In this document: positions 1 through 64,000 of the stretch, in pieces
Layout: each line of letters begins with the position of its first letter
Numbering within the stretch: the first letter of the stretch is position 1
Assembly (NCBI GenBank): GCA_902529365.1
Contig: CABZWK010000002.1
Location: 1-64,000, forward strand
Origin: an uncultured Balneola sp.
Lineage (GTDB): Bacteria; Bacteroidota; Rhodothermia; Balneolales; Balneolaceae
DNA length: 64,000 bases
Direction: 5' to 3'
Notes under the pieces: model-generated
What the model was told of the DNA's origin: nothing
Databases searched by the model: none
Seen by the model: only the letters and a program-made list of their open reading frames with translations
Made by a program: the position numbers and the translations under genes

Positions 1-62
1 TAAATAATAGCAAGTGCAAATTACGTGAAAATGCGTTATAAAACCCATTTCTTTTAGCATTT

Positions 63-3000
63 ATGCTCAAATACATTGAATCTGCGAATCCATACGAGCT
101 CATAGATTATCTCATCGAGGCCTATCCTGTTAGCGACCGTCCCTTTTTTGCACCATGGATCGTGGTTCCAAACAGAGAATTCCAAGAGTGGATAGATCGT
201 GAGATTGCTAAGAAAGTGGGAAGTAGTCCTAATTTCAATTTTGTTTTCCCTATTGAGTTTATTTGGAAATTATATCGATTAATAGAACCAGATTTACCCA
301 AAAAATTACCCACTGATCTGCATGCTCTTAGTTTCAAAATTTTTGAACTACTCGCAAATAATGAACAGGTGAAATCATTGTTTGGCGAATTTCAAGATCA
401 TTCGCACCGTTTTGCATTAGCCGTTCAACTTGCAGATGTATTTGATCAATACATTAATGTCCGACCTCATATGCTTTTTGAATGGGAAGACTCTGTTTCT
501 GATTCCGACTTTGGTATCGACACAGTATCCGATGCAACAATACATTCTGTTACCCAAACAAATGTCCATCCGATAGCATCACCGAATGCTCAAAACCCAG
601 ATATTTCAGATGGGAAAAAACCCAAAAAACTCATAGGTTCGCCAAAAAGATTAGAAGGGTACATTCAGCTTCAAAAAGAACTCTGGCAATCCTTGAATAG
701 TGTAATTGATCGAGATGGTAACCTTAAATGGTCAAGAATACAGATTTATAAGAATTGGTTGCAACAGCTAAAAAACCCTGATATAGAGGAAAAACTGCCT
801 GCTGATATTTTCTTTGTTGGGGAAAGAGATTGGAATCGTTTGTTAGTGGAGAGTGTAGAGCTAATAAGTCGATACACGAATGTACACGTGGTGAATTATC
901 CTGAATTAGAAAACGATATTTCCCCTAAAACTGAAAAGGACTTCAATAGAATAGCATCCGAGCCAAAACAAATAGGATTTAGTTTTGGGGCAGAACAGAA
1001 TTTCATCTCACATTTGGCTGAAAAATGGAAGGAAAACGGTATGTTTTCTGCTTATTTGCATGCATTAAGAAGGAACAGTAAGGCCTCCCAAACAGCTAAT
1101 ATTGTGCCTAAAGACCATTGGTTCAAATTATCTAAAATACTATCTAACCCTGGTTCTATACACGCTTGTCATTCCATAAAAAGAGAGGTAGAAGTATTAA
1201 AAGATGATATATTGCATTTTCTAAATACCTCTGAAGCAATCGATTTAAGTGAAATCGGCATTTTGGTTCCCGATGTTGAAGCTTATTCGCCTATTATTAA
1301 ACAGGTATTTGCACAAGAACCCAACCTACCTGTGTACCTGCATGATGGGCAAGAACGTCCACTTCAAGATAGTTTTTTAAGCTTGCTATATTTGGCGTAT
1401 AACGACTTTAAAATGAGTGATTTGATGGATGCACTCACCGATCCTAACATCATGGAAAGATATGGATTCGATGTATTCGAATTGGATATGATTAGGGATT
1501 GGCTAGTCAGTGACAACATACATTTTGGACTGGATAATTCTCATAAGTACAGCTTATCAACGGCCTTAACGTCATGGTGGAGAGGTTATTTTGTAGAACA
1601 CCGGAGTTTTACACATCAACCCGAAATCGCTCCCTCTAAAAGAGTCAGAAATTCCGATCAATTGTCTACTCTTTCCAAGCTTCAAATGCTTTATGATGAA
1701 ATATTAGAGTTAGTTTTTTCACCAGAAACCGAACGGCTTAACACGGAGTGGTTGGCGATCTTACGTGAGCATTTTGTTCGGATATTTAAAGAAAGCGCCG
1801 GTTCAAATCCTCGCGGATACAATTGGGTAATTCACTGGTTTGAACAACTTGCAGAGGAACTAACTTATGCGTCGTCCTCTGTTAGCTATGATGTATTTAT
1901 GGGTTGGTTCCGTAATGTATTTGTTCAAAAGCAGGATCATTCATCATCTTTTGGAACCGGTGTGTTAGTCAGTAGTTATATCCCAAACCGATTATTGCCA
2001 TTTTCGTATACAGCCATGCTGGGCTTAAATGAACGCGAATTTCCTGGTAATCCACAGCGTCCTGTTTTTGACCTCATCCATCAGCAGCCTTTAGAGGGTG
2101 AACGGCAGCGGAAAAAGGATACATCTCGCTTATTTATTGAGCGGTTGGCTCTCACTAAATCTCAGTATTTCTTAAGCTATATCGGCAGGGATATACACAC
2201 TAATTCCGAGAAAAATCCCTCCCCACTGATTACCCAGTTACGTTATCTTCACAAAGGGGCTGAGTCCACTCAAAAAAGGCAAACCATTTCCCCGGAAAGC
2301 AGTAACAAAGCTGCGTTGACTTATCAAGAACATCGCTTACATGCCTTTGCTAAACCATATTTTAGCCATAAAGAGGGAAAAAACTCATTTAATAAAGAGC
2401 ATTATCAGCAATGTTGTTCACTATATGGTTATTTAGAACCCTCTAAACATACTTTTTTTGTGGATACTACCTTGGTATTAAATGGCTCGAGCACTGCTAT
2501 AACCAACACTCCGGGTTCTGAAAGTGGGGGGCGATCGAAGATTGATCTGGATGATTTGATTCGGTTTTACACGCATCCAACTAGGTTTTACCTTGAAACG
2601 ACATTGCATGTACAAGATTCTTACGCTCCTTTGGTCGTTCAGGATTATGAGAGTTATACCGTAGAGGGTTTGGACAAGTATGAGGTTAAGCTTAGTATTT
2701 GGGAGGCTCTGGAACAAGGGGTAGGGTGCAAAGAATGTTATGAGTATCTACGGAGCATTAAAGTAATACCCCCACATTCAACCTATTACCCGGTCTTTGA
2801 AGAATTATTTGATCAACTTCAGCAATTTTATTCACAAGTTAAAGAAAGCATTCAAGGCTTAGAATTGAGGTCTTTAACCTTAAGCACTTATACCCATAGT
2901 TTGGAAGGCCAACTTCCGATTTTAAGCAGTGGTGAGTTCAAGGAATACCGATTGGGTAGGCTACAGGCAAAGCATAAAGTGGGATTCTTTGTGAAACATC

Positions 3001-3425
3001 TTTTGAAGGCTGCCACTGGTTCCAAAGAAGGATCCGATTATTTTTATATCGATAAAAAAAACTTGGCCTTACATTTAGCACCAATAAGTCCGGAGGTAGC
3101 TCAGCAGCATTTAGAACAGTTGATACAATGGTATGTAAACGCTATGCAGTCTAATGAGTCCTTGATATTTTTCCCTGAAAGTTCACTGAGCTACGTTGAG
3201 GCACTACATAAAAAAGAGGATGAGCTCTATGCACTTGGAAAAGCAATGTCGGTTTGGAAACAAAAAAATAAGTCCTATAGGTATCCTGGGGAGGGAGAAG
3301 ATCTCTGGAACACTATAAGTTGGGTTGATGAAAATCCCTTAGCCACCCAAGCCTTTCATGATAATAGTCATACCTTTTGGGCAAATTGGATGGATATTGC
3401 TACTAAAAAAGTCCTGGAGGGTTAA
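63..3425 (+). CDS. recC: Exodeoxyribonuclease V subunit gamma (RecC)
   Basis: RecC is the chi-recognising, DNA-splitting scaffold subunit of the RecBCD helicase-nuclease that processes double-strand ends for recombination. The 1120-residue length matches the family (about 1120). Around residues 367-376 is CHSIKREVEVL, the counterpart of the conserved CHSxxREVEVL helicase-like motif, followed by a VPDVEAYSPII segment. LGLNEREFPGNPQRPVFDLI near residue 653 matches the conserved RecC core. The ATG at 63 has no clear Shine-Dalgarno. The gene is followed three bases later by recB and is the first of a three-gene operon. Confidence is high because recB and recD follow in the expected order. Confidence 0.93.
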   Translation: MLKYIESANPYELIDYLIEAYPVSDRPFFAPWIVVPNREFQEWIDREIAKKVGSSPNFNFVFPIEFIWKLYRLIEPDLPKKLPTDLHALSFKIFELLANNEQVKSLFGEFQDHSHRFALAVQLADVFDQYINVRPHMLFEWEDSVSDSDFGIDTVSDATIHSVTQTNVHPIASPNAQNPDISDGKKPKKLIGSPKRLEGYIQLQKELWQSLNSVIDRDGNLKWSRIQIYKNWLQQLKNPDIEEKLPADIFFVGERDWNRLLVESVELISRYTNVHVVNYPELENDISPKTEKDFNRIASEPKQIGFSFGAEQNFISHLAEKWKENGMFSAYLHALRRNSKASQTANIVPKDHWFKLSKILSNPGSIHACHSIKREVEVLKDDILHFLNTSEAIDLSEIGILVPDVEAYSPIIKQVFAQEPNLPVYLHDGQERPLQDSFLSLLYLAYNDFKMSDLMDALTDPNIMERYGFDVFELDMIRDWLVSDNIHFGLDNSHKYSLSTALTSWWRGYFVEHRSFTHQPEIAPSKRVRNSDQLSTLSKLQMLYDEILELVFSPETERLNTEWLAILREHFVRIFKESAGSNPRGYNWVIHWFEQLAEELTYASSSVSYDVFMGWFRNVFVQKQDHSSSFGTGVLVSSYIPNRLLPFSYTAMLGLNEREFPGNPQRPVFDLIHQQPLEGERQRKKDTSRLFIERLALTKSQYFLSYIGRDIHTNSEKNPSPLITQLRYLHKGAESTQKRQTISPESSNKAALTYQEHRLHAFAKPYFSHKEGKNSFNKEHYQQCCSLYGYLEPSKHTFFVDTTLVLNGSSTAITNTPGSESGGRSKIDLDDLIRFYTHPTRFYLETTLHVQDSYAPLVVQDYESYTVEGLDKYEVKLSIWEALEQGVGCKECYEYLRSIKVIPPHSTYYPVFEELFDQLQQFYSQVKESIQGLELRSLTLSTYTHSLEGQLPILSSGEFKEYRLGRLQAKHKVGFFVKHLLKAATGSKEGSDYFYIDKKNLALHLAPISPEVAQQHLEQLIQWYVNAMQSNESLIFFPESSLSYVEALHKKEDELYALGKAMSVWKQKNKSYRYPGEGEDLWNTISWVDENPLATQAFHDNSHTFWANWMDIATKKVLEG

Positions 3426-3428
3426 TAC

Positions 3429-6400
3429 ATGGAGCATTTTGATGTCACTCAGGCACCATTAGAGGGCGTTCACTTAGTTGAGGCGAATGCAGGCACCGGC
3501 AAAACATTCAATATCAGTTCCTTGGTGGTTCGTTTGATTGCAGAGGGGGCACTGGATCTGAAAAATATTTTAGTGCTCACCTTTACCGAAGCGGCCACCA
3601 CAGAGTTAAGGGCTCGTATTCAGCATCGCTGTAGAGAAATATTGGAGCTTATTGAAGCAGAAAATGAAGCTGAAGCAATTAATAAAACAGAGAAGGACAA
3701 CTTTTTAGATTATTGTAAAACCCGCTATGAACAGGATTTTAAGGCTCAGAAACGTTTGCAAGAGGCAGTGACCACCTTTGATGAAGCCAACATTTCAACC
3801 ATTCACGGTTTTTGCCAAGGTTTATTAAGATCGTATCCCTTTCAGTTTAATGTGCGTCCCGATTTTGAATTAGTACCAAATTCATCCCTGTTCATCTTGG
3901 AAGTTATTAGGGAATTTTGGAGAGTGTTTTATGCCCCAACTGACCACCGAATGATTCAATGCATGCAGCGCATATTTTCGGAGTTGGGAAAGGGGATGAA
4001 CAGTCCTGAAAAAGTGTATGATGGATTGAAAGATGCGTTTAAAAGTGAGTATGAATTGCAACCCTCACATCCCCTTTGGATTTCGTACCAAGAAGATTCT
4101 AATGGTAATAAATGTTTGCAAAGTTTGGCTGATTTTTTGGAAGCAGCAGAACGTACCAAAAAAGCTAAGGCTGATTATGTTGAAGCCGATTGGCAGAAGG
4201 AATTACAGCACATTTTGACCCACTATTGGGTTGTTCAAATTCGAGATAATATACGCGCTGAAAAAGAAAGCAAGGGCTTGTTAGATTATGACGATCTTAT
4301 CCGTATTGTATCAAAAGGCATCCAAGAAGCGAATGAGGACTTCATTCAATTGGTCCGGTCAGAATATAGAGTAGCGCTGATTGATGAATTTCAAGATACC
4401 GACGAAGATCAATTTGCTATTTTTAAACGGCTGTACACTAATTCAGGAACGTTATATCTAATTGGTGATCCCAAGCAAGCTATTTATAGTTTTAGAGGGG
4501 CGGATATCCACACCTATATGGGAGCTCGTGATTGGGTACCGGCAGCAAATCGATATAAGTTATCCTATAATTACAGGTCCAATCCTGAACTACTTGGCTT
4601 TACGAATGATTTGTTTTCAAGTGCCCAGGATAACAACCCTTTTATTATAAAAATAGATTACCAAGATAGTTTGCATCCTTCTCAAATAAGTAAACTTGGA
4701 GACCGCTTTAATCAGAATCAGGCTAGTTCGGACTCTTATTATTCAAATCATATCTGGATTCAAAAGAACCAAGATTTCCACCGAATTCATCCCATCCAAA
4801 TGGTAGAGATTGAAGGAGATGGGGTCGAAGAAACTAATGAGGCCATAAAGCAAGATGTGGTTCAAAGGATTAAAGAATTACTTGATAGCCCATTGATTCG
4901 TACCTCGACTTCCTCTGAGCAATGGGAGGTCAAGCCATTCAAAGCGTCCGATATAGCTATTTTGGTGCATAAAAATAGGGATGCTCAGGATATTCAGAAG
5001 CAACTTAAATTACAGGGTATTGAGGCCATTATAAATAGTCAGCAATCCATTTATACAACAGAAGAAGCACAATACATCCTCCACTGGTTACAGGTTATTC
5101 AAGACCCTAGTAAGGAGCGGCTAATCAATACGATTTTAGCACACCGTTTATCGGTTCTGAATACAATGGAATTGCAAAAATTACAAACTAACGATGCGCA
5201 ATGGGCAAGGATTCTGGAACAAATCCAACTGGCTCATTCATCACTCAGTAAGCAAAAAATACATAGCCTTCTTCAAACGCTCTTTCAGAGCTTGGGTATT
5301 TGGTCGGCTTGGACCAAATTAGATGATTTTGAGCGGGTTATTACAAACATAGAGCACTTATTTGAGATTCTAAACACATTGCAACAGTCCGGCTGGATGG
5401 GGGTTTCTTCATTGATCAATTATCTATATGCTCAATCTACTGAAGAAAAGGACGAGATGGCTCTTGATGAGGATGTTATCCGGTTAAATACCGATGAGGA
5501 TATGGTTCATATAATTACCGCTCATCGTAGTAAAGGCCTCCAGTATCCGGTTGTCTTTTGCCCATATTCCTCGTCTGGACGAAGTTTTGAGCTAACCAAT
5601 AAAATTACTAAGTACCGCAAGGAAAATAAGCAGATGATAGATCTTAGGATGGTATCCAGGTCGAAAGAGATTCACTTAGAGTCCGCTATACCTATGGTTA
5701 CGGAGGAAATAGCCAGTAATATTCGGCTTTGTTATGTTTCTATAACTAGGGCCGAATCCGTTTGTTTTTTATACACTCAAACCAGTACTCGTGGTTGGAA
5801 TTCAGGCTTATTAGCCTCTCAAATGGATAAGACAGAGCTCATTGAATCTATTGATGAAAAACTTTTAAAGCCTAGAACAAAAAATTTACCTGCCGATGGA
5901 CTTGCTAAACAACAGGTAAGTCGATTGATGAAGCGGTTTGCTGCAAACAATGCCCTTTATACTGAGCCAATGGACCAATCGGCACATTGGTATAATAGGC
6001 TAATCCAGGAATCTCAAGATTTAGTACAAACCACTGGCGTTCAATTAACTCAAGAGCTTAGTTATACCTCCTTTGAACGAAAAGAGATGGTTAATAACTA
6101 TGAAAAAGTACATTCCTACAGTTCAATTAAGCGGTTAAAGGAGCGTATTAGTGAGGGCGTAAATGCCTTTACTTCCAACTCCTTCGATGCGGCCAAAGAC
6201 TATCAGGATTTCGATGGTTTAGCAGATGATTTAGCTGAAAACGCAGCGGTTGATCAGGATATAATGCAAACCACAAAAATGCCAGGGGGGACGGAATTAG
6301 GCAGCTTTTTTCATCGAATTATGGAGGATTTGCTAGAAAAGTGGTGCTTGAATGAGTTCGATTATAAAGAATGGGTAATGTCAGAAGCCAAAAATTTCGG

Positions 6401-7049
6401 GTTAAATCCCTATCAGCGAGGCCAATTTTTTTGTTGGGTAGACAGGATGATGAGGGTTCCATTAGTCAATGGTTTCTCACTTTCAGCACTTGAAAAAGAT
6501 CAATTAATTATTGAGAAACCATTTTTCTTGTCCATTAAGCCTTACCAGGTTCATGCATTGTACCACCTAATTCGGTCCAAAGAAAGATCTGAAATGCTTC
6601 CAATGCATTCAGATCAAAGTCAACTAAATTATATTTACCAAGATAATGATCTACTCCAAGGTTTATTAACAGATGGAACACCTTCGTTTGATTCCATACC
6701 AGCAGGCTTCTTAAAAGGCTTTATCGATCTTAGCTTTGAATATGAGGATACGTATTACATCTTGGATTACAAGACGAATTTTTTGCAAGGAAACAATGCC
6801 TATTCTCCTGACTTGCTGAATAATCAGATGATTAAATTGTCCTACGATATTCAAGGTCATTTGTACAGCTTGGCAATGCACAAATTCTTAGCTACCTGTA
6901 AGTATAATTACTCCTATCAAAAAAACTTTGGTGGATATTTTTATGTGTTTGTACGTGGACTCACTACCGATAATCAGACGAATGGGGTACATTTCTATCG
7001 CCCTTCAGAACAACGAATGAAGACCATGGAGGTGATAGTAAATGGCTAG
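3429..7049 (+). CDS. recB: Exodeoxyribonuclease V subunit beta (RecB)
   Basis: RecB is the 3'-5' helicase and only nuclease subunit of RecBCD. All SF1A helicase motifs are visible: Walker A ANAGTGKT (19-26), LIDEFQDTD (about 317-325), GDPKQAIYSFRG (about 346), TAHRSKGLQYP (about 697) and LCYVSITRAE (about 767). The C-terminal RecB nuclease domain is intact, with the GSFFHRIMED helix (about 957-966) and GFIDLSFEYE...ILDYKTN (about 1098-1117) carrying the catalytic Asp and DYK residues. Length is 1206 residues, usual for RecB. A GGAGG at 3416-3420 lies eight bases before the ATG. The stop overlaps the start of recD by eight bases, implying coupled translation. Confidence 0.95.
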   Translation: MEHFDVTQAPLEGVHLVEANAGTGKTFNISSLVVRLIAEGALDLKNILVLTFTEAATTELRARIQHRCREILELIEAENEAEAINKTEKDNFLDYCKTRYEQDFKAQKRLQEAVTTFDEANISTIHGFCQGLLRSYPFQFNVRPDFELVPNSSLFILEVIREFWRVFYAPTDHRMIQCMQRIFSELGKGMNSPEKVYDGLKDAFKSEYELQPSHPLWISYQEDSNGNKCLQSLADFLEAAERTKKAKADYVEADWQKELQHILTHYWVVQIRDNIRAEKESKGLLDYDDLIRIVSKGIQEANEDFIQLVRSEYRVALIDEFQDTDEDQFAIFKRLYTNSGTLYLIGDPKQAIYSFRGADIHTYMGARDWVPAANRYKLSYNYRSNPELLGFTNDLFSSAQDNNPFIIKIDYQDSLHPSQISKLGDRFNQNQASSDSYYSNHIWIQKNQDFHRIHPIQMVEIEGDGVEETNEAIKQDVVQRIKELLDSPLIRTSTSSEQWEVKPFKASDIAILVHKNRDAQDIQKQLKLQGIEAIINSQQSIYTTEEAQYILHWLQVIQDPSKERLINTILAHRLSVLNTMELQKLQTNDAQWARILEQIQLAHSSLSKQKIHSLLQTLFQSLGIWSAWTKLDDFERVITNIEHLFEILNTLQQSGWMGVSSLINYLYAQSTEEKDEMALDEDVIRLNTDEDMVHIITAHRSKGLQYPVVFCPYSSSGRSFELTNKITKYRKENKQMIDLRMVSRSKEIHLESAIPMVTEEIASNIRLCYVSITRAESVCFLYTQTSTRGWNSGLLASQMDKTELIESIDEKLLKPRTKNLPADGLAKQQVSRLMKRFAANNALYTEPMDQSAHWYNRLIQESQDLVQTTGVQLTQELSYTSFERKEMVNNYEKVHSYSSIKRLKERISEGVNAFTSNSFDAAKDYQDFDGLADDLAENAAVDQDIMQTTKMPGGTELGSFFHRIMEDLLEKWCLNEFDYKEWVMSEAKNFGLNPYQRGQFFCWVDRMMRVPLVNGFSLSALEKDQLIIEKPFFLSIKPYQVHALYHLIRSKERSEMLPMHSDQSQLNYIYQDNDLLQGLLTDGTPSFDSIPAGFLKGFIDLSFEYEDTYYILDYKTNFLQGNNAYSPDLLNNQMIKLSYDIQGHLYSLAMHKFLATCKYNYSYQKNFGGYFYVFVRGLTTDNQTNGVHFYRPSEQRMKTMEVIVNG

Positions 7050-8916
7050 CAATAAGGGAGATATCATCACAGATTGGTTAGTTCAAAATGAGCAAATTTT
7101 TAGTGATTCTGCCGATTTTTTGGCCTTCAATTCCTACCTCATTTCTGAATTTAGTGTGGCGCAGGCTACCGAAGAAAAGGCCCTCATTAAACGGTATGCA
7201 CTGCTGCGGTGGTTAGAGTTTCATAAACAGGGTTTTGTCTGTATTGAAATTGAGGACATACTTGATTCTAATGCTAAGATGCGGGAATTATACCATCAAA
7301 TTGGCGGTCCAACATGGGACAAAGAAGCCTTGATTCAAGTGTTAAGTGATTTGTCGTTTACATCCGGCTTTGAGTCATTTGAAATGGAAGATGGGCGTTT
7401 ATATATGAAACGTCATCTTAGCTTTGAAAATGAAATCGTCAATTGGCTAGAAAATGTAGATTATTCTTTGAATTCATTTTTACCAAATCGGAGTATTTCT
7501 GAGCTGACATCGAACGAGTACATAGATTGGATTGCTCAAGAATTTTCCGATTTAGGTGCGCTTAAAAAGCAGGTACTTGCTCATTTATTCAGCATGCAAT
7601 TTCTTATTGTAACAGGTGGACCTGGAACGGGTAAAACCTTTACTCTTGAACGGATAATGAAAGCCTATCAACGCTGGCATCCAGAGCTGAAAATTCAACT
7701 TGCAGCCCCCACAGGAAAAGCAGCTAAGCGAATGAATGAGTGCATTGAATCCAGCTTATTAGATGTATATGGAGAGGCAAAAACGATTCATCGAATGCTT
7801 GGAGCAAGGCACGATGGTAGGTTCTCTAAAGGTGTAAAAAACCGGTTGATTTTCGATGTCGTTATTATCGATGAAGCCTCAATGATTGACATCGATTTAT
7901 TTATTCAGATTGTACGAGCACTAAAAGATGGCGCACAGTTAATTTTAGTAGGGGACCGCTTTCAACTTGATTCGGTGGAGGCGGGTAATATTTTGGGCGA
8001 TTTGTGTACCCATCAACCAGAGGAAAATAAAGCTAGCTACAGCGTGTTTGAATTGGAGACCAACTATCGGCAAGAATCTAATAGTAGCATACCTGCATTG
8101 AGCGAAGCAATAAAAGGGGGTGATTGGGAGATCTGCCGAAGCTTATTATTAAGTGATGAGTTTGTGGATGTAGAGTGGTGGGGCTTCAATCCAGATGAAA
8201 GAGCCGAAAGAGAGGCCATAAAGAAACGCGTGATTGAATTTGGAAAACATGGGTTTACGGCTGTCAATCAACAGGTAGATGCTCTAAGTGAGGATGAGGA
8301 TGAGGGTGTGGGTAAGGAAATGGAACTGGAGTCCTTGGGAAGTTATAGCTTGTTGGGCGCTGTTCGTCGTGGGTGGTTGGGTGTAGAGACGATCAATGCA
8401 CTGGTCGATACACAATTGAGAAGTGAAATTCTAGGTGCTTCTAAGAATTCTGATAATGTAAATGGACCGTGGTATTTAGGTAGGCCCATTATGATTCGAG
8501 AAAATGATGCCGGCAAAGAATTGTTTAATGGAGATATGGGTATCTGTTCGTCTTTAGATCCTGTTTGTATTAGTTTTGATACAGTTCAGGAAGGGCAAAA
8601 AAAATCAGTAAATGGATCAAGCAATGGTGTTGAAGCAGGCATTAAGCTAGGAGGTAAAGAATACCCTGCCAGTAGTTTGCCTTCCTATGAATTAGGCTAT
8701 GCATCTACTATCCATAAATCACAGGGGTCGGAATATGACCATGTCTGTGTGATTTTATCCTCAGTTGATAGCCTGCTCCAAACTCGAGAGTTACTATACA
8801 CTGCTGTTACTCGTGCCCGAAAGAAAGTCACGATTGTAGCTACAGAAGAACAATTAAAAAAGGCCGTTTCCACAACAAAAATGCGCAGAAGCGGCCTTCA
8901 AAGTAAATTGCAATAG
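7042..8916 (+). CDS. recD: Exodeoxyribonuclease V subunit alpha (RecD)
   Basis: RecD is the 5'-3' SF1B helicase subunit of RecBCD. The protein shows Walker A TGGPGTGKT (about 191-199), Walker B IIDEASMID (about 276), GDRFQLDSVEAGNIL (about 304), the late motif TIHKSQGSEYD (about 556) and LYTAVTRARKKV (about 586). Length is 624 residues, normal for RecD. The start is well supported: a strong GGAGGTGA at 7028-7035 lies inside the end of recB and precedes the ATG by six bases. A strongly acidic stretch, DEDEDEG, near residue 416 looks like a linker insertion between domains. It is the last gene of the recCBD operon, with a terminator-like hairpin immediately after the stop. Confidence 0.94.
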   Translation: MASNKGDIITDWLVQNEQIFSDSADFLAFNSYLISEFSVAQATEEKALIKRYALLRWLEFHKQGFVCIEIEDILDSNAKMRELYHQIGGPTWDKEALIQVLSDLSFTSGFESFEMEDGRLYMKRHLSFENEIVNWLENVDYSLNSFLPNRSISELTSNEYIDWIAQEFSDLGALKKQVLAHLFSMQFLIVTGGPGTGKTFTLERIMKAYQRWHPELKIQLAAPTGKAAKRMNECIESSLLDVYGEAKTIHRMLGARHDGRFSKGVKNRLIFDVVIIDEASMIDIDLFIQIVRALKDGAQLILVGDRFQLDSVEAGNILGDLCTHQPEENKASYSVFELETNYRQESNSSIPALSEAIKGGDWEICRSLLLSDEFVDVEWWGFNPDERAEREAIKKRVIEFGKHGFTAVNQQVDALSEDEDEGVGKEMELESLGSYSLLGAVRRGWLGVETINALVDTQLRSEILGASKNSDNVNGPWYLGRPIMIRENDAGKELFNGDMGICSSLDPVCISFDTVQEGQKKSVNGSSNGVEAGIKLGGKEYPASSLPSYELGYASTIHKSQGSEYDHVCVILSSVDSLLQTRELLYTAVTRARKKVTIVATEEQLKKAVSTTKMRRSGLQSKLQ

Positions 8917-8946
8917 CTGCCCTAAAAGCGGCAGTGGGTGTTTTTT
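8917..8946 (+). terminator. Probable rho-independent terminator of recCBD
   Basis: CTGCC (8917-8921) pairs with GGCAG (8930-8934) across an eight-base loop, followed by TGGGTG and a run of six T (8941-8946). It begins directly after the recD stop codon. The next gene is convergent, and the opposite strand lacks a comparable T run, so it probably serves recD only. The stem is short, hence moderate confidence. Confidence 0.5.
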
Positions 8947-9664
8947 ATTTAACTTCCTCTAGTGCTATTTTGAAAATAAGCATATCGTTAGGTTGTATAG
9001 CGCCACCTGGGCGTGGGTTTTCACCATAGGCTAACTCAGATGGAATGTAAAACATATACACTGCGCCTTCTTTCATTAACTGAAGCCCTTCAGTCCAGCC
9101 AGGAATAACTCCTCCAAGAACAAATTCAGCTGGTTCTCCTGGATTGCCTAATTCATCATAGGTTCCATCAAAGCGTGTGCCATCGATTAAGGTGCCTTCG
9201 TACTGAACCACTACCGTATTTTCTGGTGTAGGAGAAGCACCGGTACCTTCTTCAATGACTTTATATTGTAAACCCGATTCGGTCTCCACTACACCATCTT
9301 TCATTCGGTTTTCAGCAAGAAAACTCTCTTGTTCTTCCATGTTTACGACTTTCATTTGGTCCATTAGATACTGTCCAAAACGTCCAAACAATTCTTGTAT
9401 ATTCACCATTGACATTTCATTTTCAGTGCCTTTTTGACCAGCTTGAAATCCAGCAATAAAATTATCTAGATCAGCATTTTCGAATCCTTGTGCAGTTAAC
9501 TGACTCCCGTTTTGATACCCAATGGCATAGCTCACACTATCGACTAAGGTATTCATGGAAGCTTTTTCTGGGTAGGTAGCCGTTTGGTTACTGCAGGATA
9601 TAGAGACTAAACCAAAGACTAAAATGATACCTAAGGTAGATTTAAGGTATTTGAATGATAGCAT
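8945..9664 (-). CDS. FKBP-type peptidyl-prolyl isomerase lipoprotein (FkpA/Mip-like)
   Basis: This is a predicted exported prolyl isomerase. The N-terminus has a hydrophobic signal and a lipobox-like VSISC, with the Cys at residue 24, suggesting a lipid-anchored envelope protein. Residues about 40-75 (SYAIGYQNG and following) match the FKBP N-terminal dimerisation region of FkpA and Mip. The C-terminal half is an FKBP domain with VVQYEGTLIDGTRFDGTY, VIPGWTEGLQLM and PSELAYGE. Length is 239 residues, typical of this group. It is transcribed divergently from the DEAD-box helicase gene. The likely role is folding of periplasmic or outer-membrane proteins; clients cannot be told from sequence. 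Confidence 0.88.
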   Translation of the reverse strand: MLSFKYLKSTLGIILVFGLVSISCSNQTATYPEKASMNTLVDSVSYAIGYQNGSQLTAQGFENADLDNFIAGFQAGQKGTENEMSMVNIQELFGRFGQYLMDQMKVVNMEEQESFLAENRMKDGVVETESGLQYKVIEEGTGASPTPENTVVVQYEGTLIDGTRFDGTYDELGNPGEPAEFVLGGVIPGWTEGLQLMKEGAVYMFYIPSELAYGENPRPGGAIQPNDMLIFKIALEEVK

Positions 9665-9794
9665 AAAAGTTATATATGTGTTTAATAGTTAATTTTAATT
9701 TCTTCGTTGTATAAGATAGAATAATTCATGCATTAAAACACTTTTCACATATTGTGTGTATATTATGAAAAACTAAGATTTCTAAAGAAAACCA

Positions 9795-11588
9795 TTGCAT
9801 TTTAAAGAACTTAATCTACACGAATTACTACAGGAAGGACTAGACGACGTTGGATTCCAAGAGCCAACACCCATTCAAGAACAATGTATCCCGCTCTTAT
9901 TACAGGGACATGACGTACTAGGTGCCGCACAAACAGGAACAGGGAAAACGGGAGCTTTCGTAATACCTGTCTTAGAACTCATGCTCAAAGAAAAAAAAGA
10001 GCATATTAGAACGCTAATTTTATCACCTACTCGAGAGTTAGCCCAGCAAATTGATGAACAAATATTTGCACTAGGGTACCATACTGGTACCACTTCTGCT
10101 ACGATTATTGGGGGAGAGGATTTCGGTAAACAGGCAGAAGCCATTCGTGCTGGAGTAGATATATTAGTTGCAACACCTGGGCGTTTGATTGATCAAATGA
10201 AGGTGTTAAATATTGATTTTTCTGGCATTGAATTTCTGATACTTGATGAGGCTGACCGAATGTTGGATATGGGGTTTTTACCTGATGTCCAACACATCAT
10301 TGATAAGTTGCCAATAACAAGACAAAACCTGTTATTTTCAGCCACAATGCCTAAAGACATTCATAAACTTGCTTCCAAGATTATGAAGGATCCAAAAAAA
10401 GTAGAAATTGAGGTATCCACTACTTCCAACTCTGTTGAGCAAAAAGCCTTTTTACTAGATGGACGTGAAAAGTTACGTTTCATTCAGCGTTACTTTAGTA
10501 AACATGAATGGAACTCATGTATTATTTTTACAGCCACCAAAAAAGGTGCTGATCAATTAGTTAACGCACTCAAAAAAATTGATGTAGAAGCTGTCGGTAT
10601 TCACGGAGATAGAGATCAAAACGAGCGGAATATTGCGCTTCAGGCTTTTAAAAATGGAAAAGTTTCTGTAATTGTAGCCACAGATGTGCTTGCACGAGGT
10701 ATTGATATTAATGATGTATCAATGATTATTAATTACGATGTACCAAGAGCGGTAGAGGATTATATCCATCGTATAGGAAGAACGGGTAGGTACGATAAAG
10801 AAGGTACAGCAATTACACTTGTAAATCGTCAAGATCAAAAGTATTTCGAGGCCATAGAAAAGAAGGTAGGAAATGCACTTCGCATAGTGAAAGTTAGTAA
10901 AGGTGACTTAGATGCTATCTTCGAGGAGACAGATCAAGGTAAACCCAAAAAAGAATCTTCAAAGGAAAGCTCTGGAAAATCTACCTCACCATCGGAAAAA
11001 AGCAGCGTAACAGTAGTTACAGCTAAATCCAAAAAAGAAGCAAAAGAGCAGGTTCCAGAATCGAATGAAGTACCTTTTAATGTATCTTATAAAGGTAAAA
11101 CGGCAGAAGTGCATGAGCCAATTGAAGCTGATTTCAACAATGCAAAACACGTTCAATTTAACCGCGATAAAGACGGTAGAGTAGTCATTTATCTTGTAGT
11201 TGACGGTGAGGTGGTTGTGCCTGAAGCCAAAGATAAATATAACGATCATGATACCACGGAAAAAGATCTTTCAAAAGGTGAGCGTAAAAATGATTCAACT
11301 ACGAAAAACAAAAAAATTAGCAATTGGAAAACATCGGATAAAAAAACAGTTACTGTAAAACTGAAAAAGGATAAAAAGCTTTCTAGAAAATCGAAAAAAA
11401 CAAGTGAATCCTCTAAAAAAAGTACTAAAAAATCGTTACCACGTTCTTCGTCTAAATCAAAAAAGAAACCTTCGGTTGAGTTGAAAACCCTTAATCAAGC
11501 AGCAAAAAGAGCTAAGAAAGCATCAAAACCAGCTAAGGGAGTTTGGGGCATAATCAAAAGCATGTTACCAAGATTTAACAAGGAATAG
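9795..11588 (+). CDS. DEAD-box ATP-dependent RNA helicase (RhlE-like) with basic Lys/Ser tail
   Basis: This RNA-unwinding ATPase probably acts in RNA decay, ribosome assembly or cold adaptation. The start is a TTG at 9795: an in-frame TAA at 9783 and no ATG between force it, and the family N-terminus FKELNLHE follows directly. Visible motifs are the Q motif EPTPIQ, AQTGTGKT (about 45-52), PTRELAQQ, TPGRL, DEAD (about 150), SAT, IIFTATK, DVLARGID and HRIGRTGR. From about residue 375 to 597 lies a low-complexity tail rich in Lys and Ser (for example KKSTKKSLPRSSSKSKKK), typical of RNA-binding extensions but long here. It ends in a short hydrophobic/basic GVWGIIKSMLPRF segment. Confidence 0.92.
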   Translation: MHFKELNLHELLQEGLDDVGFQEPTPIQEQCIPLLLQGHDVLGAAQTGTGKTGAFVIPVLELMLKEKKEHIRTLILSPTRELAQQIDEQIFALGYHTGTTSATIIGGEDFGKQAEAIRAGVDILVATPGRLIDQMKVLNIDFSGIEFLILDEADRMLDMGFLPDVQHIIDKLPITRQNLLFSATMPKDIHKLASKIMKDPKKVEIEVSTTSNSVEQKAFLLDGREKLRFIQRYFSKHEWNSCIIFTATKKGADQLVNALKKIDVEAVGIHGDRDQNERNIALQAFKNGKVSVIVATDVLARGIDINDVSMIINYDVPRAVEDYIHRIGRTGRYDKEGTAITLVNRQDQKYFEAIEKKVGNALRIVKVSKGDLDAIFEETDQGKPKKESSKESSGKSTSPSEKSSVTVVTAKSKKEAKEQVPESNEVPFNVSYKGKTAEVHEPIEADFNNAKHVQFNRDKDGRVVIYLVVDGEVVVPEAKDKYNDHDTTEKDLSKGERKNDSTTKNKKISNWKTSDKKTVTVKLKKDKKLSRKSKKTSESSKKSTKKSLPRSSSKSKKKPSVELKTLNQAAKRAKKASKPAKGVWGIIKSMLPRFNKE

Positions 11589-11655
11589 TTAGTGTTTTTC
11601 TGATTGAAATGCGATTTTAGAGCATACAATAATAAACAGGTTTCACCTTGTTATC

Positions 11656-12864
11656 ATGAAAAACTATTACATCTTTGCTGTTCTATGTATCTCATTTGTG
11701 ATTAGCTGTAATAAGCCATCATATAGTGAAAAAGAAGTTCTCACCACCGAACAACTATTGGTTGCTTCAGAAACGACAGTTAAAGGGCCACGACTTTCCT
11801 TGGTTGCTGATCAGCCAATTAAAAATGTTATTTTTATGATTGGCGATGGCACTGGGATTGCTCAGTTGTACAGTGGTCAACTCCAGGAAGTAGGCGTGGA
11901 TGGATATTTACATGCTCAACGTCTTCCTGTAACCGGAATAGTTAAAACACATGCAGAAGATGATTTAATCACAGATTCTGCTTCTGGAGCTACTGCGTAT
12001 TCTTGTGGTATTAAAACTAATAATGGGGTTATCGCTCAAGACACTGAAGGTAATGAATGTGTCACATTAATGGAATTAGCCCAAAAAGCTGGCATGAAAA
12101 CGGGATTGGTTGCAACTTCAGGGGTAACTCATGCAACACCAGCAAGTTTTGCCACACATATTGATTCACGAAATAAATACTCAGAAATCGCAGAACAAAT
12201 GGTTGAATCTGAAGTTGATGTGATTTTGGGCGGGGGACTAGAATACTTTATACCCTCAGATTCTGCTGGAAGTAATCGGGAAGATCAATTGAATTTGTTA
12301 CTAAGTTTAAGAGAACAAGGATATGCTGTGGTACTCGATAAACAAGCAATGATAGAAGAAGATTCAGAACAAATAATTGGTCTTTTTTCACCCAGTGGCA
12401 TGCCAAGTATGAATCGAGTCCCTAGCCTTGCTGAAATGACCAATAAGGCGGTAGAAAGTCTTTCTTCAAATGAAAATGGGTTTTTCTTAATGGTGGAAGG
12501 TGCACAGATTGATTGGGGTGGTCATGCAAACGAAACACCTTATGTTGTCAGAGAAGTAAAGGATTTTGATGATGCTATTGGGGTTGTGTTGACATTTGCA
12601 CAAGAAAATCCGGGTACGCTCGTCATTATTACCGCTGACCATGAAACCGGAGGTATGACAATAAACGGAGTCAACAGAGAAAATACCATTGTTGATATTG
12701 CCTGGACATCTACCGGTCATACAGGAACTCCCATACCTTTAATGGCCTATGGTCCTCATGCGGTAGAATTTAGTGGATGGTGGGATAACACAGACATTGG
12801 TAAAAAAGTAGCCGACTTATTAGGGTTTGAGAATTTCCCTCTCATTCTTAGTGCTGACTATTAA
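11656..12864 (+). CDS. Alkaline phosphatase lipoprotein
   Basis: This is a phosphomonoesterase of the PhoA-type superfamily, releasing phosphate outside the cytoplasm. The N-terminus is a short signal with lipobox VISC (Cys at about residue 18). Metal and catalytic motifs are complete: MIGDGTGIAQ, TDSASGATA (about 105-113) with the phosphorylated Ser, THATPASFATH, EGAQIDWGGHAN, TADHETGGM and STGHTGTPIP. Length is 402 residues, slightly short for PhoA but normal for the FCB-group lipoprotein form. No Pho-box was recognised upstream. It follows the helicase gene by 67 bases, so whether they share a transcript is unclear. Confidence 0.92.
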   Translation: MKNYYIFAVLCISFVISCNKPSYSEKEVLTTEQLLVASETTVKGPRLSLVADQPIKNVIFMIGDGTGIAQLYSGQLQEVGVDGYLHAQRLPVTGIVKTHAEDDLITDSASGATAYSCGIKTNNGVIAQDTEGNECVTLMELAQKAGMKTGLVATSGVTHATPASFATHIDSRNKYSEIAEQMVESEVDVILGGGLEYFIPSDSAGSNREDQLNLLLSLREQGYAVVLDKQAMIEEDSEQIIGLFSPSGMPSMNRVPSLAEMTNKAVESLSSNENGFFLMVEGAQIDWGGHANETPYVVREVKDFDDAIGVVLTFAQENPGTLVIITADHETGGMTINGVNRENTIVDIAWTSTGHTGTPIPLMAYGPHAVEFSGWWDNTDIGKKVADLLGFENFPLILSADY

Positions 12865-12883
12865 GAATATTTATTTCATCAAT

Positions 12884-13372
12884 TTATCTAGTACTCTTTG
12901 AGTTGATAATCAAAGCTGTACTGTTAGCTTTCGAGAGTTGATAACTCAACGTGCAGCCTGCAATACCGATTAGAACATATATTAAAAATGGTATTAAATC
13001 AGAATCCCAGGCTTGCTCTAAGGACATAGGAAGCATGACTTGACCATCATCTGAGCGAACTAATCGAAGCCAGTTAAATACGCTGTGTAGAGTCATTATG
13101 CTGGCAAAACTAATAGATACTTTTCTATTGTTTTCACTAAGAGTCATCAGTACCATTCCAACTAAAAAGGTTATTGCTAAATGTACTAACCACAGCACTA
13201 CTATCCATAGAGGTTCGCTAAGATTATCAAAACCGTTCCACAAAACCTCTTCATTGGCGTAAATGTGAAGTATTAACCGGGTAAATCCATCAAAAGCCCT
13301 AATAAAAAATAATCCTAGTAAGGGAAATACAAATAAGGTTTTACTGTAATATTTGAATTGGAAGTTGGTCAA
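12884..13372 (-). CDS. Four-helix integral membrane protein of unknown function
   Basis: I do not recognise the family. The 162-residue product is mostly hydrophobic with about four membrane segments: residues 12-25, about 53-77 (two closely spaced or one long segment), about 85-100, and 130-150. Between them is a loop rich in Asp, Gln and Ser. The start is TTG at 13372; the next in-frame Met is far inside a membrane helix, so TTG is the best choice. It is convergent with the alkaline phosphatase gene (19 bases apart) and divergent from the metallopeptidase-like gene. It looks like a real gene because composition is membrane-typical and the frame is undisturbed. Confidence 0.6.
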   Translation of the reverse strand: MTNFQFKYYSKTLFVFPLLGLFFIRAFDGFTRLILHIYANEEVLWNGFDNLSEPLWIVVLWLVHLAITFLVGMVLMTLSENNRKVSISFASIMTLHSVFNWLRLVRSDDGQVMLPMSLEQAWDSDLIPFLIYVLIGIAGCTLSYQLSKANSTALIINSKSTR

Positions 13373-13457
13373 GTTTTAGGCTATTATTGTGAGCTTTAAA
13401 TATTACCTATTAGTTCTATCTTTAGTTTTAAATGTACAAACTTTGAGTGATTAACCT

Positions 13458-13949
13458 ATGCCAACCAACGACTTTTTATCCCCTGAAGAAACCATCAATT
13501 CCGACAAACAACTTATGGAGTCCCCAGAAGTTGAGGCTATTGCCAAGAAGGTTGTCAAGCAGCATAAAATAGAGTTTGGACCTGCCGAGATTGGCTATTT
13601 CTTAGTGTATCCAAATATTTCGAGACAAAAAGCAGGCAAGTGCATGAAAGCTAGTCGTGAGGTGAAGTACTACTCTGGGAACGACTACTTAATTGAGATA
13701 TCTGGAGAATTATGGGACTTGTTGGATAATCAAACTAAAGAAATGTTGTTGTATCATGAACTACTTCATATAGACCCCAGTTTTAAATCTAAAACACAGG
13801 AATGGAAGATGAATCTTCGCAAGCCTGATTTCTCGGATTTTTACTCCATTAATGACAAATATGGTAATGAATGGTACAAGACGATTCAAGCAACAGTGTC
13901 GTCACTCTACGACTTAGATCCAAAACAAGAAAGTAAGGTTTCCTTATAG
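13458..13949 (+). CDS. Putative metallopeptidase (HExxH protein)
   Basis: The 163-residue protein contains HELLHID at residues 100-106, an HExxH zinc-binding motif in a helix preceded by a hydrophobic MLLY. The arrangement resembles the putative phage-type metallopeptidase family (domain with YHELLHI and a preceding beta hairpin). There is no signal peptide, so it is probably cytoplasmic. KCMKASREVKYYSGNDYLIEISGELWDLL precedes the helix in two parts (KCMKASREVKYYSG, then YLIEISGELWDLL), matching the strand-helix order of such domains. The substrate is unknown. There are no phage genes nearby, so the gene looks like a resident chromosomal one. The ATG at 13458 has no strong ribosome binding site. 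Confidence 0.65.
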   Translation: MPTNDFLSPEETINSDKQLMESPEVEAIAKKVVKQHKIEFGPAEIGYFLVYPNISRQKAGKCMKASREVKYYSGNDYLIEISGELWDLLDNQTKEMLLYHELLHIDPSFKSKTQEWKMNLRKPDFSDFYSINDKYGNEWYKTIQATVSSLYDLDPKQESKVSL

Positions 13950-13961
13950 ATTACTCAGATC

Positions 13962-13974
13962 AGACTTGTAGTCT
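13962..13974. terminator. Small hairpin between convergent genes
   Basis: AGACT (13962-13966) and AGTCT (13970-13974) flank a three-base loop in the 48-base gap between two convergent genes. There is no T run on either side, so this is only a weak terminator candidate. Confidence 0.2.
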
Positions 13975-13997
13975 CACTATTTAAAGCTGGATTATAA

Positions 13998-14429
13998 CTA
14001 CTTGTGAATTTCAACGACTTCAATGTCAAAATTCAGATCTTTACCAGCGAGAGGATGATTGGCATCAATAGTGACTGTTTCGCCATCGATTTGAGTAATT
14101 TGAACTGGAATAGCTTGCCCGTCAGGTTGATTTAATTGTAACTGCATACCCACTTGAGCGTCAAGTTCAAGGGGTAATTGATTCATCGGGACTTCAATTA
14201 CCATTTCCGGATTATGTTCACCATAGGCTTCTAAGCTTGGGATATTTGTGGTCGCTTTTTCACCAACAGAAAGTCCCATTATAGCATGTTCGAACCCTGG
14301 AATTAATTGACCTTTACCAAGGGTGAATTTTAATGGGTCGCGCTCAACTGAGCTATCAAAAACTTCTCCAGATGCTAAAGTTCCTGTGTAATGAACTGAT
14401 ACGGTGTCACCGTCTTTAATTGTAGACAA
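13998..14429 (-). CDS. FKBP-type peptidyl-prolyl isomerase, SlyD-like
   Basis: This is a cytoplasmic prolyl isomerase and chaperone of the SlyD/FkpB type. MSTIKDGDTVSVHYTGTL opens the FKBP half-domain, and KFTLGKGQLIPGFEHAIMG with VGEKATTNIPSLEAYGEHN matches the SlyD signature. The insert-in-flap chaperone domain is present (residues about 75-125, DAQVGMQLQLNQPDGQ). The His/Cys-rich metal tail of E. coli SlyD is absent; the protein ends at residue 143. The start is a TTG at 14429, since no ATG lies upstream in frame near it and the family N-terminus begins there. No signal peptide is visible. Confidence 0.88.
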   Translation of the reverse strand: MSTIKDGDTVSVHYTGTLASGEVFDSSVERDPLKFTLGKGQLIPGFEHAIMGLSVGEKATTNIPSLEAYGEHNPEMVIEVPMNQLPLELDAQVGMQLQLNQPDGQAIPVQITQIDGETVTIDANHPLAGKDLNFDIEVVEIHK

Positions 14430-14575
14430 AATATGTACCTTATATAAGAATTTAAGTTACTGATAAGGTAAAATTATATATGGACATATGAAATTATCAA
14501 CCCTTTTGTTGCTTATACCAACCAGAAAGGGATGCTAATTAGCCCTTAAAATTGGGTGACAATGGCTTAAAAGCC

Positions 14576-15268
14576 TCAGTTGTTCAAATCTTTTCTAGCA
14601 TCTTTTTTCAACGCTAAAATTCGCTTCAGTTTTACTCTTACACCAGGATTAACGCGAATATTCAGCACACTCTTGAGCTGAGTAGAGGAATTAACTTCTT
14701 TTTCAAACACCAGCTGAACCTCATCTTCTCCTAACCATCTGTAGTCAAGAAATGTTTTCCAATCGATTGAATGATCAATAATTAATATACATTGAGTTCG
14801 AAGTTGTGGTGTAATGTAAATTGTGAAACTCACAAGTCCGAATATAGCAAGAGAAGTACCCGAAAATAATCGTATGGGAGTAATGATAAAATCAAATGCC
14901 CAACCGATGCGAAGTAATCCAGCAATAATTAGAGTTGAGCCAATGAATAAAGGGGTAAAGTGCACAATAGGATTTTTGAAGTTGTAAAGAGGGTAGCCAG
15001 CTGATTTTTTAAGATCCAATTGGCTATGTAGTTTTCCTATACCTATACCACTTAAAATAGCATAAAATAAGCTCATAAGAGTACCAGCTAAGGACTCGCT
15101 CAAATACCCATTAATAAAAAGAAGCATGGCTATCACATACAGTGTTGTGGTAAAACTTGCTAACTGGAGTGCTTTTCGTATAGTGGTGCTGTAAAGTTGG
15201 ATGTAGCGTTTTCCAACCAAGTATCCAAGTAGTAAAAAAGGAATAGAAAGTAGATAAACAAGAGTCAT
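14576..15268 (-). CDS. Membrane protein of unknown function with cytoplasmic tail
   Basis: I do not recognise the family. I place the start at the ATG at 15268 (230 residues) rather than the longer in-frame start at 15388, because the longer form would overlap the DUF971 gene on the opposite strand by 81 bases. The first two thirds hold about five hydrophobic segments (2-18, 33-50, 58-75, 103-122, 128-150). Residues about 165-230 form a soluble tail (HSIDWKTFLDYRWLGEDE then a basic end with KLKRILALKKDARK) that resembles a small PH-like or bYqfA-like domain only loosely. It starts 39 bases from the divergent DUF971 gene and may share a promoter region. Confidence 0.55.
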   Translation of the reverse strand: MTLVYLLSIPFLLLGYLVGKRYIQLYSTTIRKALQLASFTTTLYVIAMLLFINGYLSESLAGTLMSLFYAILSGIGIGKLHSQLDLKKSAGYPLYNFKNPIVHFTPLFIGSTLIIAGLLRIGWAFDFIITPIRLFSGTSLAIFGLVSFTIYITPQLRTQCILIIDHSIDWKTFLDYRWLGEDEVQLVFEKEVNSSTQLKSVLNIRVNPGVRVKLKRILALKKDARKDLNN

Positions 15269-15307
15269 TAATTCTATATATTTATATTGGATAATTAGAT
15301 ACTTACC

Positions 15308-15634
15308 ATGTTCTTGCCCGATAAAATAGTCATAAATAACGATGAAGAGTACTTTCAAATTAAGTGGAGTGATGGCAAAACTTATCAATATCCACTATTT
15401 GGTTTACGAAGAAATTGTCCATGTGTAATGTGTAGAGGTGGACATGATAAAATGCAGATATTTGAACCTTCTGCTTTTAATGAAAAAGCAGAAGTACCTG
15501 TAACGATTCGAAGAGCAGAACAGATCGGGAATCATGCCATCCAAATCCATTGGTCAGATGGGCATAACTCAGGAATGTATCGTTGGACCACCTTACGAGA
15601 TCTTTTCGAAGAATGGATAAATGAAGCCGAATAA
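15308..15634 (+). CDS. DUF971 (gamma-butyrobetaine hydroxylase N-terminal-like) protein
   Basis: The 108-residue product matches the DUF971/GBBH-like N-terminal domain: IKWSDGKTYQYPLFGLRRNC, a Cys cluster CPCVMCRGG (about 37-45), and HWSDGHNSGMYRWTTLRDL near the end. In other organisms this domain occurs alone, fused to Mrp/HCF101 Fe-S carriers, or in carnitine-biosynthesis oxygenases; a role linked to iron or Fe-S metabolism is often suggested but not shown by this sequence. The stop overlaps the start of the MFS gene by 14 bases, so the two are translated together. The ATG at 15308 is preceded by TACC, with no strong ribosome binding site. Confidence 0.82.
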   Translation: MFLPDKIVINNDEEYFQIKWSDGKTYQYPLFGLRRNCPCVMCRGGHDKMQIFEPSAFNEKAEVPVTIRRAEQIGNHAIQIHWSDGHNSGMYRWTTLRDLFEEWINEAE

Positions 15635-16856
15635 AAATGGAAAAGCGGCTTTAGTATTTATTTTCATTACCGTTTTAATCGATGTCATTGGACTGGGAAT
15701 AATTATACCTGTAGTTCCTAGTCTAATAATTGAACTAACCGGTCAAACCATTAGCAATGCAGCCGAGTATGGTGGCTTGTTAATGTTTATCTATGCAGGG
15801 ACTCAATTTCTGTTCGCTCCTGTAATTGGTGCACTAAGTGATCGTTTTGGGCGCAGACCCTTACTGCTTAGTTCTTTATGTGCCTATGGCTTGAATTATC
15901 TTTTGTTAGCCTGGGCACCAACTATGTGGTGGTTATTTTTTGCCCGTTTTTTATCAGGTATAACTGGAGCTACTACGACAAGTGCTAGTGCTTACGTAGC
16001 AGATATAAGTGACCCAGAAGAAAAAGCCCAAAATTTTGGTTTGTTAGGAGCTGCTTTTGGTTTAGGGTTTATTATTGGCCCAGTGATTGGTGGAATTTTA
16101 GGAGAGTATGGCTCTCGTTTACCGTTTATAGCAGCAGCTACTCTAAGCTTAGTCAATTTTACCTACGGATATTTTATTCTCCCAGAGTCATTAGCTAAGC
16201 AAGAGCGGCGCATCTTTGAATGGAAAAGGGCTAATCCCTTTGGAGCACTAAAAAAAATAAAGGACTTTTCAGCCGCAACAGGATTATTTCTAGTATTTTT
16301 TCTTATCTACCTATCTCACCATGCCACACAAAGTACCTGGACTTATTACACCATGTTTAAATTCAGTTGGGATGAAGCGATGGTGGGTATTTCACTAGGG
16401 GTAGTGGGAATCTGTGTAGCCGTCGTACAGGGCGGGTTAACTCGGTGGTGGATTCCAAAAATAGGGCCTAAAAAAGCGGTTTATTTAGGTATTGGTGCCT
16501 ATTTAATTGGTTTTTTAGGGTTTGCTTGGGCTCCTAACGGCTCAAATATGCTCGCAATGATTATGCCTTATGCTTTGGGTGGGTTTGCGGGACCTTCCTT
16601 GCAGGGAATTCTTTCAAATCAGGTACCCGCAAACATGCAGGGTGAACTACAAGGCGTGTTAACGAGTCTGATTAGTTTTTCAGCGATCATAGGGCCACCG
16701 GTGATGACTCAATCATTTAGTTACTTTAGCACCAATCAGGCGTTTTATATGCCTGGTGCTCCTTTCATTTTAGGTGCTTTTTTATCCATATTAGCACTTA
16801 TTATTGGTGTTAAAACCTTAGGGCATGTTGTTGAAAAGAGCTTTGAAATTAGCTGA
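15621..16856 (+). CDS. MFS transporter, TetA-like (DHA1 family)
   Basis: A 411-residue major facilitator with 12 predicted membrane segments. Motif A, GALSDRFGRRPLLL, lies at the loop between helices 2 and 3 (about residues 72-85), and the first helix FIFITVLIDVIGLGIIIPVVP matches the TetA/TCR exporter subfamily in its two halves (LIDVIGLGIIIPVVP). PEEKAQNFGLLGAAFGLGFI and GPVIGGILGE correspond to the helix 4-5 antiporter motif C region. It probably exports a drug or metabolite by proton antiport. Substrate and any tetracycline resistance cannot be inferred. The gene is embedded in the DUF971 reading end and seems native rather than acquired. Confidence 0.87.
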   Translation: MKPNKNGKAALVFIFITVLIDVIGLGIIIPVVPSLIIELTGQTISNAAEYGGLLMFIYAGTQFLFAPVIGALSDRFGRRPLLLSSLCAYGLNYLLLAWAPTMWWLFFARFLSGITGATTTSASAYVADISDPEEKAQNFGLLGAAFGLGFIIGPVIGGILGEYGSRLPFIAAATLSLVNFTYGYFILPESLAKQERRIFEWKRANPFGALKKIKDFSAATGLFLVFFLIYLSHHATQSTWTYYTMFKFSWDEAMVGISLGVVGICVAVVQGGLTRWWIPKIGPKKAVYLGIGAYLIGFLGFAWAPNGSNMLAMIMPYALGGFAGPSLQGILSNQVPANMQGELQGVLTSLISFSAIIGPPVMTQSFSYFSTNQAFYMPGAPFILGAFLSILALIIGVKTLGHVVEKSFEIS

Positions 16857-16961
16857 ACTTAAGCAACTTAATTTCTAAAAATTGCGTTATATATAGTTCA
16901 TACTATAAAGGTAGTTTAACAATTTTAAAGGCCGTATTTTACCAATAAATAAACACGTGAA

Positions 16962-16983
16962 AAAGCAGCCATTTAGCTGCTTT
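16962..16983. terminator. Perfect 8-bp hairpin upstream of greA
   Basis: AAAGCAGC (16962-16969) pairs perfectly with GCTGCTTT (16976-16983) around a six-base loop. Downstream on the plus strand is only TTTACTATC, a short T run. On the minus strand the stem is followed by TTTTTCAC. It could end the MFS transcript, or form part of the greA leader, since it sits 22 bases before the greA start. Confidence 0.5.
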
Positions 16984-17005
16984 ACTATCTAAACAAGGTA
17001 TGTAT

Positions 17006-17482
17006 ATGAGTAAGATTCAGTATTTGAGCCAAGAAGGATATGACAAGTTAGACCAAGAACTTCGTGATCTGAAAACTAGAGGACGTCGTGAAATAGCAGA
17101 AGATATAGCAGAAGCTAGGGCAAAGGGCGATTTAAGCGAAAATGCCGAATATGATGCAGCGAAAGAAGCTCAGGGGCATATGGAGACGCGAATAACCCAA
17201 TTAGAAGATATTTTGGCTAATGCCCGTGTGTTGGACGCCAAAGACTTAGACCTAACTAAAGTTCGTGTACTAACCAAGGTTACTATACTCAATAAAAAAA
17301 TGAAAAAAGAAATGAAATATACCCTAGTATCTCCAAACGAAGCCGACTTCGCAAAGGGTAAAATTTCAGTGGATTCACCCATTGGTGCAGCTCTTTTGGG
17401 AAAAGAAATAGGGGATGTTGTTACTGTCACCGTACCAGCTGGCAAACTTGAATTAGAAATATTGAAAATCGAAATAGACTAA
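17006..17482 (+). CDS. greA: Transcription elongation factor GreA
   Basis: GreA rescues backtracked RNA polymerase by stimulating transcript cleavage. The N-terminal coiled coil has the diagnostic GDLSENAEYDAAKEAQ (about residues 41-56) with the acidic tip residues, and the C-terminal FKBP-like domain ends VSPNEADFAKGKISVDSPIG and GDVVTVTVPAG. I choose the ATG at 17006 (158 residues, the classical GreA length). An ATG at 17000 is two codons upstream, but the AAGG at 16995-16998 is properly spaced only for 17006. The product start MSKIQYLS fits the family. Confidence 0.95.
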   Translation: MSKIQYLSQEGYDKLDQELRDLKTRGRREIAEDIAEARAKGDLSENAEYDAAKEAQGHMETRITQLEDILANARVLDAKDLDLTKVRVLTKVTILNKKMKKEMKYTLVSPNEADFAKGKISVDSPIGAALLGKEIGDVVTVTVPAGKLELEILKIEID

Positions 17483-17487
17483 ATCTA

Positions 17488-17509
17488 CTGGTTGATGCCC
17501 CCCAACCAG
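17488..17509. terminator. Stem-loop after greA
   Basis: CTGGTTG (17488-17494) pairs with CAACCAG (17503-17509) around an eight-base C-rich loop, five bases after the greA stop. No T run follows on either strand, so it may act as an RNA-stabilising hairpin or weak terminator rather than a classical one. Confidence 0.35.
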
Positions 17510-17530
17510 CATAGCTAAAACTGCCATTGA

Positions 17531-17980
17531 ATGAAAAAACTTATAGACGCGTATATTTATCGCGAGAGTTCAAAAAACATAGAATTTTTGATACTTCAGA
17601 GAGCTAAGAATAAAATATATGCCGGACAGTGGCGTATGGTGGGTGGTAAGGTAAAAGAAAATGAAGGCTACGCTGATGCGGCTTTGCGTGAAATTCAGGA
17701 GGAAATTCAGTTAACCCCTGCTTTCTTTTGGGTAGTGCCCTCTGTAAATACATTTTTTGAGGCCAAAACCAATCAAATTCTACACATTCCAGCTTTTGCT
17801 GCAAAAGCACAAGAATCCTTTAGCCCAACGCTAGATGATGAGCATACAAAGTATAAATGGATTAGTGTATCCCAAATCTCTACTCACATTTTTTGGCCAG
17901 AACAACAAAGGCTTATGAAGATGATTGCAACTCTTGTCCAGAATGGCCATGTAGTGTCAGAGTGGGTTTTAAAGCCATGA
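17531..17980 (+). CDS. Nudix hydrolase (MutT-type)
   Basis: A 149-residue pyrophosphohydrolase. The complete Nudix box GKVKENEGYADAALREIQEE lies at about residues 38-57, with G, E, REI and EE in register (G-x5-E-x7-REUxEE). The N-terminus AYIYRESSKNIEFLILQRA forms the first beta strands (DAYIYRESS, then EFLILQRA). Members clean up nucleotide or nucleoside diphosphate derivatives; the substrate here is undetermined. It lies between greA and ackA, and its stop is four bases from the ackA ATG, so co-transcription with ackA is likely. Confidence 0.88.
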   Translation: MKKLIDAYIYRESSKNIEFLILQRAKNKIYAGQWRMVGGKVKENEGYADAALREIQEEIQLTPAFFWVVPSVNTFFEAKTNQILHIPAFAAKAQESFSPTLDDEHTKYKWISVSQISTHIFWPEQQRLMKMIATLVQNGHVVSEWVLKP

Positions 17981-17984
17981 AAGC

Positions 17985-19202
17985 ATGAAAATATTAGTAA
18001 TAAATTGTGGAAGTTCTTCCATCAAATACCAACTCATCAACACTAAAGAGAAAACGACTCTTTGTAAAGGTTTGGTTGAGAGGATTGGGGCCGTTACGTC
18101 TATTATTCGTCACGAATTTGCCAAAGAAAAACCCGTAAAAAAATCAATCGCTTTAGAAAATCACTCAGCAGCCCTTTCCAAAATTATGGAATTACTAATG
18201 GAGGCTGACAATGAACATTTACATGATGTTAGTGAAATAGAAGCGGTAGGCCACCGGGTTGTTCATGGGGGTGAACTTTTTAAAGATTCCGTACTTATCG
18301 ATGAGGATGTAGAATCGGCGATTGAACAAGCATTTGATATTGCACCACTACACAATCCTCCAAACTTGCAAGGGATTAGAGCTGCAAAAAAGCTGTTGCC
18401 AAACGTTCCGCATGTTGCTGTTTTTGACACAGCATTTCATCACTCTATACCACAGCATGCATATTTATATGCCATTCCAAATCGGCTTTACAGGCGATAT
18501 AAAATACGTCGTTACGGATTTCATGGAACCTCTCATTATTATGTTTCAAGAGAGTACTTTAATGTATTGGGAAAGAAAAAAATGGGGTCCAAGTTAATCA
18601 CTTGTCATTTAGGAAATGGCGGGTCAATCACTGCTATAAAAGATGGAAATTCTTATGACACTTCTATGGGCTTTACTCCACTAGAAGGATTAGTAATGGG
18701 AACCAGAAGTGGGGATATAGATCCTTCCATTTTGTTTTTTTTAATTGAAAAAGAAGAATTATCCCTAGCAAACGTACACGCATTACTAAATAAGCATAGT
18801 GGATTACTTGGATTAAGTGGTTATGCTGGCGATATGCGAGATTTATTGGAAGAAGCTGAACAAGGTGATCGCAGGTGTACCGAAGCAGTAGATGTATTCT
18901 GTTACAGAGCTAAAAAGTATATTGGATCATATATGGCAGCTCTAAATGGAGGGGATGCCTTGATATTTACTGGTGGTATTGGTGAAAACTCAGCGATTAT
19001 AAGGCGAAAAATCGTAGAAAATCTAAGCTACCTGGGCTTGGAATTAGATGACAAAAAAAATGAGAAAGCAAAAGGCTTTTCAGCTATTCATGCGATTGAA
19101 TCCAAAGTAGAAATCTATGTGATTCCAACTAATGAAGAATTGGTGATTGCAATTGATGCCGCAAAAATAGCGATTGCCTCTCAACAAACTCCATGGGCGT
19201 AA
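17985..19202 (+). CDS. ackA: Acetate kinase
   Basis: AckA interconverts acetyl phosphate + ADP and acetate + ATP. MKILVINCGSSSIKYQL opens the ASKHA fold; GHRVVHGGE, HNPPNLQGI, FDTAFHHSIP, RRYGFHGTSHYYV, CHLGNGGSI, DTSMGFTPLEGLVMGTRSGD and FTGGIGENSA are all intact, including the catalytic Asp and Arg. Length 405 is normal. It begins four bases after the Nudix gene and overlaps the next gene, a caspase-like lipoprotein, by ten bases. Pta follows that gene, so the acetate branch is split by one unrelated-looking ORF. Confidence 0.95.
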   Translation: MKILVINCGSSSIKYQLINTKEKTTLCKGLVERIGAVTSIIRHEFAKEKPVKKSIALENHSAALSKIMELLMEADNEHLHDVSEIEAVGHRVVHGGELFKDSVLIDEDVESAIEQAFDIAPLHNPPNLQGIRAAKKLLPNVPHVAVFDTAFHHSIPQHAYLYAIPNRLYRRYKIRRYGFHGTSHYYVSREYFNVLGKKKMGSKLITCHLGNGGSITAIKDGNSYDTSMGFTPLEGLVMGTRSGDIDPSILFFLIEKEELSLANVHALLNKHSGLLGLSGYAGDMRDLLEEAEQGDRRCTEAVDVFCYRAKKYIGSYMAALNGGDALIFTGGIGENSAIIRRKIVENLSYLGLELDDKKNEKAKGFSAIHAIESKVEIYVIPTNEELVIAIDAAKIAIASQQTPWA

Positions 19203-20941
19203 TAAAGACATCATATACACTTGTATGCTTGGCTATCGGTCTATCCTTTAGCGCATGTACCAGTTCTAAGTGGACAATAGAGTCGACCCAAGCAATTGAT
19301 CGTACGGAATTTGATTTAGTAGAAGAAGATGTTTTCCTGGAAATGAGTCAAGTACCTAGTCCCAACAGGCCAGTATTAGTGTTTGATGTTTGGAATGTAG
19401 AGACCTATGATTACTCCATAAAGATTCAGAGTAATAGATATTTGCAACGCTACAGACCTTCTTTAGGCGCCGTATTTTTTGGTATTTTAGGGGCTACTGC
19501 TGCGTACTTGACAGCGGATATATTGTCACCTAATAGCACTGAACAATATATACTATATGGATTGGGCGCCTTAAGTTTAGTTACAGGTTTAGCGGGAGAT
19601 AGAAGTTGGGGTAAAGCTACATCAACTGGTGAACAAAGGCTATTGAAGCAAACCGGTGTAATTCAATTAAGTGATACACTTAGAGCAACTAAGCAGCCTA
19701 CTATGTCGCCAAGCTACACTATCTATAATGATCTTGAGGCAATAGCCATTCGAAATAATGTTACCTTCGATAAGAATAGCTATTTCATTAACTTATTAGA
19801 AGACATTAATCCCAGTAGTTTTTTGGTTCAAGAAAATCAAAGTATACGAATTGAACTTGAATTTAATGATAGCCTTTATTCTCAAACTATCCCTGTGGAA
19901 GACATTTTTGAGCGTTTTGTTGTAGTTGAAACAGAAGTTACGGCCTTGCGTCAAAATACAGACAATACCAACAATTCCATATTGACTGATTTAGCTAAGG
20001 GCAGTGAGTTGCTATTGCTGGGTGAATTGGAAAACTGGTATATTGTGCGTTATGGAATTGCTGAAACCTACATCTCAAAAAATGACTCCAAATTAATTTG
20101 GCGTCCAACTGATTATATTGACGAGTTGTCCATTATTACCCTTCCAAATGTACCCTTTGGAAATATAGATGTAGAACGCGAGATACCTGTACGATTGACC
20201 GAAAATAACCAAGCGGCGGCCTTTATCTTAAGCAACGAATATTATGGAGATAGTTTCCCTAACAAACGGTATGCAGAAAGGGATGCAAAGCTCTTAGAAG
20301 AGTATTTTATCAACAGTTTTGGATTGGGTTTTGATGGTATTCGAACCTCCATAAATACCTCAAGGATAGAGCAGTTTAGATATAATTGGGATGAATTTTT
20401 AAAACGTAATCGAGCCAATAAAAAACAACTTATATTATATTTAAATGGTTATGTTACAATAGATAAGATAGGTAATATAAATTATTTGTTAGGTGATGAG
20501 GCTTCAGGTATACATCAGAAAAACAGCCTAGTACTTGCCCATTTATTCCAAGATGCAATTGATGCGGGCTTTACCGAGCTTTTTATGATAGGAGATTTAA
20601 TCTTTGATAATGGAAATGAGACAAATACTGTCTCTAGGGCTAAGTATTACGATGCTTTCTATGCATTAAATTCTACTATGTTAGCTACTAGAGGAATTAA
20701 CTTTGGCCTGCTTTTTTCATCGGATGGTGGAAGCGATTCACAATTGTACACTAAGCATGCTATTGCTCAAAAGTATCACAGCATATTTAGTTATTATATA
20801 GCCGATGCGATAAAAAAAGGGAATTACACGTCTAATCAATTGCTTAATTATGTTCAAAGAAATGTGGACTATACCGCTCGTAGACTACACGATACACCCC
20901 AAAATGTTATATATTTTGGTAATGCAAATATTGAGTTCTAA
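19193..20941 (+). CDS. Lipoprotein with SH3-like and degenerate caspase-like domain
   Basis: Family not firmly recognised; the domains can be read. Residues 1-22 form a signal with lipobox-like FSAC (Cys 22). Two hydrophobic segments follow (91-112 and 118-134). Residues about 247-298 (VTALRQNT...WYIVRYGIAETYI) look like a bacterial SH3 domain. Residues about 340-580 follow the caspase/metacaspase order: AAFILSNEYY, RYAERDAKLLEEYF, ILYLNGYV (414-421), YLLGDEA, FMIGDLIFDNG (464-474), LLFSSDGGSDSQLY. Where active members have SGHG and DxC, this has NGYV and DLI, so Tyr 420 and Ile 470 seem to replace His and Cys. It is probably a non-catalytic envelope protein. It overlaps ackA by ten bases and precedes pta. 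Confidence 0.6.
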   Translation: MGVIKTSYTLVCLAIGLSFSACTSSKWTIESTQAIDRTEFDLVEEDVFLEMSQVPSPNRPVLVFDVWNVETYDYSIKIQSNRYLQRYRPSLGAVFFGILGATAAYLTADILSPNSTEQYILYGLGALSLVTGLAGDRSWGKATSTGEQRLLKQTGVIQLSDTLRATKQPTMSPSYTIYNDLEAIAIRNNVTFDKNSYFINLLEDINPSSFLVQENQSIRIELEFNDSLYSQTIPVEDIFERFVVVETEVTALRQNTDNTNNSILTDLAKGSELLLLGELENWYIVRYGIAETYISKNDSKLIWRPTDYIDELSIITLPNVPFGNIDVEREIPVRLTENNQAAAFILSNEYYGDSFPNKRYAERDAKLLEEYFINSFGLGFDGIRTSINTSRIEQFRYNWDEFLKRNRANKKQLILYLNGYVTIDKIGNINYLLGDEASGIHQKNSLVLAHLFQDAIDAGFTELFMIGDLIFDNGNETNTVSRAKYYDAFYALNSTMLATRGINFGLLFSSDGGSDSQLYTKHAIAQKYHSIFSYYIADAIKKGNYTSNQLLNYVQRNVDYTARRLHDTPQNVIYFGNANIEF

Positions 20942-21003
20942 TAGTTTGCAGTCACTTGAAGTGTAGTGCTAAAAACTAATTATATTGTTACATCAAAAAT
21001 GTA

Positions 21004-21013
21004 GTCCGCGGAC
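21004..21013. promoter_or_regulatory. GC-rich 10-bp palindrome upstream of pta
   Basis: GTCCGCGGAC is a perfect palindrome in an otherwise AT-rich 120-base gap, 48 bases before the pta ATG. It could be an operator, but there is only one copy and no known regulator match. Confidence 0.2.
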
Positions 21014-21061
21014 CCCAATCAAACCGAAAAATCAATTAATTTATCTGGTAAATACATAGTT

Positions 21062-22099
21062 ATGAATTTCACCGATTTGCTACGTGATAAGGCAAAAGGC
21101 AGTCAATCAAAGATAGTATTAGCCCGATCTTCAGATGCAAGAGTTCAACAAGCGGCTAATTTACTTGTGGAACTAAAAATAGGTGAAGTTTATTTGGTTC
21201 GGAATCGTAGTAAGAGGGGACGATATTCTTTTAATAGCTCCGAAGTAGGTAATGATCGAAAGGCGGTTGCATCAACACGAGGGAATGATGGGTCGATTGA
21301 GCTAAACTCAAAAATTCATTGGATCGATCCATGGGAAGATTCACGTCGAGAAGAATTCGCAGACTTTCTTTATGAGAAAAGAAAAAATAAGGGATGGAAT
21401 CGTGAACGCTGCGAAAAAACCATTTTAGATCCACTTTATTTCACAGGTTGTCTGTTAGCAATGGGGTATATGGATGTAGGTGTGGCAGGTTCGGTTTCAA
21501 CAACGGGAGATGTGCTGCGGGCGGCCATTCATACCATTGGTCTTAGATCTGGTTCAACCACCATTTCAAGTAGTTTTATCATGGAATTAACTACTGGTGA
21601 GGTAGTGAGTTTTGGAGATTGTGCGGTTATACCTATGCCAAATGCGGAACAATTAGCCACAATAGCACATGATTCAGCTATGATATATTACTCTATAACT
21701 GGTGTAGAACCTAAGATTGCTTTGTTGTCATTTTCTACTAATGGCAGTGCCGATCATGAACGTGTAGATGTCCCTAGAGATGCTCTAAAGGTGTATATAG
21801 AACAGGGCGGTGACTTTGAAATTGATGGTGAATTGCAGTTTGATGCAGCCTGGGATGCCGCTGTTGCGAGTCGCAAAGCCCCGGATAGTATGGTAGCAGG
21901 GCAGGCGAACGTCTTTGTGTTTCCAAGTTTAGAGGCCGGTAATATAGGCTACAAAATGGTGGAGAGGTTAGCTGGCGCAAGTGCAACTGGGCCAATTATT
22001 CAAGGGCTAAATAAACCCATGTTGGATCTCTCTAGAGGTTGTGATGCCAATGATATAGTTAACACCGCATGTGTGGGTGTATTAATGACAAAAAACTGA
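21062..22099 (+). CDS. pta: Phosphate acetyltransferase
   Basis: Pta interconverts acetyl-CoA + phosphate and acetyl phosphate + CoA, feeding AckA. The 345-residue protein is the single-domain PTA/PTB form: ARSSDARVQQAANLL near the start, GCLLAMGYMDVGVAGS, STTGDVLRAAIHTIGL, ALLSFSTNGSA, GELQFDAAWDAAVA, and NVFVFPSLEAGNIGYKMVERLAGASATGP in two blocks (VFPSLEAGNIGYK, ERLAGASATGPIIQGLNKP). A stretch of residues 55-90 (rich in charged and Ser/Asn) looks like a lineage insertion. Upstream lies a 120-base gap with a palindrome, so it may have its own promoter. ManA begins four bases after its stop. Confidence 0.9.
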   Translation: MNFTDLLRDKAKGSQSKIVLARSSDARVQQAANLLVELKIGEVYLVRNRSKRGRYSFNSSEVGNDRKAVASTRGNDGSIELNSKIHWIDPWEDSRREEFADFLYEKRKNKGWNRERCEKTILDPLYFTGCLLAMGYMDVGVAGSVSTTGDVLRAAIHTIGLRSGSTTISSSFIMELTTGEVVSFGDCAVIPMPNAEQLATIAHDSAMIYYSITGVEPKIALLSFSTNGSADHERVDVPRDALKVYIEQGGDFEIDGELQFDAAWDAAVASRKAPDSMVAGQANVFVFPSLEAGNIGYKMVERLAGASATGPIIQGLNKPMLDLSRGCDANDIVNTACVGVLMTKN

Positions 22100-22103
22100 C
22101 GTT

Positions 22104-23078
22104 ATGGAACATCTTTATCCACTTATTTTTGAACCCATCATAAAGGAAAAGTTATGGGGAGGTAAAAGCCTGCATGAGGTCTTAGCTAAGCCACGTACCG
22201 GTGATTATGATGGGGAATCCTGGGAATTATCTGGAGTTCCTGGAAATATTTCAATCGTTCGTAACGGCCCACAAACCGGTAAAAGTCTGACCCAACTCAT
22301 CGAGCAATTCAAAGGCGATTTGGTTGGTGATCACGTGTACAAAAAGCACGGTAACAAGTTTCCTCTGTTATTTAAATTTATTGATGCCCAGCAAGATTTA
22401 TCTATACAAGTACACCCAAATGATGAATTGGCTCAGAAACGTCACAATAGTTTTGGCAAAACAGAAATGTGGTATGTGATCGATGCAGATCCGGATGCCA
22501 GTCTTATTGTTGGATTTAATAAACAAATAAATGCTCATCAATATATGGAATGCGTTCAGGGCAATAAGCTCATGAGTGTACTAAACCGGGAGAAGGTACA
22601 ACCCCATGACGTGTTTTTTATTCCTGCTGGTCGGATACACACTATTGGGAAGGGTTTATTAATTGCCGAGATACAACAAACATCGGATATTACTTATAGA
22701 ATACATGATTTTGACCGGGTCGATGCGAATGGGAATAAGCGAGAATTACACAGCGAATTAGCTGTTGAAGCCATAGATTTTTCCATCCCCGATTTTTACA
22801 AGACTAGCTATGATCTTGAAGCGGGAGAGAAGCTTATTGGAGCTTCAGATTATTTTGTAACCATAAGGCGGTTCATTAATGAAACCACCACTTTAGAATT
22901 TGGTCATTCTTCTTGCACCGTTCTCATGTGTATAGAGGGAAGTCTTGAGGTATCCCTTTTTGAGGAGCTACCTACTATTTCAAAAGGCGACACTGTTCTT
23001 ATACCAAACTGTATTGAAGAATTTACATTGAGACCGGAAGGCAATAGTATTTTATTAGAAATTAGAATACCCGACTAA
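22104..23078 (+). CDS. manA: Mannose-6-phosphate isomerase, class I
   Basis: A cupin-type zinc enzyme interconverting mannose-6-phosphate and fructose-6-phosphate. LYPLIFEPIIKEKLWGG opens the protein, followed by SWELSGVPG, FKFIDAQQDLSIQVHPND (zinc-binding His), GKTEMWYVI, FFIPAGRIHTIGKGLLIAE and QTSDITYRIHDFDRVD. Length 324 fits the short Firmicutes/Bacteroidetes type. It is four bases downstream of pta, so the two are likely co-transcribed. The zinc ligands (Gln/His of QVHPND, Glu of KTEMW, His of RIHTIG) are present. Confidence 0.92.
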   Translation: MEHLYPLIFEPIIKEKLWGGKSLHEVLAKPRTGDYDGESWELSGVPGNISIVRNGPQTGKSLTQLIEQFKGDLVGDHVYKKHGNKFPLLFKFIDAQQDLSIQVHPNDELAQKRHNSFGKTEMWYVIDADPDASLIVGFNKQINAHQYMECVQGNKLMSVLNREKVQPHDVFFIPAGRIHTIGKGLLIAEIQQTSDITYRIHDFDRVDANGNKRELHSELAVEAIDFSIPDFYKTSYDLEAGEKLIGASDYFVTIRRFINETTTLEFGHSSCTVLMCIEGSLEVSLFEELPTISKGDTVLIPNCIEEFTLRPEGNSILLEIRIPD

Positions 23079-23120
23079 CGGTAGTTTCTTAACGAGCTGA
23101 TAGAGAAACTCAATAGGAAA

Positions 23121-23153
23121 AACTAACAATTAGCCAGGCAATTAGTTATTTTT
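23121..23153 (+). terminator. Candidate terminator after manA
   Basis: AACTAA (23121-23126) pairs with TTAGTT (23142-23147); the 15-base loop contains a short GCC/GGC pairing, and the stem is followed by ATTTTT (23148-23153). The AT-rich stem is weak, but its position between manA and the suf operon fits termination. Confidence 0.4.
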
Positions 23154-23176
23154 AGAGCTGTTCTAAATAAGCTTCT

Positions 23177-23182
23177 TATAAT
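23177..23182 (+). promoter_or_regulatory. Possible -10 element for the suf operon
   Basis: TATAAT at 23177-23182 lies about 60 bases before the sufB ATG and just downstream of the candidate manA terminator. No convincing TTGACA is at the usual distance, so this is a weak call. Confidence 0.2.
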
Positions 23183-23242
23183 GAACGGAAGCAGGAATGC
23201 TTAGGTTTAGCAGGTAACATTAATTCATCAAAATAGTATAAT

Positions 23243-24688
23243 ATGAGTGAAGAAACCAAGGCCTTAGAGTCTATGATTGGTGAAGAGTATAAATATGGAT
23301 TCACAACCGACGTAGAATACGAAGATTTTCCAAAAGGTATAAGTGAAGACATAATACGTGAACTCTCTAGCAGAAAAGAAGAACCTGAATGGATGCTTGA
23401 ATTCCGCTTGAAATCATACCATGCTTGGTTAGAGATGGAAGAGCCAGAATGGTTCAATGCCACTTACACGAAACCTGATTTTGAGAACTTACTCTATTAC
23501 TCAGCGCCCAAAAAAAGGCCTACTCTTGACAGTCTAGACGATGTGGATCCCAATATAAGAGAGACCTACGAAAAATTAGGTATTCCTTTAGAAGAACAAA
23601 AAATGTTGGCTGGTGTGGCAGTCGATGCGGTATTTGATAGCATTTCGGTATTTACCTCGTTTAAAGAAAAATTGGCTGAAGCAGGAGTTATTTTTTGCTC
23701 TATCTCTGAAGCGATTAAAGAACACCCAGACTTAGTGAAGAAGTATATTGGCTCAGTTATACCAGCACGCGACAATTTCTATGCAGCCCTAAATTCTGCA
23801 GTCTTCTCGGATGGATCTTTTTGCTATATCCCAAAAAATACGGCATGTCCGATGGAGTTATCTACGTATTTTCGTATTAATAATATGGAATCTGGTCAGT
23901 TTGAGCGTACGCTAATTATTGCGGAAGAAGGAGCGAGTGTTAGTTATTTGGAAGGGTGTACTGCTCCTATGTATGATGAGAATCAATTGCATGCTGCTGT
24001 TGTAGAATTAATCGCTTTAGATCATGCCGACATCAAATATTCAACTATACAAAATTGGTATTCTGGGGACGAAAATGGAAAGGGTGGAATCTACAATTTT
24101 GTAACTAAAAGAGGGATTTGTAAAGGAGATCATAGTAAAATTTCATGGACCCAATTAGAAACTGGGTCTGCGGTAACACTTAAGTATCCATCGGTAATTT
24201 TACAAGGTGATCACTCAATCGGGGAGTTTTATTCCGTGGCGGTTACTACCAAAAAACAACAAGCAGATACTGGAACTAAAATGATTCATTTGGGTAAGAA
24301 TACCCGCAGTACTATCATATCAAAGGGTATTTCAGCTGGTGAGTCCAATAATAGTTACCGTGGTGAAGTAAAAATTGGCAAAAAAGCTACAGGATCGAAA
24401 AACTATTCAGTCTGTGATTCCATGCTTATTGGTCAAAGTTGCGGTGCTCATACATTCCCTTACATTTCATCTGAAAATGCGAGTAGTAGTGTTGAACATG
24501 AGGCTACGACTTCGAGAGTTGGAGAGGAGCAGATTTTTTACTTAATGCAACGAGGCATCAGTGAACAAGATGCGATTTCCATGATTATTAACGGTTTTGT
24601 TAAAGACGTCTTAAAAGAATTGCCTCTTGAATTTGCAGTCGAGGCTAATAAGCTGTTAGATATCAAATTAGAAGGCAGCGTTGGATAA
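23243..24688 (+). CDS. sufB: Fe-S cluster assembly protein SufB
   Basis: SufB is the scaffold of the SufBCD complex, which assembles [Fe-S] clusters using sulfur from SufS. The 481-residue product has the expected N-terminus ([20 protein letters not shown]), the beta-helix core with [35 protein letters not shown], and the C-terminal [19 protein letters not shown] followed by [18 protein letters not shown]. It is the first gene of the operon sufB-sufC-sufD-sufS-nfu-sufA. A 164-base gap precedes it, with a candidate terminator and -10 element. I see no linked iscR or sufR regulator. Confidence 0.95.
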
Positions 24689-24732
24689 CCTACCATCAAG
24701 CCCATAAATAGTAATAATTAAATCATAGTATA

Positions 24733-25488
24733 GTGTTAGAAATTAGAAACCTACATGCCATTGTAGAAGGCGAAGAACTTGAAATTTTAAAAGGTGTTAA
24801 TTTAAAAGTTAACAAAGGTGAGATCCACGCCATTATGGGGCCAAATGGAAGTGGAAAAAGTACTCTTTCCAAAGTAGTTTCAGGACACCCAGAATACGAA
24901 GTAACGGAAGGAACCATTTCGTTTGAGGGACAGGATATTACTGAAATGGATGCCGATGAGCGAGCCCATTTGGGATTATTTTTAGCCTTTCAGTATCCAG
25001 TTGAGGTACCAGGCATAACCAATAAAACCTTGCTCAGAGAAGCTTACAACACCATTGCTCGTGCTAACGAACGTGAGGAGTTGGACCCTCTAGAATTTGA
25101 GGATTATCTAGTATCTAAATTAGAAATCATTGAAATGAAAGATGAATTTCTAAATCGTTCTATTAATACAGGTTTTTCGGGTGGTGAAAAGAAAAAAAAT
25201 GAAATATTTCAAATGGCTGTATTAAACCCACGCCTCTCATTTCTAGATGAAACCGATTCGGGATTAGATATTGACGCACTAAAAGTCGTATCTGACGGTG
25301 TCAACAAGATTGCAACTCCAGAAAATGCAATTGTCATGATTACCCATTATCAGCGACTGTTGAATTACATAAAACCAGATTTTGTGCACGTAATGATGAA
25401 TGGCAAAATTGTTAAGTCTGGAGATATTTCGTTAGCTGAAGAATTGGAAGCCAACGGATATGATCAGATGCAAAAAGAATTAGCCTAA
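24733..25488 (+). CDS. sufC: Fe-S cluster assembly ATPase SufC
   Basis: SufC is the ABC-type ATPase of SufBCD. Walker A GPNGSGKST (about 37-45), the Q loop FLAFQYPVEVPG, signature SGGEKKKNEIFQM, Walker B LSFLDETDSGLD and MITHYQRLL are all present. The start is GTG at 24733: an in-frame stop at 24712 with no ATG between forces it, and MLEIRNLHA is the standard SufC N-terminus. Length is 251 residues. It sits 44 bases after sufB. No Shine-Dalgarno is visible, as in most genes here. Confidence 0.95.
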   Translation: MLEIRNLHAIVEGEELEILKGVNLKVNKGEIHAIMGPNGSGKSTLSKVVSGHPEYEVTEGTISFEGQDITEMDADERAHLGLFLAFQYPVEVPGITNKTLLREAYNTIARANEREELDPLEFEDYLVSKLEIIEMKDEFLNRSINTGFSGGEKKKNEIFQMAVLNPRLSFLDETDSGLDIDALKVVSDGVNKIATPENAIVMITHYQRLLNYIKPDFVHVMMNGKIVKSGDISLAEELEANGYDQMQKELA

Positions 25489-25504
25489 ATAGGAGATGGT
25501 ATAA

Positions 25505-26800
25505 ATGAGTAGTGTAAGTACAAAAGAATTAATTCATGCCTACGTACAATTACCAGGAGTACTTCGTCAGAATTTCAAAGAGCTGAGATCACAGGCTAAA
25601 GATAACCTAGATAACTGCGCATTCCCTACTAAAAAGGATGAAGAATGGCGCTTTACGGATCTCAAGTCCATCACAATGAATAAATTTGAATCGGTAGACA
25701 CCGGTGAAGCTCATATTGACCTTGAGTTGGACGAATACCACTTACCGGAATCTATGAATTCAAGATTGGTATTTATTGATGGTAACTACAGTCCGTTACA
25801 CTCTGCCATTGAAGGGATGCCAGATGGAGTAATTGTAGGTAATATTAATGACTTCCCAGAACATGAGCAGCTTCGCTCACACTTAGGGACAATGACCAAC
25901 TACGAAGATGATGTATTTGTCCCTCTGAATGATGTCAATTTTCAAGATGGAACATTCATTTATATACCCAAGGAAACGGTTATTGAGCAACCCATCCATA
26001 TTCTGAATGTATTTACCAATCTAAATAATTCACATTTTGTGACACCCCGAGTATTATTTGTGGGAGAGATGTATTCAAAGGCGACCATTATTGAAGAGCA
26101 TATCGGCCTTTCGGACAATGTATATTTGAATGTTCCTGTCAATGAGTTTAGGCTCTATAGCGGGGCTCACGTTCACCACGCACGTATACAGCGTGACAGC
26201 AAAAATGCGTCACACATATCACGACCTGTCGCTATGTTAGATGCGCATGCAGAATACCATTCATACACTATTTGCTTGGGTTCTAAATTATTCCGTAATG
26301 AACCCAGAGTTATTCAGAACGCCGAAGAGGTGGACTTCACTGTTGATGGTTTAGTGCTTATTGATGGAAAGCAAATTGCAGATACGCATTCAATCATGGA
26401 TCACCGATTTTCTCATGGAAACTCACATCAGTTACACAAAGTGGTAGTTAACGATCAGGCCCACTCAATCTTTAATGGTAAAATCTTTGTGGCAAAAGAT
26501 GCACAAAAGATAGACTCCTTTCAAGAAAACAGAAATCTACTCATTTCTGACACAGGTAAAGTAAATACTAAACCACAACTTGAAATATTTGCTGATGATG
26601 TGCGGTGCTCTCATGGTGCGACTATAGGTCAATTACAAGATGAAGAGGTGTTTTACTTGCAGAGTAGAGGGCTTACTGAGCAAAAAAGTAGGGAACTACT
26701 GGTTTACGCATTTGCTCTTGAATCGGTTGAGAGCATGGCGGTAAAATCAGTAGAAGAATTATTATTAAAAGAAGTAATCGCCTATACCAACAGAGATTAA
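25505..26800 (+). CDS. sufD: Fe-S cluster assembly protein SufD
   Basis: SufD pairs with SufB in the SufBC2D scaffold. The 431-residue protein has KKDEEWRFTDLKSI near residue 40, a beta-helix core with FIYIPKETVIEQPIHIL, FRLYSGAHVHHARIQRD, and the conserved KIFVAKDAQKIDSFQENRNLL with DVRCSHGATIGQLQDEEVFYL near the end. AGGAGATG upstream of the ATG at 25505 is one of the better ribosome binding sites in the window. It starts 16 bases after sufC. Confidence 0.94.
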   Translation: MSSVSTKELIHAYVQLPGVLRQNFKELRSQAKDNLDNCAFPTKKDEEWRFTDLKSITMNKFESVDTGEAHIDLELDEYHLPESMNSRLVFIDGNYSPLHSAIEGMPDGVIVGNINDFPEHEQLRSHLGTMTNYEDDVFVPLNDVNFQDGTFIYIPKETVIEQPIHILNVFTNLNNSHFVTPRVLFVGEMYSKATIIEEHIGLSDNVYLNVPVNEFRLYSGAHVHHARIQRDSKNASHISRPVAMLDAHAEYHSYTICLGSKLFRNEPRVIQNAEEVDFTVDGLVLIDGKQIADTHSIMDHRFSHGNSHQLHKVVVNDQAHSIFNGKIFVAKDAQKIDSFQENRNLLISDTGKVNTKPQLEIFADDVRCSHGATIGQLQDEEVFYLQSRGLTEQKSRELLVYAFALESVESMAVKSVEELLLKEVIAYTNRD

Positions 26801-26839
26801 ATGGTAGGATAGACGATTGTACAGATACAAAAGGTAACG

Positions 26840-28063
26840 ATGGACACTATAGATTGGAATCACATACGAAGTCAATTCCCTGTGCTTAAAACACAATTGA
26901 ATGGGCATGCACTTAGTTACTTAGACAATGGTGCCTCTAGCCAGATGCCGGAGTCTGTTATAACTAGATGTACCGATTACCATAGTTATGAGCATGCTAA
27001 CATTCATCGTGGTGTACATCATCTGTCACAAACAGCTACCTCAGCCTATGAGGATACTCGTAGCTTGGTTAGGGATTTTCTTCATGCTGAGAGTCTTGAG
27101 CAAATCATATTCACGACAGGAACAACCGATTCCATCAACCTAGTGGCCCAATCGTGGGGTAGTAGCAACCTTTCTGTGGGGGACGAAATTATATTATCGG
27201 AGATGGAGCACCATGCTAATATAGTTCCATGGCAAATGATTGCACAAAAAACAGGAGCCATCATTAAAGTGATTCCACTTCTTGATAACGGTGAGTTAGA
27301 CTTTGAGGTGTATTCAACTTTATTGTCTGAGAGAACAAAAATGGTTGCCTTAGTTCATGTATCTAACACGTTAGGTACAGTCAATCCTGTTTCAGAAATA
27401 ATAGAAAAAGCAAAAACTGTTGGAGCAAAAGTACTAATTGATGGTGCACAAGCAACTCCTCATATGAAAGTTGATGTACAGAAGTTAGGAGTCGATTTTT
27501 ATACCTTTTCTGCACATAAAATGTGTGGTCCTACTGGTTTTGGTGTATTATACGGAGATAGGTCACTATTAGAATCTATGCCTCCGTACAGAGGAGGAGG
27601 TGACATGATAGATAAAGTCAGTTTTTCTGGAACAACCTACAATGATCTTCCTCATAAATTTGAAGCAGGAACACCACCTATTGCGGCTGGTATAGCATTT
27701 GGTGAGGCTATACGGTACTTAAATGATATTGGGTTGGATGAAATTACTCAACGAGAGTCCTATCTCTTAGAGTATGCCATGGAAGGTTTTAGTACATTAG
27801 ATCACGTTCGATTTATAGGTACCTCCAATAATAAAACATCGGTCATTTCTTTTTTATTAGATGGCATTCACCCAACAGATGCGGGTACTATATTAGATAA
27901 GTATGGTGTTGCCGTACGTACAGGACACCATTGTACACAACCGATTATGGAACGCTATGGCATTCCTGGTACCATACGCGCCTCACTTTCTTTTTATAAC
28001 AATGAAGCAGATATTGATTCATTGATTAACGGTATAATTGAAACACAATCATTTTTTAATTAA
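26840..28063 (+). CDS. sufS: Cysteine desulfurase SufS
   Basis: SufS is a PLP enzyme that takes sulfur from cysteine to form a persulfide for SufBCD. The PLP lysine is K227 in FSAHKMCGPTG, the persulfide Cys is C366 in RTGHHCTQP, and LSEMEHHANIVPW, HVSNTLGT and DGAQATPH match the class II desulfurase fold. Length is 407. No SufE or SufU gene follows in the operon, so the sulfur relay partner must be elsewhere or absent. Confidence 0.94.
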   Translation: MDTIDWNHIRSQFPVLKTQLNGHALSYLDNGASSQMPESVITRCTDYHSYEHANIHRGVHHLSQTATSAYEDTRSLVRDFLHAESLEQIIFTTGTTDSINLVAQSWGSSNLSVGDEIILSEMEHHANIVPWQMIAQKTGAIIKVIPLLDNGELDFEVYSTLLSERTKMVALVHVSNTLGTVNPVSEIIEKAKTVGAKVLIDGAQATPHMKVDVQKLGVDFYTFSAHKMCGPTGFGVLYGDRSLLESMPPYRGGGDMIDKVSFSGTTYNDLPHKFEAGTPPIAAGIAFGEAIRYLNDIGLDEITQRESYLLEYAMEGFSTLDHVRFIGTSNNKTSVISFLLDGIHPTDAGTILDKYGVAVRTGHHCTQPIMERYGIPGTIRASLSFYNNEADIDSLINGIIETQSFFN

Positions 28064-28072
28064 CTGATCAAA

Positions 28073-28624
28073 ATGGCTAAAATCAAAGAAATAGAACGAA
28101 CACCAAATCCAGACGCTATGCGATTTGTACTCGCAGAACCTTTGACTAATGGGGTGACACGGTCCTATGAAGATGCACAGGAAGCTCAAAATGACCGTTT
28201 AGCTGCATCCCTTTTTGAAATAGAACATGTTATCAATGTGTATTATGTGGATCGTTACATTACTGTTACTCAAGATGGTGGAGCTGTTTGGTCAGAGCTA
28301 TTAAGGAAATTAGCCCCACCCATTCGTGAGGCAGAAGCACAAGAAAATCTGGTTGATGATGCCGAAGTACATGTGAGTAAAGAAGCTCTAGATTCGGATG
28401 ATCCTAGATTACAAGAAATTAACCGGATGCTTGATGAGCAAGTACGTCCCTATCTATTGGCCGATGGTGGAGGTTTGAAAGTGATAAGCCTGGAAGAAAA
28501 TAGACTCAAAGTGCATTACCAAGGTGCTTGTGGAACATGCCCAACAGCGACAACGGGAACCTTGTACGCCATAGAAAGTATGGTCAAGAGAGTAGATCCA
28601 GAAATACAAGTAATCTCAGTGTAA
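28073..28624 (+). CDS. NifU-family Fe-S carrier protein (Nfu)
   Basis: This 183-residue protein has two domains. Residues 1-85 match the Nfu N-terminal domain (RTPNPDAMRFVL, then IEHVINVYYVDRYITVTQDG), and residues about 105-183 the NifU C-terminal domain with VRPYLLADGGGLKVISLE and the cluster-binding GACGTCPTATTG (CxxC). It can hold and deliver [4Fe-4S] clusters. It begins nine bases after sufS and ends one base before the start of the A-type carrier gene, so it is operon-coupled. Numbering of the exact homolog (nfuA versus nfu) is not decided here. Confidence 0.9.
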   Translation: MAKIKEIERTPNPDAMRFVLAEPLTNGVTRSYEDAQEAQNDRLAASLFEIEHVINVYYVDRYITVTQDGGAVWSELLRKLAPPIREAEAQENLVDDAEVHVSKEALDSDDPRLQEINRMLDEQVRPYLLADGGGLKVISLEENRLKVHYQGACGTCPTATTGTLYAIESMVKRVDPEIQVISV

Positions 28625-28625
28625 T

Positions 28626-28970
28626 ATGTCAGAGATTACCATTAGTGATACTGCTTATCATCGAATATGTGAAATAAAAGAATCCGATTCGGATGAGCAA
28701 AAAAATCTATTACAAATATCCATCATTAGTGGTGGTTGTAGTGGTTTAAGCTATGATTTGAAGTTGGTAAAAGAGCAGGAAATAACCATAAAAGAAACAG
28801 ATCACCTTTTTGAATATCCGGATTTCAGTTTATACATAGATATGCGAAGCTACTTAATGTTAGCGGGTACCGAGTTAGATTTTAGTGATGGATTAGAAGG
28901 AAACGGATTTCACTTTCACAATCCTAATGCAACTCGTACATGCTCTTGTGGAGAAAGTTTCTCGATATAG
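28626..28970 (+). CDS. Iron-sulfur cluster A-type carrier (SufA/IscA/ErpA-like)
   Basis: The 114-residue product has the HesB signature: ISGGCSGLSYDLKL (first Cys about 38) and TCSCGESFSI at the C-terminus, giving three cysteines in a C...CxC pattern. SVS-like LYIDMRSYLMLAGTELDFSDG precedes the end. It carries iron or Fe-S clusters between scaffold and target proteins. It begins one base after nfu and is the last SUF-specific gene before DUF2480. The name sufA is not assigned because IscA/ErpA/SufA cannot be separated from sequence alone. Confidence 0.88.
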   Translation: MSEITISDTAYHRICEIKESDSDEQKNLLQISIISGGCSGLSYDLKLVKEQEITIKETDHLFEYPDFSLYIDMRSYLMLAGTELDFSDGLEGNGFHFHNPNATRTCSCGESFSI

Positions 28971-28973
28971 AGT

Positions 28974-29026
28974 AATTTGTGAGTTTGTACCTACGGTCAA
29001 TTTGTGACTGTTACATCGAATTGTGA
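28974..29026. repeat. Three near-repeats of AATTTGTGA upstream of DUF2480
   Basis: AATTTGTGA occurs at 28974-28982 and 28999-29007 (25 bases apart), with AATTGTGA at 29019-29026. They fill most of the 80-base gap between the A-type carrier gene and DUF2480. They could be regulator sites or promoter remnants; the short length makes chance possible. Confidence 0.3.
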
Positions 29027-29050
29027 AACCGTTGATTATTTGAAAAAAGT

Positions 29051-29563
29051 ATGATTAAGAATAAAGTTCAATCAAGTGAAAAGTTAGTATCTATTGATAT
29101 TGACAAAAGTTTTGGACCTAAATTTCCAATAAAATCTTTAGATATTACACCTTGGTTATTTAAAGGGCTTATTCTGAAGGAAAATTTGTTTAATGACAGC
29201 ATTGACCAGCACAATTGGCAGGAATACCAGGGCTCCTATTTGTGCATTGAAGTTAACAAAGACGCTCTATTAGCTCCATGGGCGTATATGATACTTACCG
29301 AAATAGGCAAGCGACACGCAAAAGATGTTTTCTTTACCAACCCGATAGATGCACAGTCGCAGCTAATCAAGCGGAATATAGACGAAGCCGATTTTAGTTC
29401 TTATAAAGAGAAATACGTATTAGTTAAGGGTTGCTCTAATAAGTATGTGACCCCTGATATTTATGCTCATATAATAAAAAAGCTGATTGGTACAGCAAAA
29501 AAAATAATGTACGGTGAAGCTTGCTCTTTTGTGCCTGTGTACATGAGCAAGTCAAATAAATAA
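29051..29563 (+). CDS. DUF2480 family protein
   Basis: A 170-residue protein of unknown function that I recognise as a DUF2480-type protein, known mostly from Bacteroidetes-like genomes. Recognisable blocks are SLDITPWLFKGLILKE near residues 32-47, NKDALLAPWAYMILT, and the C-terminal YVLVKGCSNKYVTPDIYAHI with GTAKKIMYGEACSFVPVY. It contains few cysteines and no signal peptide. It follows the SUF genes after an 80-base gap containing short repeats, and precedes an SDR. The tie to Fe-S assembly is by neighbourhood only. Confidence 0.75.
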   Translation: MIKNKVQSSEKLVSIDIDKSFGPKFPIKSLDITPWLFKGLILKENLFNDSIDQHNWQEYQGSYLCIEVNKDALLAPWAYMILTEIGKRHAKDVFFTNPIDAQSQLIKRNIDEADFSSYKEKYVLVKGCSNKYVTPDIYAHIIKKLIGTAKKIMYGEACSFVPVYMSKSNK

Positions 29564-29569
29564 TATGAT

Positions 29570-30301
29570 ATGGGAAGTATAATTGTAACTGGTTCGTCAC
29601 GAGGTATAGGAAAAGCTATTGTAGACCGCTACTTAGATGATGAGTGGAATGTATTTGGTGCTTCTACCACAGATATTTCAACTTGGAATGATTGTTCAAA
29701 GTATACCCATACTATTCTAGACCTGATTGACTATAAAGAAGCAATTGATTTTTGGGTACACTCATTAGAAAAACTTGAAAAATTTCCTCAGGTCCTTGTT
29801 AATAATGCCGCCGTTTTCATTGAAAGTCCCATTAGCTCATCTGACGAGTCTTGGTTGGAAAACTGGAACAAAACTCTGTCGATTAACTTAACAGCTAGTA
29901 GTTATCTTGCAAAGAAAGTGATTAAAATATGGTCTGATTCAAAAGTGGAAGGAATTCTTATTAATATTTCTTCACGCGCAGGGCAGCGAGGAGATACCGA
30001 AGAATTTGCTGCATATGCTGCCTCTAAAGCTGGTATGATGGCCTTTGTTAAAAGTATCGCGCGTAATTACGGGAAACAAGGTATTACAGCGTTTAGCATA
30101 GCCCCAGGTTTTGTTCATACCGATATGGCTATAGAATCGATTAAAACGTATGGGGAAGAGTATCTAACTCAGGGATTGGCACTTAATACCATAGTATCTC
30201 CTGAAGATATAGCAACTCTAGCATATCGAATCGGTACGGGGGAGTTTAAGCATTCAACCGGTCAAACTTTCCATATTAATTCGGGTTCTTATCTTTTCTA
30301 G
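29570..30301 (+). CDS. Short-chain dehydrogenase/reductase
   Basis: This 243-residue enzyme is a classical SDR with NAD(P)-binding TGSSRGIGKA at residues 6-15, NNAAVFIE, INLTASSYLAKK, and the active-site block ISSRAG then YAASKAGMMAFVKS (Tyr, Lys). SIAPGFVHTDMA follows. It likely acts on a hydroxy or keto substrate (3-oxoacyl-type reductases look like this), but the substrate is not fixed. It begins seven bases after DUF2480 and may be co-transcribed with it. Confidence 0.87.
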   Translation: MGSIIVTGSSRGIGKAIVDRYLDDEWNVFGASTTDISTWNDCSKYTHTILDLIDYKEAIDFWVHSLEKLEKFPQVLVNNAAVFIESPISSSDESWLENWNKTLSINLTASSYLAKKVIKIWSDSKVEGILINISSRAGQRGDTEEFAAYAASKAGMMAFVKSIARNYGKQGITAFSIAPGFVHTDMAIESIKTYGEEYLTQGLALNTIVSPEDIATLAYRIGTGEFKHSTGQTFHINSGSYLF

Positions 30302-30364
30302 AATATATGCAGAGATTTTAACTCGCTTAATTTTAATCCCTGTTTAAGTTTGCTAACTTACCGT

Positions 30365-31441
30365 ATGAGTTCAATTTCTACCCGTAAAAAAGATCATATA
30401 GATCTTACCTTGACTGAAAGTAGTCAATACAAAAGACCAACTGGCTTTCAACTGTATCAACTCAAGCACAACGCATTGCCTGAATGTGGACTTGAAGATA
30501 TATCTTTTCGTTCGCATTTATTAGGTATTGAGTTTGAATTCCCTCTATTTATATCCTCTATGACCGGAGGCCACGGAGAGGCCACCAACTTAAATGCGGA
30601 GATTGCTACGTTTTGTGAGCACTTTAAAATACCTTTTGGGGTGGGAAGTCAACGGGTGATGCTTGAGGATAGTACCCACGAAAAAAGCTTTTCCATTGTA
30701 CGCAAAAAAGCGCCAAATGCCTTTATAGCAGCCAATATAGGTGGGGCACAACTTATTGGGGGAATGCCAAGTAACCGCCTTCTATCAATGATCAGTTCTA
30801 TCCAAGCAAACGCCGTTATTGTCCATCTTAATCCACTTCAAGAATTAATTCAACCAGAAGGGGACACACAATTTGATGGTGTCTTAAAGGGAATTGAGAA
30901 GTTGGTAAATGAATCTTCAGTACCACTAATTGTAAAAGAAACAGGTGCGGGGATTGATTCTGCAGTTGCAAAGCGACTACTGAACGTTGGAGTAAAGGTG
31001 ATTGATATTGCTGGAGTCGGAGGTACATCATGGTCAAGAGTTGAAGCAGCGCGAATAACTTCAAGACCAGATACAGATAAAGTGGGAAGTACTTTAATGA
31101 GAAAATACGAACTTGAAATGCAAGAACGCTTTAATGAATGGGGGAATAGCACGGTCTATTGTCTAAAATCGTTACAGGAACTAGCATGGGAGCGAGAATT
31201 TGAAATTATTGCATCTGGAGGAATCCGTAATGCACAGGATATGATAAAAGCCAGATGTTTAGGGGCCCATTTTGTGGCTGTTGCCCAACCAGTAGTTCGA
31301 GTATTAAAAGAAGAAGGGTTAACAGGGTTAGAAAAATGGTTTAACTTATGGCGAAAAGAAGCAACAATGATTATGACCTTGTTAGGAGTTCGAGAATGGA
31401 GACTCTTAAGTGAAGAACATATAACACCTCATTCCTCATGA
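30365..31441 (+). CDS. fni: Isopentenyl-diphosphate delta-isomerase, type 2
   Basis: An FMN-dependent enzyme interconverting isopentenyl and dimethylallyl diphosphate. Evidence: KKDHIDLTL near the start (substrate loop), FPLFISSMTGGHGEA, VGSQRVML, VKETGAGI, AGVGGTSWSRVEA, and IIASGGIRNAQD. I choose the ATG at 30365 (358 residues) instead of a TTG at 30350, since the protein usually begins close to the RKKDHI motif and no sensible sequence lies before. It overlaps the next gene, a prenyl synthase, by four bases (ATGA), which fits a joint isoprenoid role. Confidence 0.92.
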   Translation: MSSISTRKKDHIDLTLTESSQYKRPTGFQLYQLKHNALPECGLEDISFRSHLLGIEFEFPLFISSMTGGHGEATNLNAEIATFCEHFKIPFGVGSQRVMLEDSTHEKSFSIVRKKAPNAFIAANIGGAQLIGGMPSNRLLSMISSIQANAVIVHLNPLQELIQPEGDTQFDGVLKGIEKLVNESSVPLIVKETGAGIDSAVAKRLLNVGVKVIDIAGVGGTSWSRVEAARITSRPDTDKVGSTLMRKYELEMQERFNEWGNSTVYCLKSLQELAWEREFEIIASGGIRNAQDMIKARCLGAHFVAVAQPVVRVLKEEGLTGLEKWFNLWRKEATMIMTLLGVREWRLLSEEHITPHSS

Positions 31442-32421
31442 ATAAACGTTTGCTCGATGAAATTGAAAGGGCAATTCAGCAGTTAAAGTTGCCTAGTGAC
31501 CCAAGATCCTTATATGACCCATTTCAATATACAATGGACATGGGGGGGAAGCGGATTCGTCCATATTTAACTCTATTAGCGTCTGGAATTGCATCTGGTC
31601 AACATAATAATGCAATGCATGCTGCCCTTGCAATAGAAATACTCCACAATTTTACTTTAGTCCATGACGATATTATGGACGGGGCAGAGACAAGAAGAGG
31701 GTTCCCTTGTGTGCATAATAAATGGGATCCCAATGTTGCTATTCTAAGTGGAGATATCATGTATGTCTACGCTTTTCAGCATTTATTACACTACGGAAAG
31801 AAAGATGATATTGGGCTGAAAGCCTATCACGCAATGATGGAAGTATTTGTTCAGGCAACCATTAAAGTATGTGATGGGCAGGCGTTAGATATGGAGCTTA
31901 TGCAGCGTGAAAGGGTAGAGGTTGAGCAGTATGTTGAGATGATTGAAGGTAAGACAGGGGGATTGTTATCTGCAGCTCTTGGGCTTGGCGTAATTGCTGG
32001 TGGAAGGTTGGATCTTTTAGCTAATATGCAAGAACTAGGTAGATTAATGGGGGTTGCTTTCCAAATGCAGGATGACCTTTTGGATGTGACTGCTGAACCT
32101 GAAAACTTTGGAAAAAAGAAAGCTGGTGATATACTAGAAGGAAAAAAAACCTACTTATGGATAAGAACATACGAGCAGTGCACCAACGATGAGCAAGCAT
32201 TGATGGATTTAGCCTACAAAAGACCTAAAGAGTTACTAGACCATGCATGGGTAAGCTCAGTTACCGAGTTCATGTACAAGTATCAGGTCATTGATGAAAT
32301 ATCTCAACTTATCAACAATAAATACGCCCAGATTTACGATATTATAAAGGAGTTTGAACATCCTGAATACCGCAATGAACTCCATCAACTTATAGACTAT
32401 TTAACGTCCCGGATAAAATAA
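31438..32421 (+). CDS. Polyprenyl diphosphate synthase
   Basis: A trans-prenyl chain elongating enzyme. Both aspartate-rich motifs are present: LVHDDIMDGA (first, DDxxD) and QMQDDLLDVTA (second). GGKRIRPYLTLL precedes the first motif, and GKTGGLLSAALGLG is the conserved helix. Length is 327. No product size can be told from sequence; geranylgeranyl, farnesyl or longer are all possible. It is translationally coupled to fni and followed two bases later by bamD. Confidence 0.9.
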   Translation: MNKRLLDEIERAIQQLKLPSDPRSLYDPFQYTMDMGGKRIRPYLTLLASGIASGQHNNAMHAALAIEILHNFTLVHDDIMDGAETRRGFPCVHNKWDPNVAILSGDIMYVYAFQHLLHYGKKDDIGLKAYHAMMEVFVQATIKVCDGQALDMELMQRERVEVEQYVEMIEGKTGGLLSAALGLGVIAGGRLDLLANMQELGRLMGVAFQMQDDLLDVTAEPENFGKKKAGDILEGKKTYLWIRTYEQCTNDEQALMDLAYKRPKELLDHAWVSSVTEFMYKYQVIDEISQLINNKYAQIYDIIKEFEHPEYRNELHQLIDYLTSRIK

Positions 32422-32423
32422 CT

Positions 32424-33233
32424 ATGCTATTACGACTAGCCACTTTACTATTACTAAGTGTCACACTTTCATGTGCCAACAAGGAGCTTATTAAACCAGG
32501 TGAACCAATTGACTCAGCATACGAAAAATCTATTGCTTTCTATGAGAAAGAAATGTATTCGGACGCAGCTTATGGGTTTGATTTGGTTACTCGAATGGGT
32601 AGGGGAACTTCGTACGCAAAGGAAGCCCAGTTTTTGTTAGCCGAAAGTTACTTCAAAAATAAGCAGTACTTACTTGCCGCCTCGGAGTACGAACGTTATA
32701 TTAGCTACTATCCGCAAGATCAACGTAGACAAGAAGTTGAATTTAATAGAGCTCTAAGTTATTATCAGCAATCTCCACGTTACCGACTGGATCAAGGACC
32801 GACCATGCGAGCTATTGAGTTATTCCAATTGTTCAATAACAACTACCCGAATTCACCCTTTATTAACGAAAGTGCTCAGAAAATAGATGAGCTCAGAAAT
32901 AAATTGGCTCTTAAAACCTATGAATCTGGCCAATTCTATCTTCGAACTTTACGATACAAAGCGGCAACTATTTATTTTGATCAAACTATAGATCTATACC
33001 CTGAAACCCGGTGGGCGGAATCGGCTTTACTAAAAATCATAGAGACCTATGTTAGTTATGCTCAGCAAAGCATACAATCCAAGCAAGTAGAGCGGTATAA
33101 TTTAGCTGTTGAGAACTATGAAAAATTTCTACAATTATTTCCGCAGAGTATGCTTCGTTCGGAAGCAGAGTCGTATTATCTACAAGCTGTTAGTGAGATT
33201 CGAAAGCTAGAACCGGTCGCTAGTACCAATTAA
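32424..33233 (+). CDS. bamD: Outer-membrane assembly lipoprotein BamD
   Basis: BamD is the essential lipoprotein partner of BamA in outer-membrane protein insertion. The N-terminus is LATLLLLSVTLSCANKELI with lipobox ending SC at about residue 18. TPR-like repeats follow: AYGFDLVTRMGRGTSYAKEA, EYERYISYYPQDQRRQEVE, ELFQLFNNNYPNSPFINES, and YFDQTIDLYPETRWAESAL, a spacing typical of BamD/YfiO. Length 269 fits. It begins two bases after the prenyl synthase. Confidence 0.85.
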   Translation: MLLRLATLLLLSVTLSCANKELIKPGEPIDSAYEKSIAFYEKEMYSDAAYGFDLVTRMGRGTSYAKEAQFLLAESYFKNKQYLLAASEYERYISYYPQDQRRQEVEFNRALSYYQQSPRYRLDQGPTMRAIELFQLFNNNYPNSPFINESAQKIDELRNKLALKTYESGQFYLRTLRYKAATIYFDQTIDLYPETRWAESALLKIIETYVSYAQQSIQSKQVERYNLAVENYEKFLQLFPQSMLRSEAESYYLQAVSEIRKLEPVASTN

Positions 33234-33244
33234 AACACCAAAGG

Positions 33245-33823
33245 ATGTCAGATAAGCGAATTGGGCTCTTTGGAGGTAGCTTTGACCCAATACACTTAGG
33301 TCATTTAGCCATTTTGCGGTCATTTCTTTCAAGTGGATACATAGATGAATTGTGGTTGCTTGTTAATCCACACCCACCTCATAAACAAACTACAGATGCA
33401 AGCTATACAGATCGCCTGAATATGGTAGATTTAGCTACTAAGGAAATAAGTGGGTGCTTGATTTCACGGATAGAAGAAGATCTGCCAACCCCCAATTATA
33501 GCTATAAAACGATTGATTATGTCATTGACACCTTAGGATACCTTGATGTTTATTTTTGCTTGGGATCCGATAGTATAGATAGTTTTAGGTCTTGGAAAGA
33601 TTATGAAAAAATACTTGAGAGGGTTAGATTATTAATTGCACAGAGAAAGGCTGATTATACATTGCCAGCCTACCTGAAATCGAAGGCTATAGTAGTTGAG
33701 AATGAATTAATGACTATTTCTTCAACTGATCTCAGAGGCAAACTTCAAACGGGAGAACCTTTAGGCGAGCATCTTCATTCAACCACCATAGACTACATCA
33801 GTGAACACAACTTATACCGTTGA
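33245..33823 (+). CDS. nadD: Nicotinate-nucleotide adenylyltransferase
   Basis: NadD adenylates nicotinate mononucleotide in NAD synthesis. The nucleotidyl-transferase signature GGSFDPIHLGHLAIL is at residues 9-23 with HLGH as the HIGH motif, and ISSTDLRGKL holds the SSTxxR motif near residue 158. Length 192 is typical. It lies 11 bases after bamD. The stop overlaps a possible TTG start of the next gene, but the ATG at 33826 is preferred for that one. Confidence 0.92.
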   Translation: MSDKRIGLFGGSFDPIHLGHLAILRSFLSSGYIDELWLLVNPHPPHKQTTDASYTDRLNMVDLATKEISGCLISRIEEDLPTPNYSYKTIDYVIDTLGYLDVYFCLGSDSIDSFRSWKDYEKILERVRLLIAQRKADYTLPAYLKSKAIVVENELMTISSTDLRGKLQTGEPLGEHLHSTTIDYISEHNLYR

Positions 33824-33825
33824 TT

Positions 33826-34896
33826 ATGCCTATAAATCGAAGTCAATTTTTCAAAACCTTAGGATTGGGAACAGCCTTTCACATACTTGAATCGAATGTT
33901 CAAAAAGTACCCTCAGCAGGGAATCAGTCAATAGTGCAGGGTAGTTCACCGTTACCGAACATAAAATACGAATCGATCAAACCAAAGGCATTACAACCGG
34001 GCGATACAATTGGGTTAGTTTCTCCCGCAAGTCCAGTATATAATCCAGACGATTTCGAAGAAATGCTCGTTAAAGTTAATTCCTTAGGCTATAAAGTGGT
34101 ACTTGGGGAACATGTGCGAGACCGACGTGGATATTTAGCAGGTACGGATGAAGATCGTGCAAAAGATCTTATGAACATGTTTCAAAACCCAGTAATTGAC
34201 GGGATTCTCTGTGTTAGAGGTGGTTGGGGTTGTAATCGTATGTTGCCCTATTTAGATTTTGAAGTCATTGCATCAAATCCTAAAATACTTTGTGGGTTCA
34301 GTGATATAACTTCTCTACATTTGGCTCTCTGGAAAAAAGCAAGTATGCATACCTTTCATGGTCCAGTAGGAACTTCTAGTTGGAATTCTTATTCCACTCA
34401 ATATTTCAAAGAGGTAATTGAGAATGGGGGGATGCCGCGATACCAATATCCCGAAAATCATGGAGAGGATCACCTTACCATTCAACCAGGCATGACAGAA
34501 GGGATACTCTTGGGTGGTAATCTAACCGTGTTATGTTCTTTGATTGGGAGTGAATATCTTCCTGATTTTACGGACGCAATCTTATATTTAGAAGATGTAG
34601 GCGAAGATGTTTATCGAGTGGATCGAATGTTAACCCAACTAAAAATGAGTGGGATTTTAAATAAGATTAACGGATTTGTTTTTGGTAAGTGCACTAATTG
34701 TGATGCTGGAGCAAATAGTTTGAGCTTAGAACAAGTATTTAACGATCATATTAGAACGCTAAACATCCCAGCTTTTTATGGTGCACTCATAAGCCATGAA
34801 ACAGATAATAGTACCATACCGGTAGGAATTAAGGCTAGTATGTATGCAGAATTGGGATCTATACAACTTATGGAGCCCGCAGTAATTAATTCATGA
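33826..34896 (+). CDS. LD-carboxypeptidase (peptidase S66)
   Basis: This enzyme trims D-Ala from peptidoglycan tetrapeptides during recycling. It shows GDTIGLVSPASPVYNP, RGYLAGTDEDRAKDLM, ILCVRGGWGCNRM, CGFSDITSLHLALW with the nucleophilic Ser, ILYLEDVGEDVYRVDRML with the catalytic Glu, and ISHETDN with the catalytic His. The N-terminus NRSQFFKTLGLGTAFHIL is a hydrophobic export-like signal; it has no twin arginine. I choose ATG 33826 (356 residues) over the TTG at 33820. The next gene is convergent. Confidence 0.88.
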   Translation: MPINRSQFFKTLGLGTAFHILESNVQKVPSAGNQSIVQGSSPLPNIKYESIKPKALQPGDTIGLVSPASPVYNPDDFEEMLVKVNSLGYKVVLGEHVRDRRGYLAGTDEDRAKDLMNMFQNPVIDGILCVRGGWGCNRMLPYLDFEVIASNPKILCGFSDITSLHLALWKKASMHTFHGPVGTSSWNSYSTQYFKEVIENGGMPRYQYPENHGEDHLTIQPGMTEGILLGGNLTVLCSLIGSEYLPDFTDAILYLEDVGEDVYRVDRMLTQLKMSGILNKINGFVFGKCTNCDAGANSLSLEQVFNDHIRTLNIPAFYGALISHETDNSTIPVGIKASMYAELGSIQLMEPAVINS

Positions 34897-34902
34897 TAGT
34901 GC

Positions 34903-34936
34903 CCATTTAAAACAGCAGTATTCCCTTGATAAATGG
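34903..34936. repeat. Inverted repeat between convergent genes
   Basis: CCATTTA (34903-34909) and TAAATGG (34930-34936) are perfect 7-base inverted arms around 20 bases, in the 70-base convergent gap. No T run follows either arm, so this is a weak terminator candidate. Confidence 0.25.
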
Positions 34937-34966
34937 ACAATAAAAGCTATGCATAACTTATTAGAT

Positions 34967-36070
34967 TCACCTGTTACCCTTCATATGGTCATAGCAAGTA
35001 AACGTTTTAGAGTCGGTATAACCGCCCATAGATTCAGCTGTTAAACAGGAATGAACCGGATAAATCGAAAGATATGATTGGTCTGCCACCTCAAAGATTA
35101 AATCTTTTGGACCAATAATTAAGCCGTGTTCTTGGGAGATTTTATCCAAATATAAACTAGGTTTATCTTTTAAACGGCCATAAACTATTCTACCATCGAT
35201 GTCTAGGTGTTCTTTTGAGAAATGAACGGATCCACCATGTATCACGATTTGAGCAAATTCTTTATCACCAGATTGCGTCACATGTGTCGGTATATCCAAA
35301 GCATTCCGAGCCTTTACTTCAATAATAGGGCAATCTACCCAAACAGCAATATCTTCCTGCTGGCAACTTCCTATATGTTCTTGGCTTAGGTCATAAAAAA
35401 ACAAGTTACCCGGCGTCAGTACATCGATAACAGAAAAGTCTTCCATCAATGAACAGGTGGGAGTATCTCCATAATAAATGGGCAAGTTGAGAGTTTTCTT
35501 TAACTGGGTTATGGATGCCATCAAGCCATCTGAAAAAGCAAGAATGGATTCTTTATTAGGTTGTTGATACGAATTACCTGCATGTATATAACACCCAATT
35601 AGTCCTATTTTAGAAAGATGCTGAATGGCTTTAGGGAACTCGGATATGTCTGATAGTTGGTCAATTGGCATCCCAGTCCGGCCATAATTTGGATCTATAT
35701 CTAGGAGTACTTGTAAAGGTTTGTCGAGAATGTTGTTAAGATATTTCAAATGCTCAATTGAACTAGACAATACCTTTAGATTACACTCATTATTAACCTG
35801 GTTAATTGATTTAAAAAGTCCAGGGTGTAAGGGGAGGGCTAGTAAAAAGGAATCCCAATCATCTTGTATAAAATAGGCAAGCATATCTATGCTAGATACT
35901 GTAATGTCAGTAACCCCTAAATTACGTATCCATTTCCCTACTTCAATAGATTGGTGGGTTTTAAAGTGTGGTTGAAAATGTTTAGCATTTTGCTGGACTT
36001 TTTTACTGATTCGTGAACTATTTCGAAATACAATTTCTTTGTCAAGAACCAAACGAGGTTTTTCAATCAT
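34967..36070 (-). CDS. D-serine dehydratase-like PLP enzyme (alanine racemase N-terminal fold)
   Basis: The 367-residue protein has the fold-III PLP barrel of D-serine dehydratase and D-threonine aldolase. FQPHFKTHQ at 32-40 holds the PLP lysine K37 in the family form RPHxKTHK; ITVSSIDMLAYF, GDTPTCSL (PLP phosphate loop) and PGNLFFYD follow. Near the C-terminus, YPVHSCLTA has H340 and C342, equivalent to the metal-binding His and Cys of this family, so it is likely zinc-dependent. D-serine dehydration or D-threonine cleavage are both possible. It faces an LD-carboxypeptidase gene convergently. Confidence 0.82.
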   Translation of the reverse strand: MIEKPRLVLDKEIVFRNSSRISKKVQQNAKHFQPHFKTHQSIEVGKWIRNLGVTDITVSSIDMLAYFIQDDWDSFLLALPLHPGLFKSINQVNNECNLKVLSSSIEHLKYLNNILDKPLQVLLDIDPNYGRTGMPIDQLSDISEFPKAIQHLSKIGLIGCYIHAGNSYQQPNKESILAFSDGLMASITQLKKTLNLPIYYGDTPTCSLMEDFSVIDVLTPGNLFFYDLSQEHIGSCQQEDIAVWVDCPIIEVKARNALDIPTHVTQSGDKEFAQIVIHGGSVHFSKEHLDIDGRIVYGRLKDKPSLYLDKISQEHGLIIGPKDLIFEVADQSYLSIYPVHSCLTAESMGGYTDSKTFTCYDHMKGNR

Positions 36071-36135
36071 AGGTTGAATGGATGTATTGCTTTTGGAAAA
36101 AATGACGTATTTTTAACATAATAAAAGTTTATGAA

Positions 36136-36582
36136 TTGAAAGAAAACGATCTGCAAATTATTGGGCGAATAGAACGAATGGATATACCAGAATGGTTGTT
36201 ATTTGGTTTAGAAGCAAAAATTGATACGGATGCCTTTTCATCAAGTATGCATTGCCACAGAATTGAAGCTTTTATTAAGAATTCGCAGAAATGGGTACGT
36301 TTTAGCTTGCTAGACCCAGAGCATGAAGCCTACAACAATAAAATATTTGAGCTGCCTATATCTGATATTCGAGAGGTAAAAAGTTCAAATGGGTTAACAG
36401 AATCACGTTACTTCGTGCGAGCTATAATTCAACTAAATCATAGAATAATTGATACCGAATTATCCTTAACGGATCGCTCTGAAATGAAATTTCCTGTCTT
36501 ATTAGGTAGGAAGTTTTTAATGAATCGTTTTCTGGTTGATGTAGCTAAGGTGCACACTTCCAAAAAATCGATGCATAACTAA
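36136..36582 (+). CDS. RimB-like (PF05618) putative retropepsin-fold protease, RimK-associated
   Basis: A 148-residue member of the family encoded beside rimK (called RimB in Pseudomonas, or ATP-dependent zinc protease in some databases). GRIERMDIPEWLLFGLEAKI precedes AKIDTDAFSSSMHC (about 27-40). The family normally has DTGA here, as in retropepsin aspartic proteases; this one reads DTDA, Gly replaced by Asp, confirmed in the codons gat acg gat gcc. FPVLLGRKFLMNRFLVDV near the end is conserved. The start is TTG at 36136; no ATG is available. rimK follows 40 bases later. Confidence 0.78.
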   Translation: MKENDLQIIGRIERMDIPEWLLFGLEAKIDTDAFSSSMHCHRIEAFIKNSQKWVRFSLLDPEHEAYNNKIFELPISDIREVKSSNGLTESRYFVRAIIQLNHRIIDTELSLTDRSEMKFPVLLGRKFLMNRFLVDVAKVHTSKKSMHN

Positions 36583-36622
36583 CATGTATTCTTGAAATAA
36601 ATATAAACGATAGGGTTTTATT

Positions 36623-37552
36623 TTGACACTTCACATCGGAATCCTTTCTAGGAATGCAAACTTATATTCTACTAGGCGATTAAAAGAAGCCATAGAGTCA
36701 AAAGGGCATGTTACTCATGTAATTGATCACTTAAAATGTGATATCAATATTGAGCAAGATGATCCGAAAATATTTTACAAAGGGGAGAGCCTTAACTTTT
36801 TAGATGCAGTGATACCCCTAATTGGATCAAGTGTTACCTACTATGGGGCTGCTGTAGTGCGCCAGTTTGAGATGATGAATGTTTTTACTGCGGTTCATTC
36901 ACAGGCGCTTGTACGATCAAGGGACAAACTCAGGTCTTTACAGTTACTTGCCAGTTCAGGAGTAGGTCTTCCAAAAACGGTTTTCACAAATTACTCTAAA
37001 GAAGTAGATAGTTTGATTGATTCTGTTGGAGGTGCACCATTGATTGTAAAACTACTAGAAGGCACACAGGGATTTGGTGTAGTATTAGCACCTACTAAAA
37101 AGGCTGCCCAATCGATAATTCAAGCCTTTCATAGCATGAAAGCTAGAGTAATTGTTCAGGAGTTTATCGAAGAGTCAAAGGGAGCGGATATCCGTGCTTT
37201 TGTAGTCAATGGTCGAGTGGTGGGAGCTATGAAAAGACAATCTAAGGAAGGCGAGTTTCGATCAAATCTACATCAAGGTGGTACAGGGACATTAATTCGA
37301 TTGAGCCCGAGAGAACGAACAGCAGCAAAAACAGCTGCGAAAGCAATGGGTTTACCTATTGCTGGAGTGGATTTACTCCAATCTAGTAGAGGGCCACTAA
37401 TTCTTGAAGTAAATTCTTCACCTGGTCTAGAAGGAATTGAACGCGCAACCCAAAAAGATATTACTGCAACCATCGTTCGATTTGTTGTGCAACAGACTTT
37501 AGAAAATAGAAATAAACCTAAACGAAGAAAACATATAAAACAAAACGCCTAA
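36623..37552 (+). CDS. rimK: RimK-type ATP-grasp ligase
   Basis: RimK adds glutamates to ribosomal protein S6 in gammaproteobacteria. The 309-residue product has GILSRNANLYSTRRLKEA at the N-terminus, DAVIPLIGSSVTYYGAAVVRQFE in two parts (VIPLIGSS, YYGAAVVRQFE), LLEGTQGFGVVL as the ATP-grasp flap, VQEFIEESKGADIRAFV, and PLILEVNSSPGLEGIE as the metal-binding end. The start is TTG at 36623, since an upstream in-frame TAG at 36611 bounds it. It overlaps the next gene at a single base (TAATG). Its natural target here is not shown by sequence. Confidence 0.85.
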   Translation: MTLHIGILSRNANLYSTRRLKEAIESKGHVTHVIDHLKCDINIEQDDPKIFYKGESLNFLDAVIPLIGSSVTYYGAAVVRQFEMMNVFTAVHSQALVRSRDKLRSLQLLASSGVGLPKTVFTNYSKEVDSLIDSVGGAPLIVKLLEGTQGFGVVLAPTKKAAQSIIQAFHSMKARVIVQEFIEESKGADIRAFVVNGRVVGAMKRQSKEGEFRSNLHQGGTGTLIRLSPRERTAAKTAAKAMGLPIAGVDLLQSSRGPLILEVNSSPGLEGIERATQKDITATIVRFVVQQTLENRNKPKRRKHIKQNA

Positions 37553-37950
37553 TGGACGTAGATTTATTATTTATCCCTATGAATTCGGTACAATGGAAAG
37601 AATGTTCATCACTAGGGTTCATTGAGCCTAGTCTACAAGAAGGTTTCAAATCGATACGTAGTATAGAAGCATACACACCGACAGTTGTCGAAGAAATAAT
37701 CAACTTTAAATTTGTAGATCAAAACGATCTTTTACTAATTCTTATTGACCCTATTAGAATACAGATTCCCATTAAAAATGAATTTAATGACATTAAACCA
37801 AATAGCGAAGAAGGCGGTTTTGGTAATAGTAAGCGTTATCCAGTAGTTCATTTACAGGGAAAAATATCTATTGATGCGGTTATTGATCGAATTCCTATCC
37901 AAAAAGATAAGGATGGTTTATTTCATTTTCATATTGAAACCATTGATTAA
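37552..37950 (+). CDS. DUF952-like protein
   Basis: A 132-residue protein that I match to DUF952 by pattern: an N-terminal segment with W19, ECSSLGFIEPSLQEGFKSIRS (in two parts), then QNDLLLILIDPIRIQIPI, YPVVHLQGKISIDAVIDRIPI, and a final KDKDGLFHF. In typical members the corresponding blocks are W..a...G, SL..eGFIH, DLvLLvID, and FPHlYG.L..davv. The His of FPHlYG is VHLQG here. Function unknown. It is translationally coupled to rimK (overlap of one base), implying a linked role. Confidence 0.6.
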   Translation: MDVDLLFIPMNSVQWKECSSLGFIEPSLQEGFKSIRSIEAYTPTVVEEIINFKFVDQNDLLLILIDPIRIQIPIKNEFNDIKPNSEEGGFGNSKRYPVVHLQGKISIDAVIDRIPIQKDKDGLFHFHIETID

Positions 37951-38108
37951 TGATAATAGTGCTTACCAAGATTATGTATTTTGTCTCATAATATATATTA
38001 TGTAAAGTTACATGTTACAAATATTTTTACTAATTCACTTATAATCTATGCTCCTCTTCTACAGTTTTGACATATCAATTATATAATTAAGGAGTTTAAT
38101 GCAATAGT

Positions 38109-38567
38109 TTATTTTATGGCTTCCTTAATTTTATCAAAGTTAGGTAAGTTACCCGCATCCTCTAGTATCTCAGAGTGTACAATTTTCATATCACTATCAA
38201 GAACGAATGCACTTCGTTTGGCTACACCAATCATCCCGAAGTGATCATCGTTATTAACGCCAAAATTAGTTGACTGTATTTTATTGAAATCACTTAACAA
38301 GGTGAAATTTAAGCTTAGAGATTGTTTAAAAGCTTTTAGACTGAAAAAACTATCAATAGAAATACCGTAAACTTTTGCATTCAACGATTCATAAAGTTTC
38401 ATATTATCACGTACCGAGCATAACTCGTCAGTACAAACGCTTGAAAAAGCTAAGGGAAAAAATAGCAAAACAGTATAATTATTAGTCCCTGCTTCAATTG
38501 TAATATGAGTCCCTTCTGTGTCTTGTAAAGTTAAGCTTGGTATTGTATCGCCAATTTGGTAACTCAT
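38109..38567 (-). CDS. Peroxiredoxin, BCP-like
   Basis: A thiol peroxidase of 152 residues that reduces hydroperoxides. TVLLFFPLAFSSVCTDELC at 32-50 holds Cys 45 (peroxidatic) and Cys 50, the spacing found in BCP-type peroxiredoxins. The usual PxxxTxxC reads PLAFSSVC here, with Ser in the Thr position, as in AhpE-like members. VRDNMKLYESLNAKVYGIS, SDFNKIQSTNFGV and AKRSAFVLDSDMKI follow. It is the last gene of the minus-strand group der - membrane protein - peroxiredoxin, 17 bases after the membrane protein. Confidence 0.87.
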   Translation of the reverse strand: MSYQIGDTIPSLTLQDTEGTHITIEAGTNNYTVLLFFPLAFSSVCTDELCSVRDNMKLYESLNAKVYGISIDSFFSLKAFKQSLSLNFTLLSDFNKIQSTNFGVNNDDHFGMIGVAKRSAFVLDSDMKIVHSEILEDAGNLPNFDKIKEAIK

Positions 38568-38584
38568 AGGTAAATGTTGTTATT

Positions 38585-39193
38585 TTAAGTTATTTCATTG
38601 TTAATCGGGTATTTAACTAAACTAAAAGTTATTAAAATCATTCCAAGACTCAATAAGATGCTACCTAATAACAAGCCATTCGACGGACCATTAAAATTGA
38701 TGAAGGGAATCATATATGCACATAAAAAGGTCATAATTGATCCTAAAAATGTCCATTTCCACTTAAAAAGGTAGGTATTTACTCCGAAAATTAGCATCGC
38801 AACTAGTATGGCGCCTGCCTGCATTATGAGCTCTAATATATCTTTAATCGCATAACTTGTTGGAATGACTGCAAAGAATATAATCCCAGATAAAGGTAGC
38901 AAAGTGAGATAAACTGGAAACCGTGCGAACATCGGCTTAGAGTCTCTAATAATTACAAATAAAGCAGATAAAACTAAATTAATGCATATAAAATTACCCC
39001 ATGACTCAACATCTCGCACTAAGTAACTTGGTCCAATTAAAACATAGATTTTAACGGTGAAAAAGCAACATAAGCTACCTAAAAGATATATCTTTGTTAG
39101 ATTTCGTAGATTTAATGAACTTGGAAGTAGAATAATAAAGCATAAAAAAGCTGTAATAATCTCTAATGTATGTTTTACATTCAGAATCTCCAT
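38585..39193 (-). CDS. Multi-pass membrane protein of unknown function
   Basis: I do not recognise this 202-residue protein. It is hydrophobic along most of its length, with about six segments: residues 8-25, 33-50, 64-83, 93-110, 121-140, and 145-190 as two. Few charged residues lie between them, and no metal or catalytic motif stands out. It begins seven bases after der and ends 17 bases before the peroxiredoxin gene, so the three are likely one operon. A role connected with ribosome or envelope homeostasis cannot be claimed. Confidence 0.55.
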   Translation of the reverse strand: MEILNVKHTLEIITAFLCFIILLPSSLNLRNLTKIYLLGSLCCFFTVKIYVLIGPSYLVRDVESWGNFICINLVLSALFVIIRDSKPMFARFPVYLTLLPLSGIIFFAVIPTSYAIKDILELIMQAGAILVAMLIFGVNTYLFKWKWTFLGSIMTFLCAYMIPFINFNGPSNGLLLGSILLSLGMILITFSLVKYPINNEIT

Positions 39194-39200
39194 TACTCTC

Positions 39201-40508
39201 CTACTTCTGCTTAAATACCATCGTTATTGGTACGCCAGCAAATTTATAGGTTTCCCTGATTTGATTCTCTAAATAACGTCGATAATTAGCAGGTAAGTCT
39301 TGTGGGTTATTCATGAAAAATTTGAAAACAGGTGGGTTTGCTTTTACTTGCGATCCATACTGTATCTTTAATTCTCTGCCCCTTTTCATAGGCAATGGTC
39401 GTTTATGAAGTGTTTTCTCAATAAAGTCGTTTAATTCTGAGGTACTTATTTGCTTCTTCCTTTCTTCCATCACTTCATCACACAATTCCAAGACTTTATG
39501 AATACGTTTCTTGTTGGTCGCGGAAATAGTGATAATGGGTATATAATCCATCTGGGGAACCGCCTCATACACCACTTTTTCAAATTCACGTACTGTGTGT
39601 GTATCTTTATCTTCAATTAAATCCCATTTATTCCAAACAATAATTAATCCCTTATTGTATTCTTCTGCTTGTCGAAGTACCCGCTTATCTTGTGCATCAA
39701 ATCCTCTTTCAGCATCTAATATGAGCACTGCGATATCGCATTCACGGATGGCTTTTTCTGTCCTAACGGTGCTGTAAAACTCGATATTTTCCTTCACCTT
39801 TACTCGTTTTCTAAGCCCAGCTGTATCCATTAGTGTGTATTCTTTATCATTAAAGGATAAGTAGGTGTTTATAGTGTCGCGAGTTGTTCCTGCAATATCT
39901 GTCACTATACAACGTTCATCATCTACTAATGCATTCACTAAGCTGCTTTTGCCCACATTTGGTCGTCCAATGAAGGCTAATTTTGGGATATTTTCTTGTT
40001 GTTCTGGTTCATTATAGGGTAACAATTCAATTATTCGGTCCATTAGTTCACCAGTACCAGTACCGCTTATTGCCGAGATAAAATATAATTCATCAAATCC
40101 TAAGCTGTAGAATTCAGAAGCTTCTAGCCTTCTCCCTTCATTATCTGCCTTATTTACGACGATTAAGATTGGTTTTTTTTGCCTTCGTAACAATTGCGCA
40201 ACCGACTCGTCTAGCATGTTAATACCGGTTTTTGCATCAACTACAAAGAGGATTACGTCGGACTCTTCAATCGCAATAAGCACTTGTTCACGTACACCAA
40301 CAGTTATCGTATCCAGTTCATCGGGTAAATAACCACCTGTATCAATAATGTTAAAATCTACCCCATTCCAATAGCTATCGCCATAATGACGATCTCTTGT
40401 AACTCCATATTCATCATGAACAATAGCTTGTCTTTCACCAACAAGACGATTAAATAGGGTTGATTTTCCGACATTAGGCCGGCCGACTATGGATACTGTA
40501 GGGAGCAT
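39201..40508 (-). CDS. der: Ribosome-associated GTPase Der (EngA)
   Basis: Der helps mature the 50S ribosomal subunit. The two tandem GTPase domains are visible: G1 GRPNVGKST (9-17) with DTGGY and NKAD, then G1' GRPNVGKSS (181-189) with TAGL and NKWD. The C-terminal KH-like domain ends with HKRPLPMKRGRELKIQYGSQ and PPVFKFFMNNP. Length 435 is typical. It is the first gene of a minus-strand operon and is divergent from an 81-residue membrane protein, 58 bases away. Confidence 0.95.
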   Translation of the reverse strand: MLPTVSIVGRPNVGKSTLFNRLVGERQAIVHDEYGVTRDRHYGDSYWNGVDFNIIDTGGYLPDELDTITVGVREQVLIAIEESDVILFVVDAKTGINMLDESVAQLLRRQKKPILIVVNKADNEGRRLEASEFYSLGFDELYFISAISGTGTGELMDRIIELLPYNEPEQQENIPKLAFIGRPNVGKSSLVNALVDDERCIVTDIAGTTRDTINTYLSFNDKEYTLMDTAGLRKRVKVKENIEFYSTVRTEKAIRECDIAVLILDAERGFDAQDKRVLRQAEEYNKGLIIVWNKWDLIEDKDTHTVREFEKVVYEAVPQMDYIPIITISATNKKRIHKVLELCDEVMEERKKQISTSELNDFIEKTLHKRPLPMKRGRELKIQYGSQVKANPPVFKFFMNNPQDLPANYRRYLENQIRETYKFAGVPITMVFKQK

Positions 40509-40566
40509 TTACGTAGTTATTTAGCTAAATTATATGCTAAGATACGCAAATATATAAACAGCTAGG

Positions 40567-40812
40567 ATGTTAAAGACTATTTTTGAAAACTTTGGATTCG
40601 TAGGTTCTTTGATTCTCTCCCTTGTGATCTTCTTGTTTTCAATTCTGTGGTTAGCAGGTATGGCAGGGATTACTCAGCCTAAAGATGGTGGGAAAGTTCG
40701 ATATAAGTCTTGGATGGTATGGCTTGCGGTTGTTGTTCCAGTATTCCCAATCGCCTGGATTATTACCCAGATTTGGAATCACTTCACTGTAATGAATACA
40801 AGTAAAAAATAA
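40567..40812 (+). CDS. Small two-helix membrane protein
   Basis: An 81-residue product with two membrane helices: residues about 10-33 (GFVGSLILSLVIFLFSILWL) and 49-68 (MVWLAVVVPVFPIAWIITQI). They are joined by a charged loop, TQPKDGGKVRYKS. The family is not recognised. The stop codon falls inside an 11-bp inverted repeat that may end the transcript. It is divergent from der, and a tiny candidate ORF follows downstream. Confidence 0.55.
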   Translation: MLKTIFENFGFVGSLILSLVIFLFSILWLAGMAGITQPKDGGKVRYKSWMVWLAVVVPVFPIAWIITQIWNHFTVMNTSKK

Positions 40813-40862
40813 TTAACTTAATATACAGCAATATATTACATCATTAACCTGTTAAGTTAATT
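40811..40862. repeat. 11-bp perfect inverted repeat after the small membrane gene
   Basis: AATTAACTTAA (40811-40821) and TTAAGTTAATT (40852-40862) are perfect arms around a 30-base spacer. The pairing can extend inward by one wobble and one more pair. It overlaps the stop codon of the 81-residue gene. AT-rich, with no immediate T run, so either a weak terminator or another structured element. Confidence 0.4.
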
Positions 40863-40901
40863 CGAATGTAATGTTGTTTTAAAATCGAGGTGTAGTTCAT
40901 C

Positions 40902-40979
40902 ATGCTTGGTATAGTCTCAATATATTTTTTACTTTTAACTGTTGCAATGCACATGTGTAACAAGCCAAAAGTACCCTAA
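40902..40979 (+). CDS. Candidate 25-residue hydrophobic small protein
   Basis: An ORF too short for ordinary gene calling: MLGIVSIYFLLLTVAMHMCN then KPKVP. GAGGTG at 40887-40892 lies nine bases before the ATG at 40902, better than most sites in this window. The product is one hydrophobic stretch (3-16) with a Cys in a lipobox-like MHMC and a short basic end, so it could be a tiny membrane protein or lipoprotein. No homolog is known to me, so coding is uncertain. Confidence 0.35.
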   Translation: MLGIVSIYFLLLTVAMHMCNKPKVP

Positions 40980-41046
40980 AATATAAGTCAACCAGTTATT
41001 CAATCGTACAACTAATTGTACAGCAGGAAACATAAGTTACTCTTGA

Positions 41047-43092
41047 TTATTGTAATAAGGGCGGTTTTTTACCTTCATTCAGATTAGGTTCATTGGTGTC
41101 ATGGATGAGCTCCCAGGGTTCTAATTTGGCAGTGATGGGGTCTAAAAAGCGAGAGGCTTTAGTCAAGTAGTCCCCTTCTCTCTGCTTAAATGAAGTCCGC
41201 GGATAGGTAAAATAAAGCATTTCTTTTGCTCTGGTAGTCGCTACATAGAGTAATCGAAGTTCTTCATCTAGTGATTCTTCACTATCTATAGAAAAAGTAC
41301 TTGGAATACTTCCGTCTAAGCACTGCATTATTAGTACATGCTTCCATTCTAAACCTTTTGCCGAGTGTATGGTACTTAAGGTGAGTGGTGCTTCTTCTTC
41401 TCTAGATGCAAGAGTGTCAGTCACCGTATCAGTGAGAGGTTCCAACACTAGATCGGTTAAAAATGATGGTATATCTTGGTAGGTTTTTGCGATTTGTAAT
41501 AAGGAGGCCAAATCCTCTTCCCTTTTTGAAGCATCATCGTATAAATCTTTGCAAATGGGCAGGTAATAGTCCACAATTAATGGTATGGAGTCGTGCCAAG
41601 GTGTACACTTTGAAGCATTCATGAGGCATAAGCCAAGCTTGTTCAATCCATTAAAATAATTCTTATTCATCCACTCAGAATCACTGAACCAATGTGTGGA
41701 ATCTTTAGAAGAAGCCCCCCTTTTTTTTCTTTGAACCTCTTGGATCCACAGAAACAAATCTTCTGCTGTTTTTGGACCAACTCCTTCGATGAGCATCAAA
41801 ACTCGTTGCCAAGCCACCGTATCGTCAGGGTTACTTAAAATCCTAATATGTGCCAATACGTCTTTTATGTGCGCTGCTTCGGTAAATTTTTGACCGCCAA
41901 ACTTTTTAAACGGGATATCCTTGGATTGTAAAGCAAGTTCTAGTGTAAAGGAATCCCTTGCGTTTCGAAAAAGTACAGCAACCTCACCTAAAGCTATTTG
42001 ATGTTCCCTAAGATGAAGTACTAATTGCGATATAAATTCTGCTTCTTCTTTATCATCAATGGTCTTAATAAGTGCAGGTAAGTCACTAGATTCGCGATTG
42101 GTGAAGAGTTTTTTCTTAAATAATATAGAACTTTGCTCGAGCACAGCGTTAGCAACCTCTAGTATCTCGGGCGATGAACGATAATTTTCCTCTAGTTTGA
42201 TAAGCTCTGTGTTCGCATGTTCTTCTGGAAAACGTAGTATATTTTCGTAATCTGATCCACGAAACGCATAGATACTTTGAGCATCATCACCTACCACGGT
42301 CAAGTTTTGGTGGAATGACGAGAAATATTCACACAAGCTTGCCTGTATTTTGTTGGTATCCTGATATTCATCAACTAATACATACTGACAAGTACTTGAA
42401 ACTAGCTCTAATATTGCTGGATGCTCTATGAAAAGTTTTTCAGTGTTAAACAATAAATCATCAAAATCCATTATGTGATGTTTGGCTTTATAGGACTCAT
42501 AGATTTTAAAGAGTCTAATGACATTCTTTTCATGAATTAGAAATTGAGGATAGTATTCTTGTAATAATACCCTCATGTCGAGCTGTTTATTTTTGTGAAG
42601 GTTAAACAGTTTTGCAAGACTTCGTTTAGCAGGAAAACGCTTTGAAAGATGGTCGATATTGAGAGTATAACGCACATGTTGAATCAGGTCAATGCTATCA
42701 GCGCTATCAATTATACTAAATTCATTGTTATAGCCAATATGATTACTGTATTTTCTTAAAATTTGTGTGCAAAATGAGTGAAATGTACCTCCTTGTACAT
42801 ATTGACAACGCTCATCTAACAATTGGGTCGCACGTTCCATCATCTCTCTTGCGGCACGTCTAGTGAAGGTTAATAAGACTATTTGCTCAGGTGGTACACC
42901 GGATTCAATAAGCCGTGATACTTTATATATAAGTGTTTTGGTCTTTCCTGTACCTGCCCCTGCTAGTAGTAGTAATCGTTTTGCAGGACTGATCACCGCG
43001 CTGAGTTGTTGCTGATTTAGAGCAGATTCATAGTCGATTTGATAATCTATCGGTGATGATGGGGTTGTTTTTCTTAAGTTGAACTGCTTCAT
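41047..43092 (-). CDS. UvrD/PcrA-type superfamily 1 DNA helicase
   Basis: An SF1A 3'-5' helicase of 681 residues, probably in repair or removal of replication obstacles. Motifs: Q-like LNQQQLSAVISP, Walker A AGAGTGKT (about 44-51), LTFTRRAAREM, FHSFCTQILR, VLVDEYQDTN, VVGDDAQSIYAFRGSD, LEENYRSSPEIL, TIHSAKGLEWKHVLIM, and LLYVATTRAKEML. I choose ATG 43092 over a TTG at 43101. It is shorter than E. coli UvrD (720), and the C-terminal tail is brief. A 335-base gap separates it from the divergent thymidine kinase gene. Confidence 0.92.
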   Translation of the reverse strand: MKQFNLRKTTPSSPIDYQIDYESALNQQQLSAVISPAKRLLLLAGAGTGKTKTLIYKVSRLIESGVPPEQIVLLTFTRRAAREMMERATQLLDERCQYVQGGTFHSFCTQILRKYSNHIGYNNEFSIIDSADSIDLIQHVRYTLNIDHLSKRFPAKRSLAKLFNLHKNKQLDMRVLLQEYYPQFLIHEKNVIRLFKIYESYKAKHHIMDFDDLLFNTEKLFIEHPAILELVSSTCQYVLVDEYQDTNKIQASLCEYFSSFHQNLTVVGDDAQSIYAFRGSDYENILRFPEEHANTELIKLEENYRSSPEILEVANAVLEQSSILFKKKLFTNRESSDLPALIKTIDDKEEAEFISQLVLHLREHQIALGEVAVLFRNARDSFTLELALQSKDIPFKKFGGQKFTEAAHIKDVLAHIRILSNPDDTVAWQRVLMLIEGVGPKTAEDLFLWIQEVQRKKRGASSKDSTHWFSDSEWMNKNYFNGLNKLGLCLMNASKCTPWHDSIPLIVDYYLPICKDLYDDASKREEDLASLLQIAKTYQDIPSFLTDLVLEPLTDTVTDTLASREEEAPLTLSTIHSAKGLEWKHVLIMQCLDGSIPSTFSIDSEESLDEELRLLYVATTRAKEMLYFTYPRTSFKQREGDYLTKASRFLDPITAKLEPWELIHDTNEPNLNEGKKPPLLQ

Positions 43093-43426
43093 ATGATCCA
43101 ATATAATGATTCACTCTTAATATGTAAAATATATGTACAAAGAACAGAATTGTATGTGGAGGGTACGAATTAACCAGATTCTACTCCTCAATTTACACTC
43201 TGTATCTAAAAGACACATAGAAGACCTAAATCAAAGTCCGAATCATAAATAAAAGATAATATGGATTTGCCTCTGATTGAATAATAGGTAATATTTGCTC
43301 TGATTAGCACCAGTTTTCTAGACTATGGAGTTTTTACAGTGATCACAAATACACCACAGTCTCAAAAGACTAAACCTTAGTGATCAATCAAATAAACATA
43401 ACAATTAATAAGAATTAGCTGAGAAT
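43093..43426. other. 334-base divergent intergenic region between the helicase and tdk
   Basis: No ORF of note, tRNA or other RNA gene is seen. It contains two copies of AGTGATCA (43338-43345, 43379-43386) 41 bases apart, flanking a small AGTCT/AGACT hairpin (43358-43371), and a direct repeat of TTGC(C)TCTGATT near 43269 and 43298. It presumably holds promoters for both divergent genes, but none is clear. Confidence 0.4.
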
Positions 43427-44017
43427 ATGGTAAATGAGCCCAGTTACCTTCCCCAAAAGTATGGATGGATTGAAGTTATTTGTGGAGGGATGTTTAGTGG
43501 TAAAACCGAAGAATTAATTAGGCGAGCAAGACGAGCTCAAATTGCTGGGCAACAGGTATTGGTCATCAAACCTAGCGTAGATAATAGATATAGTTCATCT
43601 GAAGTCGTCTCTCATAATGAAACCACTATTCCTTCACTTGTGGTTGGTAGTGTGGATGAAATAATTGAAAAAAGCCAGAACTTTAGAGTCATATGTATTG
43701 ACGAGGCACAATTCTTTGATGACAAACTGCTGCATATTGTGAATGAGTTAGCCAACAATAATAAACGAGTCATTATTGCTGGTTTAGATATGGATTATGA
43801 GGGTAAACCATTTGGACCTATGCCCTATTTACTAGCTATCGCAGAATTTGTAACAAAATTACACGCCATTTGTACCAAAAGCGGAATGTTAGCTAGCTAT
43901 TCTCAGCGAGTCATTGATTCGGATAGTCAAGTCTTGGTAGGTGAATATGATGCCTATGAGCCAAGGGCAAGGCATTGCTTTACACGTGGCATTGACAAAA
44001 GAACAAAGAAGCTTTAA
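43427..44017 (+). CDS. tdk: Thymidine kinase (type II)
   Basis: Tdk phosphorylates thymidine for DNA salvage. Walker A GGMFSGKT (20-27), [21 protein letters not shown] and [17 protein letters not shown] are in place, and YSQR and GEYDAYEP match the lasso region. Length 196 is typical. Of the four zinc-binding cysteines expected, only C149 and C184 are present; S152 and A181 stand where the others usually are. The catalytic residues are intact. It lies 26 bases before the nucleoside transporter gene, a sensible salvage pair. Confidence 0.9.
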
Positions 44018-44043
44018 GAATACTAACCAATGGAAATACCTTC

Positions 44044-45378
44044 ATGTTAATTGATATTTTAAGAGGCCTTCTGGGAATGTTGGCCATTATAGGACTTAGC
44101 TATGCATTAAGTTCTAACAAGAAAGCGGTAAATTGGAAGTTGGTCTTGACGGGGCTTGGAATCCAATTCCTATTGGCTATATTTATTTTAAAATCTAGTG
44201 CATTAAGTGATTTTTGGACTCCATTGGGTTGGCCTAAGGTGTTATTTGAGTGGATAGCCAGTTTTTTTGTCATCGTTCTTACCTATACCACCGCTGGTGC
44301 GGAATTTCTATTTAGTTCGCTAGCCAGAGGTCCAGAGTACGAAGATTCATTTGGAGTCATCTTTGCTTTTCAAGTACTGCCGACCATCATCTTCTTTGCC
44401 TCTCTCACCTCTATATTGTACCATTATGGTATTCTGCAATGGGTAGTGAAAAGAGTATCTAAGGGCATGCAAAAACTAATGGGAACATCAGGCGCAGAAA
44501 CCTTATCGGTGATTTCTAATATTTTTGTTGGCCAGACAGAGGCCCCTTTGGTGATTAAGCCGTTCTTAGATAAAATGACAAGGTCAGAGTTGTTGGCAAT
44601 CATGACGGGTGGTATGGCTACCATTGCTGGAGGTGTGATGGCGGCCTATGTAGCTATGTTAGGGCAATCCTTTGCTACAGCCAATGGTTTAGAATTGGTA
44701 GTGGCTCAACAACTCTTTGCAGAGCGTTTATTGGGAGCATCACTTATGGCTGCTCCAGCGGCTTTGATCATAGCAAAAATTTTAGAACCTGAAACCGAAA
44801 AAGCAGTTACCTCCGGTAAAGTTGAAATGGTTGTTGAAAAATCAGACGCGAACGGGATTGATGCTGCTGCAACTGGTGCGGGTCTTGGGCTTAAACTAGC
44901 CGCTAATGTAGGTGCTATGTTGCTAGCCTTTATTGCATTATTAGCCATGATAAATGGCCTTCTCGGTTGGGTGGGTCTTAATACAGGATTAAACTCTGTT
45001 ATTGGTAGCTCATTGAGTATAGAATGGTTACTTGGTTGGATTTTAGCACCTGTTGCTTGGGTCATTGGTATACCTCTTCAAGATGTGACCTCTGTGGGGT
45101 CTCTGATAGGGACAAAAATTGTGCTGAATGAGTTTGTAGCCTATTTAAAATTAGCTGACTTAGTTGCAGCTGCCAATTTAACTCCTAAGACTATTGCTAT
45201 GGCCACTTTTGCCTTATGTGGATTCGCCAATTTATCCTCTATTGCTATTCAAATCGGAGGAATTGGGAGTCTAGCACCATCACGTAAATCCGAAATAGCA
45301 AGCTTTGGGATTAAAGCGGTCCTCGCAGGAACATTAGCAAACTTAATGACCGCTACATGGGCAGGAATGTTATTTTAA
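44044..45378 (+). CDS. Concentrative nucleoside transporter (NupC/CNT family)
   Basis: A 444-residue membrane protein importing nucleosides with protons or sodium. The N-terminal helices ([17 protein letters not shown]) and conserved [22 protein letters not shown] then [17 protein letters not shown], plus [20 protein letters not shown] and [19 protein letters not shown] at the end, fit the CNT family. It follows tdk by 26 bases, coupling nucleoside uptake and phosphorylation. Substrate range is not resolved. Confidence 0.9.
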
Positions 45379-45510
45379 AAAAGACACAATCTTTCTTTAA
45401 ATTTGGTCGTTATTGATAGCTGAATGCTTTGAACTATATTAAGTCAAAGTTTCACCATCCCAAACAATTAACTCAACTATTTATTAAACGTGCTAAATAA
45501 AACAATTACT

Positions 45511-47475
45511 ATGTTCACTCGGAAAGATTATTCTACTTCCCTATTTATCATTCTTGCATTGAGCATATTAACGCTATACTGTTCAAGCGCTCCCAATGTA
45601 ATAAAGAAAAATAAATCTGAATCAGTTGTAGGTACGGTTGGCCCAGAGATAATTGATTTTAACGATTTAATGCAGGGTTTTATGTCAGGTGGTGTCAATC
45701 AAGACCCAACAGCAGAGGAATTAAAAGATTTTTTACCTATTTATTTGAACTACCGAGCCAAATTGCTGGCGGCAAGAGAAGCAGGTTATTTCGAGAATAA
45801 AACCATACTGGATGAATACGCTATGTATGCAAAACAAGCAGCATATGCCTATTGGTTAGATCGCGAAATTAAACCTACCATTTTCGAACAATTCAAGAGT
45901 AGATATAATGAGGAATTAAAGTCCTCGCATGTTTTAATCTCTTTACTTCCACTCGCACCACCAGCGGATACCTTGGTAGTTTATAACAGGATAATGGAGG
46001 CCAGAGAATTATTTTTATCCGGAGAAAAGACGATGGCTGAGTTAAATGAGGAGTACTCATCAACCAGAAATGGTCAGTTAATGGGGGGTGATTTGCCCTG
46101 GTTTAGCGTTGATGTTACTGTAGGGGCCTTCGAAGATGCTTTATACGCATTGGATGAGGGTGAGCTATCGATGCCAGTTCGCACCCAATTTGGGTATCAT
46201 CTCATCCATTTAGAAGAACGCAGAGAGCGAACTCCTGATAGAAATATCTCTCATATTTTTATCTCTCGTCGAGGTGATATAGAAAAGATGGATAATTTGT
46301 ATGAACAATTAGAACAAGGAACCCCATGGATGAATTTAGTTGTCGAATTTTCGGAAGACCGAGCATCGGTATCTAATGAGGGAAATATTGGATGGGTATC
46401 TTATAGTAGTCGTTATGACCAAGTATTTATTGATTCGGTAATGAATCTAGATCCCTCCCTGCCTTATTCAAGACCTATTGAGAGCACATATGGAATTCAT
46501 ATTTTCCGGGTTGATTCAGTACAGACATTTAAAAATGAGGCTATAAAGGATGAGTTCTTAACTCAAGAGTTAGATAAAAGCTCTAATTTTGAGCGCAGTA
46601 ATGAATTTGTCTTAAATTGGTTATCCGAGCAGTATAATCTTCGTGTTAACACTGAACTCATTATCGATCTCACCAATTCGTTCACCCTAGCCGATTCGTT
46701 ACCAGTTACACAATTACTTCATGTGGCCGATGGATTTAACTCAGATACCTTATTCACTTTTCAGGGTGGTATCACTACTGTTGCAGATTTTTACGATTAC
46801 TTGATGGAGAATCACTCTAATAAAACACTAAATCAGGTGCAGTCAAGCTGGTTTAGCGACTATCAGGAATATTTCCTCGATTCTGAGCTAGCTAGTTTTA
46901 CTTTAAACGTATTTCCTGAGTTTTCTGAACAAACCGATTCTTATCATCGAGGTCTTGTGGTGTATCAAATTAATGAAGATTCCGTTTGGAGCAGTGTAAC
47001 TGTTGACTCTACCCTACTAATGGATCGTTACCTTGACAATAACATCGATTACCGATTTGAAACTCGATATTACTATCATCTTGTTTCGGCTAGATATGAT
47101 TCTACCCTTAAAAAAGCTGAGGAATTTATTGTTAAAGGAGGACATCCAGATAGTCTTAGAGCTAATGATTTTCCGGTAGCCGTGATGTCAGATTCAACAG
47201 GGATATTTCAAGGAGAACCATTTACTCGACTGGCCGAGATGGAAGTTGGAAACATTAGCGAATACTTTACCTACAATAATAGAAAGGCCTTTTTTGTGCT
47301 TAATGATCTTCTTCCGGCTAGAAAAATGACCTTTGATGAAGCTTTCAATCGTTTGTTATCAGATTATCAACCTGTTCGCGAGGAAAACTGGTTGCAGCGA
47401 CTCAGAAATAAGTATCAGATACAAGCGTATCCCGAGGTAATAAATGATAACTTTGTGACTTTGGACTCAAATTAA
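45511..47475 (+). CDS. Parvulin-type (PpiC) peptidyl-prolyl isomerase lipoprotein
   Basis: A 654-residue exported protein. I choose ATG 45511; a GTG at 45490 would add seven residues. The signal FIILALSILTLYC ends in a Cys at about residue 24; Tyr at -1 is unusual for a lipobox. Two parvulin domains are readable: SSHVLISLLPL through GGDLPWFSVD, GYHLIHLEER (about 140-240), then NISHIFISRRGD through EGNIGWVSY, YGIHIFRVDS. The C-terminal 300 residues are a predicted second helical/chaperone part. It is the first of three consecutive SurA-related genes. Confidence 0.82.
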   Translation: MFTRKDYSTSLFIILALSILTLYCSSAPNVIKKNKSESVVGTVGPEIIDFNDLMQGFMSGGVNQDPTAEELKDFLPIYLNYRAKLLAAREAGYFENKTILDEYAMYAKQAAYAYWLDREIKPTIFEQFKSRYNEELKSSHVLISLLPLAPPADTLVVYNRIMEARELFLSGEKTMAELNEEYSSTRNGQLMGGDLPWFSVDVTVGAFEDALYALDEGELSMPVRTQFGYHLIHLEERRERTPDRNISHIFISRRGDIEKMDNLYEQLEQGTPWMNLVVEFSEDRASVSNEGNIGWVSYSSRYDQVFIDSVMNLDPSLPYSRPIESTYGIHIFRVDSVQTFKNEAIKDEFLTQELDKSSNFERSNEFVLNWLSEQYNLRVNTELIIDLTNSFTLADSLPVTQLLHVADGFNSDTLFTFQGGITTVADFYDYLMENHSNKTLNQVQSSWFSDYQEYFLDSELASFTLNVFPEFSEQTDSYHRGLVVYQINEDSVWSSVTVDSTLLMDRYLDNNIDYRFETRYYYHLVSARYDSTLKKAEEFIVKGGHPDSLRANDFPVAVMSDSTGIFQGEPFTRLAEMEVGNISEYFTYNNRKAFFVLNDLLPARKMTFDEAFNRLLSDYQPVREENWLQRLRNKYQIQAYPEVINDNFVTLDSN

Positions 47476-47554
47476 AAGTGAGTGTCTTCATTTCCCACTG
47501 AAATTAGCATTTATCACAACTCCTTTTAAAAGACTTCTTTTAAATATATAAGCG

Positions 47555-48406
47555 TTGAAAATAGCACACTTTTTACTCTTCATTCTAACCTTAGTTCTCT
47601 TCAATTGTGATTTCAAGAGTTCGAATGATGAGTATGTTATTGCAAAGGTAAATAATGATGTGTTATTACAATCTGAGTTATTGCAAAAAATACCACCACA
47701 GCAGTTTACCCTCGCAGACTCAGCTCAAATCATGCGTGACTATATAGAACAGTGGATTATGGACCGAATATTATTGCAAGAGGCTTACCGATTACGAATC
47801 CATCGTGAAGAGGAAGTAATAGACAAAATAAATGAGCTCACAGAGGACTACATATTACAAATCTCAAAAGACTACATTACCAAAGAACTAAATCCGGATG
47901 TGACCGTATCTATAGATGAGGCAACGAATTACTATCAAGATAATAAAGATAATTTTTTATTGAATGAACGATTTATTCGATTCCGATTTTTTAAAACCAA
48001 TAGCCTCAACGAAGCATCTAGGGCCCGTCAAGAGCTATTGAGAGGAAATGATTGGAAAAATGTGGTTAGAAGTTATGCACTTCAACCAGAGTATACTATT
48101 AATCACTCAGAACGTTTTTGGCCAATTACCAGAGCGGCCTCCGATTCTCCAATTATGAATAGATACTTGCAGAGAATTGGGTTAAGTGAAATTTCAGTGA
48201 TTGAAAAAGTAGGGAATGAATACCATTTTGTTCAGCTTTTAGAAGAGAAACCAAAAGGAGAACATCCGGATTTAGAGTGGTTGCTATCAGAAATTCAACA
48301 ATGGCTATTGTTAGAAAAAAAACGTACTAGCTTCAAAAGCTATCAACAGAATCTCTACCTCCAGGCAGAAGCAAACAACGAGATTGAAATAAAACTACCT
48401 AATTAA
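47555..48406 (+). CDS. SurA-related lipoprotein with degenerate parvulin domain
   Basis: A 283-residue envelope protein. The TTG at 47555 is forced by an in-frame TAA just upstream. The signal FLLFILTLVLFNC ends in a lipobox-like LFNC (Cys about 18). Next, YVIAKVNNDVLLQSELL is the SurA N-terminal element. The parvulin region (about 130-245) retains NERFIRFRFFKT, ASRARQELLRGNDWKNVV and YHFVQLLEEKP but lacks the usual HILV and GGDLG features, so it may have lost isomerase activity and work as a chaperone. It sits between the PpiC lipoprotein and SurA genes. Confidence 0.72.
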   Translation: MKIAHFLLFILTLVLFNCDFKSSNDEYVIAKVNNDVLLQSELLQKIPPQQFTLADSAQIMRDYIEQWIMDRILLQEAYRLRIHREEEVIDKINELTEDYILQISKDYITKELNPDVTVSIDEATNYYQDNKDNFLLNERFIRFRFFKTNSLNEASRARQELLRGNDWKNVVRSYALQPEYTINHSERFWPITRAASDSPIMNRYLQRIGLSEISVIEKVGNEYHFVQLLEEKPKGEHPDLEWLLSEIQQWLLLEKKRTSFKSYQQNLYLQAEANNEIEIKLPN

Positions 48407-48410
48407 ACGT

Positions 48411-49835
48411 ATGTACGAACCCAAGATCTTTACTAAACCCCTTTCCATTAGTTTTATTGGGGCTTTTTTCACAATATTACTGTTATTACTGATAACCCCC
48501 ATCTTGCTTTGGGCTCAAAACACAACGATCTCGCAGCCTAGGCCCACCGATCAGATAATCGCCCAGGTTAATGATCATGTTATATTAAAGTCAGATATAG
48601 ATACCGACGTTCGAACCTATATATTGCAAAATAGAAGTTATGGTCAGAGTATTCCATTTAGCGAAGCATTATGGTTTAGTTTTCTGGAAAACTCAGTAGA
48701 AAACTTTATTCTACTTGAGAAGGCAAAAATTGACTCGGTTATAATACCAGATGACCGAGTAAACAGAGCAATGGATCAACGTATTCAACAACTTATAATG
48801 CAAGCAGGATCCGAACAGGCATTAGAAAGAGCTTTTGGTAAGCCTGTTATCCAACTTCGCGAAGAATTCAGAGAAGATTTCAGAGAACAAATGACCACGG
48901 AGCAGGTTCGACAGACCTATTTATCAGGTGTAACTATAACTCGGCCTGAAGTAGCTGAATTTTTCGAAAGTATTCCTAAAGATTCCCTACCAACAATACC
49001 TGAACAAGTAGCCCTTTCTCAAATTGTTATTATACCACCAGCAAAAAGTGATGCCAAAGAAGCGGCTCGTTTTTTTGCTGAGAGCCTACGAGATTCCATC
49101 TTGGTACATGGAATCCCTTTAGAAGATTTAGCTAAGCGCCACAGTGACGGTCCTTCAGGTCCAAGAGGCGGTTTACTACCACTCATGGGGCTTAACGAAT
49201 TAGTATCTGAATATTCAGCTGCTGCTGCTGCCTTAACTCCAGGACAAATATCCAAAGTGGTTGAAACAGAATATGGATATCACGTAATAGAATTAATTAA
49301 ACGGATTGGAGATCAGATTGAGACCCGACATATTCTTATTTCGGTAAATGCAGAAGAACTTGATGATGATGTCGCCATTGAGCGATTAATTAGTATTAGA
49401 GATAGTTTGGTGGAAATACCTAACCTTGAATTTTCAAGCTTGGCTCGAACAAAAAGCCAAGATCCCATGACTAAAGTAACCGGAGGTAAAGTATTAGATC
49501 CTGAGACTGGAGAGCGATACATTCCTTTAAATAGATTAGATGCTAACCTATATCGAACCGTATTGTTACTTGAAAATGTGGGTGATATTTCTGAACCAAG
49601 GGCATTTACTCTAAATTCACCGCAAGGTGCTCGTGCTTATAGAATTATTAGTCTAGATCAGCGCATTGAAGAACACATAGCTAATATGGATCAAGATTTT
49701 GAAAGACTCCGAAACATTGCACTTCAACAAAAACAATTGCGCGAATACACACAATGGGTAGAAGAATTACGGGAAGAGATGTACATAGAATATCGTATTG
49801 ATGTGCCTAGTGCTTCTTTATCTCCCCAATTTTAA
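48411..49835 (+). CDS. surA: Periplasmic chaperone/isomerase SurA
   Basis: A 474-residue SurA-type outer-membrane protein chaperone. The signal peptide (FFTILLLLLITPILLWAQ) likely is cleaved near AQ at about residue 36. QIIAQVNDHVILKSDIDTDV starts the SurA N-terminal domain. The first parvulin region has VALSQIVIIPPAKSD, GPRGGLLPLMGL and EYGYHVIELI; the second starts ETRHILISV. The C-terminus (AIERLISIRDSLVEIP to YTQWVEELREEMYIEYRIDV) forms the rest of the chaperone module. It starts five bases after the previous gene. MoxR follows by 20 bases. Confidence 0.85.
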   Translation: MYEPKIFTKPLSISFIGAFFTILLLLLITPILLWAQNTTISQPRPTDQIIAQVNDHVILKSDIDTDVRTYILQNRSYGQSIPFSEALWFSFLENSVENFILLEKAKIDSVIIPDDRVNRAMDQRIQQLIMQAGSEQALERAFGKPVIQLREEFREDFREQMTTEQVRQTYLSGVTITRPEVAEFFESIPKDSLPTIPEQVALSQIVIIPPAKSDAKEAARFFAESLRDSILVHGIPLEDLAKRHSDGPSGPRGGLLPLMGLNELVSEYSAAAAALTPGQISKVVETEYGYHVIELIKRIGDQIETRHILISVNAEELDDDVAIERLISIRDSLVEIPNLEFSSLARTKSQDPMTKVTGGKVLDPETGERYIPLNRLDANLYRTVLLLENVGDISEPRAFTLNSPQGARAYRIISLDQRIEEHIANMDQDFERLRNIALQQKQLREYTQWVEELREEMYIEYRIDVPSASLSPQF

Positions 49836-49855
49836 CAAAATAGGACTATTTATAT

Positions 49856-50857
<1,002 letters not shown>

Positions 50858-50865
50858 AGGTATTC

Positions 50866-53097
50866 ATGGAATTTGTTGGCTTTCAACATACCTTTCCTGT
50901 TTTTTTACTCTCGCTTATTTGGCTAGGCTCTATACTTCTAATTTGGTGGAGTTACTCCAAGGAAAAAAAAATAGATTCTAAGATAAGATTAGGGTTAAGT
51001 TCATTACGTACTTTTAGTGTTTCAATATTATTTCTACTTGTATTTAACCCTATTTTTTTTAGTAAAGATCTCAAGAAATCACCTCAAAACTTGATGATAC
51101 TTCTTGATAGCTCTGAAAGTATGAGCTTAAATAAAGGTGATTATAAAGGAACTGCTACTTATAAGAACGTGCTAGATGAACTACAACAACTTGAACAGCA
51201 ACTAAACATTTCTTGGTATCAATTTGGAAATTTTGTTCGCCCCTCTAATGCCATAGATAGTATTCGTTTTAACGATTCAGATTCTCGTTTAACCCAGGCA
51301 ATTCAACAAGTTCAAGCATTAAAAGAGGATTTTCAAGGAGTACTTTTGGTCTCTGATGGTATACATAATTCTACTGTAGATGCAAGTATAGAGGCTGAAC
51401 TAACAGGACTCCCTTTCTATGTAGTAGCAATGGGTGATACAAATGGAGTTCAAGACGTATCTATTATTGATGTGCAACGAAGTAGCTTAGGCTATTTGAA
51501 TACTTCTCATGAATTCTTGGTCAGTATTCAAGCAGATGGCTACGCTAATGAACAATTGACATTATCGATGAGTGATCTCATGGGGAATGTACTAGAAAGC
51601 ACCACTCTTGAAGTCAAAACAAGTGGGCAACGTATCGTTCACTCTTTCAGGGTTAATTTGAATGAGATAGGCTTACAATCTTACCGCTTTAGTATAGAAG
51701 ATTTGGAAAACGAATGGACGTTATTGAATAATGAACTTCGTACCTCTGTTCAAGTGATTGATGATCAGATCGATGTGGTGCACATTGCCTATCAGGTGCA
51801 TCCCGATGTTCGTATGATACGAGATATTGTATCTACAAACCCTCAGATGCGCTTGCACACGGTAACCTTACAGCGAGATGGTAGTCTCTTAGAAACGGAA
51901 CTGGATGAAGATCTAGAGGCCGATGTTGTCATTATTCATGGTGAACCATGGGTAGATATACGAGAACTAACTGAAAAAATTGGATTAGAACTATCGTCAA
52001 TGCCATTGGTATATCTACATATTCCAAGTCCTGTAAGAAGTAGATTGTTGAATTCTTCTGTTTGGGACCCTATGAATAGTTGGTTTGATAACTCAGTGGG
52101 CCGTTTTCAACTGAATTCCAATACCAATGAGACGGTATCACCGGTAAATGCTAATTCTTTGACCTCAAGTAGACATCCAATAGTAGCTGATATTCCAAGA
52201 ATAACCGAATCTACCCCTAGTCTCTCGGGCGTACTGAGTCGCCCACTATCTCTTTACGATACCATAATCAATGCCCGCTATATTGGAGATCAAGAGGTAT
52301 TCCCAACGATCCAAGTAAAGCAGTTTAGCTCATCTCGTACGGTGTTGGTTTCACACTGGAATTGGTATTTGTTTTATCAAAGTTCACGCGATCAACTGCG
52401 GAAATATGTGGATCAATTGATTTCAAATATGATTTATTGGGTTAACAGTAGTCCCAATGAAGACAACATCCAAATAAATACAAGCAGAACAATCTACTCT
52501 TTTAACGAATCTGTACAATTCAATGCAACCTTGTTGAACGATAGCGGACAACCTGAAAATGATTCTTCTGTTGAGATACTTATTTATGAACAGGATTCTA
52601 TGAATGCAGTATTAAGTTCTGATGATGTATTAGAAACACAGATTTCGACCAATAATACACCAAAAGATAAGTATGAACGAACCGAGTTACATTCCAATAT
52701 ACAGTTGACTCCTTTGGGATCTGGTGAGTACACTGGAACAATTGACATAGATGAGGAAGGTATTTTTTCTTATGACGCCATTGTACGTAAAAATGGTGCT
52801 GAAGTAACTAGGAACAGCGGTCAGTTTATTATCCAAAAATCCAATGATGAATTTGTAGTTACGAGTAGAAATAACTCGCTTTTACAGCGTATTGCTACTG
52901 AAACCGATGGTTATTTTGTGGAATACAATGAAATTGAATTGCTTAGAGATAGTATGCAAACCACTGGGCTATTTGAAACTGTTGATATTCTGGTCGAGGA
53001 GTATTTCTACCCTGTGCAGAAAGTGTTTTGGTTCTTTATTGTGTTGATTTTATTGGGTCTTGAATGGTTCGGTAGGAAAAGCTATGGCTTGCTATAG
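50866..53097 (+). CDS. Large von Willebrand A-domain membrane protein
   Basis: A 743-residue protein with two N-terminal membrane segments (about 11-30 and 46-66), then a vWA domain (about 75-205) whose MIDAS motif is DSSES (DxSxS). The central part is mostly beta-rich and probably periplasmic (VIIHGEPW, PLVYLHIPSP, HWNWYLFYQSS), and a C-terminal helix (VFWFFIVLILLGLEWFG) sits at about 719-735. It resembles BatA/BatB-type partners of MoxR ATPases, and the eight-base distance to moxR supports a joint function. The second half resembles no family I recognise. Confidence 0.72.
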   Translation: MEFVGFQHTFPVFLLSLIWLGSILLIWWSYSKEKKIDSKIRLGLSSLRTFSVSILFLLVFNPIFFSKDLKKSPQNLMILLDSSESMSLNKGDYKGTATYKNVLDELQQLEQQLNISWYQFGNFVRPSNAIDSIRFNDSDSRLTQAIQQVQALKEDFQGVLLVSDGIHNSTVDASIEAELTGLPFYVVAMGDTNGVQDVSIIDVQRSSLGYLNTSHEFLVSIQADGYANEQLTLSMSDLMGNVLESTTLEVKTSGQRIVHSFRVNLNEIGLQSYRFSIEDLENEWTLLNNELRTSVQVIDDQIDVVHIAYQVHPDVRMIRDIVSTNPQMRLHTVTLQRDGSLLETELDEDLEADVVIIHGEPWVDIRELTEKIGLELSSMPLVYLHIPSPVRSRLLNSSVWDPMNSWFDNSVGRFQLNSNTNETVSPVNANSLTSSRHPIVADIPRITESTPSLSGVLSRPLSLYDTIINARYIGDQEVFPTIQVKQFSSSRTVLVSHWNWYLFYQSSRDQLRKYVDQLISNMIYWVNSSPNEDNIQINTSRTIYSFNESVQFNATLLNDSGQPENDSSVEILIYEQDSMNAVLSSDDVLETQISTNNTPKDKYERTELHSNIQLTPLGSGEYTGTIDIDEEGIFSYDAIVRKNGAEVTRNSGQFIIQKSNDEFVVTSRNNSLLQRIATETDGYFVEYNEIELLRDSMQTTGLFETVDILVEEYFYPVQKVFWFFIVLILLGLEWFGRKSYGLL

Positions 53098-53130
53098 TCT
53101 ATGCCCTTAAGTAAGTTGTGTTAGTAACTT

Positions 53131-53655
53131 CTAATACTGAATTATAGAGTGGGATGGAATTGCTTTAAGAAGTTGATTTTTTCCCGACAAGAAGCTTAAT
53201 TCGATGATAAAAGAATAGCCAACGACCTGACCATCTAGCTCTAAAACCAATTCTGTAGCTGCTTTTGCGGTTCCACCTGTGGCGAGTAAATCGTCGTGTA
53301 TAATCACCTTATCGCCTGGAGTAATAGCATCGGTATGCATTTCTAGAGTATCTTTACCATACTCCAAACCATATTCTTTTTGTATTGTTTTGTATGGTAA
53401 TTTCCCTTTTTTTCTTGCCGGCACAAATCCAGCTTGAAACTTAGTTGCTAAACTTGGTCCAAATAGAAAACCTCTAGATTCTAGCCCGACAACTTTGTCA
53501 ACTGTAAAAGTATCGAAAGGTTTTTGTAAGGCAGTAAGTGTTAATTCGTTTGCTTTAGTATCTAACAATAATGGGGTAATATCTTTAAATTGAATACCCA
53601 TTTCTGGAAAATCAGGAATAGTTCGAATGCGTGAGCGTATGTATTCTGTGTCCAT
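53131..53655 (-). CDS. apt: Adenine phosphoribosyltransferase
   Basis: Apt salvages adenine to AMP with PRPP. The 174-residue protein has IRTIPDFPEMGIQFKDITPL at the N-terminus, VVGLESRGFLFG, VPARKKGKLPYKT, and the PRPP loop VIIHDDLLATGGTAKA (about 122-137). It is convergent with the vWA gene and divergent from tadA; both apt and tadA handle adenine derivatives, but the pairing may be chance. Confidence 0.94.
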   Translation of the reverse strand: MDTEYIRSRIRTIPDFPEMGIQFKDITPLLLDTKANELTLTALQKPFDTFTVDKVVGLESRGFLFGPSLATKFQAGFVPARKKGKLPYKTIQKEYGLEYGKDTLEMHTDAITPGDKVIIHDDLLATGGTAKAATELVLELDGQVVGYSFIIELSFLSGKNQLLKAIPSHSIIQY

Positions 53656-53712
53656 GTTTAGAAAGATGAGCTTGAACGGTTACTGAGTTAGAAGCTAAGT
53701 ATATTGAAATTT

Positions 53713-54192
53713 ATGAACAACAATGAACCTATTTGGCAGCAGCATCAATATTATATGGCTAAAGCGATAGAATTAGCTGAGCAAGCATATGAGCATGGTG
53801 AAGTACCAGTTGGGGCGGTTGTCGTCCAAGAAAACAAAATCATAGGTAAGGGATTTAATCAAACTCAAATGCTTCAAGACGCAACTGCTCATGCTGAAAT
53901 GATTGCTTTATCCGCAGCTTTTGAAGCAAATGGATCCAAATATCTGCATGGAGCTACTCTATATGTGAGTTTAGAGCCGTGTGTTATGTGTGCTGGAGCA
54001 CTGATGTGTTCTAAAATTGACCGGCTTGTTTTTGGGGCTTCTGATCCAAAATCAGGAGCTTGTGGTAGTCTTTTCAATATTCATGACGACAAAAGACTGA
54101 ATCATCGTTTTGAGGTAATTCAAGGCATACTAGAAGAGGATGCTGAGTACCTTCTGAAAACATTCTTTGCAAAAAAGAGGACTAAAGGCTAA
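53713..54192 (+). CDS. tadA: tRNA-specific adenosine deaminase TadA
   Basis: TadA converts adenosine-34 to inosine in tRNA-Arg. The zinc deaminase motifs are HAEMIAL (HAE) and PCVMCAGAL (PCxxC), followed by FGASDPKSGACGS. I choose ATG 53713 (159 residues); a TTG at 53704 adds three residues. The C-terminus KTFFAKKRTK is basic, as in TadA. A divergent apt gene lies 57 bases upstream. Confidence 0.93.
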   Translation: MNNNEPIWQQHQYYMAKAIELAEQAYEHGEVPVGAVVVQENKIIGKGFNQTQMLQDATAHAEMIALSAAFEANGSKYLHGATLYVSLEPCVMCAGALMCSKIDRLVFGASDPKSGACGSLFNIHDDKRLNHRFEVIQGILEEDAEYLLKTFFAKKRTKG

Positions 54193-54235
54193 ATCTTCCC
54201 GGTATTCAGTATTGACCTATACCAGGTTATCTATA

Positions 54236-55810
54236 TTAACTAAGTAAAAATAGCTTTTTAAAGCGAACCCATCTTCGAAAAATTTTACGTCTGCCCAGTG
54301 ATGTGCTCAAAGGTAAAACCCAATTGAATATAAGATAGAGTGAAATACCAATACCAAATATTAGTTGGGGTATATAACCATAATAACTTTCATAATAATT
54401 CATCATTTCCTGTCCTAACAAATAGGCTAAAATACCTAAAATAGGTGCCCATACTAGCGTACTAGCTATAAAATGAAGTAGGAAATTCGGTAAAGAGTAT
54501 CTACACAGGCCCGCACTGAAATAAGCGGGGAAACGACTCCCTGGTATGAATCGACTCAACCAAAGTACACCCACTGCATTTCTACTAAACCAATGAGTAA
54601 AATAATCTAAATCCTTTTCGGTCATCATCCATCTTAAAGGTACCTTCAGTAACCATACCCTTTTAAAGTTACGACCTAACACATAAATGAATACATCAAA
54701 GACAATGACTCCAAGGGCTGACGCCAAAATAGCATTACTCAAATGAAGCACTCCTCGAGAAGCCAATACTCCAGCTGATATACAGGCCAGATCTTCGGAA
54801 AACAAAGATATCAATGCGATAATAAGCATTAATGCTGCTAAATATATCCCTGATACTCGAACATAATTATCTAGATTAAATTCCTCTTGAATGGCAGACT
54901 CCCAAGGCAAACGGAGAGGTCCTTGCAGAGAAATTTGAGTCATTTTGTTTAATTCAAATGGTAAATCACGAGCTAATGACTGGGTATCCACCACATACAT
55001 GGTGCTGTCTGACAATAAAGAATAACGTTGCCCAAAGGTATCAATGAGAGGAATTCTTTGATTTTCGTTCATTATCCAGCGGGCGTTTTCTTTAGTTTGA
55101 GTTCTAATAATTTTAGAAATCTTGGCAAGTTCAAAACTATGCTGTGTTGCTTGAGATAATTGATATGATGAAACTAGTCTTATTTCCTTTGCTCTCTCCT
55201 TCCAATGGTTAAGTTTTCCGAAGTGAGGTAGTGCATGATATAAAAATTGAAGTGTATACCCGTAGGCTTGAATAAAGAGATTATTCAAATAATACCCACC
55301 TAGCAAATGTGAATCGGGCAATGGCGTGGGATTCAAAAGCAATAATCTTAGGTTGTTGCTAGTAATTTGACTTCCTATTTCCAGTGCTAAATGAGTCCAC
55401 TCCTGATCCGCTACAAATAGTATTTGTCCTTTTACATGTTCTATTCGTGTAAGGAGTACATTTCTTAGACCAACTTCCTCTGGATTTTTACCCCCTAAAG
55501 GATAGGCTACATAATTAACCCTTTTAACTAAGGTGTCTGCTGTGTAGTACTGCCTTAATCTAGAGTTTAATTGATCGGTGAGGCCAAATGAAATAATTAG
55601 CGTGGTCTTGCTGAGAGTGGTATCATCAACTACTTTCGGATTGTTTTCACGCGTTAAATACTCATCAAATGAATTATCAGAGTGTAATGTTAGAGCAGGA
55701 AATTTTTGTTGCATGTCTTGCTTCACAAGACCCTGAATATTGGATAGAAGAACCAGAACAGCAAAAACAAATAGTAGACTCTTAAAAAGAAAGGATCTTT
55801 TATTGGGCAT
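54236..55810 (-). CDS. DedA-family membrane protein fused to a degenerate alpha/beta-hydrolase-like domain
   Basis: A 524-residue protein in two parts. The C-terminal part (about 337-510) is a DedA/VTT domain: FSEDLACISAGVLASRG, YVLGRNF, WLSRFIPGSRFPAYFSAGLC, and several membrane helices. The first part (about 68-310) follows the order of an alpha/beta hydrolase: TLIISFGLTDQ, VAYPLGG, LFVADQEWTHLALEIG (131-146), then ILFV/LLLLNPTPLP, FGQRYS (259-264), and LQGPLRLPWES (295-305). The usual GxSxG, Asp and His positions read ADQEW, Tyr 263 and Pro 298, so it seems inactive. An N-terminal membrane anchor is at 7-23. It follows plsC, overlapping by 11 bases. Confidence 0.68.
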   Translation of the reverse strand: MPNKRSFLFKSLLFVFAVLVLLSNIQGLVKQDMQQKFPALTLHSDNSFDEYLTRENNPKVVDDTTLSKTTLIISFGLTDQLNSRLRQYYTADTLVKRVNYVAYPLGGKNPEEVGLRNVLLTRIEHVKGQILFVADQEWTHLALEIGSQITSNNLRLLLLNPTPLPDSHLLGGYYLNNLFIQAYGYTLQFLYHALPHFGKLNHWKERAKEIRLVSSYQLSQATQHSFELAKISKIIRTQTKENARWIMNENQRIPLIDTFGQRYSLLSDSTMYVVDTQSLARDLPFELNKMTQISLQGPLRLPWESAIQEEFNLDNYVRVSGIYLAALMLIIALISLFSEDLACISAGVLASRGVLHLSNAILASALGVIVFDVFIYVLGRNFKRVWLLKVPLRWMMTEKDLDYFTHWFSRNAVGVLWLSRFIPGSRFPAYFSAGLCRYSLPNFLLHFIASTLVWAPILGILAYLLGQEMMNYYESYYGYIPQLIFGIGISLYLIFNWVLPLSTSLGRRKIFRRWVRFKKLFLLS

Positions 55811-56585
55811 ATTTCTTTAAATTCTTGTATTCAATTTCTGACCACTCAAAAATGGATTCTGTTAATTTTTTTCTTGATTCATCTTTCCATGTTTGGTCTG
55901 AGAATGATAGTCTAGCAATGTACCCTTTTTGGGTAAGTAAGGATATAAAATGAGCTGCAAATGATGTATCATCCCACCATGGGACATAGGACGATCCAAA
56001 TAGTGATTTACCCCCTCCAATTTTGTCCTCATAATACAGTAATACTGAGTGTACCGGGAATTGCTGCGTCGCAGGTATTTCCAATAGTGGCGAATGATAG
56101 GGCTTTAGTTCATCACCTAGTGTGGTTGTTCCTTCTGGGAAAACGATTAAACCTCGAGGACTATGTAACTCTTTAGAAATTAATTTATTAACCCTAGATA
56201 CATCCATTTTCTTTGTTCGGTTAACAAAAATAATTCCCATGAGTTTCATGGCTTGCCCCATGATTGGCCATGACTTCAAATCATGTTTGGCAACGAAAGT
56301 AGCTCTAAGTGAAGCTAATAACACCCAAATATCCGCATAGCTGAGGTGATTAGCGACTAGATAAAATGATGGCTTAGGCACAGAGCCTTGTAGGTCTAAC
56401 TTTCCACCAGTTAATACCATCATACATCGTCCCCAGCTATGAGTAATGAAGCCAACCACCAATGCATAATGAGTCGATAACCAATTAAGTGGGTAACATA
56501 GTACAATCAATAAGATATGAACCAAGGTGATCAAACAAATAAGTGGTAGTCGTATAAGCAGTCGTATCCAACCTGTGAAAGTCAT
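55800..56585 (-). CDS. 1-acyl-sn-glycerol-3-phosphate acyltransferase (PlsC family)
   Basis: A 261-residue membrane-bound acyltransferase making phosphatidic acid or a related lipid. NHLSYAD (79-85) is the HX4D motif; VFPEGTTTLG (148-157) is the FPEGT substrate-binding motif; GIIFVNRTKK (118-127) is the block with conserved Arg. An N-terminal membrane segment is at 8-31. The specificity (lysophosphatidate or ornithine lipid) is unresolved. It starts the minus-strand pair and overlaps the DedA-type gene by 11 bases, so a lipid-linked joint role is plausible. Confidence 0.86.
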   Translation of the reverse strand: MTFTGWIRLLIRLPLICLITLVHILLIVLCYPLNWLSTHYALVVGFITHSWGRCMMVLTGGKLDLQGSVPKPSFYLVANHLSYADIWVLLASLRATFVAKHDLKSWPIMGQAMKLMGIIFVNRTKKMDVSRVNKLISKELHSPRGLIVFPEGTTTLGDELKPYHSPLLEIPATQQFPVHSVLLYYEDKIGGGKSLFGSSYVPWWDDTSFAAHFISLLTQKGYIARLSFSDQTWKDESRKKLTESIFEWSEIEYKNLKKYAQ

Positions 56586-56802
56586 GGTCTATAAGTAAAA
56601 GTGAAGTTGCAGGATGTGATAATAATTGACAATAAAAATAGACAAGCATTCTTTAGCTAACAAGTAACTATTTCATTTTAAGATTGGGTAAACAAATAGT
56701 AGAAACACTATATTAATCAAGCGATACATTCATTGTTTAGGCTGATAACTCAAAAATTAGAATCCTGAGTTAAAAACGTATAATTTCTCGTTTTACATTG
56801 GA

Positions 56803-57582
56803 ATGCTCTATCATAAAACATATATCATTGGAGATGAAAAAGACTGGGTAGTTTTTATCCATGGTGCTGGTGGTAGCTCCTCCATATGGTTTCAACAAAT
56901 AAAGGCTTTTAGAGAGAACTTTAATTTATTACTAGTGGATCTTCGGGGCCATGGTAAATCCAAGGACTTTTTTGAGCAGTATTATAATAATGAGTATACA
57001 TTTGAAAGTGTGAGTCATGACGTATTGCAAGTTTTAGACCATCTTAGAATAGAAAAAGCTCATTTTGTGGGAGTGTCATTAGGAACAATTATCATACGTC
57101 AGATAGCTGAAATGGGGCCTAATCGTATTCATTCAGGGGTATTATGTGGAGCAATAACTCGTTTAGATATACGATCGAGGGTGCTGGTGCAATTGGGAAA
57201 TTGGTTTAAAAAGCTCATACCATACATGTGGCTATATAGTTTATTCGCTTGGATCATCATGCCTAGATCAAGACATAAAAAAGCACGGCATCTATTTATT
57301 CAAGAAGCCAAAAAGCTCTATCAGAAAGAATTTATTCGCTGGTTTGGACTAACTAAACGATTAAACCCTCTCCTTCGATTTTTTAAGGAGAAGGATACTT
57401 CTATCCCTTTCTTATATATCATGGGCGATCAAGATCACATGTTTTTATCGGCTGCACGTTCTATCGTTCAATTACACAAACACTCAACACTTCAGGTTGT
57501 CACTAATTGTGGTCATGTGTGTAATGTGGAACAGCCTAATACCTTTAACCGAATGGCTATTAATTATTTACAAAACATCTAA
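56803..57582 (+). CDS. Alpha/beta hydrolase
   Basis: A 259-residue alpha/beta hydrolase fold enzyme. FIHGAGGSS (18-26) holds the HG oxyanion motif; LVDLRGHGKS is present; GVSLG (90-94) has the Ser 92 nucleophile; MGDQDHM holds the acid; CGHVCNVEQP holds the His near the end. All triad residues are intact, unlike the DedA fusion nearby. The substrate is unknown. It begins about 217 bases from the divergent acyltransferase gene and 68 bases before thrA. Confidence 0.85.
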   Translation: MLYHKTYIIGDEKDWVVFIHGAGGSSSIWFQQIKAFRENFNLLLVDLRGHGKSKDFFEQYYNNEYTFESVSHDVLQVLDHLRIEKAHFVGVSLGTIIIRQIAEMGPNRIHSGVLCGAITRLDIRSRVLVQLGNWFKKLIPYMWLYSLFAWIIMPRSRHKKARHLFIQEAKKLYQKEFIRWFGLTKRLNPLLRFFKEKDTSIPFLYIMGDQDHMFLSAARSIVQLHKHSTLQVVTNCGHVCNVEQPNTFNRMAINYLQNI

Positions 57583-57650
57583 ATTATAGTTTTTAGGTTC
57601 AGCTTTGTATTTATTCTTACATTCGATTTACTCACTCAAAATTCGAAACT

Positions 57651-60110
57651 ATGATCGTACTCAAATTTGGCGGCACCTCGGTCGGTAGTGCTGAAAGCTT
57701 ATCTTTTGTAAAAGAAATTGTCCAAAGAAACTACTCACAGAAAAAGAAGCAGGTAGTAGTAGTTTCTGCTCTCGGTGGCATCACTAATTCTCTTGTGGAT
57801 ATGAGCCAATTAGCAGCATCTGGCAATGAAAATTATGTGGATTTATTCAATGAAATTGAACAGCGTCATTTACAACTCTGTAATGAGATTATTCCATTAG
57901 TTAATCGAAGTGCGACTCTCACCCAGACAAAGGTGTTGTTAAATGATCTTGAGGATATTCTGAGGGGACTATTCTTGGTAGGTGAATTATCCCCTAGATC
58001 ATCTGACCTAGTATTAAGTTTAGGAGAGCGTTTATCCTCCGCTATAATTGCCGCTTTTTTATCTGAAGACATTCCCAAAACAATACTATGCGATGCGCGT
58101 GAGTACATAAAAACAGACGAACAGTTTGGAAATGCCATTGTCGATGCACCCCTGACTTATGAACTGCTGGCAAAGCAAATCAAAGACACTAATGACCTGT
58201 ATCTTTTCCCTGGCTTTGTCGCTTCATCCAACCAAACAAACCAGATTACTACCTTAGGACGAGGGGGCTCTGATTATACGGCAGCCCTTATTGCGGCTGC
58301 CATAAATGCCGAAGAATTGCAAATATGGACAGATGTTAGCGGGATGATGACTGCCAATCCGAGAATGGTAAGTAGTGCTCGAACCATAGATAGTTTATCT
58401 TATGAGGAAGCTATGGAGCTGTCACATTTTGGTGCTAAAGTGATCTATCCCCCTACTATTCAACCCGTGTTGGATGCGCAAATACCTGTTTGGATAAAAA
58501 ACACCTTTTCAGCTGAGGAGAAGGGTACCTGTATAACCGTGGATGGAAGTGCGGCAGAAGATCCAGTAAGAGGAATCTCTAGTATTGAAGATGTGGCATT
58601 GTGCACCTTATCAGGGTCAGGTATGGTAGCCGTTCCAAACTTTTCATACCGGTTATTTTCTGCCCTTAGTAAGGCTTCTATTAACGTGATAATGATTACC
58701 CAAGCGTCTTCAGAACACACCATTACGGTAGGAGTTTCCAAATTTAAAGCTGAAAGGGCCACAGATGTAATTGAAGCAGAGTTTGAAAACGAGATCAATC
58801 AACGCAAAGTTAATAGGCTTAGAGTTGAAAAAGAACTTTCTATTATTGCATTGGTTGGTAGTCGAATGAGAGAACAAGTAGGAATAAGCTCAACCTTATT
58901 TGATGCACTATCTCATAATGGAATCAACGTGAAAGCCATTGCACAAGGATCAACAGAGCTTAATATTTCATTGGTTATTGACCGTAAGAATCTCAAAAAA
59001 GCGTTGAATACGCTCCATGAGAGCTTTTTTTTATCGGATACCAAAAAATATAGTTTATTTTTAGTTGGTATTGGTAATGTAGGTCAAACATTATTACAGC
59101 AAATACATCAGCAAAAAGATTTTTTATCCCAAGAATTAAAAACCGATATCCGTCTTTGTGGACTTGCTAATTCTCGAACGATGCTATTCAATTCGAATGG
59201 TATAGATATGACTGCAAGTAAAGATAAGTTAGAAGAGCAAGGGGTTGCTATGTCAATGGATGCGTTTTATGCTGAAATGGTTGAAATGAATCTGCGTAAT
59301 AGTATTTTCATTGATTGTACTGCAACCTATGATATACCCACTTATTACCAATCTATCTTACGTCAGAGTATTTCCATTGTAACTCCCAATAAAGTGGCCT
59401 GTTCATCAAATTTTGATCATTATCTAGATTTAAAAAAAACAGCCACCAAATACCATGCTCGTTTTTTATTTGAAACCAATGTGGGTGCTGGCTTACCTGT
59501 AATTTCAACAGCTAGTGATCTGCTTAAAAGTGGTGATAAAGTTTCTAGAATCGAGGCTGTGTTAAGTGGAACGCTAAATTTTTTATTTAATCATTATGAC
59601 GCAACAGTACCTTTTCAGGAGGTTGTTAAAAGAGCAAAAGATGAAGGATATACCGAGCCAGATCCTAAAATTGACTTAAGTGGAATTGACGTGCAACGAA
59701 AAATTCTGATACTAGCAAGAGAAAGTGGGCATAAACTTGAGTTAGATGAAATTCAGAATCAATCTTTTTTACCTGATGATTGTCTAGAAGCACAAACAGT
59801 AGACGAATTGTATAAGCGCTTACTAGAGCATGAAGATCATTTCCAACAATTATTTAAAGAGACTAACGAACAGGGTAAAAAGCTTAAATTTATTGCCTCA
59901 TTTGACAAAGAGTCTGGACATGCTGTAATCGGCTTACAGGCCTATTCAGCAGAACATCCCTTCTATAGTCTAAAAGGTAAAGATAATGTGGTGTTGTTTT
60001 ACACCAAACGATATCATGATTATCCACTTATTGTGCAAGGAGCCGGAGCTGGCTCAGCAGTAACTGCATCGGGTATATTTGCAGATATCTTACGTATAGC
60101 TGATGCCTAA
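57651..60110 (+). CDS. thrA: Bifunctional aspartokinase/homoserine dehydrogenase (ThrA)
   Basis: ThrA catalyses the first and third steps of the threonine pathway. MIVLKFGGTSVGSAES starts the kinase, with SLGERLSSAIIAAFL, TTLGRGGSDYTAAL and IWTDVSGMMTANPR. Two ACT-type regulatory domains lie between about 300 and 460 (SGSGMVAVPNFSYR, GINVKAIAQGSTELNISLVI). The dehydrogenase starts with LVGIGNVGQTLLQQI (about 470), with TPNKVACS, ETNVGAGLPVI and DLSGIDVQRKILILARE. Length 819 matches the E. coli bifunctional enzyme. It begins the thrABC operon. Confidence 0.95.
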   Translation: MIVLKFGGTSVGSAESLSFVKEIVQRNYSQKKKQVVVVSALGGITNSLVDMSQLAASGNENYVDLFNEIEQRHLQLCNEIIPLVNRSATLTQTKVLLNDLEDILRGLFLVGELSPRSSDLVLSLGERLSSAIIAAFLSEDIPKTILCDAREYIKTDEQFGNAIVDAPLTYELLAKQIKDTNDLYLFPGFVASSNQTNQITTLGRGGSDYTAALIAAAINAEELQIWTDVSGMMTANPRMVSSARTIDSLSYEEAMELSHFGAKVIYPPTIQPVLDAQIPVWIKNTFSAEEKGTCITVDGSAAEDPVRGISSIEDVALCTLSGSGMVAVPNFSYRLFSALSKASINVIMITQASSEHTITVGVSKFKAERATDVIEAEFENEINQRKVNRLRVEKELSIIALVGSRMREQVGISSTLFDALSHNGINVKAIAQGSTELNISLVIDRKNLKKALNTLHESFFLSDTKKYSLFLVGIGNVGQTLLQQIHQQKDFLSQELKTDIRLCGLANSRTMLFNSNGIDMTASKDKLEEQGVAMSMDAFYAEMVEMNLRNSIFIDCTATYDIPTYYQSILRQSISIVTPNKVACSSNFDHYLDLKKTATKYHARFLFETNVGAGLPVISTASDLLKSGDKVSRIEAVLSGTLNFLFNHYDATVPFQEVVKRAKDEGYTEPDPKIDLSGIDVQRKILILARESGHKLELDEIQNQSFLPDDCLEAQTVDELYKRLLEHEDHFQQLFKETNEQGKKLKFIASFDKESGHAVIGLQAYSAEHPFYSLKGKDNVVLFYTKRYHDYPLIVQGAGAGSAVTASGIFADILRIADA

Positions 60111-60127
60111 TTGAAAAAGGAAATCTT

Positions 60128-61060
60128 ATGAAGGACTGTACAGTATTTGCTCCAGCCACCGTCGCTAATGTGGGTAGCGGTTTCGATGTACTTGGTTTTG
60201 CCCTATGTGATATAGGTGATGTAGTACAGGTTAGAGAAAGTTCAACCCCTGGATTTGTAATTGATTCAATCATTGGAGCTGATAACATTCCATTGGAACC
60301 AGAAAAAAATGTATGCACTGTTGCAGCTCGGGCTTTGTTGAATTCCTTAGAGAAAAAACCATCGAATGGGTACTCATTTAGTATCATAAAAAAGGTAGCG
60401 GCAGGTAGTGGGCTCGGGTCTAGTGCTTCTTCCTCAGCAGCAGCGGTTGTGGCATTAAATGAATTGTTGGGTTCCCCTTTTTCCCGCCATGAACTCATAC
60501 CATTTGCTATGAAAGGAGAAGCCTTAGCTTCAGGAACGGAACACGCCGATAATGTTGCCCCATCTATTTTGGGAGGTTTCACTCTTGTTCAAAGTTACGA
60601 GCCTTTACGAGTGGTAAAACTGCAGTATCCAGAAGATTTGGTAGCAACCATAGTACATCCTCACGTCGAAGTAAAAACGGCAGATTCAAAACGAATCTTG
60701 AGGCAAAGCATACCCTTAAAAACAGCCATTACTCAATGGGCTAATGTGGGTGGCTTGGTTGCAGGATTGGCGCAAGAAGATTTTGAACTCATTGGTCATT
60801 CCTTACAAGATGTAGTAGCTGAGCCCACTAGGTCTATGCTCATTCCGATGTATGAACAGGTAAAAATTCTATCCAAGAAAATGGGTGCTCTGGGGTGCAG
60901 TATATCAGGGTCAGGGCCTTCCATATTTATGTTATCCGATACAAAGAATATAGCTCAAAGCCTGGCAGAATCACTTAAAGACTTATATATGGACAACCTA
61001 ATCAGTTGTGACGTTTACCTATCAAAAATAAATAAAATGGGTTGCCAAGTAATCCAATAA
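60128..61060 (+). CDS. thrB: Homoserine kinase
   Basis: ThrB phosphorylates homoserine. The GHMP-kinase motif VAAGSGLGSSASSSAAAVVA is at about 91-110. VFAPATVANVGSGFDVLGFA opens the protein, and MGALGCSISGSGPSIFML is the third GHMP motif. Length is 310. The ATG at 60128 has AAGG at 60117-60120, seven bases upstream. It is 17 bases after thrA and 13 bases before thrC, so the three form one operon. Confidence 0.95.
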   Translation: MKDCTVFAPATVANVGSGFDVLGFALCDIGDVVQVRESSTPGFVIDSIIGADNIPLEPEKNVCTVAARALLNSLEKKPSNGYSFSIIKKVAAGSGLGSSASSSAAAVVALNELLGSPFSRHELIPFAMKGEALASGTEHADNVAPSILGGFTLVQSYEPLRVVKLQYPEDLVATIVHPHVEVKTADSKRILRQSIPLKTAITQWANVGGLVAGLAQEDFELIGHSLQDVVAEPTRSMLIPMYEQVKILSKKMGALGCSISGSGPSIFMLSDTKNIAQSLAESLKDLYMDNLISCDVYLSKINKMGCQVIQ

Positions 61061-61073
61061 TTATTCGTAGCGT

Positions 61074-62378
61074 ATGAACTATCAAAGTACGGCAAATCCG
61101 TTACACATTTCGAATTTTGAAGAGGCTGTATTCAAAGGTCTACCGGATTCTTCTGGGCTCTATATGCCTATGCAAATTCCTCACCTTCCTTCCTCGTTTT
61201 TCAGTCAACTCCATGAGTTAAGTTTACCGGAGATTGGATTTCAAGTTCTAAGGCCATTTGTAGGATCAGAAATTAACGAGACAACTTTCAGGAATATAGT
61301 AGATGAAACACTTTCCTTTCCAATTCCGCTTAAGCAAATACATGATCAGGTTTATAGTCTAGAATTATTTCACGGCCCAACTTTGGCTTTTAAAGATGTT
61401 GGAGCCCGCTTTTTGGCGCGTATATTAGGCCATTTTGCCACCTTGAATAATAGATCTATAACCGTTTTAGTTGCCACTTCAGGTGATACAGGCAGCGCAG
61501 TTGCTCACGGCTTCTACGGAGTTCAGAATGTAGACGTAGTTGTACTCTATCCGAAAGGCAAAGTTAGTGATTTCCAACGTAAACAAATGACCACACTAGG
61601 TAAAAATATTCAGGCGATAGAAATCGATGGGACATTTGATGATTGCCAAGATTTAGTTAAAAAGGCTTTTCTTGACAGAAATTTACAAGACAAATACAAT
61701 CTAACCTCTGCAAATTCCATTAATGTTGTCCGCTTTTTACCACAAATGGTTTATTACTTTTGGGCTATAGCACAACTCAAATCTACTTATTCCCCATCTT
61801 CCGAAATACCAGTGAATGTGTCAGTTCCTAGCGGAAATTATGGAAACCTTACCGCTGGATTATTAGCTAAAAGAATGGGATTAGGTATCGATCATTTTAT
61901 CGCTGCAGCAAATGCCAATAATAGTTTTCCAAATTATTTAACAACGGGAAGCTATTCACCAAAACCTAGTATAGCCACATTATCCAATGCAATGGATGTC
62001 GGTGCACCTAGTAACATTCGTAGGATTAATGCGCTCTACGATTCAGAGCCGAAAAAGATTGCCAATGACGTAAGTAGCGGAAGTTTTTCGGATCAAGACT
62101 GCCTACAAACCATTGATTATGTCTATAAAAAGTACAAATATATACTTGATCCTCACGGTGCAATCGGGTATAAAGCTTTATCTCTAGTCCCAGAACAAGG
62201 AGTTAGTATATGTTTAGAGACAGCTCATCCTATCAAATTTAAAGAAGTAGTTGAGGCGGTAATTCCTGATCAAGTTACTATGCCCACCCATGTGGAAAGA
62301 AACTTGAATGAGGAATATATTCTGAGCCTAAATAAGGACTACTCAATCTTTAAAGATTATTTGATATCGAGTAGATAA
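61074..62378 (+). CDS. thrC: Threonine synthase
   Basis: ThrC converts O-phosphohomoserine to threonine with PLP. The lysine is K107 in HGPTLAFKDVGARF. VATSGDTGSAVAHGFYGV, YPKGKVSDFQRKQMTT, NSINVVRFLPQMVYYFWAI and PSGNYGNLTAGLLAKRMG match the class I enzyme. DPHGAIGYKAL near 355 is also conserved. Length 434 is normal. It closes the thrABC operon. Confidence 0.94.
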   Translation: MNYQSTANPLHISNFEEAVFKGLPDSSGLYMPMQIPHLPSSFFSQLHELSLPEIGFQVLRPFVGSEINETTFRNIVDETLSFPIPLKQIHDQVYSLELFHGPTLAFKDVGARFLARILGHFATLNNRSITVLVATSGDTGSAVAHGFYGVQNVDVVVLYPKGKVSDFQRKQMTTLGKNIQAIEIDGTFDDCQDLVKKAFLDRNLQDKYNLTSANSINVVRFLPQMVYYFWAIAQLKSTYSPSSEIPVNVSVPSGNYGNLTAGLLAKRMGLGIDHFIAAANANNSFPNYLTTGSYSPKPSIATLSNAMDVGAPSNIRRINALYDSEPKKIANDVSSGSFSDQDCLQTIDYVYKKYKYILDPHGAIGYKALSLVPEQGVSICLETAHPIKFKEVVEAVIPDQVTMPTHVERNLNEEYILSLNKDYSIFKDYLISSR

Positions 62379-62418
62379 AGTTACAATTTATCCCTTCTAC
62401 TTAATCAGTTGGATACCT

Positions 62419-63138
62419 ATGAATAATTCATTCTACCATTTACTTCTTATTGCATGCTATGCTTTTGTTAATTTTGCTACGATTGACAAAGTGTATGCTC
62501 AAAATTTAGAACGTTTTCAAAACGAGGTAGACGCCATTGTAGAGCGATATGCTCAATACGGTAAAAAAAGTGGTGACATACATACAAATGCCACCAGTAG
62601 TGATCAAACACTAGCGGTATTTACCGGGAGTTCTAGCGTACGTTTGTGGACAAGTTTATCAGATGACTTCCCTGAGCTTACGATTTTAAATACCGGATTT
62701 GGAGGATCAACCTTTGCAGAACTATTTCACTATCGACACGAGTTAATAGGCCAATATACTCCAGATATGGTAATAATTTATGAGGGTGATAATGATGTTA
62801 CAGGATCAAATACCGTGGATGAAATATTTGATAAAGCTCAAGAGCTATATTTATATTTGGCTCAAGAACTACCAGAAACTAAGGTTTATATTCTAGCAGC
62901 TAAGCCAAGTCCGTTACGTTGGAACCTAAAGCCTTTATACGACGCTCTAAATATCCATTTTGCTGATTTTGCGGTAGAAAATGATCAATTTACATACATA
63001 GATATATGGAATCCTATGTTAGGTGAAAATGGTAAACCAATGCCTAGTATATTTTTATCCGACAGTTTACATATGAATAAAGCTGGTTATCTAATCTGGA
63101 AACAAACCATTGCTCTTTTTCTGCAAGTATCCAAATAA
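62419..63138 (+). CDS. SGNH/GDSL-type hydrolase
   Basis: A 239-residue secreted lipase/esterase-like protein. The signal peptide LLLIACYAFVNFATIDKVYAQ likely is cleaved after AYAQ-like VYAQ at about 28. FTGSSSVRLW carries the block I Ser (GSSS in place of GDSL), LNTGFGGST is block II, YEGDNDVTG is block III with the Asn, and SDSLHMNKAGY is block V with the Asp and His. The catalytic set looks complete, and the acyl substrate cannot be told. The next gene begins one base after its stop. Confidence 0.83.
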   Translation: MNNSFYHLLLIACYAFVNFATIDKVYAQNLERFQNEVDAIVERYAQYGKKSGDIHTNATSSDQTLAVFTGSSSVRLWTSLSDDFPELTILNTGFGGSTFAELFHYRHELIGQYTPDMVIIYEGDNDVTGSNTVDEIFDKAQELYLYLAQELPETKVYILAAKPSPLRWNLKPLYDALNIHFADFAVENDQFTYIDIWNPMLGENGKPMPSIFLSDSLHMNKAGYLIWKQTIALFLQVSK

Positions 63139-63139
63139 T

Positions 63140-64000
63140 ATGATGAAGTTATGTTATTATTTTATGTTTTTTTGTCTTGTAATTGTGATGAATTGTAATG
63201 ATTACGAGTCACCTGAACAACTAGTTCGATATTCCTACCATAGCTCACTAGATAATACTTCTCGTGAGTATTACGTCTATTTACCAAAAGGTTATTACAG
63301 TCAAAAAGATAAAAAATGGCCTGTTATTCTTTTCTTACACGGTGATGGTGAACGTGGTAATGGACTAGATGAACTGGCTTATACCCGCATTCATGGCCCT
63401 TTGTATGAAGCTTGGGCAATGAAAAAAAACCTACCATTTGTACTCATAGTGCCACAGTTACCTATGTTTGGAAGGGATACTTTAGGTATTAGCTATTTAC
63501 AAAACAGATCACTTTCTAATGTACCTAAGCGATTTGATACCGGAGTACCTACCAGAGCCCCATTTTTTTCTGGCCCCCCAATTCAAAGCTCGCCTATGGT
63601 AGAGGAATTCGCTGATGATTTACCATTTTTTAGTGATGGTTGGAATCGCGTGGAGAATGATTTGTTAGCTATCCTCGATACTAGCCATAATGAACTACAA
63701 ATAGATCCAAATAGAATATATTTAACAGGGCTTAGTTATGGTGGTTTTGGAACTTGGTACATGGGCAGTAAACATCCTGAAAAATTTGCTGCTATTGCAC
63801 CTGTTGTAGCTTGGGGACATCCTCAAATTATTCCACCCATTGCAAAGCATAATTTACCAATTTGGGTATTTGCAGGTGGTAAAGATCTGACCGTGGAAAA
63901 GAAATATTTTTACAAAGGAATGGCCATGCTAGAATCATTGGGGCACACAAAAATGCAATTCACTATTCATGAAGATCTTGGCCATGATGCTTGGAAAAGA
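63140..64000 (+). CDS. Secreted esterase/depolymerase-type alpha/beta hydrolase, 3' end outside window
   Basis: An open frame of 287 codons running off the window edge, so the end is unknown. The start ATG at 63140 (another at 63143) is two bases from the previous gene's stop. The N-terminus has a hydrophobic stretch ending in VIVMNC, a lipobox-like Cys near residue 20. PVILFLHGDGERGNG gives the oxyanion region; IYLTGLSYGGFGTW has the GxSxG nucleophile; GGKDLTVEK holds the acid, and EDLGHDAW the His. This resembles dienelactone-hydrolase or polyhydroxybutyrate-depolymerase-like lipoproteins. Confidence 0.8.
   Translation, partial: MMKLCYYFMFFCLVIVMNCNDYESPEQLVRYSYHSSLDNTSREYYVYLPKGYYSQKDKKWPVILFLHGDGERGNGLDELAYTRIHGPLYEAWAMKKNLPFVLIVPQLPMFGRDTLGISYLQNRSLSNVPKRFDTGVPTRAPFFSGPPIQSSPMVEEFADDLPFFSDGWNRVENDLLAILDTSHNELQIDPNRIYLTGLSYGGFGTWYMGSKHPEKFAAIAPVVAWGHPQIIPPIAKHNLPIWVFAGGKDLTVEKKYFYKGMAMLESLGHTKMQFTIHEDLGHDAWKR

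Follow-up and report, generated by a model that had tools for sequence, protein, structure and literature searches.

A putative pseudo-orthocaspase lipoprotein encoded between ackA and pta in Balneolaceae

A 64,000-nucleotide stretch of DNA from an uncultured Balneola sp. (the window) carries, between ackA and pta, a gene here called X, whose product is read with fair but not strong confidence as a non-proteolytic, membrane-anchored pseudo-orthocaspase lipoprotein in which the dead caspase domain serves as a peptide- or protein-recognition module, its place beside ackA and pta being that of an old operon. The original prediction was of a non-catalytic caspase-fold envelope lipoprotein linked to the acetyl-phosphate node. 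The first part stands: the fold is that of a caspase, the catalytic dyad is missing family-wide and the gene lies at related ackA-pta loci. The second is not supported, as X is intact and under selection in two genomes in which ackA and pta have disappeared or survive only as relics.

The X locus

The genes concerned are arranged in the window as follows:

17531..17980, + strand: NUDIX hydrolase gene, conserved upstream neighbour (PF00293, E 7e-19; synteny)
17985..19202, + strand: ackA, upstream neighbour, with a 10-nt overlap with X (TIGR00016, E 3.7e-154)
19193..20941, + strand: X, pseudo-orthocaspase lipoprotein gene, 582 aa (open reading frame; intact orthologues across Balneolales; dN/dS 0.07-0.19)
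21062..22099, + strand: pta, downstream neighbour of X (PF01515, E 5e-95)

The start codon of X lies inside the last codons of ackA, and both the ten-base overlap and the position ahead of pta are as originally described. The usual gene order in Balneolales is nudix, a barrel-like exported protein, ackA, X, an EamA transporter and pta; this order, with the barrel and EamA genes as variable members, is common to several families, and the overlap of the X start with ackA recurs in many loci. The survey of neighbourhoods that had been proposed as a check thus finds X at the corresponding ackA-pta loci throughout the order. In the window's genus neither the barrel gene nor the EamA gene has a match.

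Several features of the surroundings were also observed. The barrel-like protein (~430 aa, with a GGANLRGY motif) lies between nudix and ackA in most Balneolaceae and has no Pfam or NCBIfam family match; at locus L096 two related copies stand in tandem (2101-3411 and 3485-4786). The window pta encodes 345 aa, compared with 318 in genome G002, with additional residues towards the N terminus, and its NCBIfam pta score of 302.9 falls just under the cut-off of 311.2. Shuffled sequence gave more promoter-like matches than the X region did, and no RNA family or tRNA was found within the window.

A caspase fold with a lost catalytic dyad

The caspase domain of X and the positions within it that bear on catalysis are:

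20168..20938, + strand: pseudo-caspase (C14-like) domain, residues 326-582 (Foldseek match to MALT1, 3v4o_A; PF00656 in 12/28 orthologues)
20450..20452, + strand: Tyr420, at the catalytic His position (Tyr in 36 of 61 family members, Phe in 14, His in only 4; His in 15/15 active homologues)
20594..20596, + strand: Asp468, acidic residue two positions ahead of the catalytic Cys site, of S1-pocket type (Asp in 60/61; putative equivalent of TbMCA2 Asp211 by position; PMC4357240, PMC6426788)
20600..20602, + strand: Ile470, at the catalytic Cys position (Cys in 0/61, Asp in 36, Glu in 11; Cys in 15/15 active homologues)

The C-terminal domain is confirmed as a caspase fold, beyond chance. An AlphaFold2 model of X was built from 37 sequences (mean pLDDT 82.6), its full-length pTM of 0.47 leaving the relative placing of the domains undefined, and in Foldseek it matched the MALT1 paracaspase, Arabidopsis metacaspases and caspases with E values of 1e-9 to 1e-5 and a probability of 1.00, the best match reaching 1.5e-9. 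The match to MALT1 3v4o_A (E 4.4e-9, target TM 0.72) spans about 250 columns of the domain at residues ~326-582, p20 and p10 being taken together. Comparison of sequences alone is less direct for the window protein, for which the sole Pfam match is a sub-threshold one to PF00656 (caspase; E 0.017, residues 342-419) and for which neither NCBIfam, nor a PDB sequence search with the protein or with its profile, returned a match. Among its orthologues PF00656 is found at E<=0.01 in 12 of 28, with a best value of 2.4e-10, and a six-frame search matched it to the X orthologues of nine genomes, eight of them over the cut-off, the best at E 3.4e-11 and covering positions 2-219 of the 233 in the model; the NCBIfam family 'caspase, EACC1-associated type' is matched by 11 of 37. 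The claim that the C-terminal half is caspase-like therefore survives the structure prediction on which its refutation was to turn.

At the two catalytic sites the window protein reads YLNGYVTI and IGDLIF, where H/C-intact homologues read YYSGHGxP and LDACFSG; the equivalent motifs in 15 homologous proteins of other Bacteroidota take the forms (S)GHG and DAC(F)SG, and every one of these proteins has both the His and the Cys. Alignment with these proteins agrees with the earlier assignment of Tyr420 to the place of the His and Ile470 to that of the Cys, and the loss extends to the whole family. The Cys position, Ile in the window protein and Phe or Ser in close relatives, is acidic in 47 of 61 members, the rest holding other residues; the intact catalytic Cys of an active family C14 peptidase is thus found in none. 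The four members with His all belong to family f3. A catalytic Cys at some other position can be dismissed for the window protein, since its only cysteines are Cys22 of the lipobox and residue 12, which lies in the signal peptide; 57 of the 61 homologues, this one included, are free of Cys beyond the lipobox.

In a maximum-likelihood tree of the caspase domain the 61 pseudo forms and the 15 active forms fall on opposite sides of one branch (97/86), which, with midpoint rooting only, would fit a single loss of the Cys and a later or repeated loss of the His. The f3 forms at L021, L024, L026 and L027 keep the His motif (YYGHG/YYGHA) with Asp in place of the Cys, a pattern that looks as though the loss of the Cys had come before that of the His. 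The best explanation is that the caspase domain of X descends from active exported caspases and that the dyad has been lost for good.

Other residues of the domain have been retained, Asp468, Arg563 and Gln570 being nearly or fully invariant across the family. In trypanosome MCA2 the pocket residues concerned are Asp95 and Asp211 (PMC4357240), and Asp468, lying two residues ahead of the Cys position, would on that ground correspond to Asp211; a counterpart of Asp95 in Asp364 is a guess. An active relative, searched against the PDB to map both residues, matched no metacaspase. Asp364 is kept in 51 of 61 members; the 10 replacements fall mostly in two families, and a role as a basic-residue pocket may therefore not extend to every member. 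Given the loss of the dyad and the retention of the pocket Asp, the caspase domain is most likely a recognition module.

N-terminal architecture and anchoring

Ahead of the caspase domain, the protein is made up of the following segments:

19193..19255, + strand: type II signal peptide with an FSAC lipobox, residues 1-21 (sequence; Cys22 in 61/61)
19256..19459, + strand: Cys22 (predicted lipidated) and N-terminal long beta-strands, residues 22-89 (AlphaFold2 strands 22-53 and 61-89; invariant columns)
19463..19594, + strand: hydrophobic alpha-hairpin, residues 91-134, a possible membrane hairpin (AlphaFold2 helices 91-110 and 116-134)
19598..19684, + strand: third long strand, residues 136-164, the most conserved stretch (TGExRLL; AlphaFold2, family alignment)
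19712..19927, + strand: beta-rich segment, residues 174-245 (AlphaFold2 secondary structure)
19937..20104, + strand: bacterial SH3-like domain, residues ~249-304 (PF08239 SH3_3 in 5/28 orthologues; five strands in the model)

The lipobox-like signal, the membrane segment and the SH3-like domain read from the window alone have all been borne out. Cys22 follows a hydrophobic leader and is Cys in 61 of 61 homologues, from which lipidation is predicted. The membrane segment is modelled as two adjacent helices, with Kyte-Doolittle means of 1.70 and 0.89 in the window protein and of 0.8-1.8 and 0.2-1.3 across the family; the motif RYLQRYRPS, in which R82 and Q85 are invariant, precedes it. The SH3 region, modelled as five short strands, matches PF08239 with a best E of 6e-7 and has low entropy within the family.

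Modelled alone (window 19256-19936), the N-terminal domain reached a pLDDT of 88.4 and forms three strands of ~30 residues around the helical hairpin. Residues 22-248 gave no significant match to solved PDB folds (best E 0.08); a weak likeness to long-stranded pore-forming proteins does not amount to evidence. The domain profile matched 38 of 296 genomes of the phylum, all within Balneolales, and the domain was seen in the X family only.

X is probably held at the membrane by its lipid and, it would appear, by the hydrophobic hairpin; that the N-terminal domain itself contributes to anchoring is a guess. Lipoproteins of Bacteroidota that reach the surface carry an export signal (LES) of K-(D/E)2 type right after the Cys (PMC5080379). 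No such signal was found after Cys22 across the X family, which has small polar residues there and then a Trp at +5. This suggests a protein facing the periplasm, which is the most likely orientation from the sequence, with the proviso that the rule comes from Bacteroidota and may not hold in Balneolales.

The caspase half is no better conserved than the SH3 region and the N-terminal strands. This raises the possibility of a purely structural envelope component, in which the caspase domain would be a stable scaffold and the beta/hairpin and SH3 parts would do the work. However, the near or full invariance of Asp468, Arg563 and Gln570 points to a specific constraint on the caspase half, and such a role is considered unlikely.

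Persistence of X without ackA and pta

The linkage of X to ackA and pta is old but dispensable. In genome G006 (98% complete) no ackA or pta match was found, and in G008 both genes are short relics only, that of ackA with stops; at the two loci (L091, L092) some 330 nt are left between nudix and X, with traces of both ackA ends. The relics look collinear, and the loss of ackA and pta therefore probably came before the two genomes split. X is full-length in both, with a dN/dS between them of 0.19 (95% 0.14-0.27), much as for the neighbouring nudix (0.25) and mannose-6-phosphate-isomerase (0.22) genes; over all comparisons its dN/dS is 0.07-0.19, with upper bootstrap limits of at most 0.27, which is purifying selection. 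Both genomes belong to the window's genus and appear to have recently lost the whole acetate overflow pathway.

The same separation is seen in other lineages. X is present in G032 and G035 (~88% complete), in which neither ackA nor pta was matched, and in G021 (97% complete), in which pta was matched and ackA was not; in the Fodinibius/Rhodohalobacter branch ackA lies elsewhere and X is still found between nudix and EamA-pta. Conversely, five f4 genomes of Balneolales have ackA and pta and no X. X is thus not restricted to genomes with ackA and pta, and these absences on either side indicate that it is not an obligate partner of the pathway.

It could nevertheless be asked whether X, as a sensor or scaffold in the envelope, ties acetyl-phosphate or acetate flux to the cell surface, given that the gene order is kept across families of Balneolales and that the X start overlaps ackA in many loci. 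This is quite improbable for two reasons: first, X persists under selection where its neighbours have decayed, left the locus or gone, and is missing from genomes that keep them. Second, AckA and Pta are cytoplasmic enzymes and X is exported. The acetyl-phosphate link was accordingly set aside, and the best explanation for the position between ackA and pta is an old shared operon; the conserved synteny could reflect co-regulation.

Distribution of X and of other caspases

Full-length matches to X are confined to Balneolales (Balneola, Gracilimonas, Fodinibius/Aliifodinibius, Rhodohalobacter and uncultured relatives). Within Balneolaceae X is a near-universal, single-copy core gene: of 68 genomes, nearly all with a completeness of 90% or more, 66 have one full-length copy each, and the two without it are small, at 1.5 and 1.8 Mb. 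Among 38 relatives only three PF00656 matches other than X were found, all in G010, which is itself without an X match, so that X is usually without a recognised active caspase to regulate. In G010 (contig C230, 11076-14156) the barrel gene, the EamA gene and pta are adjacent, and X and ackA are missing; the three caspase matches lie elsewhere in that genome.

These counts bear on whether X acts on an active caspase of its own cell as a decoy or regulator, in the manner of human FLIP(L) or trypanosome MC4. Such regulation is a known mode of pseudo-caspases (PMC6426788; FLIP(L) reviewed in PMC7586951), and exported active relatives occur in Bacteroidota, one of them, an H/C-intact lipoprotein (L073), in a Balneolaceae genome. 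However, none of the X-bearing genomes among the 38 relatives has a second PF00656 match, and the family profile picked up another caspase domain in only 3 of the 68 Balneolaceae genomes, the case of L073 among them, which makes this role highly improbable. Least probable of the alternatives is another hydrolytic chemistry, for example aspartyl- or metal-assisted, through Asp468 and the Asp or Glu that mostly replaces the Cys beside it: we know of no such chemistry on a caspase fold, and the Ile of the window protein and the Phe or Ser of its close relatives argue that an acidic residue is not required.

Discussion

With these alternatives weighed, the preferred reading remains that of a non-proteolytic recognition protein. 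X would be exported and carry a lipid on Cys22; this lipid and the probable hairpin would keep it at the membrane, from where it would project its SH3-type and caspase-fold domains, most likely into the periplasm. The SH3 domain would contact the cell wall or a partner protein, and the dead caspase domain, with its putative pocket Asp retained, would bind a peptide or protein ligand as a possible scaffold, tether or sensor. A bolder and rather doubtful version is that an exported caspase has become a housekeeping envelope receptor or scaffold in Balneolales, its dead domain carried on a lipid-anchored SH3 stalk and recognising, at the cell wall, a specific client or peptide signal; one copy of its gene would belong to the core genome of the entire family.

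Pseudo-orthocaspases have so far been described almost exclusively in cyanobacteria and alphaproteobacteria, and have been tied to photosynthesis. To our knowledge, the Balneolaceae are not known for photosynthesis. X shows that a dead caspase fold can become a core component of the envelope in cells without a recognised active caspase. Its role is open to direct test in the cultured genera Gracilimonas, Fodinibius and Rhodohalobacter, which carry intact orthologues, and the lineages that have lost ackA and pta are a natural experiment that separates X from its neighbours.

No description of a pseudo-orthocaspase from Balneolales, or of one that is a lipoprotein, was found in the open-licence literature. 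Among bacterial caspase homologues 8.6% are pseudo-orthocaspases; Alphaproteobacteria and Cyanobacteria account for 90% of these, and of 1078 Bacteroidetes sequences only 10 are of this kind (PMC6426788). Substitutions by Ser and Tyr had been noted earlier (PMC3501461), and loss of the Synechocystis protein, SyOC, leads to higher tolerance of oxidative stress (PMC7889975). X resembles these proteins (Klemencic et al. 2019, PMC6426788; SyOC, PMC7889975) in its p20/caspase fold, in the replacement of the His, mostly by Tyr, in the loss of the Cys, in the frequent lack of an active caspase alongside and in a putative acidic pocket Asp, the pocket being kept in pseudo-orthocaspases whatever replaces the dyad (PMC6426788). 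It differs in that the known forms are mostly Tyr-Ser, whereas X mostly pairs Tyr or Phe with Asp or Glu, and in being an exported lipoprotein with an SH3 domain and a private N-terminal domain, near-universal in one Bacteroidota family.

The H/C-intact exported orthocaspases of Bacteroidota (L073, L074, L075) have a C-terminal domain homologous to that of X, several sharing its (S)RRL...Q.P tail and several exported or lipidated, as X is predicted to be, but they keep the GHG and DAC motifs and their N-terminal regions bear no evident relation to that of X. The closest solved fold is that of the MALT1 paracaspase (PDB 3v4o, 3uo8), which shares ~13% identity with X and, unlike it, is a cytoplasmic human protein with an active Cys and His. 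Human FLIP(L) is, like X, a catalytically dead caspase under selection; it pairs with caspase-8, whereas most genomes with X have no recognised active partner for it.
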